Assembly: GCA_900299415.1 (NCBI GenBank)
Contig: OMJT01000188.1
Coordinates: 1-48,101, forward strand
Length of the DNA stretch: 48,101 nt
Direction: 5' to 3'
Source: Opitutales bacterium
GTDB taxonomy: Bacteria > Verrucomicrobiota > Verrucomicrobiia > Opitutales > Opitutaceae
Below are positions 1 to 48,101 of the stretch, piece by piece. The position numbers were made by a program, and so were the translations under genes. Under the pieces are notes generated by a model that was given only the letters and a program-made list of their open reading frames with translations, searched no databases and was not told where the DNA came from. Every line of letters starts with the position of its first letter. Position 1 is the first letter of the stretch.

Positions 1-1214
1 CCGGGGTCTGGGGGGGGTGGGCGCCTGTCGAAGTGCGCGCGCCCCAACCTCCGGGCGGGCCCCAGCGGGGGGGCGAGCCGGGGCTCGCGGGGAGGGGCCG
101 ACCCCGCCGCGCCGCCGCGGCCACCACCACCACCCGCGCCGCCTCCGGCGGCGTTGCGCCGGCCACCCCACCCGCCCCACGAGCCATCGGACTCGTAGGC
201 GCGGAGGCCATTATCCAGCAGGTTCATGAAGGTCGGTGTGTCGCCCTCGCTGATGAAGGAGCCCTTCTCGCCGGGCGGAGTCCAGACGCGGAAGCCCATC
301 GCCGTGAGCTGCTCGGAGGTGAGGCCCGAGAAGCCGAAATAATCCTCCACGTCACCCGCCGCCATGCCTTTGCCGTCGCCCCAGACGCGGTACATCCCGC
401 CGAGCACGCCGCGGCTGGAGATATTCTCCTGGGTCCAGGCGGAGCCGAGCAGAACCTGATTCTCCGGCGTATGCGACCGCGCGGCACCATAGCCGAAGCT
501 GATCATCGCGAGGGTCCAGGTCTGTACGCCGGGCCAGTTCGGACGGATGTAGCGGGCGTTGACCCCGTCTTGATCACCCCACGGAATGATCACCAGCTTC
601 TTCGAGACCTTGTCCTGGACCGAAGCCCACTGCGGAGTTTTAGAATACTGGTCGTAGATCGACTTGAGCGCACGGGCGATCGTGCTTTGTCCGCCGCCGG
701 CGGTAACGAAGACCGGGCCGGGGATATTGACCAGCAGGAGCGACTTGATGAGGTTGGAGCCGTCGGTGTCCTTCGAGTAGTCGCCACCGAACTCGACGTT
801 GCCCCATTTAACCTTCGACCGCACCTCGGCCGGAGTCGGGTAGGCTTGGTTGTGGACCTTGAGGTTCGCGTAAACCTTTTCATAACCGTCCACGAGTTCG
901 TCGATCCACTTGTCATGGCCCACCGGCCAACGATGGGAAGTCTGCTGGCCACGGCCCTGGTTGTACTGGGTGGTCCCCTTGCCATCGCCCTTCCAGTGGA
1001 TGTTGGCGCTCGCGTAGATGAGTCCCTCGAGCTTGAAGTCCGCGGTATAAAGCAGGGCGCGGATGACCGTATTGACGTCGTCCAGCTCGGGATCCTGCGT
1101 GATAACAACGCGAGGCTTCGCCGGCGCGGCAGCAGCCGAGGCGGCGGGAACGAGCAGACCCAAGGCGAACGGGGCGACAAGGGCGCGGAGCAGTGAGGTC
1201 GGGTTCATTTTCAT
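1..1214 (-). CDS. Secreted DUF1593 / nucleoside-hydrolase-like protein, C-terminus truncated by window edge
   Basis: Own translation of the minus strand from ATG at 1214: MKMNPTSLLRALVAPFALGLLVPAASAAAAPAKPRVVITQDPELDDVNTVIRALLYTADFKLEGLIYASANIHWKGDGKGT... Signal peptide, DPELDD motif. Open to position 1, so missing from the ORF track. Confidence 0.85.
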   Translation of the reverse strand, partial: MKMNPTSLLRALVAPFALGLLVPAASAAAAPAKPRVVITQDPELDDVNTVIRALLYTADFKLEGLIYASANIHWKGDGKGTTQYNQGRGQQTSHRWPVGHDKWIDELVDGYEKVYANLKVHNQAYPTPAEVRSKVKWGNVEFGGDYSKDTDGSNLIKSLLLVNIPGPVFVTAGGGQSTIARALKSIYDQYSKTPQWASVQDKVSKKLVIIPWGDQDGVNARYIRPNWPGVQTWTLAMISFGYGAARSHTPENQVLLGSAWTQENISSRGVLGGMYRVWGDGKGMAAGDVEDYFGFSGLTSEQLTAMGFRVWTPPGEKGSFISEGDTPTFMNLLDNGLRAYESDGSWGGWGGRRNAAGGGAGGGGGRGGAAGSAPPREPRLAPPLGPARRLGRAHFDRRPPPPDP

Positions 1215-1435
1215 GTAGGGTCACAGTGCCGTCCGGGCCATCCGGGGCGCGGGCATGCATCTTAGGGAAAGCAGTGGGGTTTGGCCGGGAGAGAATACCC
1301 AGCATCGGCCCGGATTGTAGCCTAAACCCGTGCGGTGCTCTTCCCGCAATGGGCGTGTAAACTGCCCGGATCCTAAGATTTCGGCCCCGCCCGATTCGGG
1401 CTTCCCAAGGGCGTTCCCGGAAGCAATCTGGCGGC

Positions 1436-2437
1436 GTGTCTACCCCGGCCTTCTCCTCTCCTCGCGCAATCGCCCTCCCTGACCGAGGTCTCTTTCCGGC
1501 CGTCGGCCTCGGCACCTGGAAACTCCCGAAGCCCCAGGCCCCAGGGCTCGTGCAGGCCGCGATCGGCGCGGGGTACCGTCACCTCGACTGCGCCTGCGAC
1601 TACGGCAACGAGCGCGCGGTGGGGGCCGGCATCGCCACGGCGCTGCGGGACAAGCTGTGCCGTCGCGACGAACTCTGGGTGACCTCGAAGCTCTGGAACA
1701 CCTACCACGAGCCGAAGCATGTCCGGGCCGCCTGCGAGCGCTCGCTCAAAGACCTCGGGCTCGAGGTGCTCGACCTATATCTGGTCCACTTCCCGATTGC
1801 GCTGGCGTTCGTGCCATTCGATGTCCGCTACCCGCCCGAGTGGTTCCACGACCCAAAGGCCGCGCAGCCGGCGATGAAGCCGATCGACGTGCCGTACCGC
1901 GAGACATGGGGCGCGATGGAGGAGCTGCAGCGCGCCGGCCTCGTGAAGCGCATCGGCGTGTGCAACCTGAATATCTCGATGCTCCGCGACCTGCTCGCGC
2001 AGTGCTCGATCCGCCCGGCCGTCCACCAGCTGGAGATGCACCCGTACCTCGTGCAGCCGCGCCAGCTGCGGTACTGCCAGCAGGAGCGAATCGCGGTCAC
2101 GGCCTTCTCCCCGCTCGGCGCTCCGTCCTACCTGCCGCTTGGCATGGCGCTGGCGAACGAGTCGGTGCTGGTGGACCCCGTCGTCACTCGCATCGCCGCC
2201 GCGCATGGCCGGACACCGGCGCAGGTCGTGCTGCGATGGGGCGTGCAACGCGGCTGCGTCGTCATCCCGAAGACACAGTCCCCCACCCGGCTCGCCGAGA
2301 ACCTGGCCCTGGGCGACTTCACGCTAACCGTGGAGGAAATGCAGGCGATCGACGGCCTGGACCGGAACCGACGGTTCAACGACCCGGGTCATTTCTGCGA
2401 GAAGGCGTTCAACACCTTCTTCCCGATCTTCGACTGA
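1436..2437 (+). CDS. Aldo/keto reductase (xylose-reductase-like)
   Basis: GLGTWKLP, LDCACDYGNE, LYLVHFP, GVCNL, VIPKTQSPTRLAEN motifs of the AKR family; GTG start. Confidence 0.9.
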   Translation: MSTPAFSSPRAIALPDRGLFPAVGLGTWKLPKPQAPGLVQAAIGAGYRHLDCACDYGNERAVGAGIATALRDKLCRRDELWVTSKLWNTYHEPKHVRAACERSLKDLGLEVLDLYLVHFPIALAFVPFDVRYPPEWFHDPKAAQPAMKPIDVPYRETWGAMEELQRAGLVKRIGVCNLNISMLRDLLAQCSIRPAVHQLEMHPYLVQPRQLRYCQQERIAVTAFSPLGAPSYLPLGMALANESVLVDPVVTRIAAAHGRTPAQVVLRWGVQRGCVVIPKTQSPTRLAENLALGDFTLTVEEMQAIDGLDRNRRFNDPGHFCEKAFNTFFPIFD

Positions 2438-2506
2438 CGCGGCCCAGGCATGAAAAAAGGGCAGCTGGGAATCAGCCCCCCTAGTGGATGACAAAGGCAA
2501 CGGCCC

Positions 2507-3277
2507 TTACTTTGCCGCGGCGGCAGTCTTGACGAGCTCGGTGAAGCTGCGGGACTCGAGGCTGGCGCCGCCGATGAGGCCGCCGTCGATATCCTTCTGG
2601 GCGAGCAGCTCGGGGGCATTGGCCGGCTTCATCGACCCGCCGTAGAGAATGCGGACCTTCTGCGCGGCGGCCTCGCCAAAGAGTTTGGTGAGAAGGTCGC
2701 GGATGAAGGCGTGCACCTCCTGCGCCTGCTCGGTTGTGGCCACCTTTCCGGTACCGATCGCCCAGACGGGCTCGTAGGCGACGATCAGGCCGGGGGCCTG
2801 GTCCTTGGAGACACCCTCAAGGCCCTTCTCGGTCTGGGTCTGCACGACCTTGAGCGTGCTGCCGGACTCGCGCTCGGCGAGCGTCTCACCGACACAGAGG
2901 ATGGGCCGGAGCTGGTTCTTGAAGGCGGCAAGGACCTTCTGGTTGATAAAAGCGTCGGTCTCGCCGAAGTAACTGCGGCGCTCGCTGTGGCCAAGGATGA
3001 CGTGCGTGGCGAAGAACGCCCGCAACATCGGGGCAGAGATCTCGCCGGTGAAGGCGCCGCTCGCCTCGGGGTGCATGTTCTGGGCACCGAGCTTGACGAG
3101 CGTGCCGTCGAGAACGGGGGCGACGGTCGTGAGCGCGGTGAACGGCGGGCAGATCACGACGTCGACGTCGGGCTGCTTGCCGACCGCGACGGCGATCTCC
3201 TGCGCGAGGGCGAGCGCCTCGGCCGGCGTCTTGTTCATCTTCCAGTTACCAGCGATGAGTTTTTTGCGGAGGATCAT
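2507..3277 (-). CDS. tpiA: Triosephosphate isomerase
   Basis: AGNWKMNKT, ILGHSERR, VAYEPVWAIGTGK, ILYGGSMKPAN motifs. Confidence 0.98.
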   Translation of the reverse strand: MILRKKLIAGNWKMNKTPAEALALAQEIAVAVGKQPDVDVVICPPFTALTTVAPVLDGTLVKLGAQNMHPEASGAFTGEISAPMLRAFFATHVILGHSERRSYFGETDAFINQKVLAAFKNQLRPILCVGETLAERESGSTLKVVQTQTEKGLEGVSKDQAPGLIVAYEPVWAIGTGKVATTEQAQEVHAFIRDLLTKLFGEAAAQKVRILYGGSMKPANAPELLAQKDIDGGLIGGASLESRSFTELVKTAAAAK

Positions 3278-3305
3278 GTTGAGAGTAAGGGTACCTTGAA
3301 TCGGG

Positions 3306-3361
3306 AACTCAGGAAATCAGGAAGCCTATTCCTCTTTCGGCTGAGTTCCTGATTTCTTGAT
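3306..3361. repeat. Intergenic imperfect inverted repeat, 11-bp perfect core (gaaatcaggaa / ttcctgatttc)
   Basis: 3313-3323 is the reverse complement of 3346-3356; aactcag (3306-3312) also pairs with ctgagtt (3341-3347). Confidence 0.6.
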
Positions 3362-4641
3362 TAGGTTTCAAGGAAGGCCACGCCGGGGAGAACCTTGCCT
3401 TCGAGGAGTTCGAGGCTGGCGCCGCCGACGGTAGAGCAATGGGTAACCTTGTCGACGATCTTGCATTTCTTGGCGGCCGTGGCGGTGTCGCCGCCGCCGA
3501 CCACCGTGACCGCGCCCTTGGAGGTGGCTAACGCGAACGCGGCGGCCATGGCCTTGGTGCCCTCGGCAAATTTCTCGACCTCGAACACGCCCGGGGGGCC
3601 GTTCCAGATGATCGTCCGGGCCCGGCCGATGACTTGGGCAAACAGGTCGCGCGACTTGGGGCCGGCATCGAGACCCATCCAGCCGGCCGGGATGCCGGCC
3701 TGATCGTCCGCCACGCCAGTCTTCACGGCCGCGATTTCCTCGGGTGAGCCGGGGAAACGGTCGGCGGTGATGAAATCGACCGGCAGCGTGATCTTCACGC
3801 CCTTGGCCTTCGCCTTGTCGAAAAGCTCCTTCGCGATCTTCGCACCCTCGGGGTCGAAGAGGCTGGTGCCGATTTCCATGTTCCCGAGGACCTTCTTGAA
3901 CGTAAAGGACATGCCGCCGCCGATGATGATTTCGTCGGATTTCTCGAGCAGGTTGTTGATGAGCGGAATCTTGTCGGCGATCTTCGCGCCGCCGAGGATG
4001 GCGAGCAGCGGGCGAGCCGGGGCATCGATCACCTTGGCGAAGGCATTGAGCTCGGCCTCCATCAGGAAGCCAGCCGCCTTGTCTTTGAGCAGCACGCCAA
4101 CCATCGAGCTGTGCGCGCGATGGGCCGTGCCGAAGGCGTCGTTCACATAGACGTCGGCGAGCCGGGAAAGCGAGGCGCGGAAGGCCTCGACGTTCTTCGG
4201 GTCGGCCTTGACCGACTTCTCGGTGCCGTCGGCCTGCTTTTCCTTCACCTTACCCTCCTCCTCGAGGTGGAAGCGCAAGTTCTCGAGCAGCACGACGTCG
4301 CCAGCCTTGAGCCGACCGGGGGCGCAGGCGGCCTCCACGGCGGGGCCGACGCAATCATCGAGGAACGTCACGGGCTTCCCGAGCAGCTTCGCCAGTTCGT
4401 CGGCGACGGGCTTGAGCGAGAACTTGGCGATCCGCTTGCCATCCGGCCGGCCGAGATGGCTGGCCAGCACGACCGCCGCGCCCTGCGCCAGGGCGTACTG
4501 GATGGTTGGCAGGGCGGCGACGATGCGGGCGTTGTTCGTGATTGCTCCGGTGGCCTTGTCCTGCGGGACGTTGAAGTCGACGCGGATGAAGACGCGTTTG
4601 CCGGCGAGGCCGAGTTCGCGAATGGACTTGAATTTGGGCAT
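3361..4641 (-). CDS. pgk: Phosphoglycerate kinase
   Basis: [64 protein letters not shown]. Confidence 0.98.
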
Positions 4642-4659
4642 GGGAATTCCTCCAAAAAA

Positions 4660-4727
4660 TTAACCACGGAACCCCCGGATCACACGGAAGTATTTCGTTC
4701 CGTGTTCTCGGTGATTTCCGTGGTTAA
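4660..4727. repeat. Nested palindromic intergenic repeat (TTAACCACGGAA ... ACACGGAA/TTCCGTGT ... TTCCGTGGTTAA)
   Basis: Outer 12-bp perfect arms 4660-4671 / 4716-4727; inner 8-bp perfect arms 4682-4689 / 4698-4705. Confidence 0.85.
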
Positions 4728-4738
4728 GGGATCGGCAA

Positions 4739-5857
<1,119 letters not shown>

Positions 5858-5951
5858 TCAACACCCCGAGAACGGGGATGCAAGCGATTTGGCGGGCGAA
5901 AAATGAATAGTCGCCCCTGCACCAAATCATGCCGGTTTCGTGCCAAAACCC

Positions 5952-8411
5952 TCAGCCGCCATCCCAGGACCAGAGGCCGCAGCCCAAAGCCGGCAGGAAA
6001 AGCTCGCGTTCAACGTGCTGGCGGGCACCGGGGCCCTCGAGCCCGCGAAAGACATCGGCGTCAGCCAACTGGCGCCAGTGACCGGCGGCGGTGACGTCGT
6101 CGAGCGGGATACTCACCTCGCGGTAGGTCGGGTTCACAGCGAATAGCAACTGCTGTCCGCCCTGCGATCGGTCGGCATTATAAACCACGGCTGCCGCTGT
6201 GGAGTCGGGCGCAAAAAAGAACTGGAAAAAACCGTCCGCCGATCGGTCGTATTGCCGGAGCAGCCGGCCGCCCTCACTGCGACGGAAGGCGATCCACGCG
6301 GCGAAGTAGGCATGGGTTCCCGGGAAACGGTGCAGCCTCCGGTAATCAAGTGCGTTCAGATCGCCCCGCAGGTAGGTGTTGTTTACACCCTGCTTGGAGC
6401 GCAGGAAGTCCTGCCCTGCGGCGAGCATCGGGATACCGATGGACGCGAACAGGATCGCCGCCATGAGGTGGGTGCGACGGCGATCGTTCTCGGTGGGAGC
6501 CTGGCCGCTGCCGTCGGCGTTTTCGGTGATTTGGTCGATCCAGGTGCGGTCGTCATGCGACTCCACGTAGTTCACCGTCTGGGCCGGCCACTTGGCGAAG
6601 TACCAAGGAGAACCCCGAAGGAAATATTCGAACTGTTCACGGCTGGCGCCGCCGCGGACGTAATCGCGCACGAAATATCGGTAGCCGTCGTTCCACGAAG
6701 CGTAACCAGTGTCGCGCAGGGCGCCGGCGATGTGGCCGCGGAAGCTCCACGGCTCAGCAATGAGGATAATGTCGGGCTTTACCTGCTTTAGCCGGCGCTC
6801 GAGGTCCACCAGCACATCGCGGCCGATCAGTTCGGCGAGATCAAAACGGAAGCCATCCACACCGTAGGCCTCCACCAAGTGAATCAAGCTGTCGGCGATC
6901 AACCGCCGGGCCATCGCCGAACGGCAGCGCACGTCGTTGCCACAGCCGCTCCAGTTCGTGAGCTGGCCGAGACTGTCGACCTCAAAATAGTAGAGCCGAT
7001 CGATCAGCATGAGGTGCGCCGGCTCGCCGACGTGGTTGTAGACGACATCCAGAATCACCGCAAGGCCGCGCCGGTGTAGCGCCCGCACGAGGTCCTGCAA
7101 CTCCCGGACGCCCGAGGCCCGCGCGGGATCGAGGCTATAGCTGCCTTCCGGGGCGAAGTAGTTGTTGGTCATGTAACCCCAATGGTACTCGCCGCGAGTC
7201 TGGTTATCGAACTCCTGCACGGGCTGGAGTTCCACCGCGTTTACTCCGAGTTGAGCGAGGTAGAAGTCGGGACTCTCGACCCATTTCGTCAGACCGGTGA
7301 AACCGAGTCGCTCGGCATCGCTAAGGTCCAGCGGAGCCTTCGCCGTGAGATCGCGCACATGGGCCTCGGCGATGACGAGGTCCTGCCATGCCGGGGTGCG
7401 GAAGGACCGGTCACCCGACCCGATCCGAGCGCGATCGAGCACGATTCCTGGTCCATCGCGATCGACCGCGGCCAACGCATAAGGATCGAGAATGCGGAGC
7501 TCGGGACGATATCCGCCGTGAGGTCCAACTGGGCCCGCAACAGAATACCAATAGAACCACCCGTGCAGGTTGCCATCGAGCGCGATCTCCCAAGCTCCCC
7601 GCCACGCGCCGTCGGCCTCCTCGCGCCGCTCCAACACGTACCGGTGCGGCAACGCCACACCGGCCAGTTCTTCGCAGAGCGCCAACTCGACTCGCTGCGC
7701 ACGGGGGGCGAAAAGCCGGAAAACCGTCACCTCGTCCTCCACGAGCGCGCCGAGCGCCAGTTCCGTCGCGAGGTCATAGAAGAAGGCGCCCGGACGTAGG
7801 GGTACGAGCGACTGGTGCTCGTCCCCCCACCCTACGGTCCACGATTGGGTGAGGTCGAGCGGCTCTGCCAACTTGAACCCGAAGAGGTGGCGGCCGGTGC
7901 GTGTGGCATCGAAAAGGCGGTTCACGTTGCCTGACTCGTCGCGCACCTCGTTCGGCGCGCCGGACGGCACCGGCAGCCATTGACCGCGGGCGGTCGCAAA
8001 CTTGAAGCGATGCTCGGTCTGGAAGCGATCAGCCCGGCCCGACCAGACCAAAGCAGGCTCGCCGCCGACCACGCCCGGCACAAGGCACCACTCCTCCCGC
8101 CCGATCGCCTGGGCCCAGCTGTTGAAATCGCCGGCGAGATACACGGCATCGTGGGCCGGATCGAGTTCCGGATGACGGCCAAGGACCACGAAAAAGCAGG
8201 CCTCTCCCGCGGCGTTCACAAAGTAGCCACTCTCGCGTCCGAACACGGCCTCGGGCAGCGGTGCGAGCTGGGCCATTACCATGCATACGTCCTCGCGGCA
8301 GATCGCAAGCGGCGGCGGGTGGCGGGCCCGCCAATCGTGACGAAGCTCGATCACGCCAGAGGTTGGAGACTCAAGCCAGGCCTGGGAAATCGGGTGCTGC
8401 CGAGGCGCCAT
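5952..8411 (-). CDS. GH13 family glycoside hydrolase, pullulanase/debranching type with N-terminal CBM48-like region
   Basis: [62 protein letters not shown]. Start chosen at internal MAPRQH; ORF extends to 8450. Confidence 0.9.
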
Positions 8412-8620
8412 GGAAGGGGGTGTTAGCATTTGCCGGGCCGGCGGTGGCACAAGCTGGAACTCGGCCGCGCTGGCGGAGGGCAGGTGAAAGCGGAATGCGC
8501 GTTCCGGGGATGGACGCTATTTTGCCGTGCTCGGTTTGCCTCGCCCGCAGAAGATTGAACGGGCGCCCTCGCTTTCACCCTTCACTCACTTTCAGTTTCG
8601 CCTTCACTTCGTCGGCTTCC

Positions 8621-9706
8621 ATGCCCGCCCGCGAAAAGATCCTCGTCGCCCTCTCGGGTGGCGTCGACAGCTCAGTCGCCGCACTCCTGCTCAGGGAGCA
8701 GGGGCATGACGTGCACGCGGCCTACATGAAGAACTGGATCAACGAGGACAACGTGATCGGCGAATGTCCATGGCAGCAGGACATCGTCGACGCCCGGGCG
8801 GTAGCGGACCGAATCGGGATCGGCTTCGAGGTCGTGAACCTGATGCGCGAGTACCGCGAGAAGGTCGTGGCCTACCTGCTCGACGGGTACGCACGGGGCC
8901 TCACACCGAATCCGGACATCATGTGCAACCGCGAGATCAAGTTCGGGGTGTTCCTCCAGTGGGCCCGGGACCACGGCTATGCCGCGGTGGCGACGGGGCA
9001 CTATGCCCGACGGTCGGCGGCACCGGAGGGGGCCTTGTGGGACCTCCGCGAAGGCGCAGACAAGAACAAGGACCAGTCCTACTTCCTCGCCCTGCTCAAC
9101 CAGGAGCAGATCCGCGCGGCCCGCTTCCCCATCGGACACCTCACGAAACCCGAGCTGCGCCGGATCGCCCGTGCCGCGGAGCTGCCTACCGCGAACAAGA
9201 AGGACAGCCAGGGCATCTGCTTCATCGGCGAGGTGAAGATGCAGGACTTTCTCCGCACGTACGTCCCCGACCACCCGGGGCCGATCATCCGGGCCACCGA
9301 CGGGCGCGAACTCGGCCACCACCGCGGACTACACTATTATACCCTCGGCCAGCGTCGAGGCATCGGGGTGCCGTCGAACACCGACCACGAGAACTATGTC
9401 GTTACCGGCAAGCGCGCGGCGGACAACGCGCTGCTGGTCGCCTTCGACCATCCCGACGCGCCGGGGCTCTTCCAGAGCACCGTCCGCGTGCACAGCCTGA
9501 GCTGGATCGGTACGCCCGTCATCGCGCCCCGCCCGCTCGAGGGCCGCGTACGTTACCGCGACCCCCGCATCGCGCTGACGCTTACCCCCGAGGGCGGCGG
9601 CACAGCGCTGGTCGCATTTGCCGAGCCGCAGCGCGCACTCGCCAGCGGGCAAGTCCTGGCGCTGTACGAGGGCGAACGCCTCCTAGGCGGCGGAGTATAC
9701 CTGTAG
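8621..9706 (+). CDS. mnmA: tRNA-specific 2-thiouridylase MnmA
   Basis: [17 protein letters not shown]-loop, [42 protein letters not shown]. Confidence 0.97.
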
Positions 9707-9791
9707 TGAAACTGTGAATCTGGGGACCGAGGACCCGAGTTTCAGATCCTCCCTCAGTTTCTCCGCTTCCCTTTGCTGGCCGACACCTGGC

Positions 9792-10727
9792 TCAGGTCCT
9801 GAGCGTCCCGGCTGCCTTTTCGGCGAGGAAAGAGGCATAGGTCTGCTCCACCCCATTGCGGAGGGCGATCCGGGCCGTCCAACCGAGATGAGTAAGGCGA
9901 GAGACGTCGAGGAGCTTACGCGGGGTGCCGTCGGGCTTCGAGGCGTCCCAAGCAATGCGGCCCGGGAAACCGGTCACGGCAGCCACGCACTCGGTCAGCT
10001 CGCGGATGGTGACATCGGTGCCCGTGCCGACGTTGATCCAGTCGGGCGGATTGGACAGTTTGAGCAGGAAGGCGCAGGCGTCGGCGAGGTCGTCGACGTG
10101 CAGGAACTCGCGCTTCGGCGTGCCGGTGCCCCAGGCCGCGACCTCGGGCTTGCCGGCCTCCTTCGCCTCGTGGAAGCGGCGGATCAGGGCCGGCAGCACG
10201 TGGGAGTTCTGCGCGTGGTAGTTGTCACCCGGGCCATAGAGGTTGGTCGGCATTGCCGAATGGAAAAGCACGCCATGCTGCTTCCGGTAGTACTGGCAGA
10301 GTTTTAGGCCGGCGATCTTGGCAATGGCGTAGGCCTCGTTGGTCGGCTCGAGGGCGCTGGTGAGCAGGCAGTCCTCGGGCATCGGCTGCGGGGCGTGCTT
10401 CGGGTAGATGCAGGAGCTGCCGAGGAACAGCAGGCGCGGCACCTGGTGGCGGAAGGCCGCGTGGATGGTGTTCGCGGCGATGGCGAGGTTGTCGAAGAGG
10501 AAGTCCGCCGGGTAGGTGTTGTTGGCGTGGATGCCACCCACCTTGGCGGCGGCCACGATGACGACATCGGGCCGCTCGGCCGCGACCAGGGCGTCCACCG
10601 CGGCCGAGTTGCCGAGGTCGACCTCGCGCCGGGTGCGGAGCAGGAGCGACACGCCGGGCTCGCGCCCGAAACGGCGCACGAGCGCCGAGCCGACCATGCC
10701 CTGATGACCTGCGATGTAGAGCTTCAA
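9792..10727 (-). CDS. fcl: GDP-L-fucose synthase
   Basis: [59 protein letters not shown]. Confidence 0.97.
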
Positions 10728-10729
10728 GG

Positions 10730-11746
10730 TCAGGGCTTGGGCAACTTCGCGATCTGGGCCTCGCGCTTGGCCAGTTCGAGGTCGTGCTCGACCATGATCT
10801 TCACGAGCTCCTTGAAGCGGACCTTGGGTTCCCAGCCGAGCTGCTTCCGCGCTTTGGCGGGGTCGCCGATGAGCAGGTCGACCTCGGCGGGGCGCTCATA
10901 GCGCTGGTCGTACTTCACGTGCTTCTCCCAGTCGAGGCCGAGCAGCCCGAAGGTCTCCTGGCAGAAATCCTTCACGCTATGGGTCTCGTTGGTGGCCACG
11001 ACGTAGTCGTCGGGTTTGTCCTGCTGCAGCATCAGCCACATCATCTCGACGTACTCCTTGGCGTAGCCCCAGTCGCGCTGGGCGTCGAGGTTGCCAAGGT
11101 AAATGGAGTCCTGGAGGCCCAGCTTGATGCGGGTGGCGGCGCGGGTGATCTTGCGCGTCACGAAGGTCTCGCCGCGGCGGGGCGACTCGTGGTTGAAGAG
11201 GATGCCGTTGCTCGCGTGGAGATGGTAGCTCTCGCGGTAGTTCACCGTCAGCCAGTAGGCGTAGACCTTGGCGCAGCCGTACGGCGAGCGGGGCCAGAAC
11301 GGCGTGGTCTCGACCTGCGGGACCTCCTGGACCTTGCCGAACATCTCGGAGGACGACGCCTGGTAATAGCGGACCTTCTTTACCAGCCCGGCCTCGCGGA
11401 TCGCCTCGAGGATGCGCTGCGCACCGAGGCCGTCGACGTCGCCAGTGTACTCGGGGATGTCGAAGGAGACGCGGACGTGCGACTGCGCGCCGAGGTTGTA
11501 GATCTCGTCGGGCTGCAACTCGTAGAGCAACTTCACCATCTGCGTGGAGTCGGCCAGGTCGCCGTAGTGCAGGTGGAGGCGCACGCCGTTGACGTGCGGG
11601 TCACGGTAGAGGTGGTCGATTCGGCTGGTGTTGAAGGTCGAGGCGCGGCGGATGACGCCGTGGACCTCGTAGCCTTTCTCCAGCAGCAATTCGGCGAGAT
11701 AGGAGCCATCCTGGCCGGTGATACCCGTGACGAGAGCTTTTTTCAT
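10730..11746 (-). CDS. gmd: GDP-mannose 4,6-dehydratase
   Basis: [73 protein letters not shown]. Confidence 0.98.
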
Positions 11747-11835
11747 GCAGGGAAAGGCCGAGAAAAGGAGCGGGCAACTGGGCGGGCAAGCCTTGAGATG
11801 GGAGCCATGCGCGCGGGAACGCCGCCGACGGGCAC

Positions 11836-11864
11836 AAAAAAGCCGGGCCCGACGGCCCGGCTTT
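11836..11864 (-). terminator. Rho-independent terminator of the azurin-like gene
   Basis: Perfect 11-bp stem AAAGCCGGGCC (11839-11849) / GGCCCGGCTTT (11854-11864), 4-nt loop, T-run on minus strand. Confidence 0.85.
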
Positions 11865-11885
11865 CGGGAAGTGGTTTCCGTCCGT

Positions 11886-12353
11886 TTACTTGACGGTCAG
11901 GGTGCCCTTCATGCCGAGGGCGAAGTGCGACGGGAAGCTGCAGACGAAGGTGTAGTCACCCTTGTCGGCCGGGGCCTTGAAGACCACCTCGGCGCTCTCG
12001 CCGCCGCCGATCAGCTTGGTGTTGGCGAGGATGGCGGCCTTCTGGTCGGCCGGGATGTACTCGGTCGCGGCGCCGGCGGAGACCGCGGCGGTGGTGAAGG
12101 CATTGGCGTCGGTGCCCTTCTTGAGCAGCACCCAGTTGTGGCCCATGGCCAGCTTGGGCATCGTGCCGGAGTTCTTGAGGACAACCTTGATCTCCTCGCC
12201 GGGGGCGGCGGTGATCGCGGTGACGTCGAACTTCATCTGCTCGTTCACCGTGATGGTGACGACGCGCGGCTCGGCCGCGGCGGCGGAGGTGGAGGCGCCG
12301 GTTGCGAGCAGACCGGCGGCGATGCAGAGAAGGGAAAGCAGTTTGGATTTCAT
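11886..12353 (-). CDS. Azurin-like periplasmic cupredoxin
   Basis: Signal peptide; [36 protein letters not shown] ... [24 protein letters not shown] (type-1 copper His/Cys/His/Met). Confidence 0.93.
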
Positions 12354-12605
12354 GGTGATTCAGCTCTGACCGTAGGCAGCGCGAAATGTGGCAGGCAAAT
12401 GGAAATTTTTCCGGCAGCAAGGACGACCGCCTGCTAATGTGCGGACGAAACCTCTTAATAGTGAATTCCTAGGCTTGCATGTGCCCGGGCCGGCCGAATG
12501 CTCGCCCGGATTCCGGCCTGAAAACCCGGGATAATCCTCATCGTTCTCGTTCACCCAATTCGGTTGCGCCCGCCCCGGCGTTCCCGGGTTTGTTGTTTCG
12601 CAAAC

Positions 12606-13889
12606 ATGCATTCCATCCTGTCTTCCCGCACCTCCCGCCCCGTCATCAGCCTCCTCGCCCTCGGCAGCCTGCTCCTGCTGTCGGGCTGCGACCTCAATTT
12701 CTGGAAGATGACCGGCCACCAGACGACGATGGTCACGGCGGGGCCCGTCGCGAAGAGCCAGCTGGACCTGTTCTACGTGACCTGCTGGGTCACCCTCGTG
12801 ATCTTCATCCTCGTGGGCTCGGTGCTCGCCTACGCGACGTTCAAGTTCAAGGCCCGCAGCGATGCCGACGAGCATGCCGAGCCGCCGCCCCAGAGCCATG
12901 GCAACCCCCTGGTCGAGATGAGCCTAATCGCGGCCTCGGTCCTTTCCCTCGTGATCATTGCGATCCCGACGCTGAAAGGCATCTGGTACACGCACGATGT
13001 CCCGGAGGCGCAGGCGGCCAACGCCTACAACATCAATGCCACGGGCTATCAGTGGTGGTTCAAGTTCGAGTACCCGGCCGAGAAGCTCGACAACGGCATG
13101 CTGCTCTCCACGGGCAACGAACTGGTGATCCCTGCCGGCCGGCCGGTTCGGATCCAGATCCGCACCACCGATGTGATCCACTCCTTTTGGGTGCCGAAGC
13201 TCGCGGGCAAGGTCGACATGATCCCGAACCGCGGTAACTTCCTCTGGCTGCAGGCCGACGAGGGCGGCTACTTCTGGGGCCAGTGCGCCGAGTACTGCGG
13301 CGACTCGCACGCCGTGATGCGTTTCCGCGTGATCGCCCTCGCGCCGATGGAATTTGCCGCCTGGGTCGCCAACCAAAAGGGACCGGCCCGCGGCGTGGTC
13401 GCCGCGACTGGCGCCACCGCCGGTGCCCGCCCGCAGCTGGCCAACTTCAAGAAGAATGAGTACGGCTTCACCGCCAAGTGGGCCGAGGACGCGACCGTCA
13501 GCCCCCTCCAGAACTGGCAGGACCAGCAGAAGGCCCCGGCCAGCGAGGACACCGTCCTGATTGCCGAGGGTAAAAACCTCTTCTGGAACAAGAGCTGCAT
13601 CGGCTGCCACACGGTCCGCGGCATGACGGGCCGCATGGCCGCCACCGGCGATGCCGCGATCCCGGCCATGGGTGTGGCCGGCCCCGACCTCACCCACGTC
13701 GGCGCCCGCACCTCGATCGCCGCCGGCCTGCTGGAAAACACCCCGGCCCAGCTCGCCCGCTGGATCGCCCACCCCGATCAAGTGAAGCCCGGCAACAAGA
13801 TGTACGTCACCGGCTACCAGGGCATGGGGATCAAGATCTCCGACCCCGAGGCCGTGGCCATCGCCGCCTTCCTCTCGAGCCTCAAGTAA
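12606..13889 (+). CDS. coxB: Cytochrome c oxidase subunit II with fused C-terminal cytochrome c domain (caa3-type)
   Basis: LLLLSGC lipobox, two TM helices, CuA site GQCAEYCGDSHAVM, haem-binding CIGCH. Confidence 0.96.
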   Translation: MHSILSSRTSRPVISLLALGSLLLLSGCDLNFWKMTGHQTTMVTAGPVAKSQLDLFYVTCWVTLVIFILVGSVLAYATFKFKARSDADEHAEPPPQSHGNPLVEMSLIAASVLSLVIIAIPTLKGIWYTHDVPEAQAANAYNINATGYQWWFKFEYPAEKLDNGMLLSTGNELVIPAGRPVRIQIRTTDVIHSFWVPKLAGKVDMIPNRGNFLWLQADEGGYFWGQCAEYCGDSHAVMRFRVIALAPMEFAAWVANQKGPARGVVAATGATAGARPQLANFKKNEYGFTAKWAEDATVSPLQNWQDQQKAPASEDTVLIAEGKNLFWNKSCIGCHTVRGMTGRMAATGDAAIPAMGVAGPDLTHVGARTSIAAGLLENTPAQLARWIAHPDQVKPGNKMYVTGYQGMGIKISDPEAVAIAAFLSSLK

Positions 13890-13908
13890 CCCGCCCCGAT
13901 TCTCCATC

Positions 13909-15888
13909 ATGGACGCGACGATCAAAACCCATTTCACCGATAAGGGCTCCGCCGCCTCGAACCGGCCTTCCCTCCTCTGGCGCCCGAGCACGAGCACCAA
14001 GACGGGCCTGATGAGCTGGCTGACCACGGTCGACCACAAGCGCATCGGCTTCCTCTACGGCGTCTTCGCGCTGTTCTTCTTCCTCGTCGGCGGCGTCGAG
14101 GCGCTGCTGATCCGCCTGCAGCTCGCCGTGCCCAACAACGACGTGCTGACCGCGCAGCAGTACAACACGATGTTCACCATGCACGGCACGACGATGATCT
14201 TCCTCGCCGTCATGCCGCTCAGCGCCGCGTTCTTCAACTACATCATGCCGCTACAGATCGGCGCGCGTGACGTGGCCTTCCCCCGCCTGAATGCCTTCTC
14301 GCTGTGGACCTTCGTGGTCGGCGCAATCATCCTCAACATCGGCTGGTTCATGAAGGACGGCGCGCCGGACGGCGGCTGGGTCGGCTACTCGCCGCTCACC
14401 TCCAAGCAGTTCAATGCCGACCACTCGATCGACATGTGGGTGATGGGCCTGCAGCTCCTCGGCGTGGCCTCGATCGCGGCCTCCCTGAACTTCATTGTCA
14501 CGATCATCAACATGCGCGCCCCCGGCATGACGATGATGCGCCTGCCGGTATTCGTCTGGATGACGCTCGTCACGGCCTTCCTCATCGTCCTCTCCTTCCC
14601 CGCGATCACGATCGCCCTGGTCGAGGTGATGATGGACCGCCTCTTCGGCACGAACTTCTTCGAGGTCTCCCACGGCGGCATGCCGATCCTCTGGCAGCAT
14701 CTCTTCTGGGTCTTCGGTCACCCCGAGGTGTACATCCTGATCCTGCCAGCGATGGGCATCATCTCGGAGATCCTCCCCTGCTTCTCGCGCAAGCCGCTCT
14801 ACGGCTACCCGATCGTCGTCTTCTCGGGCGCGTGCATCGGCTTCCTCGGCTTCGCCGTCTGGAGCCACCACATGTTCACCACCGGCATGGGCAAGGTCGC
14901 GACCGCGGCCTTCTCGCTCGCCACGATGTGTATCGCGGTGCCGACCGGCGTGAAGATCTTCAACTGGATCGGAACCCTCTGGGCCGGCCACCTGAAGATG
15001 CGCACTCCAATGATGTTCGCCCTCGGCTTCATCTGGATGTTCATGATCGGCGGCTTCTCCGGCGTGATGCACTCGGCTGCACCGGCTGACGCGCAGCAGC
15101 AGGACAGCTACTTCGTCATCGCCCACTTCCACTACGTGCTCATCGGCGGCTCGATCTTCGCGCTGCTCGCCGGCATCCACTACTGGTTCCCCCTGATGTT
15201 CGGCCGCATGGTCAACGAGTTCTGGGGCAAGGTCTCCTTCTGGGTCATCTTCGCGGGCTTCAACATCACCTTCTTCCCGCTGCACTTCGTCGGCCTGAAC
15301 GGCATGCCCCGCCGCACGTTCACCTACGACAGCAACCTCGGCTGGAATGCGCCGAACCAGATCGCCACCATTGGCGCCTTCATCCTCGCCACCGGCATCG
15401 GCATCTACTTCACGCTGATGATCTACACGTACTTCAAGGGCCAGAAGGTCGGCCGCGACCATTGGGACGGCCGCACTCTCGAGTGGTCGATCCCGAACCC
15501 TCCCCCGGAGTACAATTTCAAGGTCATCCCGCAGGTCCACGCCCGCGACGCCTTCTGGTACGAGAAGCACCACCAGGCCGAGATCGCCGCGGAAAAGGCT
15601 GCCTCCGAGAAAGCCGAGTCCGAGCACGGTGGCATCCACATGCCCTTCTCCTCGATCTGGCCGCTCATGTGCAGCGTCGGCCTGCTCGTCGGCGCCATCG
15701 GCGTCTCCGTGCTCAACCACGATCCGCGCGAGGGTTTTTGGGGCGTCAAGATCGCCACCGCCCTCGTCGGCGGCGTGATCCTCTTCTTCTCCGCCTACAT
15801 GTGGGCGCTAGAGGGCAACGAGGGCTACCACCTCCACCCGGAGGAGGACGACGGCCATGGCCACGGGGCCAAGCAGGCCCACCACTGA
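13909..15888 (+). CDS. coxA: Cytochrome c oxidase subunit I
   Basis: TTVDHKRIGFLYG, WQHLFWVFGHPEVYILILPAMGIISE, HFHYVLIGG; His-rich C-terminus. Confidence 0.98.
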   Translation: MDATIKTHFTDKGSAASNRPSLLWRPSTSTKTGLMSWLTTVDHKRIGFLYGVFALFFFLVGGVEALLIRLQLAVPNNDVLTAQQYNTMFTMHGTTMIFLAVMPLSAAFFNYIMPLQIGARDVAFPRLNAFSLWTFVVGAIILNIGWFMKDGAPDGGWVGYSPLTSKQFNADHSIDMWVMGLQLLGVASIAASLNFIVTIINMRAPGMTMMRLPVFVWMTLVTAFLIVLSFPAITIALVEVMMDRLFGTNFFEVSHGGMPILWQHLFWVFGHPEVYILILPAMGIISEILPCFSRKPLYGYPIVVFSGACIGFLGFAVWSHHMFTTGMGKVATAAFSLATMCIAVPTGVKIFNWIGTLWAGHLKMRTPMMFALGFIWMFMIGGFSGVMHSAAPADAQQQDSYFVIAHFHYVLIGGSIFALLAGIHYWFPLMFGRMVNEFWGKVSFWVIFAGFNITFFPLHFVGLNGMPRRTFTYDSNLGWNAPNQIATIGAFILATGIGIYFTLMIYTYFKGQKVGRDHWDGRTLEWSIPNPPPEYNFKVIPQVHARDAFWYEKHHQAEIAAEKAASEKAESEHGGIHMPFSSIWPLMCSVGLLVGAIGVSVLNHDPREGFWGVKIATALVGGVILFFSAYMWALEGNEGYHLHPEEDDGHGHGAKQAHH

Positions 15889-15919
15889 GCTCACCGCAGC
15901 GCCAACCTACTCTTTCATC

Positions 15920-16762
15920 ATGAGCAGCCACGCCGGCACCATCGATCACCATCACGACCCGTCGACCTCGACGGGCATCCCCAACAAGAAGCTGCTGATG
16001 TGGGCCTTTCTGGCCTCCGACTGCATGTTCTTCGGGTCCCTGATCGCGACCCACCTCATCTACCGGCTCCACCCGCCGGCCGGTAATCCCAGCCCCAAGG
16101 AGGTCTTCGCCCCCGCGCTGACGTCGTTCTCGACCTTCATCCTCCTGATGTCGTCGCTGATGATGGCGCTCGCGGTGAACGCCATCCAGAAGGGCAATCT
16201 GAAGAGCACCCGCCGCTCGCTGCTCGTGACGATCATCTTCGGCTCCATCTTCCTGGGCTGCCAGGTCTATGAGTTCACCGAGTTCGTCGAGGTGAAGCAC
16301 ATGACGCTCTCGAACAGCATCCTCGGGACCACGTTCTTCACCCTCACCGGCACCCACGGCACTCACGTCGCCATCGGCGTGCTCTGGCTCACCCTGATGT
16401 ACGTCCGCTCTTTCAAGCCGGCGGCCGGCACGGGCACCGCGTCGTGGCTTGCTACCGGCATCGCCCACGTGGCCGTCTTTGCGGCGACCATCGTCAGCTC
16501 CATCCTCGCGATCGCCCACGGCGCCGAGCACGTGGTGACGGGCGGCGAGACGATCGGTGCCGCCATCGGCCACGAGGTCGTGCCCATCGCCATCGCGGTG
16601 GTCGGGCTCGTGATCCTCCGCTGGTTCGCCCGCGACCGCGGCCCGGTCGACTTCGGTGTCGTCAACGCTATCGACGTCGAGTCGATGGGCCTCTACTGGC
16701 ACTTCGTCGACATCGTCTGGATCGTGATCTTCACCGCCGTCTACCTGCTCGAATTCCTCTGA
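15920..16762 (+). CDS. coxC: Cytochrome c oxidase subunit III
   Basis: LLMWAFLASDCMFFGSLIATH, FFTLTGTHGTHVAIGV, YWHFVDIVWIVIFTAVYLLEFL. Confidence 0.96.
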   Translation: MSSHAGTIDHHHDPSTSTGIPNKKLLMWAFLASDCMFFGSLIATHLIYRLHPPAGNPSPKEVFAPALTSFSTFILLMSSLMMALAVNAIQKGNLKSTRRSLLVTIIFGSIFLGCQVYEFTEFVEVKHMTLSNSILGTTFFTLTGTHGTHVAIGVLWLTLMYVRSFKPAAGTGTASWLATGIAHVAVFAATIVSSILAIAHGAEHVVTGGETIGAAIGHEVVPIAIAVVGLVILRWFARDRGPVDFGVVNAIDVESMGLYWHFVDIVWIVIFTAVYLLEFL

Positions 16763-16767
16763 CCAAC

Positions 16768-17103
16768 ATGAGTTCCCTTGCCCACGCCCCCGAGGCCCAT
16801 GGCCACGGCCACGTTGACAACAAGTTCAACACCTACGTCTCGATCGCCATGCTGCTGGCGGTCATCACCGGCATCGAGATCGCCATCGTGTACGTGCCCA
16901 TCATGAAATGGATCATCGTCACGGCGCTGTGCGTGCTCTCGGTCGTGAAGTTAATGTACGTCATCTTCTACTTCATGCACCTGAAGTGGGACAAACCGTT
17001 CTGCACGATCCTGTTCTTCATCGGTCTCGTGCTGAGCGTCGTCACGGTCTGGGCACTGATCGCCCTCTTCCAGGCCGAGGCCAGCCTGCCGCTGCCAACC
17101 TGA
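16768..17103 (+). CDS. Cytochrome c oxidase subunit IV (small membrane subunit)
   Basis: ATG at 16768; three TM helices and VVKLMYVIFYFMHLKWDKPF; follows coxC. Confidence 0.85.
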   Translation: MSSLAHAPEAHGHGHVDNKFNTYVSIAMLLAVITGIEIAIVYVPIMKWIIVTALCVLSVVKLMYVIFYFMHLKWDKPFCTILFFIGLVLSVVTVWALIALFQAEASLPLPT

Positions 17104-17128
17104 CAAGTTACTTCCCGGCCATTTTCCC

Positions 17129-17156
17129 ACGGCGGCCTTGTGCCGCCGTTTTTTTT
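17129..17156 (+). terminator. Rho-independent terminator between cox subunit IV and ctaG
   Basis: ACGGCGGC-cttgt-GCCGCCGT followed by T-run. Confidence 0.85.
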
Positions 17157-17175
17157 GCCCCAAACCGACGGTCCG

Positions 17176-17973
17176 ATGATCGACTGGCGTCACTGGCACA
17201 ACGAGCCCTACCTCGTCGGGGGGCTCATATTTCTCGGCTGGCTCTACTCCATCCTCGCCGGTCCATGGCGCGCCCGGCTCGCCCCCGCCGGCACGCCCTT
17301 CGACCACAGCCGGGCGGCGTGCTTTGCCGGCTCGCTCATCCTCTTCTATCTGGCCGTCGGCTCCCCGTTGGACCAGATCGGAGAACGTTTCCTATTCAGC
17401 GCGCACATGTTCCAGCACCAGCTGCTGGTCTACCCTTGCGCAATCCTCTTCCTCGTCGGCCTTCCGGAATGGATGGTCGAGCCCGTCCTCGCACGCCCCG
17501 CGCTAAGGCCCCTTCTGTGCTTCCTCTTCAATCCACTTATCTGCGGCCTGATTTACACCCTGGTGATCTCCCTCTGGCACATGCCGGACCTCTACGATCT
17601 CGCGCTACGCCAAAAGACCGTGCACGTGCTGGAGCACGTGATGTTCTTCGGCTCCGCCCTCTTCTACTGGTGGCCACTGCTCAGCCCCTCCCGGGTTCAT
17701 CCGCCAGCCAGCCCGGCTGTCCAGATGCTTTACCTGCTCGGCGTCGTAATCGGCATGACTCCGATCTTCGCCTACTTGGTATTCTCGGATAGCATCCTCT
17801 ACCCTACCTACGAGTTCGCCCCGCGCCTCTATCCGGAACTTGACGCCGCCGCGGACCAGCTACTCGCTGGGACGATGATGAAGATCGTCGGCCTGATGGT
17901 CGCCGTCGCCGCCCTCGCCTGGAGCTTTTGGCGGTGGTCTCAGGAGCGGACAGCATCCGGCCGCAGCTCGTAA
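17176..17973 (+). CDS. ctaG: Cytochrome c oxidase assembly factor CtaG (caa3 type)
   Basis: Multi-TM; FSAHMFQHQLLVYPCAILFLVGLPEW, LWHMPDLYDLALR, HVLEHVMFFGSALFYWWPLL. Confidence 0.93.
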   Translation: MIDWRHWHNEPYLVGGLIFLGWLYSILAGPWRARLAPAGTPFDHSRAACFAGSLILFYLAVGSPLDQIGERFLFSAHMFQHQLLVYPCAILFLVGLPEWMVEPVLARPALRPLLCFLFNPLICGLIYTLVISLWHMPDLYDLALRQKTVHVLEHVMFFGSALFYWWPLLSPSRVHPPASPAVQMLYLLGVVIGMTPIFAYLVFSDSILYPTYEFAPRLYPELDAAADQLLAGTMMKIVGLMVAVAALAWSFWRWSQERTASGRSS

Positions 17974-18003
17974 AAAAGCCCGCCGGCGCAGTGCCGACGG
18001 GCT
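17972..18003 (-). terminator. Rho-independent terminator of cysK
   Basis: agcccgccggc (17977-17987) / gccgacgggct (17993-18003), one mismatch, T-run on minus strand. Confidence 0.8.
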
Positions 18004-18025
18004 GGGAAAGACAAGACCGACCGGC

Positions 18026-19006
18026 TCAGCTCGCCGGGGCCATGAGGTCCTCGACCGGGTCGCTCTCGGTGTTGATGTCGGCAAAGAGCCAGGTCGAGAG
18101 GTAGCGCTCGCTGCTGGAGGGAACCACCACGACGATCTGCTTGCCCTTATTCTCGGGCCGCTTGGCGAGCTGGAGGGCCGCCCAGATCATGGCGCCGGAG
18201 GAGATGCCGACCGGGATGCCGTCGAGCTGATTGACCTGCTTCGAGACGGGGCCGGAATCGGCCTCCTTCACGCGGATGACCTCGTCGTAGATCTTGGTGT
18301 TGAGCACGGCAGGCACGAAGCCCGCGCCGATGCCCTGGAGCTTGTGCGGGCCGGGCTGGCCGCCGGAGAGGACCGGGGAGGCGTCGGGCTCGACGGTCAC
18401 GATCTTGATGCCGGGCTTGCGCTGCTTGAGGACCTCGCCAACGCCCGTGATCGTGCCGCCGGTGCCGACGCCGGCCACGACGATGTCGACCTTGCCGTCG
18501 GTGTCCTTCCAGATCTCCTCCGCCGTGGTGCGGCGGTGGATGGCGGGGTTGGCCGGGTTGGAAAACTGCTGGAGGATGATGCTGTTCGGAATCTTCGCGG
18601 CCAGCTCCTCTGCCTTGGCGATGGCGCCCTTCATGCCCTTCGGCCCCTCTGTGAGAACGACCCGGGCACCGAGCACCTTGAGCAGCTTGCGGCGCTCGAT
18701 GCTCATCGTCTCGGGCATGGTGAGGATGAGCTTGAGGCCCTTGGCGGCGGCGACGAACGCCAGCGCGATGCCGGTGTTGCCGCTGGTGGGCTCGATGATG
18801 ACGGACTTGGCGTTGATCTTCCCGCTCTTCAGGGCGTCATCGATCATGGAGAAGCCGATGCGGTCCTTCACCGACGAGAGCGGATTGAAGAATTCCAGCT
18901 TCAGCAGCACATCGGCCTGCGCGCCATGGGCGGCGGCGGTGCGGTTGAGTCGGACGAGGGGGGTGTTGCCGATGGTCTCGGTGATGTCGTTGTAAATCTT
19001 GGCCAT
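18026..19006 (-). CDS. cysK: Cysteine synthase A (O-acetylserine sulfhydrylase)
   Basis: [54 protein letters not shown]. Start at internal MAKIYND. Confidence 0.97.
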
Positions 19007-19034
19007 AGTGGGTGTGGGTTGGTTCGAAAAGCAA

Positions 19035-19805
19035 TCAGGTGGCACGGTCTGTTCCCCAGCGGCGATGCAGCCATTTTTCCCATGGGGAAAAGAGGAGTTT
19101 GTCCGCCAGCAGTCCGATGAGGACAAGCACGAACATGATGCCGATCACCTGGTCCATCGCGTTCAGCTCACGGCCAAAGTGCAGGAGCTGACCCAGTCCG
19201 GCACCGGTCAGGATCGTCACATAGATTTCCGCCGCCATCAGGGAGCGCCACGCAAAGGCCCAACCCTGCTTCATGCCACTGACGATGAAAGGGAGCGACG
19301 CCGGCAGAATGACGTGGGTCCAGATGTGCAGCCAGCGCGAGCCCATCGTCCGCGCAGCCCGGACATAGATCGGATTCACGTTCCGCACCCCGGTCTCGGC
19401 AGCGAGGATCACCGACCAGACCGTGCCCATCACCACGACAAAAAGCATGGCCGACTCGGATTGGCCGAACCAGAGAAGCGCCAGCGGCACCCAACAGACG
19501 CTGGGCAAGCCCTGGAGACCGAGGGCCATGATCCCCACGGTGTCACGCATGACGCGGAACCGGGCGATCAGCAGACCGACCGGCAGTCCGACCACAATAC
19601 CGATGAAATACCCCGACAGCAGTCGTTTCAGCGTGACAAACACGGCTTCGGACAAACTGCCGTCGGCAGCCTCGGACCAGAGATACCGGGCCACGCTCCC
19701 GGGTGAGGGCACGAGCACAGGCGACCAAATGCCGCGGGCACAGGCCCAGTGCCAGGCGAGCAGAAGGACGGCGAAGAAGCCGGTGGCGGTGAGTAGCCGT
19801 TTCAT
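19035..19805 (-). CDS. ssuC: ABC transporter permease, sulfonate/taurine/nitrate type
   Basis: BPD permease family; [37 protein letters not shown]; 4-bp overlap with the ATPase gene. Confidence 0.88.
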
Positions 19806-20611
19806 TCGGCGGTGGCTCCCTCTTTGAGATGCCCCTTGAGGGCACGGGTGATCTGGGTCGCGTGGGTCGCCACCTCGACGCTATTAATGTCGCGCGGCCG
19901 CGGCAATTCGATGCGGAACTCCTCCCGCACGCGTCCGGGGTGCGTCGAAAACAGGATTACGCGATCGCCGAGGCTCACCGCCTCGCGCACGTTGTGGGTG
20001 ACGAAGAGGATCGTCACATGGCGCTGTTGCCAGATGCGTTGCACGTCGCCGTATAGCTGTTCGCGCGTCATTGCATCGAGGGCGGCAAACGGCTCGTCCA
20101 TAAGCAGCACGCGTGGGTTCGGCGCAAGCGCCCGGGCCAAAGCGACCCGTTGTTTCATGCCGCCGGAGAGTTCGTGGATGTTGGCGTCCTTGAATTTCTC
20201 GAGGCCGACGAGTTTCAGGTAATAGTGCGCCGTCTCCGCCCGGTCCTTGGCGGTCAATCCCGGTTTCAGGTTGAGGGCGAACATCACGTTGCCCAGCACG
20301 TCGAGCCAGGGGAAGAGCGCCGACTCCTGGAACATCATCATTCGCTCGCGCGCCGGGCCGCGCACCGCCTTGCCGTCCGCGGTCACAGTGCCGGTGTCCG
20401 GCAGCTCAAATCCCGCAATCAGGTTCAGCAGCGTGGATTTCCCACAGCCGCTGGGCCCGAGCAGGCAGACGAACTCGCCCTCGGCGACAGTCAGGTTGGC
20501 CTCCTCCAAGGCCTGGACTGAACCGCGGTTCGTCTGGAAGGACTTCGAGACGCCGGTGATGACCAGCTTCGAAGGCGTGGGGGCAAAGGGTGCGACAGTG
20601 GCAGTGGTCAT
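19802..20611 (-). CDS. ssuB: ABC transporter ATP-binding protein, sulfonate/taurine/nitrate type
   Basis: GPSGCGKSTLLNLIAGFE, ELSGGMKQRVALARAL, LLMDEPFAALD, VTHNVREAV. Start at internal MTTATVAP, overlapping ssuA stop (ATGA). Confidence 0.93.
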   Translation of the reverse strand: MTTATVAPFAPTPSKLVITGVSKSFQTNRGSVQALEEANLTVAEGEFVCLLGPSGCGKSTLLNLIAGFELPDTGTVTADGKAVRGPARERMMMFQESALFPWLDVLGNVMFALNLKPGLTAKDRAETAHYYLKLVGLEKFKDANIHELSGGMKQRVALARALAPNPRVLLMDEPFAALDAMTREQLYGDVQRIWQQRHVTILFVTHNVREAVSLGDRVILFSTHPGRVREEFRIELPRPRDINSVEVATHATQITRALKGHLKEGATAE

Positions 20612-21567
20612 GGCTTGCCGGAGAAGAGCCGGGCGAGGGGGATGGCATCGCGCAGGAATCCGACTTTCTGGGCATCTCCGACAAGGGCGTCGAGTCTCGC
20701 CTGCGCCAACTGGTCGGTGAAACGAAGCCGTTTCCAGGCCGCCTGGACCAGGGCGAGGTCGGTCTCGCGCTTGGTCTCGGCCGTGAGACTGGCCCGCACG
20801 CGTTCCATTGCCTCGTCGGGATGGGTGTTGACCCACGCCGTGAGCTCGCGGTGCGCGGCCAGGAAAGCTGACGCGAGCTGCGGGCGATCCTTGAGGAGCT
20901 TCACGCTCGCCACTAGCACCGTAGTCACAGCGTCGGGCTGCTCGAGCATCACCTTGCCCTTGCCGTCCCGCTCGAGGCGCGTGAGCCACGGTTCAACCGT
21001 CCACACCGCATCGAGCTTGCCCTGCAGGAACAAGGGCAACTGGTCCGAGTTGGCGGTGGGTAGCACCGTGACATCACCACCAGTAAGGGTGACACGGAAT
21101 CCCTGCTGACTGAGCCAGCTGCGCGCGGCGACGTCTTGCGTGTTGCCGAGTTGGGGGGTGGCGAGTTTCCGGCCCTTGAAGTCGGCAGGCTTGGCGATAC
21201 GGCCGTCGCCTTGGACCACGAGGGCCACGCCGCCCTCAGCCGCACCGGCGAGGATGCGTACCTCGCTACCTTGGGACCGGATATAGACGTTTAGGGCCGG
21301 ATTGGGACCGACATACGTGAGATCGATCGACCCCGCGAGCAGGGCTTCCATCGCACTGGGGCCGGCGTTGTAGGGAAACCACTGCACAGTGACGTCTGAA
21401 CCAAGCCGTTCATCAAACCAGCCCTTGCCTTCGCGGGTAGACTGGCTGCCCACCAACCCCTGAGCATGGGTGATGTTGGGGAAATAGCCGACCCGCAAAA
21501 CAGTCTTCTCCGCGGCGGATAGCGGAAGGGCGAGCGCGAGGATCAGGAAAAGATACCTGGATTTCAT
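20608..21567 (-). CDS. ssuA: ABC transporter substrate-binding protein, SsuA/NrtA/TauA-like
   Basis: Signal peptide; LRVGYFPNITHAQGL, YNAGPSAMEALLAGSIDLTYVGPNPALN, GRKLATPQLGNTQDVA. Confidence 0.88.
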   Translation of the reverse strand: MKSRYLFLILALALPLSAAEKTVLRVGYFPNITHAQGLVGSQSTREGKGWFDERLGSDVTVQWFPYNAGPSAMEALLAGSIDLTYVGPNPALNVYIRSQGSEVRILAGAAEGGVALVVQGDGRIAKPADFKGRKLATPQLGNTQDVAARSWLSQQGFRVTLTGGDVTVLPTANSDQLPLFLQGKLDAVWTVEPWLTRLERDGKGKVMLEQPDAVTTVLVASVKLLKDRPQLASAFLAAHRELTAWVNTHPDEAMERVRASLTAETKRETDLALVQAAWKRLRFTDQLAQARLDALVGDAQKVGFLRDAIPLARLFSGKP

Positions 21568-21576
21568 GACCTGGGA

Positions 21577-22995
21577 TTAGAGTACAGAAACAGCGTTGGG
21601 TTCGGGGCAGAACGTGAGCTGGAACCGCGTGATGAAGGCCTGTTCGTTCTGCCGTAAGAACGGAGTACTGGAAACCGCCGGTGCGCCGGCCGGCAGCGTA
21701 AAACGGGTGTGATAGTAATCGAACGAGGCGCGGACCGCCTTGCTCAGGTACCAGTTCACGCCCACCGCAGAGGACTTAGCCGCATTGGCACTGGTTGCGG
21801 GCGCGGCCAAGGTGGGAAACGCATTGTCGTCCACGTCCAAGTTGGCATAGCGCGCCACGACCTCGAAGGCACCCCAGGTACCCGCCGCCGGGTCGAAGTT
21901 GCTCGCCGGCACCACACCACCGAAGGCCGAATTCTCTCCGGTCAGGACATAGCCGCCGGCCAACTGCCAGGCCTTGTTGCGCAGCTCGGTTTTCGGACCG
22001 GCCGCGGCCGCGCGGACATTTACCGCCGACACCACGTACTCGCCCAGCAGCCCGAAGGCTCCCCGTCGAAACTCCGCCTGCGGGGTCAAGCGCCAGTTGC
22101 GTCCGTCGGCCAACGTGGTGGCCGCATACGTGAAAAAAGTCTGCTGGCCATCGGTGCGATATCCGGCGGTGCGGCCCGCGGCCGTTTTCTCCCGGCCGAC
22201 GCTGCCGGCGATACCAAAGGAAAGGCCCTGCAGGGCCGAGTCCTTGGCATTCCGGAACGGCGTGGCATAGAGCCGGCCAGCGAGGGTCTTCTCGTTGTCG
22301 AAATCCGTGTTATTCGTGCTGCCGGCGTCGGGCACGCCACCGAACACCCCAGCGGCGTAGTTCAGGCGTCCGCTCAGCACATCGCCCCCCACTTGGATCC
22401 CCAGGTCGCGGTTGGGCGTGAGATTCGTGACGATGGAACGCTCGTTGAAGAAGTTCCACGCGTCAGACTGAAGTTGCTCGAGGCCCACCGGCACCTTGAA
22501 ACGACCGGCCTTGACCTGAAGGGAGGGAGCCAGGGAGAGGGTGAGGTTGGCGTCGAGAATCGTCGGCGAGCCGCCGCCGAACTCGGGTACGATTTGGAAG
22601 GAGTAAATCTTCGCGAACTGGCCCTCCGCGATAATCCGCGCCCGGCGGAGCACAAAAGCGTTGTTGACTGTCCCACTCGACCCATCCCGGAAGAAGGCGC
22701 GGTGGTCGAGCTGCACGAGGCCGCGCACCCGGATGCTGTTGGCCGCATCCGCCGATCCGATGGTGAGGCCACGGTCGTTCATCGTAACCCGGGCCGCAGC
22801 CTGCGCCGCGGTCTCGGCCTGCTGCTGCTTTCGCTCGAGTTCCGTCAGCTTCTGGGCGAGTTCCTGGATCTGGGCCCGGAGGGCCGCGATCTCAGAAGTC
22901 GCGGCTGGCGCCTGTGCCCGCAGCCCGGAAAATCCGGCGGAGACCACCGTCAAAAGAATGGCCGCGGCACGCGCAGCCGGAATATGGAGTTTCAT
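21577..22995 (-). CDS. Outer-membrane porin, OprO/OprP-like, with N-terminal coiled coil
   Basis: Signal peptide, coiled coil EIAALRAQIQELAQKLTELERKQQQAE, RGLVQLDHRAFF, LRRARIIAEGQFAKIYSFQIVPEFG, C-terminal beta-strand-rich region. Confidence 0.88.
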   Translation of the reverse strand: MKLHIPAARAAAILLTVVSAGFSGLRAQAPAATSEIAALRAQIQELAQKLTELERKQQQAETAAQAAARVTMNDRGLTIGSADAANSIRVRGLVQLDHRAFFRDGSSGTVNNAFVLRRARIIAEGQFAKIYSFQIVPEFGGGSPTILDANLTLSLAPSLQVKAGRFKVPVGLEQLQSDAWNFFNERSIVTNLTPNRDLGIQVGGDVLSGRLNYAAGVFGGVPDAGSTNNTDFDNEKTLAGRLYATPFRNAKDSALQGLSFGIAGSVGREKTAAGRTAGYRTDGQQTFFTYAATTLADGRNWRLTPQAEFRRGAFGLLGEYVVSAVNVRAAAAGPKTELRNKAWQLAGGYVLTGENSAFGGVVPASNFDPAAGTWGAFEVVARYANLDVDDNAFPTLAAPATSANAAKSSAVGVNWYLSKAVRASFDYYHTRFTLPAGAPAVSSTPFLRQNEQAFITRFQLTFCPEPNAVSVL

Positions 22996-23020
22996 GGTAG
23001 GTGTTCGATTGGGAAGGATT

Positions 23021-23611
23021 TCAAATGCTGTAATCGCCGAGGAGCTGGTGAAGCACCCCCTCGGTTTCGGAGAGATTGGGCCGCCTGCCAGTCGATTTCT
23101 GCGCACGGCCTACTCGGGTCGGTGCGGCCACCTGGCCGGCGGTGGGCGGCGCGAAGGGCAGCGGCATGTTGTCGCGGCGCAGCTTGCGGAGCGTCACCTC
23201 GACCACGTCGGCCAGCGAGTAGCGGTCGAGTATGCCGGCGATGGCGTTGCGGACGTCGAGCATGAGCATCCGCAGGCCGCAGTGCGCCTCGTCGGGGCAG
23301 CTGCACTTCTCGTAGGCGGTCTGGCTGACGCAGCCGATGGGCGCCAGCGGACCGTCGATCAGGCGCACGACCTGGCCGATGGTGATCTGCCGGGCCGGCC
23401 GGGCGAGCCGGTAGCCGCCGAACTTGCCGCGGGCGCTTTCAACCAGGCCATCCTCCTTGAGCACCTGCATGATCTGCTCGAGGAACTTGGCCGGGAGCTG
23501 TTCGTAGTCGGCCAACTCGGAAACCTGCACGAGCGGACGCTTAACCTCGGCGGCAATGCCCAGGTTGATCAGCGTGCGGAGCGCATACTCCCCTCGTTTC
23601 GACAGTTTCAT
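23021..23611 (-). CDS. Rrf2-family transcriptional regulator (CymR/IscR-like)
   Basis: MKLSKRGEYALRTLINLG, LPAKFLEQIMQVLKEDGLVESARGKFGGYRLARP, Cys cluster GCVSQTAYEKCSCPDEAHCGL. Confidence 0.94.
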   Translation of the reverse strand: MKLSKRGEYALRTLINLGIAAEVKRPLVQVSELADYEQLPAKFLEQIMQVLKEDGLVESARGKFGGYRLARPARQITIGQVVRLIDGPLAPIGCVSQTAYEKCSCPDEAHCGLRMLMLDVRNAIAGILDRYSLADVVEVTLRKLRRDNMPLPFAPPTAGQVAAPTRVGRAQKSTGRRPNLSETEGVLHQLLGDYSI

Positions 23612-23624
23612 ATCCGATGGATTT

Positions 23625-23639
23625 AATCTACATTAGATT
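23625..23639. promoter_or_regulatory. Candidate Rrf2 operator (AATCTA-CAT-TAGATT)
   Basis: Perfect 6+3+6 inverted repeat, 14 bp upstream of the Rrf2-family ATG. Confidence 0.55.
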
Positions 23640-23705
23640 GGTAGGGATTAAGGCAAGCGCTTTTTTGGGATTTTTTCGGACCCGGACAGCGTCTAAGACA
23701 GCGGC

Positions 23706-24161
23706 ATGACCCCCACCCCGCCCGATGCCTTCGCCGGACTGCGCCGCCTGATGCTCGCGGTGGTGTTGCTCGGCCTGCTGGGCACGCTCAGCGACCTCAT
23801 TCTCCTGAAACACTACGAGAACGGCTGGCAGATCGCGCCAATAGCCCTCCTCGCCCTCCTGTTCGGCGCCACCGTGTGGTTGGGCCTCGGATCCGGGGCA
23901 GCCCGGGTGCACTGCTTCCGCTTTCTCATGGGACTCTCGGTCGCCGTCGGCCTCACGGGCATGCTGCTGCATTACCGTGGCGGCATGGAGTTCCAGACCG
24001 AGACCTACCCCGACCTCGGCGGCTGGAAGCTTTTCCTGAAGGTCGTCCGTTCGAAGTCGCCCCCCGCCCTCGCCCCGGGCGCGATGGTCCAACTCGGGCT
24101 CTTCGCCCTGCTCGCCACTTACCGGCATCCCGCCCTGCCCGCCCGTGATCCGGCGGCTTGA
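23706..24161 (+). CDS. Hypothetical multi-TM membrane protein
   Basis: 151-aa ORF with about four hydrophobic segments; divergent from the Rrf2 gene. Confidence 0.7.
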   Translation: MTPTPPDAFAGLRRLMLAVVLLGLLGTLSDLILLKHYENGWQIAPIALLALLFGATVWLGLGSGAARVHCFRFLMGLSVAVGLTGMLLHYRGGMEFQTETYPDLGGWKLFLKVVRSKSPPALAPGAMVQLGLFALLATYRHPALPARDPAA

Positions 24162-24224
24162 GTCGCCGGCACCCGCCGCCTATCTCCCTCTCCAACCCAT
24201 CCCCCCAACCTGTACAAAACTCCC

Positions 24225-24893
24225 ATGAAAACTCCCCGCCTCCTCCTCGCCTCGGCCTTCGCAGTGGTCGTTGGTTTCCTCGCCCTCCCGGCCGCGCAGG
24301 CCCAGGTCGGCAAGTCGCTCGGCGTCGTCGACGCCAACACCGTCCCCGAGGCCGACCTCCTCAAGATGCCCAACCTCACGCCGGCCATCGTGAAGGTCCT
24401 CCTCGAGAAGCGCCCCTTCAACAGCATCGTCGAGCTCAACAAGCTCCTCCTCGAGCAGGGCCTGAGGCAGGAGCAGGCGAACGAACTCTACACAAAGGCG
24501 TTCGTCCACGTGAACCTCAACACCGCCACCAACGAGGAGATTCTGCTCATCCCGGGCGCCGGCCGCCGCATGACGATCGAGTTTCCCGAGTACCGCCCGT
24601 GGGTCAGCTGGGCGCAGTTCGACCGCGAGATCAGCAAGTACATCGGCCAGGAGGCCACGGACAAACTGAAGCAGTACGTCTTCATCCCGGTGAAGCTCAA
24701 CACCGCCACCAATGAGGACATCCTCAGCATCCCCGGCGCCGGCCAGCGCATGGTCCGCGAGTTCAACGAATACCGCCCCTGGACGACCAAGGCGCAGTTC
24801 GACCGCGAGATCAGCAAGTACGTCGGCCAGAAGGAAACCGACCGCCTCTGGCGCTACGTGGTGATCGACCCGGTGGCCCCGGCCAAGCAGTAA
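24225..24893 (+). CDS. Secreted helix-hairpin-helix (ComEA-like) repeat protein
   Basis: Signal peptide; repeats VNLNTATNEEILLIPGAGRRM...FPEYRPWVSWAQFDREISKYIGQ and VKLNTATNEDILSIPGAGQRM...FNEYRPWTTKAQFDREISKYVGQ. Confidence 0.9.
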   Translation: MKTPRLLLASAFAVVVGFLALPAAQAQVGKSLGVVDANTVPEADLLKMPNLTPAIVKVLLEKRPFNSIVELNKLLLEQGLRQEQANELYTKAFVHVNLNTATNEEILLIPGAGRRMTIEFPEYRPWVSWAQFDREISKYIGQEATDKLKQYVFIPVKLNTATNEDILSIPGAGQRMVREFNEYRPWTTKAQFDREISKYVGQKETDRLWRYVVIDPVAPAKQ

Positions 24894-24916
24894 GCCGGTA
24901 ACCGCGCCGTCCCTTC

Positions 24917-24949
24917 CGCCGCCGGACTCGTTCCGGCGGCGTTTTTTTT
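24917..24949 (+). terminator. Rho-independent terminator of the HhH gene
   Basis: CGCCGCCGGA-ctcgt-TCCGGCGGCG + T8. Confidence 0.9.
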
Positions 24950-24955
24950 GCCCGG

Positions 24956-25177
24956 TCAACGAGTTCCGTCGTAATCCCGGCCCTCCGGCCGCCGATCCTC
25001 GGTCACCGGCACCCGCTGCCCCACGGGTTGCGGCCGGAACAGCCGCGCCAGGAAGGACTCGTCCGCCGGCGCCCCCGGCGGCCGCGGCTGGCCGTAGACG
25101 CGTCGGCACACGACGGCGAACGCCCACGTGCCAATCCCCACGGCAATCAGAAACAGGCAGACGGCAGCCTCGATCAT
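24956..25177 (-). CDS. Small single-TM hypothetical protein (73 aa)
   Basis: MIEAAVCLFLIAVGIGTWAFAVVCRRVYG...; occupies an otherwise empty gap. Confidence 0.5.
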   Translation of the reverse strand: MIEAAVCLFLIAVGIGTWAFAVVCRRVYGQPRPPGAPADESFLARLFRPQPVGQRVPVTEDRRPEGRDYDGTR

Positions 25178-25261
25178 GCCGCAGGTTCCGGCAGACCCCG
25201 TCGCCCGTCAACCCCGAGCACGAATGCCTTGAGCCGGGCCGGTTCCCGCGGAGACTGCGGC

Positions 25262-25753
25262 ATGCCCCGGATGCTCCACCTCGAGGTTGCCTGTGCCGAG
25301 AACCGCACCATCGGGCGTGGCGGGCGCCTGCCGTGGAGCATCCCCGAGGACACCCGCCTGTTCCACGAGCACACGGCCGGTCAGGTCGTGATCCTCGGTC
25401 GCGTCTCGTTCGACGACTGGCAGGGTTCCCGCGAAGAGGGTCGCCGCGCGGTCGTGGTCACACAGCACGCCGTGCCGTCCCGCCCGGGTGTCTTTGCCGC
25501 CGGCACCTTCGCCGAGGCCCTGCGCATCGCCGACACCCTGCCCGGGCGCATCCACATCTGCGGCGGTGAACGCATCTATGCCGAGGCCCTCGCTGTCGCC
25601 CGCCCGCTCCGGCTCAATCTCACTCTGGTCCACGCCCAGGTCGCCGGCGATCGCCATTTCCCCGAATGGCGCCAGCTCGCTTGGCAGGAGATTTCGCGCC
25701 GGGAAGGCCGGGACGAGAACTTTCGCTATACGTTTCTCTGCCTCGAGCGCTGA
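25262..25753 (+). CDS. folA: Dihydrofolate reductase
   Basis: VACAENRTIGRGGRLPWSIPEDTRLFHEHTAGQVVILGRVSF, ICGGERIYAEAL. Confidence 0.9.
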   Translation: MPRMLHLEVACAENRTIGRGGRLPWSIPEDTRLFHEHTAGQVVILGRVSFDDWQGSREEGRRAVVVTQHAVPSRPGVFAAGTFAEALRIADTLPGRIHICGGERIYAEALAVARPLRLNLTLVHAQVAGDRHFPEWRQLAWQEISRREGRDENFRYTFLCLER

Positions 25754-25770
25754 GCCGTACCAACCCGATC

Positions 25771-26313
25771 ATGACCGACCCCACCCGCCCGCTGTCCGGC
25801 CGAACCATCCTGATGTTCACCGGCGAAATCTACGAGGACCTCGAGCTCTGGTACCCAAAGTACCGCCTGCAGGAGGCCGGCGTCCGCGTGCTCGTCGCCG
25901 GTCCCTCTGCCCGCACCCGCTACGCCGGCAAGCACGGCTACCCTTGTGTGTCGGACATTGCGATCGACGAGGCGGCTACGCTCACGCCCGACGGCGTGGT
26001 GTGTCCGGGCGGCTTCATGCCCGACCAGCTCCGTCGCGACCCGAAGGTCCTCGCGATCGTGCGCGCCTGCCATGAGCGCCGCCGCCTGCTGGCCGCCATT
26101 TGTCACGGCGGCTGGATCCCGATCTCCGCGGGTGTCTACCGCGGCGTCCGCGTCACGGGCTCGCCCGGCATCAAGGACGACCTCGTCAACGCCGGCGCGC
26201 TCTTCGAGGATGCGCCCGTGGTGGTCGACCGGCACTTCGTCTCGAGCCGCCGGCCCGACGACCTGCCCGAGTTCTGCCGCGGGCTCCTGCAGGTCCTCGC
26301 CACCCAAGCCTGA
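25771..26313 (+). CDS. DJ-1/PfpI family protein
   Basis: ILMFTGEIYEDLELWYPKYRLQEAG, VCPGGFMPDQLR, LAAICHGGWIPISAG (nucleophile elbow CHG). Confidence 0.92.
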   Translation: MTDPTRPLSGRTILMFTGEIYEDLELWYPKYRLQEAGVRVLVAGPSARTRYAGKHGYPCVSDIAIDEAATLTPDGVVCPGGFMPDQLRRDPKVLAIVRACHERRRLLAAICHGGWIPISAGVYRGVRVTGSPGIKDDLVNAGALFEDAPVVVDRHFVSSRRPDDLPEFCRGLLQVLATQA

Positions 26314-26365
26314 CGTTTTCCCGGCAAAACCCGTCCCGCCCCTCCAACGCTCCGGTCCCCATCGC

Positions 26366-27019
26366 ATGACCCAGGATCCCAACGCCGAATTCGACCACGC
26401 CGTGCTCGAGAAGATCGAACTGAGTCCGACCGGCGCCCTGCCCGTGACGCCCGCCTATCAGGATGCCCTGCGCCGGCTCTATGCCGCGCAGCAGGTGTAC
26501 GCCAATGCCAACCACAAGGACTGCCACGTCACCGCCCGCTCGCTCACGCGGCTGCGCTTTTTCCACGCCGGGAACCTGGACGCCTTCATCGCGGGACAGA
26601 TCGGCGACGATGCCCTCGAGCCCAACGCCCGCATCTATGACCGCTATGTGCAGTCCCTGCCGGCCGACCTCCGCTCCCGCGCGGAGGGCTTGCGGCTGAT
26701 GGTGATTGGCAAGCCCGCCCATCATCGCACGAAGCACGGCAAGGCCGAGGTTCACGATCCGCTGCACATGCTCTTCCTCGTCCCGGGCGCCGGTCCGAAT
26801 CCCGGCCTCCCCGGCAACTACCTCCATGGTTCCCTGTTCCATGTCGGTCCCGACGAGGCCACCGGCGCGTGGGAAATCCACCTCCACGACTCCGAGGATG
26901 GCGCGGCGGTTTTCAGCACCCCGGCGCGCACGGACGTGCTGACGAAGCTCCAGGAAGTCATCTCCTGCGCCCCCTTCCACCTGAACGAATTGCCCACCCT
27001 CGGCTTTCGCCTGGGGTGA
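26366..27019 (+). CDS. Hypothetical protein (217 aa)
   Basis: Uninterrupted ORF from ATG 26366 in a collinear gene run; no family recognised. Confidence 0.75.
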   Translation: MTQDPNAEFDHAVLEKIELSPTGALPVTPAYQDALRRLYAAQQVYANANHKDCHVTARSLTRLRFFHAGNLDAFIAGQIGDDALEPNARIYDRYVQSLPADLRSRAEGLRLMVIGKPAHHRTKHGKAEVHDPLHMLFLVPGAGPNPGLPGNYLHGSLFHVGPDEATGAWEIHLHDSEDGAAVFSTPARTDVLTKLQEVISCAPFHLNELPTLGFRLG

Positions 27020-27045
27020 CCTCTCGCGTCGTCGCTCCCGGGCAC

Positions 27046-27576
27046 CTATTTCCGCAGTCCCGCCGCGTGCGCCTTGGCGACCTCGAGATACTTCTCGGCC
27101 CAGCCGCGGATCCGGCCCTGCTCCTCGGGCGTCAGGGTGCGCACGACCTTCGCCGGCGAGCCATAGACCATGGAACCCGGCGGCACCTTCAGTCCTTGGG
27201 GCACGAGGGCGTTGGCGCCCACGATGCTGCGCGCGCCGATCTCCGCGCCGTCGAGGACGGTCGCGCCCATGCCGATCAGACACTCATCGCCGACACGGCA
27301 GGCATGGACAATCGCCGCATGCCCGACCGTGCACCACGCCCCGATGTGCGCACCGAAATCGTCCGACAGATGCACGATCGCGTTGTCCTGGATATTGGTC
27401 CCCTCCCCGACCCGGATCTCGTTGATGTCGCCGCGCAGCACCGCCCCGTAGAACACGCTGCTCCGCGGGCCGAGGACGACGTCGCCGATGACCGTGGCGT
27501 TAGGGGCAAGGAAGAGCGCCCCGACCGTGTCAGGTTTCCGGCCAAGGTGACGCTGGAGGCGGTCAGTGACGTGCAT
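27046..27576 (-). CDS. Gamma-carbonic-anhydrase-like (YrdA-type) left-handed beta-helix protein
   Basis: NATVIGDVVLGPRSSVFYGAVLRGDINEIRVGEGTNIQDNAIVHLS, GHAAIVHAC, MGATVLDGAEIG. Confidence 0.93.
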   Translation of the reverse strand: MHVTDRLQRHLGRKPDTVGALFLAPNATVIGDVVLGPRSSVFYGAVLRGDINEIRVGEGTNIQDNAIVHLSDDFGAHIGAWCTVGHAAIVHACRVGDECLIGMGATVLDGAEIGARSIVGANALVPQGLKVPPGSMVYGSPAKVVRTLTPEEQGRIRGWAEKYLEVAKAHAAGLRK

Positions 27577-27629
27577 GCGGGATGGCCGCAAAAATCCGCG
27601 GCGACGGCAAAGGATTAAATCGCCGCCGC

Positions 27630-28607
27630 CTACCGCTCCTTCGCGTAGGGCATGCCCAGCGCCTTCGGTGGCACGGCGCGGCCGACAAAACCGGCGAGCA
27701 GCAGCACGGTCAGGACATACGGCAGCGCGAGGATGAACTGCACCGGCACCACGCCCACGAGCGGCAGCGCCACGCCCTGCATGCGCGCCGCGGCCGCGTC
27801 GGTGAAGGCAAACAACAGGCAGGCGCCGAGCGTCGGGCCCGGGCGCCATTTGCCGAAGATCAGGGCGGCGAGCGCCAGGTATCCCTTGCCCGCGGTCATG
27901 TCGCGCACAAAGCCGGCGTTGGCGGCCGTCGAGAGGTACGCGCCGGCCACGCCGCAGAGAACCCCCGAGATGAGCACCGCCCGGTAACGCAGCGCGTTCA
28001 CGGGCACGCCGGCCGACTCGACCGCGTGGGGATTCTCGCCGACCGCCCGCAATCGCATCCCGAATCGCGTCCGGTACAGCACCCAGGCGCTGGCCGGCAC
28101 CAGCGCCGCCGCGAGGTAGACCACGAGGTTGTGGCCGCCCAGCAGCTCGGCATACAGGAGCCCCGGGAACGGCGTCTCCCGCGCCGCGTCCGCCCAGGGC
28201 CAGGGCAGCGCGGTGAAGCGCTGGCCCGCCGCAGCCAGCTGCGGGGTCTGGCCCCCGAGGCCGAACCAGGCCAGCGCGAGCGACGGCGCAAGCCCGACCA
28301 CCATGATCGTCACCGCCATGCCCGCCACGACCTGGTTGCCGCGGTGCGTGATGCAGGCGAAGCCGATGAGGAGCGCGAGCGCCGCGCCGGTGAGGATCGC
28401 CGCGCCCAGCCCAAGCCACGCCGAGCCGGTGACGGCTGAGACGGCCGCCGCGGCGAACGCCGCGCCGAGCATCTTGCCCTCGAGCCCGAGATCGATCACG
28501 CCCGCCCGCTCGGAAAAGAGGCCCGCCAGCGCGGCCAGCAGCAGCGGCGTCGCCACGCGGATCGTGGCGGCAAGCAGGAGGACGATGATCGTGTAGGTTT
28601 CCATCAA
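27630..28607 (-). CDS. ABC transporter permease, nucleoside/BMP type
   Basis: LLLAALAGLFSERAGVIDLGLEGKMLGAAFAA, RFGMRLRAVGENPHAVESAGVPVNALRYRAVLISGVLCGVAGAYLS. Confidence 0.92.
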   Translation of the reverse strand: MMETYTIIVLLLAATIRVATPLLLAALAGLFSERAGVIDLGLEGKMLGAAFAAAAVSAVTGSAWLGLGAAILTGAALALLIGFACITHRGNQVVAGMAVTIMVVGLAPSLALAWFGLGGQTPQLAAAGQRFTALPWPWADAARETPFPGLLYAELLGGHNLVVYLAAALVPASAWVLYRTRFGMRLRAVGENPHAVESAGVPVNALRYRAVLISGVLCGVAGAYLSTAANAGFVRDMTAGKGYLALAALIFGKWRPGPTLGACLLFAFTDAAAARMQGVALPLVGVVPVQFILALPYVLTVLLLAGFVGRAVPPKALGMPYAKER

Positions 28608-29709
28608 GCCCCTCCCTGGTCCCCGCGCCGGGTGGCCAGCAGGCGCGCCAGCGGCCCGCGCCAGACGTTCTCCAGCGCGCCACAGAACAGGATCACGAGA
28701 CCTTGGATCACGACCACGAAGTCGCGGTTGATCCTCGGCAGGTCGAACGCGAGCTGCGACCCGCCCTGGTAGAGCGCGCCGAAGAGCACGGCGGCGGCGG
28801 AGATCCCGACCGGCTGATTGCGTCCCATCAGCGCGACCGCGATGCCGACGAACCCGGCCCCGCCGGGGAAGTCGAGCGTGAGCCGGTGCTGCGCGCCCAT
28901 CAGCTCGTTGAGACCGAGCCCGCCGGCCAGCGCGCCCGAGAGCAGCATCGCGCCGATGGTGACGCGCCCCGGCCGGATGCCCGCGTAGACCGCGGCCTCG
29001 GGGTTCGCCCCGGCGACGCGGAGCCGGTAGCCCCAGCGCGTGCGCCAGAGCAGCACCCAGACGAGGCCGCCGGCAGCCAGCGCGAGCAGGAACGCCAGGT
29101 TCAGCGGCGAGGGCGCGACCTTGAGTCCGACCGTCGCGAGCAGCTCATGCACGGCCGGCAGCACCGCGTTCGCGCCGAACTCGCGCGACTCGGGCGACTG
29201 CTGGCCCGGCTTGATAAGCACGTTCACCAGCAGGTAGGTCATCAACGCCGAGGCGATGAAGTTGAACATGATGGTCGTGATGACCACGTGGCTCCCGCGC
29301 CGCGCCTGCAGCCACGCCGGGATGAACGCCCACGCCGCGCCAAAGGCCGCCCCGGCGGCGACCGCCAGCGGCAGCACGACCCAGGCGGGCCAGCCGCCCG
29401 CAGCGAGGCAGACCAGGCTGACGCCGAGCCCGCCGACGTACGCCTGACCCTCGGCGCCGATGTTGAAGAGGCCGGCGTGGTAAGCCACGGCCACGCCCAG
29501 GCCGGTGAAGATGAAATTCGTCGCGTAGTAGAGCGTGTAGCCGACCGCGTCGCCCGAGCCGAACGCACCCGTGAAGAGCAGGCGCAGCGCCGTGGCGGGG
29601 TTTTCGCCGAGCACGGCCACGAGCGCGGCCGACAGCAGCAGCGCCGCGCCCAGGCTCACCGCCGGCAGCAACGCGAGGTCGGCCCAGCGCGGCAACTTGG
29701 CCGGCGCGC

Positions 29710-29713
<4 letters not shown>
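28604..29713 (-). CDS. ABC transporter permease, nucleoside/BMP type
   Basis: AYHAGLFNIGAEGQAYVGGLG, RWGYRLRVAGANPEAAVYAGI, GFVGIAVALMGRNQP. Confidence 0.92.
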
Positions 29714-31251
<1,538 letters not shown>

Positions 31252-31266
31252 GCGGGGCGAACAAAC

Positions 31267-31289
31267 GGCGCGTTGGGGAGCAACGCGCC
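31267..31289. promoter_or_regulatory. Intercistronic hairpin between the BMP gene and its ATPase gene
   Basis: Perfect 9-bp stem GGCGCGTTG (31267-31275) / CAACGCGCC (31281-31289), 5-nt loop, no T-run. Confidence 0.7.
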
Positions 31290-31294
31290 CCACC

Positions 31295-32281
31295 TCACTT
31301 GTACTCGGACACCTTGATCCTGCCGCTGATGATGTCGGCCTTGGCCTGCTTCAGGCGGGCCTCGATCGCGGGGGTCAGGATGGTCCGATTGTACTGGTCG
31401 AGGGCGAAGTCGACACCGTCCTCCTTGAGGCCGAGCGAAAGCTGGCCGGCCTTCCAGGTGCCGGCGCGGGCGGTGGTGAAGGCATTGAAGACCGCGACAT
31501 CGACGCGCTTGACCGCGGAGGTGAGGACGCTGCCGGGCTGGAGGTAGTTCTGGTTGCTGTCGCAGCCGATGCTCAGCTTGCCGGCATCCTTGGCCGCCTG
31601 CATCACGCCCGTGCCGGTGGCACCGGCGGCGTGGAAGATCACGTCGGCGCCGCGGCCGATCTGGCTCTTCGCCAGCTCCGCGCCCTTCGACGGGTCGCTC
31701 CAGGCGGCGGGCGTGGTGCCGGTCATGTTCTCGAAGATGTCGGCCGTGGCGTTGCCGTACTTCACGCCCTCGCGGTAGCCGAGGGCGAACTTGCGGATCA
31801 GGGGAATGTCCATGCCGCCGACGAAACCGACCTTCCCGGACTTCGAGGCGAGCGCGGCGGCCAGGCCGCAGAGAAAGGAGGACTCCTGCTCGCGGAAGAC
31901 GACCGACTGGACATTGGGCAGGTCCACGACGGCGTCGATCAGGGTGAACTTCACGTTCGGGAAATCCTTCGCGACCTTTTCGACAGCTGAGGCTTGGGTA
32001 AAGCCCACGGCCACGATCACGGTGGCGCCGCGGCGGGCGAGCTGTGCTATGGCCTGCTCGCGCTGCGCGGCGTTGGTGATCTCGAACTCGCGGTAGGCCA
32101 GGCCGGTTTCCTTCTTGAAGCGCTCGGCGCCGTCGTAGGCGGACTGGTTGAACGAGCGGTCGAACTTGCCGCCCATGTCGTACACGACGGCGGGCTGGAA
32201 GTCGGCGGCGGCCGCCGCCCGGACATTTCCGCCGACCGCAGCCAGCACGAGCGCACAGGACCAGAGGAAGGGGATTCTCAT
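31295..32281 (-). CDS. BMP-family ABC transporter substrate-binding protein
   Basis: Signal peptide; AVVYDMGGKFDRSFNQSAYDGAERFKKETG, KVGFVGGMDIPLIRKFALGYREGVKYGN, CDSNQN. Confidence 0.94.
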   Translation of the reverse strand: MRIPFLWSCALVLAAVGGNVRAAAAADFQPAVVYDMGGKFDRSFNQSAYDGAERFKKETGLAYREFEITNAAQREQAIAQLARRGATVIVAVGFTQASAVEKVAKDFPNVKFTLIDAVVDLPNVQSVVFREQESSFLCGLAAALASKSGKVGFVGGMDIPLIRKFALGYREGVKYGNATADIFENMTGTTPAAWSDPSKGAELAKSQIGRGADVIFHAAGATGTGVMQAAKDAGKLSIGCDSNQNYLQPGSVLTSAVKRVDVAVFNAFTTARAGTWKAGQLSLGLKEDGVDFALDQYNRTILTPAIEARLKQAKADIISGRIKVSEYK

Positions 32282-32340
32282 GGGGAAAGCGGCCGGAGGC
32301 TGTCCGCGGGCCCGGCCTCTGGCAACGCCGGAGTGTCTCC

Positions 32341-32847
32341 CTAGCCGGGAAACAACCGCGCCGCGGCGTGCAGCACCGCGCAGGTCAAGAGGGCCGCGGC
32401 CACGTCGTCGACCACGACCCCCCAGCCGCCGGGCAGGCGTTGCAGGCGGGAGATGCCGAGCGGCTTCAGGATGTCGAAGAGCCGGAAAAGCCCGAGCCCC
32501 GCGAGCAGGACCACCCACGCGGGCCGGGCCTCGGGAAGACGGTCCCAGCCGAGGAAGCACAGCGGCATGGCCACGAACTCATCGAGTACCACCTCGCCAG
32601 GATCGCTTTTCCCCAGCCTTTGCTCGGCCTCGCCGCAGAGGCCCACGGCGAGCAGACAGCAGGCCACGTTGAGGGTCCACACCAGCCAGGCCGGACTGAA
32701 GGCGAACGCGACGTTGAACCAGATCAGCCCGGCCACGGAGCCCCAGGTGCCGGGGGCCTTCTGTTTTCCGCAGCCCCCAACCCGGGCGAGGGCAAGGACC
32801 ACCGGCGTCGAAAGCCCGCGGGTCCACGACGTCAGGATCCCGCTCAT
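32341..32847 (-). CDS. pgpA: Phosphatidylglycerophosphatase A
   Basis: KAPGTWGSVAG, DPGEVVLDEFVAMPL, DILKPLGISRLQRLPGGWGVVVDDVAAAL. Confidence 0.95.
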   Translation of the reverse strand: MSGILTSWTRGLSTPVVLALARVGGCGKQKAPGTWGSVAGLIWFNVAFAFSPAWLVWTLNVACCLLAVGLCGEAEQRLGKSDPGEVVLDEFVAMPLCFLGWDRLPEARPAWVVLLAGLGLFRLFDILKPLGISRLQRLPGGWGVVVDDVAAALLTCAVLHAAARLFPG

Positions 32848-33437
32848 TGGTCGGTGTCCGAGAAGACCACGTCCTTGTACTGCCGGATGTAGCGCCAGCC
32901 GGACCAGATTGCGAGGAACGTGCCGGCGATGAATCCCACGAGGCCGATGCGGTGCGTCAGCTCGGTCAATCCCGAGAGGTCGGTGTCCGTGAAATAGGAC
33001 CAGTCCCAGGCGACCATCGGCGTGGCGAGCAGGAAGCCGATGGAGATCAGCTGGGTGAGAGTCTTTGTCTTGCCGCCGCGGTCGGCCGCCACGACCACGC
33101 CCTTGGCCGCCGCCACCATGCGCATGCCGGAAACGAGAAACTCGCGGCAGAGCGTGAGCAGCACGAACGACAGCGGGATCGGATAATCCCAGCCGAGCAT
33201 CGCCACCATGATGCCCAGCACCATGATCTTGTCGGCGAGGGCGTCCATCAGCTTGCCGAAGACCGTCGTGATCCCCCGCTTCCGGGCGATGTAGCCATCG
33301 AGCCAGTCGCTGATCGCCCCGGCGATGAAGAGCCAGAAGGCGAGCGAGGCCGCGCCCAGCCACGTCTGGAACATCAGCCACACGATGATGAACATCAGCG
33401 GAATGCGCGAGAGAGTGAGGATGTTCGGCAGGTTCAT
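32844..33437 (-). CDS. pgsA: CDP-diacylglycerol-glycerol-3-phosphate 3-phosphatidyltransferase
   Basis: MNLPNILTLSRIPLMF; CDP-alcohol phosphotransferase signature SDWLDGYIARKRGITTVFGKLMDALADKI. Confidence 0.95.
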   Translation of the reverse strand: MNLPNILTLSRIPLMFIIVWLMFQTWLGAASLAFWLFIAGAISDWLDGYIARKRGITTVFGKLMDALADKIMVLGIMVAMLGWDYPIPLSFVLLTLCREFLVSGMRMVAAAKGVVVAADRGGKTKTLTQLISIGFLLATPMVAWDWSYFTDTDLSGLTELTHRIGLVGFIAGTFLAIWSGWRYIRQYKDVVFSDTDQ

Positions 33438-33557
33438 CGGGGCGTCGCCTGCGCGAGAACACACCCGGGGCGGCGCCCTTGGCAAGTACGGAGCCCCGGC
33501 CCGGCGCTTTCGCTATCGCCTCGGGGAGCCTTTGCGCTTTTGTCGCGGACGTCCCCC

Positions 33558-34046
33558 ATGCGCCACTGCATCTACCCGGGAACGTTCGATCCCATCACCT
33601 ACGGCCACCTCGATGTGCTTGGCCGGGCCGCCCGGCTCTTCCACCGGGTGACCCTCGCGATCGCCCCGAATGCCGGCAAGACTCCCCTGTTCACCTCGGA
33701 GGAACGGGTCGCCATGGTAAGGCCGAACGTGGCGGCCTTCCCCAATGTCTCGGTGGTGATCTTCGACGGCCTGCTGGTCGAGTTCGCCCTGGCCCAGAAG
33801 GCCGACGCGATCATCCGCGGCCTGCGCGCCCTTTCCGACTTTGAGTTCGAGTTCAACATGGCCCTGATGAACCGGCACCTGCAGCCGGCGCTCGAGACCC
33901 TGTTTGTCATGCCCAACGAGCAGTTCAGCTACACCAGCTCCACCCTCGTGAAGCAGGTGGCAAAATACGGCGGGGACGTCTCGAATTTCGTCCCGCCCAA
34001 CGTGGCCGCCGCCCTCCGGCAGGCCTACCCCCAGCCGCCCCGCTGA
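33558..34046 (+). CDS. coaD: Phosphopantetheine adenylyltransferase
   Basis: CIYPGTFDPITYGHLDVLGRAARLF, IIRGLRALSDFEFEFNMALMNR, YTSSTLVKQVAKYGGDVSNFVP. Confidence 0.97.
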   Translation: MRHCIYPGTFDPITYGHLDVLGRAARLFHRVTLAIAPNAGKTPLFTSEERVAMVRPNVAAFPNVSVVIFDGLLVEFALAQKADAIIRGLRALSDFEFEFNMALMNRHLQPALETLFVMPNEQFSYTSSTLVKQVAKYGGDVSNFVPPNVAAALRQAYPQPPR

Positions 34047-34116
34047 CCCGGGGGGAATTTCGCCCAGCGGGGCCCCTCTCACCGGCGGCGGAAAGGGCTG
34101 TTACCCTCCGGTTTTT

Positions 34117-34148
34117 ACGGAAAATCCGTGACATCTTTTTTCTGTCAC
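34117..34148. promoter_or_regulatory. Two overlapping inverted repeats upstream of the MacAB-like operon
   Basis: ACGGA-AAA-TCCGT (34117-34129) overlapping GTGACA-N9-TGTCAC (34128-34148). Confidence 0.45.
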
Positions 34149-34263
34149 CTTTAACCAACCCTTTCGTCTTACGGGCTGGCCGGCGCACCCCGGGCTGGGT
34201 CTGCAAGTGCAAGACTTTGCCCGGTGCGAACGACCATCCCAGACCTCTCCAACACATCCCTTT

Positions 34264-35826
34264 ATGGCTAAATCAAGCGGCATCGGCGGCATCATCATCA
34301 CCCTCCTCGTCCTCGGCGCGGCCGGGTACGGCGGCTATTACTTCTACTCCAAGAAGGGCAGCCAGGAGATCGAATACTCGACCACGGCGGTCAAGAAATC
34401 CAGTGTCCGCCAGACCATCACCGCGACCGGCGCTCTGCAGACGGTCCGCCAAGTCGACGTCTCGACCCTCGTGTCGGGCGAAGTCATCGATTTCTACAAG
34501 GATTTCAACGACAAGGTCATGAAGGGCGACAAGCTCCTCCAGATCGATCCTGCCCCCTACGAACTCAAACTCAGGACCGCGCAGGCGAACTTTGATTCGA
34601 ATATGGCGTCGACGGAAAAGACGATGAACGACGCCAACCGCACCATCAAGCTGTACACGGAGAATAAACCCGCGTTGGCGACACAACAGGAATTCGAGGC
34701 GGCCCAGACTTCGCTCAAGCAGGCTGCGGCCAGCCGACTCACCAGCCAAGTCAGCTTGGATCAGGCCAAGCTCGACCTTAGCCGCACTACCATCGTCGCG
34801 CCCGAGGATGGCATCGTCCTCAACCGCGCCGTCGAAAAGGGCAAAACCGTCAATTCCAGCCAGAACTCCAGCGCTCTCTTCACCCTCGTCAACGACCTCA
34901 CGAAACTGCAGGTCAGTGCCGATGTATCTGAGGCCGATATCGGCAACGCCAAGGAGGGCCAAATGGTCGAGTTCACCGTGGATGCCTATCCGAACCGCGT
35001 TTTCCAAGGTTCGGTCCGCCAAGTCCGTACCGCGCCCAAGACCTCCAGCGGCGTGGTTTCTTACTCGTGCATCATCGACGTGCCGAACGACGACCTTTCG
35101 CTTCGCGTCGGTATGACGGCGAACCTCGCAATCATCATCGCCACGCGTCCCACCACCACTCTGGTCGTTCCCAATGCCGCCCTCCGGACCAAGATCCCGG
35201 ATGAAGTGCAGCAGGAGATGACCAAGCGCAAGGGCGCCGGCACCACCGGCACGACGGCGAATGCCAAGACCGATGCCGCTGCGCAGGGCCAGAATGGCGG
35301 ACGCGGCAACGGCGGTGATCTCGCGAACATCGATCCCAACCAGTTCCAGGGCGCCCGTGGCGGCCAAGGTGGTCCGGGCGGCGGTCAGGGTGGTGGGCGT
35401 GGCCAAGGCGGTGGTGGCCAAGGCGGTGGTGGCCGCGGCCAGGGTGGCGGCGGTCGCGGCGGTCGCGGCGGAAACGTTCCTGGCGAAGCCACTGGCATCG
35501 GTGCCAACGTGAGCATGGTACCGCGTACAGTTTACAAGTTGGTGAAAGATTCCGCGGGTAAGAAGCTGCCGGAGCCCGTCACGATCCGCCTCGGCATCTC
35601 CGACGGCACCAACACCGAGATGACAGACGCCGGCGGTCTGACCGAAGGTGATCTGCTGGTCACCTTTGTCACTCTCCCCGGATCCGCCGCGGCCCAGAAG
35701 GGCGTTCAGCAGCAAACCACGAATCCGTTTGGCCAACAGCAGGGCGGCCGTGGCGGCGGTGGCCCCGGCGGTTTTGGCGGTGGTGGCGGTGGTGGTGGCG
35801 GCGGTGGTGGTCGTGGCGGCGGTTAA
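34264..35826 (+). CDS. MacA/HlyD-type periplasmic adaptor with Gly-rich insert and Gly-rich C-terminus
   Basis: N-terminal TM; VRQTITATGALQTVRQVDVSTLVSGEV; coiled-coil hairpin; VAPEDGIVLNRAVEKGKTV; insert GGQGGPGGGQGGGRGQGGGGQGGGGRG. Confidence 0.92.
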   Translation: MAKSSGIGGIIITLLVLGAAGYGGYYFYSKKGSQEIEYSTTAVKKSSVRQTITATGALQTVRQVDVSTLVSGEVIDFYKDFNDKVMKGDKLLQIDPAPYELKLRTAQANFDSNMASTEKTMNDANRTIKLYTENKPALATQQEFEAAQTSLKQAAASRLTSQVSLDQAKLDLSRTTIVAPEDGIVLNRAVEKGKTVNSSQNSSALFTLVNDLTKLQVSADVSEADIGNAKEGQMVEFTVDAYPNRVFQGSVRQVRTAPKTSSGVVSYSCIIDVPNDDLSLRVGMTANLAIIIATRPTTTLVVPNAALRTKIPDEVQQEMTKRKGAGTTGTTANAKTDAAAQGQNGGRGNGGDLANIDPNQFQGARGGQGGPGGGQGGGRGQGGGGQGGGGRGQGGGGRGGRGGNVPGEATGIGANVSMVPRTVYKLVKDSAGKKLPEPVTIRLGISDGTNTEMTDAGGLTEGDLLVTFVTLPGSAAAQKGVQQQTTNPFGQQQGGRGGGGPGGFGGGGGGGGGGGGRGGG

Positions 35827-35881
35827 TCCCTCGTCGCTTCCAGCCCAGCTCCCCTCTTCTCTCTCCGATCACTTCCCTTCC

Positions 35882-36661
<780 letters not shown>

Positions 36662-36675
36662 TCGTCTCTTCAGCC

Positions 36676-37899
36676 ATGATGCGTTTTATTATCACGATCA
36701 AAATGGCGCTGCGCGCCCTGCGCCGCAACACCATGCGGTCCATCCTTACTGCTCTCGGCATCATTATCGGTGTCGGCGCGGTCATTGCGATGGTCAGCAT
36801 CGGAAACGGCGCCAAGGCCCAGGTGCAGAACGCCATCGCCGGTCTCGGCGATAACCTGATTATCATCTCTCCACAAAGTCAGAACACCGGCGGTGTTCGC
36901 GGGGGCGCTGGCACCGGTGTCACTCTGATTCCCGCCGATGCCGACGCCATTGTAACAGATCTGCAGGAGGGCTCCAACCGGGTCATGAGTGTCAGTCCTT
37001 ATGTGAGCGGTGGCGGCTATCAAATCTTGGCTAACGGCCTGAACTGGCGTCCCCAGTCCATGCTTGGAGTCGGACCGGACTGGCCGGACATCCGCAGTTG
37101 GAAGGTCGCCGAGGGCAATTTCTTCAGTGACGATGACGTCAAGGCCGCATCCAAGGTCTGTGTCATCGGCAAGACCGTCGCCGACACGCTTTTTCCCGAA
37201 GGCTCTGCGATCGGACAGATGATGCGCATCGGCAACATCCCGTTCAAGGTCATCGGCATCATGGATGTGAAGGGTTACAGCAACAATCAGGATCAGGACG
37301 ATGTGGTCCTGCTTCCGTACAAGAGCCACATGACCCGCCTCTCGCGCCGCACGAGCGTTAACTCCATCTACGTCAAAGCCAGAAACGAGGACGTCGTGGA
37401 ACGCGTCAAAACCGACCTCACCGACCTGATGACCCAGCGGCACAGTGGCGTGATCGACTTCCAGGTGCAGGACCAAGCGGAAATCGCGGCTCTCCGCAAT
37501 CAGGCCACCACCACCATGACCTACCTGCTCGGCGCGATCGCCGGCGTATCCCTGGTGGTCGGTGGGATCGGCATCATGAACATCATGCTTGTGTCGGTCA
37601 CTGAACGTACCCGCGAGATTGGCATCCGCCTCGCTCTCGGCGCCCACGGCAAGGACGTGCTGACCCAGTTCCTGATCGAGGCCATTCTCCTCAGCTCCCT
37701 CGGCGGCATGATGGGCGTGGCCCTCGGCATCGGTGGCTCCGAGATCGCCGGCAAATACGCCGGCTGGGCGGTCGAGCCCTCGACCCCAGCCATGGTCATC
37801 GCCGTGGTCTTCAGCTCGCTCGTCGGCGTCTTCTTCGGATTCTACCCGGCCCGCAAGGCCGCCGCGATGGACCCGATCGAGGCCCTCCGCTACGAATAA
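36676..37899 (+). CDS. MacB-type ABC transporter permease (FtsX-like)
   Basis: ALRALRRNTMRSILTALGIIIGVGAVIAMVSIGNGA; GIGIMNIMLVSVTERTREIGIRLALGA; FGFYPARKAAAMDPIEALRYE. Confidence 0.95.
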   Translation: MMRFIITIKMALRALRRNTMRSILTALGIIIGVGAVIAMVSIGNGAKAQVQNAIAGLGDNLIIISPQSQNTGGVRGGAGTGVTLIPADADAIVTDLQEGSNRVMSVSPYVSGGGYQILANGLNWRPQSMLGVGPDWPDIRSWKVAEGNFFSDDDVKAASKVCVIGKTVADTLFPEGSAIGQMMRIGNIPFKVIGIMDVKGYSNNQDQDDVVLLPYKSHMTRLSRRTSVNSIYVKARNEDVVERVKTDLTDLMTQRHSGVIDFQVQDQAEIAALRNQATTTMTYLLGAIAGVSLVVGGIGIMNIMLVSVTERTREIGIRLALGAHGKDVLTQFLIEAILLSSLGGMMGVALGIGGSEIAGKYAGWAVEPSTPAMVIAVVFSSLVGVFFGFYPARKAAAMDPIEALRYE

Positions 37900-37928
37900 G
37901 CCGGCGCCCCGCGTCGCTTCTCCTCTCC

Positions 37929-37962
37929 ACGGGCAACCGCACTTTCGCGGTTGCCCGTTTTT
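37929..37962 (+). terminator. Rho-independent terminator of the MacAB-like operon
   Basis: Perfect 12-bp stem ACGGGCAACCGC / GCGGTTGCCCGT, 6-nt loop, T-run. Confidence 0.92.
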
Positions 37963-37984
37963 CTTTGGGCGGTAGGCCTGCCCC

Positions 37985-39241
37985 GTGGATCAAGCCCGCC
38001 TCCCGTCCGCCCCCGGCCCCCGGGACCGCTTCCTCGGCTTGCTGCGTGCCGCGGTTGCGGACGGGCAACTCACCAAGCTCACCTTGGGCAAGCACCGCGG
38101 CGCCGAACCCACGCTGCGCAACCTGATGGTCCGCCCCGTCGAGCTGAAGGCCGGCCCGCACCTCAGCCTTGTCTGGCGCCACGCCACCCGCGACATCACC
38201 AAGAACCTCGCCCCCGCCGCCGCCCTTGCCGTCCTGGAGCCCCTGATCGGGGCCGACTTCCTCGATGCCCACCTCTTTACCGCCACGCAAAACGCCCAGC
38301 TTGAGTGCGGGATCGGCAAGGGCCGGCTGAAAATCATCCCACTTTCCGAAACTGCACCCAAATCTGATGGGTTGCGCGAGAATCCGCCGGTACCCGCTAC
38401 CCATGATCGCGAGCGGGCTTATCTCATCCCCGCCACGACTCCGTGGCTCAAGGACCTCGGAATCACCAACGCCGCCAGCACCGTGCGCGCGGGGCAGGTG
38501 CCAAAATTCCGCCAGATCAACAAATTCGCCGAGCTCCTCAGCCACCTCCTGCCGGAGGCCTTCCCCGACCGGCCGGTCAGTTCCCCGCTGGAGATCGCCG
38601 ACATGGGGTGCGGCAAGGGATACCTGACCTTCGGCGTCGCCGCCCTCCTCGGCCCCAAGGCCCGCGTTATCGGAGTCGAGGCCCGCCCGGAACTCGTCCG
38701 CACCTGCAACGAAGCCGCGGCCCGGCACGGCCTTTCCAACCTGACCTTTGTCGCCGGCAAAATCGCCTCGCCCCTGGTTACAAATTCCCAATCTCAAATC
38801 TCAAATTCCCAAGACGTCCTCATCGCCCTCCACGCCTGCGATACCGCGACCGACGATGCCATCGCCCACGGCATCGCGGCCGGCGCCCGGCTGATCGTAC
38901 TCTCGCCCTGCTGTCAGAAGGAGCTGCGCCCCCAGCTGGTCGCGCCCGCGGTGCTCGCCCCGGCCCTGCGCCACGGGATCTTCCAGGAACGGCAGGCAGA
39001 ATTCGTCACCGACGCCCTCCGGGCCCTGCTGCTCGAGTGGGCCGGCTACCGCACCAAGGTCTTCGAGTTCATCTCCACCGAGCACACCGCGAAAAACCTT
39101 ATGATCGCTGCCGTGCGGACCGGCGAACGTCAGGCGGTGGACTCGCCCGCCGCACAGCAGATCCGGGCCCTCGCCGCCTTTTACGGCATCCGCCGCCAGC
39201 ATCTGGCCGGGCACCTCGGTTTCCCCCTGCCGGCGGCATGA
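37985..39241 (+). CDS. SAM-dependent methyltransferase, METTL25/RRNAD1-like
   Basis: KFRQINKFAELLSHLL, IADMGCGKGYLTFGVA, VIGVEARPELV, LIALHACDTATDDAI, LSPCCQKEL. Confidence 0.85.
   Translation: MDQARLPSAPGPRDRFLGLLRAAVADGQLTKLTLGKHRGAEPTLRNLMVRPVELKAGPHLSLVWRHATRDITKNLAPAAALAVLEPLIGADFLDAHLFTATQNAQLECGIGKGRLKIIPLSETAPKSDGLRENPPVPATHDRERAYLIPATTPWLKDLGITNAASTVRAGQVPKFRQINKFAELLSHLLPEAFPDRPVSSPLEIADMGCGKGYLTFGVAALLGPKARVIGVEARPELVRTCNEAAARHGLSNLTFVAGKIASPLVTNSQSQISNSQDVLIALHACDTATDDAIAHGIAAGARLIVLSPCCQKELRPQLVAPAVLAPALRHGIFQERQAEFVTDALRALLLEWAGYRTKVFEFISTEHTAKNLMIAAVRTGERQAVDSPAAQQIRALAAFYGIRRQHLAGHLGFPLPAA
38780..38812. repeat. AT-rich short repeat insert inside the METTL25-like gene (caaattcccaatctcaaatctcaaattcccaag)
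   Basis: Two caaattccca units flanking an atctcaaatct spacer; encodes TNSQSQISNSQ; base composition departs from surrounding high-GC codons. Confidence 0.75.
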
Positions 39242-40224
39242 ACTGGACCCAACTCGACTGGCCGGCGCTCGACCGGCTGCGCGACGGTTTCCTCCACGGC
39301 GGCGCTGCCGCCGGGCCCTATTGGAAGACCACCTCGGCCCTTGCGAGCTACGACCTTACTTATGGCGAGCGCATTGCCTGGAAGTGGGACGCCGTCCTGC
39401 AAGAGCTCCGCCTGCGCAACTGGCGGCCGCCTTCCGGCGCGGTCCTCGACTGGGGCTGCGGCAGCGGCGCGGCCGCACGCCGCGTGATCGGGCATTTTGG
39501 CGCTGAGACGTTCACCGAGCTGCTGCTCTGGGACCATGAGCCGCTGGCCGTCGAGTTCGCCCAGAAAGCCGCGCAAAAGGCCTTCCCGGACCTTCGGACC
39601 TCGGCGGTCACCCCCGGTTTCCTCACCGGCGGCGATGCGCCCGGCCTCGTCGTGGTGAGCCACGTGCTCAACGAGCTTTCGGCGCCTGCCCTGGCCGAAC
39701 TCCGCGCCCTGCTCGGACGCGCGCAGGCCGTGCTCTGGGTCGAATCCGGTATCCGCGAGACCAGCCGCAAGCTCTCCGCCGAGCGCGAGCACCTGCGGGA
39801 GTCCTTCCAAGTCGCCGCCCCGTGCACCCACGCCGGGTCCTGTCCCGTGCTGGCTCCGGAGAATGAGCGCCACTGGTGCCACTTCTTCGCCCCCGTGCCC
39901 GGCGAGATCTTTGCCAACCCCGACTGGGTGAAGTTCGGCCAGCGTGCCGGCATCGACCTGCGGAGCCTGCCGTACTGCTTCCTCGCCCTCGACCGTCGCG
40001 GTGCAGGCGCCGCCACCGGCCTTTCCCGGGTCATCGGTCGCCCCGAGCACTTCAAGCCCTACGCCCGGCTGCTGAGCTGCGACGCCTCCGGCCTTGCCGA
40101 GCTGACCATCCCCAAGCGCACCGCCCCAAGCCTGTTCAAGGAACTGGACCGCGCCAAGGGCCCGTTGGTCTACCGCTGGCAGCGGCAAGGGGCTGAAATC
40201 ACGGGTGGTAAACGCCTGGGATAA
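39238..40224 (+). CDS. Rsm22/METTL17-like methyltransferase-fold protein (small ribosomal subunit)
   Basis: YWKTTSALASYDLTYGERIAWKWDAVLQEL, VLDWGCGSGAAARRV, SHVLNEL, Cys motifs CTHAGSCPVL...HWCHF...LLSCDASG; ATGA overlap with upstream gene. Confidence 0.8.
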   Translation: MNWTQLDWPALDRLRDGFLHGGAAAGPYWKTTSALASYDLTYGERIAWKWDAVLQELRLRNWRPPSGAVLDWGCGSGAAARRVIGHFGAETFTELLLWDHEPLAVEFAQKAAQKAFPDLRTSAVTPGFLTGGDAPGLVVVSHVLNELSAPALAELRALLGRAQAVLWVESGIRETSRKLSAEREHLRESFQVAAPCTHAGSCPVLAPENERHWCHFFAPVPGEIFANPDWVKFGQRAGIDLRSLPYCFLALDRRGAGAATGLSRVIGRPEHFKPYARLLSCDASGLAELTIPKRTAPSLFKELDRAKGPLVYRWQRQGAEITGGKRLG

Positions 40225-40293
40225 TCCCTCCGCCGGGGTGCTTGACTCGACCGCGCCCGCCCGCAAGGTCCTTGCCCTCACTCACCAATCACC

Positions 40294-40389
40294 ATGGGCC
40301 AACAAACCAACAAGATCATCAAGCAACGCCGTCGCGCCGCCTACCTGAAGCGCCGGAAGGCCCGGGAAGCCGCCGCCAAGAAGAAGTAA
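40294..40389 (+). CDS. 31-aa strongly basic mini-protein MGQQTNKIIKQRRRAAYLKRRKAREAAAKKK
   Basis: ATG 40294 to TAA 40389; 13 of 31 residues Lys/Arg; own terminator immediately downstream; below the ORF-track length cutoff. Confidence 0.7.
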   Translation: MGQQTNKIIKQRRRAAYLKRRKAREAAAKKK

Positions 40390-40417
40390 CGGCGGCCCCG
40401 GCCCCGAACCTCACCCG

Positions 40418-40442
40418 CGGCGGTCCTGTGACCGCCGTTTTT
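40418..40442 (+). terminator. Rho-independent terminator after the 31-aa ORF
   Basis: CGGCGGT-cctgtg-ACCGCCG + TTTTT. Confidence 0.8.
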
Positions 40443-40459
40443 CGTTTTCCGCCCGGCCC

Positions 40460-41872
40460 ATGATCAAGGTCAGCCTCATCTCCCTCGGATGCGCCAAGAA
40501 TCTCGTGGATAGCGAGATCATGGTCGGTCACCTGCACCAGGCCGGCATGAAGGTCATCCCGGAGGCGGAGAAGGCCGACGTGGTGATCGTCAACACCTGC
40601 TCCTTTATCGATTCCTCCAAGGAGGAGTCGATTGGCCACATCCTCGAGGTGCATCAGAATAAGGGGATGAAAAAGCGCCGCCGCGAGCAGAAGCTCATCG
40701 TCGCCGGCTGCATGGCCCAACGGTTCTCGAAGGACCTCTCCACCTCGCTCGCCGACGAGGTCGACGCCTTCATCGGCCTCGACCAGGTCACGCAGGTCGC
40801 GCCGATCATCGAGCAGATCTACGCCAAGGAGAAGCCCGCCGATGGCCCGGCCAACCTCGTCACGGCCAAGTCCACGTTCATCCCCGATTACGACACGCCT
40901 CGCTTCCGGCTCACCCCGGGGCACCTCGCGTACGTCAAGATTGCCGAGGGCTGCAACCACCCGTGCACCTTTTGCATCATTCCGCAGATCCGTGGCCGGC
41001 ACCGCAGCCGCACCGTCGAGAGCGTGGTCGCCGAAGCCCGCCGCCTCGTCGCCGAGGGCGTGAAGGAGCTCAACCTGATCTCCCAGGACACGACCTTCTT
41101 TGGCATGGATACCTGGGAACAGCGCCCTAACCCGCGCACCCCGGTCGATTCCTCGCGCGGCACCGCCCTCACCACCCTGCTCCGCGAGCTCAACGCCATC
41201 CCCGGCGACTTCTGGATCCGGCTGCTCTACACCCACCCGGCCCACTGGAGCGATGAACTCATCCGCACCATCGCCGAGTGCCCGAAGGTCGCCCGCTACA
41301 TCGACATTCCGCTGCAGCACATCAGCGACCCGATGCTCACCGCGATGCAGCGCGAGACGAGCGGTGACTACATCCGCGACCTGCTCCGCCGCATTCGCGC
41401 TGGCATTCCGGGCATCGCGATCCGCACCACCTTCATCGTCGGCTTCCCCGGCGAGACCGAGGCCGATGTCGACGAACTCGCCCAATTCATCCGCGAGACC
41501 CGTTTCGAGCGCTTGGGCGTGTTCCGCTACTCCCAGGAAGACGGCACCCGCGCCGCGAAGATGGACACTCAAGTTCCCGCCAAGGTGAAGGAGGCCCGTT
41601 GGCACCGGCTGATGGCCCTGCAACGCGAGATCGCCGCCGAAGTCAGCCAGGCCGCGGTGGGACGCTCGCTTCGCGTCCTCGTCGAGGAACCCGGCGTGGC
41701 GCGCGGCGAGGCCGACGCACCCGACATCGACGGCCGAGTCTACGTCTCAGACCGCCTGCCCGTCGGCGCCTTCGCCGAAGTGAAGATCACCGGGTTCCAC
41801 GACTACGACCTACTGGCACTGCCCGCGGGCCATCAGCCCCGAGAGTACAAGGTCGCGCGCCAGGCGCAGTAA
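40460..41872 (+). CDS. rimO: Ribosomal protein S12 methylthiotransferase RimO
   Basis: VSLISLGCAKNLVDSEIMVG, NTCSFIDSSKEESI, EGCNHPCTFCIIPQIRGRHRSR (radical SAM), C-terminal TRAM-like domain. Confidence 0.96.
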   Translation: MIKVSLISLGCAKNLVDSEIMVGHLHQAGMKVIPEAEKADVVIVNTCSFIDSSKEESIGHILEVHQNKGMKKRRREQKLIVAGCMAQRFSKDLSTSLADEVDAFIGLDQVTQVAPIIEQIYAKEKPADGPANLVTAKSTFIPDYDTPRFRLTPGHLAYVKIAEGCNHPCTFCIIPQIRGRHRSRTVESVVAEARRLVAEGVKELNLISQDTTFFGMDTWEQRPNPRTPVDSSRGTALTTLLRELNAIPGDFWIRLLYTHPAHWSDELIRTIAECPKVARYIDIPLQHISDPMLTAMQRETSGDYIRDLLRRIRAGIPGIAIRTTFIVGFPGETEADVDELAQFIRETRFERLGVFRYSQEDGTRAAKMDTQVPAKVKEARWHRLMALQREIAAEVSQAAVGRSLRVLVEEPGVARGEADAPDIDGRVYVSDRLPVGAFAEVKITGFHDYDLLALPAGHQPREYKVARQAQ

Positions 41873-41907
41873 CGAGGGCCCGATCCGGCCGCCGGTACCC
41901 GCCCTGC

Positions 41908-42687
41908 CTACTTGACCACGTCCACCGGCCCCACCGGCATCGGCACCGCCTTCACCGCCGCGGCCTGTTTGGCCATGTCGACAATGTCTTCGGCTGGAAC
42001 CACCACGATCTGGATCGCGGTGTTGTTCGAGAGATAGGCCAGGGCGATGCCGAGGGGCTTGCCCTTCATGTCGAATACCGGACAGCCCAGGGTTTGGTCG
42101 GTGGTGAGGATCAGCTTCCGGGGGCGCTCGATCATGCCGAGCACGGAGACCACCTGAATGACCGGCGTGCGCTGCATATTCTTCGGCAGGCGGGTCATGT
42201 CGAAATAGGTCCCGAGTACCTCGGCCTTCCCGGCGTCCTCCAGGTTCAAGTAGGGATAAGTCTTGGCCGGACCGGCGCCGGCAAGCGGTGCGATGAAGGC
42301 GAGATCGAGCTCGGCATCCTTCAGGACCACCATGGCCGGAATCTCGGTGTTGTCGGCGAGGCGCAGCTTTACTTCCTTGAACTCCGAATCCGAGTTGTCG
42401 CTGCTGCCGCGCCCGCGGCCCACGCGCGGGTCGATCGCGGTCAGCGAGGTGACGGTGAGACCCGTCGGTGAGATTACGGTGGCATTGACCTCGACCTTCT
42501 GTTCAGCGGACCCCCGGCCGCCCCGGCCGCCCGCACCGCCGTTCACCACCAACTCGACCGACACGATGGCGTCCGCGTTCTTCTTCACGATCTCGCGGCC
42601 GGCCGCGGCCTCGGCCTCGGTCGCGGCGGAAAGGGGCGCCGCGAGAGCGGCGGAGACGAGGGCGGTCAGGAGGACGGTGGCTTTCAT
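41908..42687 (-). CDS. Secreted S1C/HtrA-like protein with degenerate catalytic residues (putative pseudoprotease)
   Basis: Signal peptide; DLAFIAPL matches HtrA Asp motif; TLGCPVFDMKGKPLGIAL matches the Ser motif region without Ser; ATGA overlap with the HtrA gene. Confidence 0.7.
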   Translation of the reverse strand: MKATVLLTALVSAALAAPLSAATEAEAAAGREIVKKNADAIVSVELVVNGGAGGRGGRGSAEQKVEVNATVISPTGLTVTSLTAIDPRVGRGRGSSDNSDSEFKEVKLRLADNTEIPAMVVLKDAELDLAFIAPLAGAGPAKTYPYLNLEDAGKAEVLGTYFDMTRLPKNMQRTPVIQVVSVLGMIERPRKLILTTDQTLGCPVFDMKGKPLGIALAYLSNNTAIQIVVVPAEDIVDMAKQAAAVKAVPMPVGPVDVVK

Positions 42688-44774
42688 GGTTTCAGGGGTT
42701 GCTTGAGATTGATCTCGATAAATCCGGTCTCGCCGCGGCGGTAGACGAGCATGACAAGGTGACCCTTGCCCGAGCTCACGACGGCGTTGCGGGCGCGCTG
42801 GAGCTCGGCCACGGTCGCCACTTTCGTGCCGTCGATCTCCATGATCAGGTCGTCCGAGCGCAAGCCGGCGAGGTAGGACCATCCGGCCGAGACCACACTG
42901 GAAACGAGCACGCCAGAAAGGTTGCCGGGCAACTGCAGGCGGACCCGGTCATCGAAAGCGACATCGCGCACCTCATACTCCAGCTTGATATCCTCCCACT
43001 CCGGCATTTCCGCCGACGGGGTTGGCTGGGCCTCGAGCACGATCGCGAGCTCAAGCCGCTTGTTGTTCTCGGCGGTCTCGCGCCAGAGGGAAAATTTGGC
43101 CTCGGTGCCGACGCGGTACTGGCGGATCATGCGAGCAAGCACGTCAGCGTCCTCCTGACGACGCTCGTTCACGTCCTGCCCATCGACAGCGAGAATAACG
43201 TCGCCGACCTTCAGCCCGGCCGCCTCAGCCTTGGTGCCGGGATGCACCCGGGTGACCCGCGCGCCGCCGTCGGCCTTGATGCCGAGCTGGGTCGCAAGTT
43301 TGGGGGTGAGTGGCTGCGAGGAGACGCCGAGCCAGGCGCGGCGCGCCTGCGGGGTGATGTTCTTCGGGCTGGTGAGCCGGAGCTCGACCACTGAGCTGAG
43401 GAGCGCGCCGTCACGCCGGATGCTGGCCAGGACGGTTTTGGTCCCGGTCGTGTCCTCGGGGATAATCTTCTCAGTGATCGCGACGAGATCGGCGACATTG
43501 TTCACCGGCTGGCCGTTCACCCCGACGATGACGTCCTGTACCCGCAGGTCCGGTTCGGCCTGCCCAGCGGCACCGCCGGGTCGGATATTCTGAATCCAGA
43601 CGCCCTTCTTCTCGGGCAGTCGGGCGTCGCGGGCCAGGTCGCGCGTAAGATCGCGCACCACCGCGCCCCAGGCCTTGAACTCCTTGTCGTCGGCTTGGGC
43701 CAGCTCGCGAACATCGAGCTTCACCCTGGCGGACTGCTTTGCCGTGCCGCGGAGGAAATCGATCGCCAGCTCGCTACCAGGGGCCTGCGCAGTCTCGAGG
43801 CGGTAGAAATGGGCCACGGCCTTTTCCTTTTCGCCTTCGATGGTTTTGCCGGCAGCGGCCACGATCACGTCGCCGGCCTTGATGCCGGCCGCCGCGGCGG
43901 GCGAGCCCTCCGCGACGTCGGCGACGACCACACCGCTGGACTGATTGAGAGACTCGAGCTTTTCCTGGACGGTGATGCCGGACCAGCCACGAATGACACG
44001 CTTGTTGCGGATGATCTGGTCAGCCACCTCTCGCGCGAGGTTAGCCGGAATGGCACCGCTGAGGCTGACCACGCCAATCTCATTGATGCCAATGACCTCG
44101 CCCTTGGTGTTGACCAGCGGGCCGCCGCTGTTGCCGCCGTAGATGGTGGCGTCGTGCAGGATCCAGTGGACGAGCGTGCCGACGTTCTCGCCGCGCAGCA
44201 TCATCGGGCCGATGTTCTCGGACATCGTGAGGGTGGGATTAGCAACGATCCCGCGAGTGCTCGACTGCGAGAGGAAGCCGGGACTGCCGAGCGCAAAGAC
44301 GACATTGCCCGGGACGAGCTTGTCGGAATCGCCGAAGTTCGTGACCTGGAGGGGCGCGGCACCCTTCTTGCGCTGGGTGAGGTCGAGCTTGAGCACCGCG
44401 AGGTCGGTCATTGGGTCCTGACCGATGCGGACCGCCTCGATCATCTCGCCGTCGTAGAGGTAGCAACGGTAGTAGTTGGCATCCTCGGCGACGTGGCAAT
44501 TCGTAAGCAGGTAGCCCTCTTGGGAAATGATCACGCCGCTCCCGCCGACCCACGCTTTCGTGAGACGGCCGTCGCGCGGCTGCTCGCGGATCGCCTCGAT
44601 GCGCACGATGGAAGGGAAGACCTTCGCGAGCATGTCAGTATTCTCCGTCATGGCGGCCGACGCGGCCCCACCGGCGGTCACCTGGGCAGCCTCGCGTGTG
44701 CAGGCCGTGACCGAGAGCAGGGATAGGCAGGCGGCGCCGACCGCGGCCGGGACAGGGAGGCGGGGACGATTCAT
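42684..44774 (-). CDS. HtrA/DegP-like serine protease with several PDZ domains, probable lipoprotein
   Basis: LLSVTAC lipobox; triad LLTNCHVAED, TDLAVLKLD, YGGNSGGPLVNTKGEVIGIN; repeated PDZ motifs (AAAAGIKAGDVIVAAAG, AAGLKVGDVILAVDG). Confidence 0.93.
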   Translation of the reverse strand: MNRPRLPVPAAVGAACLSLLSVTACTREAAQVTAGGAASAAMTENTDMLAKVFPSIVRIEAIREQPRDGRLTKAWVGGSGVIISQEGYLLTNCHVAEDANYYRCYLYDGEMIEAVRIGQDPMTDLAVLKLDLTQRKKGAAPLQVTNFGDSDKLVPGNVVFALGSPGFLSQSSTRGIVANPTLTMSENIGPMMLRGENVGTLVHWILHDATIYGGNSGGPLVNTKGEVIGINEIGVVSLSGAIPANLAREVADQIIRNKRVIRGWSGITVQEKLESLNQSSGVVVADVAEGSPAAAAGIKAGDVIVAAAGKTIEGEKEKAVAHFYRLETAQAPGSELAIDFLRGTAKQSARVKLDVRELAQADDKEFKAWGAVVRDLTRDLARDARLPEKKGVWIQNIRPGGAAGQAEPDLRVQDVIVGVNGQPVNNVADLVAITEKIIPEDTTGTKTVLASIRRDGALLSSVVELRLTSPKNITPQARRAWLGVSSQPLTPKLATQLGIKADGGARVTRVHPGTKAEAAGLKVGDVILAVDGQDVNERRQEDADVLARMIRQYRVGTEAKFSLWRETAENNKRLELAIVLEAQPTPSAEMPEWEDIKLEYEVRDVAFDDRVRLQLPGNLSGVLVSSVVSAGWSYLAGLRSDDLIMEIDGTKVATVAELQRARNAVVSSGKGHLVMLVYRRGETGFIEINLKQPLKP

Positions 44775-44831
44775 GGGAGGGGCGTCGTTACAAGATACAG
44801 AACCTTGCCAGTGGCAATGCTGGGCAGCGGC

Positions 44832-46259
44832 TCAGAGACGGCGGGCGGCGACAAATTCCGCGATGATTCCGTCGAAGCTGCCATTGGTAAAGAAGACGAC
44901 CACGCGCGGATCCTTCGGATCTGTTACGGAATTCCCGCGGAGTTCCTGCAGTAAGTGGGCGTTGGTCGGGGCCGTGTAGGCTCGCCGGCCGCGCGCCGCC
45001 AAGGCGGCCAAAACGGCGTCGGGATCGAAGCGCTCGGATTCCGCGAGCTTCTCGGCGCGGTTGACGGCGCCGAGGTAGATCTCGTCGGCCAGCGCGAGCG
45101 CCTCGATGAAAGCAGGCTGCAGCACGCGCGTCCGGGCCGTATTGCTCCGGGGCTCGAACACGGCGGTGAGGCGGCTGCCGGGAAATCGGGACCGAAACGA
45201 CCGCAGGGTCTCCGCCAGCGCCGTGGGATGATGCCCGAAATCCTCGACGACGGTCAGGCCGGGCAGCGCAAGCAGCGTCTCCTGCCGGCGCTTCACGCCA
45301 CGAAACCCGACTAGCGGCGCGAGCAGCGCGGCGCCCGGCGGCGATGCATCAGGCCGCAGGATGAGCGCCACGGCGGCGGCCGCCATCGCGGCGTTGCGTG
45401 CGTTGTAGAGGCCCGGAAGTTTCCAGGTCACCGCTCCCCACGGCTGGCCGCGCCAGAGCAGCCGAAAATTTACGCCGGTGGCATCCTCGCGAAAATCCAC
45501 AATCCGCGCGTCGTTGTCTTCGCCCGTACCGACCTTCCAGACCTGCGTCCAAGCCATCGACCCAAGTGCGCGCAGGTTTTCATCGTCGCCGTTCAGCACC
45601 ACCCAGCCACCCCGTGGCACGATCCGCACGAAATGGCGGAAGGTCCGCTGCACATCGGCGAGGTCGCGAAAGATGTCGGCGTGGTCGAATTCAAGGTTGT
45701 TCAGCACCGCGACGCGCGGCGCGTAGTGGATGAATTTGCTTCGCTTGTCGAAGAACGCGCTGTCGTACTCGTCGCCCTCGATGACAAAAGGATCCGCCGC
45801 CGCGCCGAGATGGTGACCCGTCGGAGGATCGAGCGGCACACCGCCGATCAGGTAGCCGGGGTCGAGACCCGCGCCGCGCAGCAGGAACGCCGCGAGTGAG
45901 GTGGTCGTCGTCTTGCCGTGCGTTCCCGCCACCACGAGGTTGCGCCGGCCCTGCAGCACGTGGTCGTGGAGGAAGGCCGGCAGCGAGGTGAAGGCCAGCG
46001 TCCCCGCGTCGAGCAGCCACTCGACCTCGGGATTGCCGCGCGACATCGCGTTGCCGATGACGACGAGGTCCGGGCCGAGCTTTTCCAAGCGCCCAGCATC
46101 GTAGCCCGCATGGACCGTGATGCCCGCGCCGGCCAGCACGTCGCTCATCGGCGGATAGATCCCCTGGTCCGCCCCAAGCACCTCGTGGCCCGCGGCCCGG
46201 GCCAGCAGCGCGGCGTTGCCCATCGCCGTCCCGCAGATGCCCATGAAATAGATCCGCAT
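44832..46259 (-). CDS. mpl: UDP-N-acetylmuramate:L-alanyl-gamma-D-glutamyl-meso-diaminopimelate ligase
   Basis: MRIYFMGICGTAMGNAALLARAAGHEVLGAD, VVAGTHGKTTTTSLAAFLL, VEDFGHHPTALAETL. Confidence 0.93.
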   Translation of the reverse strand: MRIYFMGICGTAMGNAALLARAAGHEVLGADQGIYPPMSDVLAGAGITVHAGYDAGRLEKLGPDLVVIGNAMSRGNPEVEWLLDAGTLAFTSLPAFLHDHVLQGRRNLVVAGTHGKTTTTSLAAFLLRGAGLDPGYLIGGVPLDPPTGHHLGAAADPFVIEGDEYDSAFFDKRSKFIHYAPRVAVLNNLEFDHADIFRDLADVQRTFRHFVRIVPRGGWVVLNGDDENLRALGSMAWTQVWKVGTGEDNDARIVDFREDATGVNFRLLWRGQPWGAVTWKLPGLYNARNAAMAAAAVALILRPDASPPGAALLAPLVGFRGVKRRQETLLALPGLTVVEDFGHHPTALAETLRSFRSRFPGSRLTAVFEPRSNTARTRVLQPAFIEALALADEIYLGAVNRAEKLAESERFDPDAVLAALAARGRRAYTAPTNAHLLQELRGNSVTDPKDPRVVVFFTNGSFDGIIAEFVAARRL

Positions 46260-46432
46260 GCCCGACGTAAGTGGGTGCCCCGCCGGGACGTCAGCAAAAA
46301 ATGCGCACCCCGATCTGGCGAAAAAATCCTTCCCCCGGAATAAAGATTGGGATGTCCTCTCCATCCTCGTTCCGGCAGCGCCTCCACGCCCCAAGTGGTC
46401 ACCCCGACGCCCCCGCACATTTAAACTCCCCC

Positions 46433-47143
46433 ATGAAAAACCTGCTCGCGCTCACGCTCTCGCTCATCGCTGTCGCCCCGCTCGCCGCCCAGGCTCCTGC
46501 GCCCAAGGACGGTCCCACCCCCGCCGGTTGGAAATACGTGGAGGACCGCAGCACCAGCGCCTCGGACCCCGATGGCCCCGGTTCGATCAAGATCACCTCC
46601 GCCGGCTCCGGTTACCATATCCTGACCCCCACGGCGGCCGTCTTCTGGAACCCGGCCAACACCGCGACGGGCAATTATACGCTCAAGGCCCGCGTCACCA
46701 TCAACGAGCGCAGCGGCCACGTGAACTTCTACGGCCTTGTCTTCGGCGGCAAGGACCTCGGTACTCCGACCCAGTCCTACAACTACTTCCTCGTCGCCCA
46801 GGACAACCCGCCCGGTGCCCAGTTCGGCGCCCCTCAGCCGCTCGGCTCCTTCCTGATCAAGAAGATGTCCGGCACCACGGCCACCCCGGTGTTCCAGCTG
46901 CCCGGAGCGTCCGGACGAAGCGGCACCGTTGCCCACGCCGTGATCAAGGTCCCCGATGCCAACGGCAAGGCGACCAATGACCTCGAGGTCCGGGTTCAGG
47001 CCACCAAGGTCGACTTCGTCATCAATGGAACCATCGTGCACACGGCCCCCCGTGAAGGACTGGTCACCGACGGCATCTGGGGCATCCGCTCGAACCACCT
47101 GCTCAACATCAACGTCGACGGCCTGAGCGTCACCAAGCAGTAA
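46433..47143 (+). CDS. Secreted LamG/DUF1080-like (concanavalin-fold) protein
   Basis: Signal peptide; GNYTLKARVTINERSGHVNFYGLVFGGKDL, LEVRVQATKVDFVINGTIVHT, DGIWGIRSNHLLNINVDGL. Confidence 0.65.
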   Translation: MKNLLALTLSLIAVAPLAAQAPAPKDGPTPAGWKYVEDRSTSASDPDGPGSIKITSAGSGYHILTPTAAVFWNPANTATGNYTLKARVTINERSGHVNFYGLVFGGKDLGTPTQSYNYFLVAQDNPPGAQFGAPQPLGSFLIKKMSGTTATPVFQLPGASGRSGTVAHAVIKVPDANGKATNDLEVRVQATKVDFVINGTIVHTAPREGLVTDGIWGIRSNHLLNINVDGLSVTKQ

Positions 47144-47230
47144 TGTCTCCCGGGGCCCACCGGCATCCTTGTTGTTCCATCTGGTTCGCCAGGTGGTGCA
47201 ACCCAGGCCCCACCTGAACCGTCAGTCTGT

Positions 47231-47258
47231 GGCGCGCGTCTCCGGTCGCGCGCCTTTT
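47231..47258 (+). terminator. Rho-independent terminator after the LamG/DUF1080-like gene
   Basis: GGCGCGCG-N8-CGCGCGCC + TTTT. Confidence 0.65.
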
Positions 47259-47268
47259 GCTTTTCCCC

Positions 47269-48101
47269 ATGACCTCGCGCCTTCCCTCCCTGGCCCTGCT
47301 GCGTCGCGCCGCTGTCGCAACCGCCGCTCTTGCCCTGCCCTGCCTCCTCGCCGCCGCCGAGCCGCCAGGTCCCGCCGTAATCCTCGAGGATCTCAAGTCC
47401 TTTGCGAGCATGGGAACCGTGCTCCACGTCGCCGCCCACCCCGACGACGAGAACACCCAGCTGATCACCTACCTCTCCAAAGGCCGGCACTACCGCACCG
47501 CGTACCTCTCGGTTACCCGCGGCGACGGCGGCCAGAACGAGATCGGTCCGGAGTTTGACGCCGAACTCGGCGTCGCTCGCACCCAGGAACTGCTCGCAGC
47601 CCGGCGCATCGATGGCGGACGCCAGTTCTTCACGCGCGCGCTGGACTTCGGCTACTCGAAGACCGTTGAGGAGACCCTGCGCATCTGGGAACGCGACAAC
47701 GTCCTCGGCGATGTCGTCCGCGTCATCCGCACGTTCCGACCTGATGTGATCGTGAACGCCTTTGCCCCGATGCAGCAGAACGGCAACCACGGCAACCACA
47801 ACGCCTCTTCCATCCTCGCTCTTGATGCCTTCAAGCTCGCGGCCGATCCGACCGCCTATCCCGAGCAGCTCGCGGACGGGCTCACGGTCTGGCAGGCAAA
47901 GCGCATTCTGCAGGGCGCGGGACCGACCAATACCGCTGGCACCGACCCAGTCACCGGTGAGACCTACGCCGCCCTGTCCAACCGCAGCCGCGGCATGCAC
48001 CAGACCCAGTTCGGCGTCCCCGGCGCCCGTGGCGGCGCGCGGGGCGGCGGTGGCCCCGGCGCGGCCCCAGCAAGCGGACGTGGAGCCGGCGGAGCCCCGG
48101 C
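47269..48101 (+). CDS. Secreted PIG-L family deacetylase, truncated by window edge
   Basis: Own translation from ATG 47269: signal peptide, VLHVAAHPDDENTQLITYLSKG (AHPDDE), FAPMQQNGNHGNHNASSILALDAF. Open at edge so missing from ORF track. Confidence 0.92.
   Translation, partial: MTSRLPSLALLRRAAVATAALALPCLLAAAEPPGPAVILEDLKSFASMGTVLHVAAHPDDENTQLITYLSKGRHYRTAYLSVTRGDGGQNEIGPEFDAELGVARTQELLAARRIDGGRQFFTRALDFGYSKTVEETLRIWERDNVLGDVVRVIRTFRPDVIVNAFAPMQQNGNHGNHNASSILALDAFKLAADPTAYPEQLADGLTVWQAKRILQGAGPTNTAGTDPVTGETYAALSNRSRGMHQTQFGVPGARGGARGGGGPGAAPASGRGAGGAP

Follow-up and report, generated by a model that had tools for sequence, protein, structure and literature searches.

The ribosome of Actinobacteria carries bL37, a tiny, lineage-restricted protein whose helical N-terminus lies in an rRNA pocket (PMC5876184). 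Similar in scale is bS22 (bS22/mS38/COX24, PF08213), a known small-subunit ribosomal protein (PDB 5o5j, 5xyu) of about 30–33 residues with an MG start, a Lys/Arg stretch, a single gene and a lineage-patchy distribution, and bTHX (PF17070) is likewise a very small basic ribosomal protein. The PVC signature protein CT421.2 of Gupta et al., whose conserved region spans about 53 residues, is small, basic and conserved through the Verrucomicrobiota, with no function assigned (PMC3444138); we infer that it is the protein modelled as TIGR04137 (Chlam_Ver_rRNA, about 50 residues).

The mini-gene described here lies in a window of 48,101 nucleotides from an Opitutales bacterium, and the 31-residue protein that it encodes shares the general characters of these proteins, being tiny and apparently phylum-restricted like bL37, similar to bS22 in length, start, Lys/Arg content, gene number and patchiness, and small, basic and widely conserved like CT421.2. 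Its coordinates and those of the surrounding features are given in Table 1. The open reading frame, its position, its peptide, the 13 Lys and Arg residues among 31 and the single acidic residue, a Glu, are exactly as the initial annotation gave them.

Table 1. Features of the mini-gene locus, in window coordinates.
Feature	Position	Strand	Evidence or remark
Methyltransf_32 (PF13679) methyltransferase gene	37985..39241	+	E 1.2e-33; ORF limits, true start codon may differ
Rsm22/METTL17-like methyltransferase gene, upstream neighbour	39238..40224	+	PF09243 E 5.5e-15
-35-like hexamer TTGACT within conserved CTTGACTC	40242..40247	+	26/26 same-family loci
31-residue basic mini-protein gene MGQQTNKIIKQRRRAAYLKRRKAREAAAKKK, stop TAA	40294..40389	+	orthologues across the phylum; Met1 invariant; frame free of stops; pN/pS 0.30–0.39
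Intrinsic terminator hairpin, T-rich tail to about 40448	40417..40438	+	separates mini-gene from rimO
rimO, ribosomal protein S12 methylthiotransferase, downstream neighbour	40460..41872	+	TIGR01125 E 2.1e-142

Comparison with the libraries indicates that the likeness to known small proteins is one of kind. Searches with the mini-protein and its aligned relatives gave no match above noise in Pfam or NCBIfam, and none among the PDB chains, which sets it apart from bL37. PF08213 matches no member of the family and hhalign aligns a single column only, so that identity with bS22/COX24 is rejected; unlike bS22 the mini-protein has no profile similarity to this known ribosomal family. The genome of the window carries a separate bS22/mS38-type PF08213 gene (C12:9225-9311; G000, L144). 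The family is separate from bS22 and bL37, and probably similar to them in kind. Identity with TIGR04137 is likewise rejected, since that model does not match the mini-protein. The conserved region of CT421.2 is longer, with a different sequence and a different locus. TIGR04137 is over cut-off at loci of its own in 55 of 58 genomes of the phylum, and in one genome (G075) the two genes lie apart, the mini-gene at 2053728 and TIGR04137 at 2089455; no match over cut-off was found in the window's own, incomplete assembly. The initial annotation had also drawn an analogy with bTHX. Read as relatedness this fails in every test run: neither the mini-protein nor its relatives match PF17070, and that identity too is rejected. 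None of 58 genomes of the phylum has a PF17070 match over cut-off, and the Verrucomicrobiota appear from these to be without bTHX. By all the libraries checked, and with earlier accounts considered among open-licence papers, the mini-protein family is probably new.

A strongly basic composition is suggestive by itself but not decisive, because the window holds five open reading frames of 25–60 residues with at least 40% Lys plus Arg, compared with a mean of 0.3 in Markov surrogates. Small basic frames of this sort arise in GC-rich DNA, and this is what speaks for reading 40294–40389 as a chance frame or as conserved non-coding DNA. Conservation decides the matter. A search of 57 relatives with the mini-protein gave a match at E ≤ 1 in 39 of them, nearly all aligned from residue 1 and free of stops. 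A phylum profile made from a 31-member alignment was run over 390 Verrucomicrobiota genomes and matched 317 at E ≤ 1; 38 of these matches are weaker than 0.01, leaving about 279 of the 390 at E ≤ 0.01. The reversed-sequence control profile reached a best E of about 0.067 in 97 genomes, with 32 of the 97 at E ≤ 1. As the control never comes near 0.01, the matches at E ≤ 0.01 are credible, whereas the tally at E ≤ 1 is inflated. The mini-gene is nearly always single copy across the phylum genomes searched, and the mini-protein has no match in the plasmid collection.

Selection within the window's family acts on the same frame. Calculated on 27 aligned codons, pN/pS comes to 0.39 for the three closest genomes and 0.30 for a group of 11, whereas the other two frames give 1.03 and 0.87, and amino-acid changes fall below the random-substitution prediction in all nine pairwise comparisons. 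Almost no variation is seen in the start region ATGGGCCAACAA, not even in its codons. Codon usage fails to separate the mini-gene from ordinary genes; in the three genomes tested, ribosomal-protein genes hardly deviate from the background, which makes the measure uninformative here. Within this family, purifying selection maintains the frame. With frame-specific selection, a fixed start and phylum-wide profile matches set against the empty reversed control, the reading as a chance frame or non-coding DNA is refuted, and we give it a negligible probability. We conclude that 40294–40389 is certainly a genuine gene, conserved over most of the Verrucomicrobiota. Two of the checks that had been proposed at the outset, survival of the frame in relatives and a bias towards synonymous substitution, came out in favour of the gene.

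Within the order the distribution is close to all-or-none by family. An order-level profile, built from 40 diverse members and run over 135 genomes, matched 60 of them, every match with E < 1e-6 and with essentially one copy per genome. The gene is present in nearly all members of f1 and in f2, f18–f21, f96 and f97, and many other families are without it; its absence from several families of the same order indicates that it is dispensable in those lineages. Inside one genus (g60) it is present in one genome (G400) and none was found in three others (G165, G253 and G389). This patchy presence, by family and inside g60, suggests clean losses. In a synteny comparison the neighbour gene was likewise absent from the sister species that have no copy of the mini-gene.

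The mini-gene also has the flanking signals of a transcription unit. The TTGACT hexamer stands 48–55 nucleotides (65 in one case) upstream of the ATG in all 26 same-family loci, compared with 2 of 2102 control windows, and a hairpin followed by a T run lies downstream of the gene in 25 of the 26, compared with none of 680 control windows. No convincing -10 element was seen upstream in the same-family loci, and no SD occurs in the leader in the window's family; an AAGGAG-type SD is present in many members from other classes. Rfam gave nothing credible at the locus. The initial reading of the flanks had noted the same hexamer, without a convincing -10 or a clear SD, and had set the terminator at 40418–40442. 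Judged from these signals, the mini-gene is independently transcribed in the window's family, through a putative promoter element and a predicted terminator of its own. The claim at the heart of the initial annotation, that a real small basic protein lies here which annotation can miss, is strongly supported by phylum-wide conservation, purifying selection, the promoter element, the terminator and the fixed Met start.

In most same-family loci the frame and then the terminator stand directly 5′ of rimO, an arrangement that could belong to a leader peptide or attenuator that senses a translation condition and controls rimO. The peptide is conserved, however, in families in which the neighbours are other than rimO, and leader peptides do not keep their individual residues from one unrelated context to another. 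The persistence of the peptide away from rimO removes the idea of an attenuator, which we regard as very improbable and reject.

The neighbours themselves bear on function to a limited extent. Among the loci fetched, 25 have rimO downstream of the mini-gene and 13 have the Rsm22-like gene upstream of it, in each case all or nearly all from the window's family. In other families the neighbours include translation-type genes (leuS, typA, an RlmI-like rRNA methyltransferase and YacP-type NYN proteins) and also lpxA, ogg, ispF, comF-like, aldo-keto reductase and further genes. Because the neighbours differ between families and are mixed in function, synteny supports a role in translation only mildly. 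The neighbours had been described as ribosome-linked, which stands, as a family-level link, for the Rsm22-like gene and for rimO; PF13679 implies no such link by itself. Conserved synteny was likewise borne out near the window, where the arrangement with rimO and Rsm22 recurs, but not elsewhere, as contexts change between families. The GC-rich PF13679 gene contains an AT-rich stretch, CAAATTCCCAATCTCAAATCTCAAATTCCCAA, at 38779–38812, which recurs once, inexactly, elsewhere in the genome.

Alignment of the family defines a core, M-G-Q-Q-x-N-K-x-x-K-R-x-R-R-x-A-Y-L-x-R-K-K, in which Met1, Gly2, Gln4, Lys7, Lys10, Arg13, Arg14, Tyr17 and Arg20 vary little or not at all between classes. Most members are 30–40 residues long. 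AlphaFold2, run on the single sequence, predicts one helix spanning residues 3–30 with a mean pLDDT of 89.5; helical periodicity in the conservation of the family is not significant (P 0.58). In some groups the core is extended by Ala/Lys/Pro-rich or acidic tails to 73–121 residues. At loci L072–L086, from several families of the class, the tails are long and Ala/Lys/Pro-rich, end in an acidic stretch and bring the protein to as many as 121 residues; they resemble those of linker histones. In one genus with a tailed mini-protein (g73, genomes of 2.2–3.5 Mb) the PF08213 bS22 gene was undetected in the genomes tested.

Our preferred interpretation, which we hold to be slightly more probable than its opposite, follows the second step of the initial annotation, which is supported less firmly than the first, and takes the mini-protein for a small, lineage-specific component of the ribosome or a protein associated with it. 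The gene is conserved, nearly always single copy, short, basic and coding, the combination looked for in a small ribosomal protein. Pointing the same way are the composition, the near-invariant core, the predicted helix, the occurrence of translation genes as neighbours in several unrelated contexts, and the precedent of bL37 and bS22; against it stand the variation of neighbours between families, the lack of the gene in several families of the order, and the lack of a relative in the PDB. In the proposed mechanism the basic helix would lie in an rRNA groove or pocket, where the near-invariant residues from Gly2 to Arg20 may make fixed contacts, and these contacts would in turn stabilise local rRNA structure or assembly. 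The narrower statement, that it is a ribosomal protein of the Verrucomicrobiota absent from family libraries, with a fixed rRNA site, and lost in defined lineages, we put forward tentatively, at somewhat below an even chance.

The main rival, which we consider rather unlikely, is a general nucleic-acid binder acting by charge, either a histone-like or nucleoid-associated peptide or an RNA chaperone. The very high Arg and Lys content with one acidic residue would suit such a role, and the long Ala/Lys/Pro-rich tails of linker-histone type, found in some of the groups at 73–121 residues, also fit a nucleoid protein, but most members have no tail. The PVC signature protein, likewise small and basic and unrelated to this one, was reported by Lagkouvardos in 2014 as an unspecific DNA/RNA binder. 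What argues against charge alone is that Gly2, Gln4, Tyr17 and the spacing of Lys and Arg are near-invariant throughout the phylum, beyond what charge needs; the near-invariant Gly, Gln and Tyr favour specific docking. The conserved Tyr17 and Gln4 could also belong to a helix that, instead of binding RNA, docks on a conserved protein such as a translation factor or polymerase. Two of 40 members weakly resemble the helix of NF-YA, a binder of histone-fold dimers (PF02045, CBFB_NFYA), through a KQYxxIxKRRxxRA-like stretch. The best E, 0.011, is sub-threshold and falls well short of significance over the library, and the similarity is probably convergent; the charge, moreover, favours nucleic acid, and we judge a protein partner improbable.

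A short gene that is conserved in most of a phylum, and has no counterpart in Pfam, NCBIfam or the PDB, exemplifies what filters on length and composition can miss. Should the mini-protein be ribosomal, extra density is predicted in any Verrucomicrobiota ribosome map, and the protein would be a marker of the phylum. The lineages that are without the mini-gene offer a natural comparison for its function.
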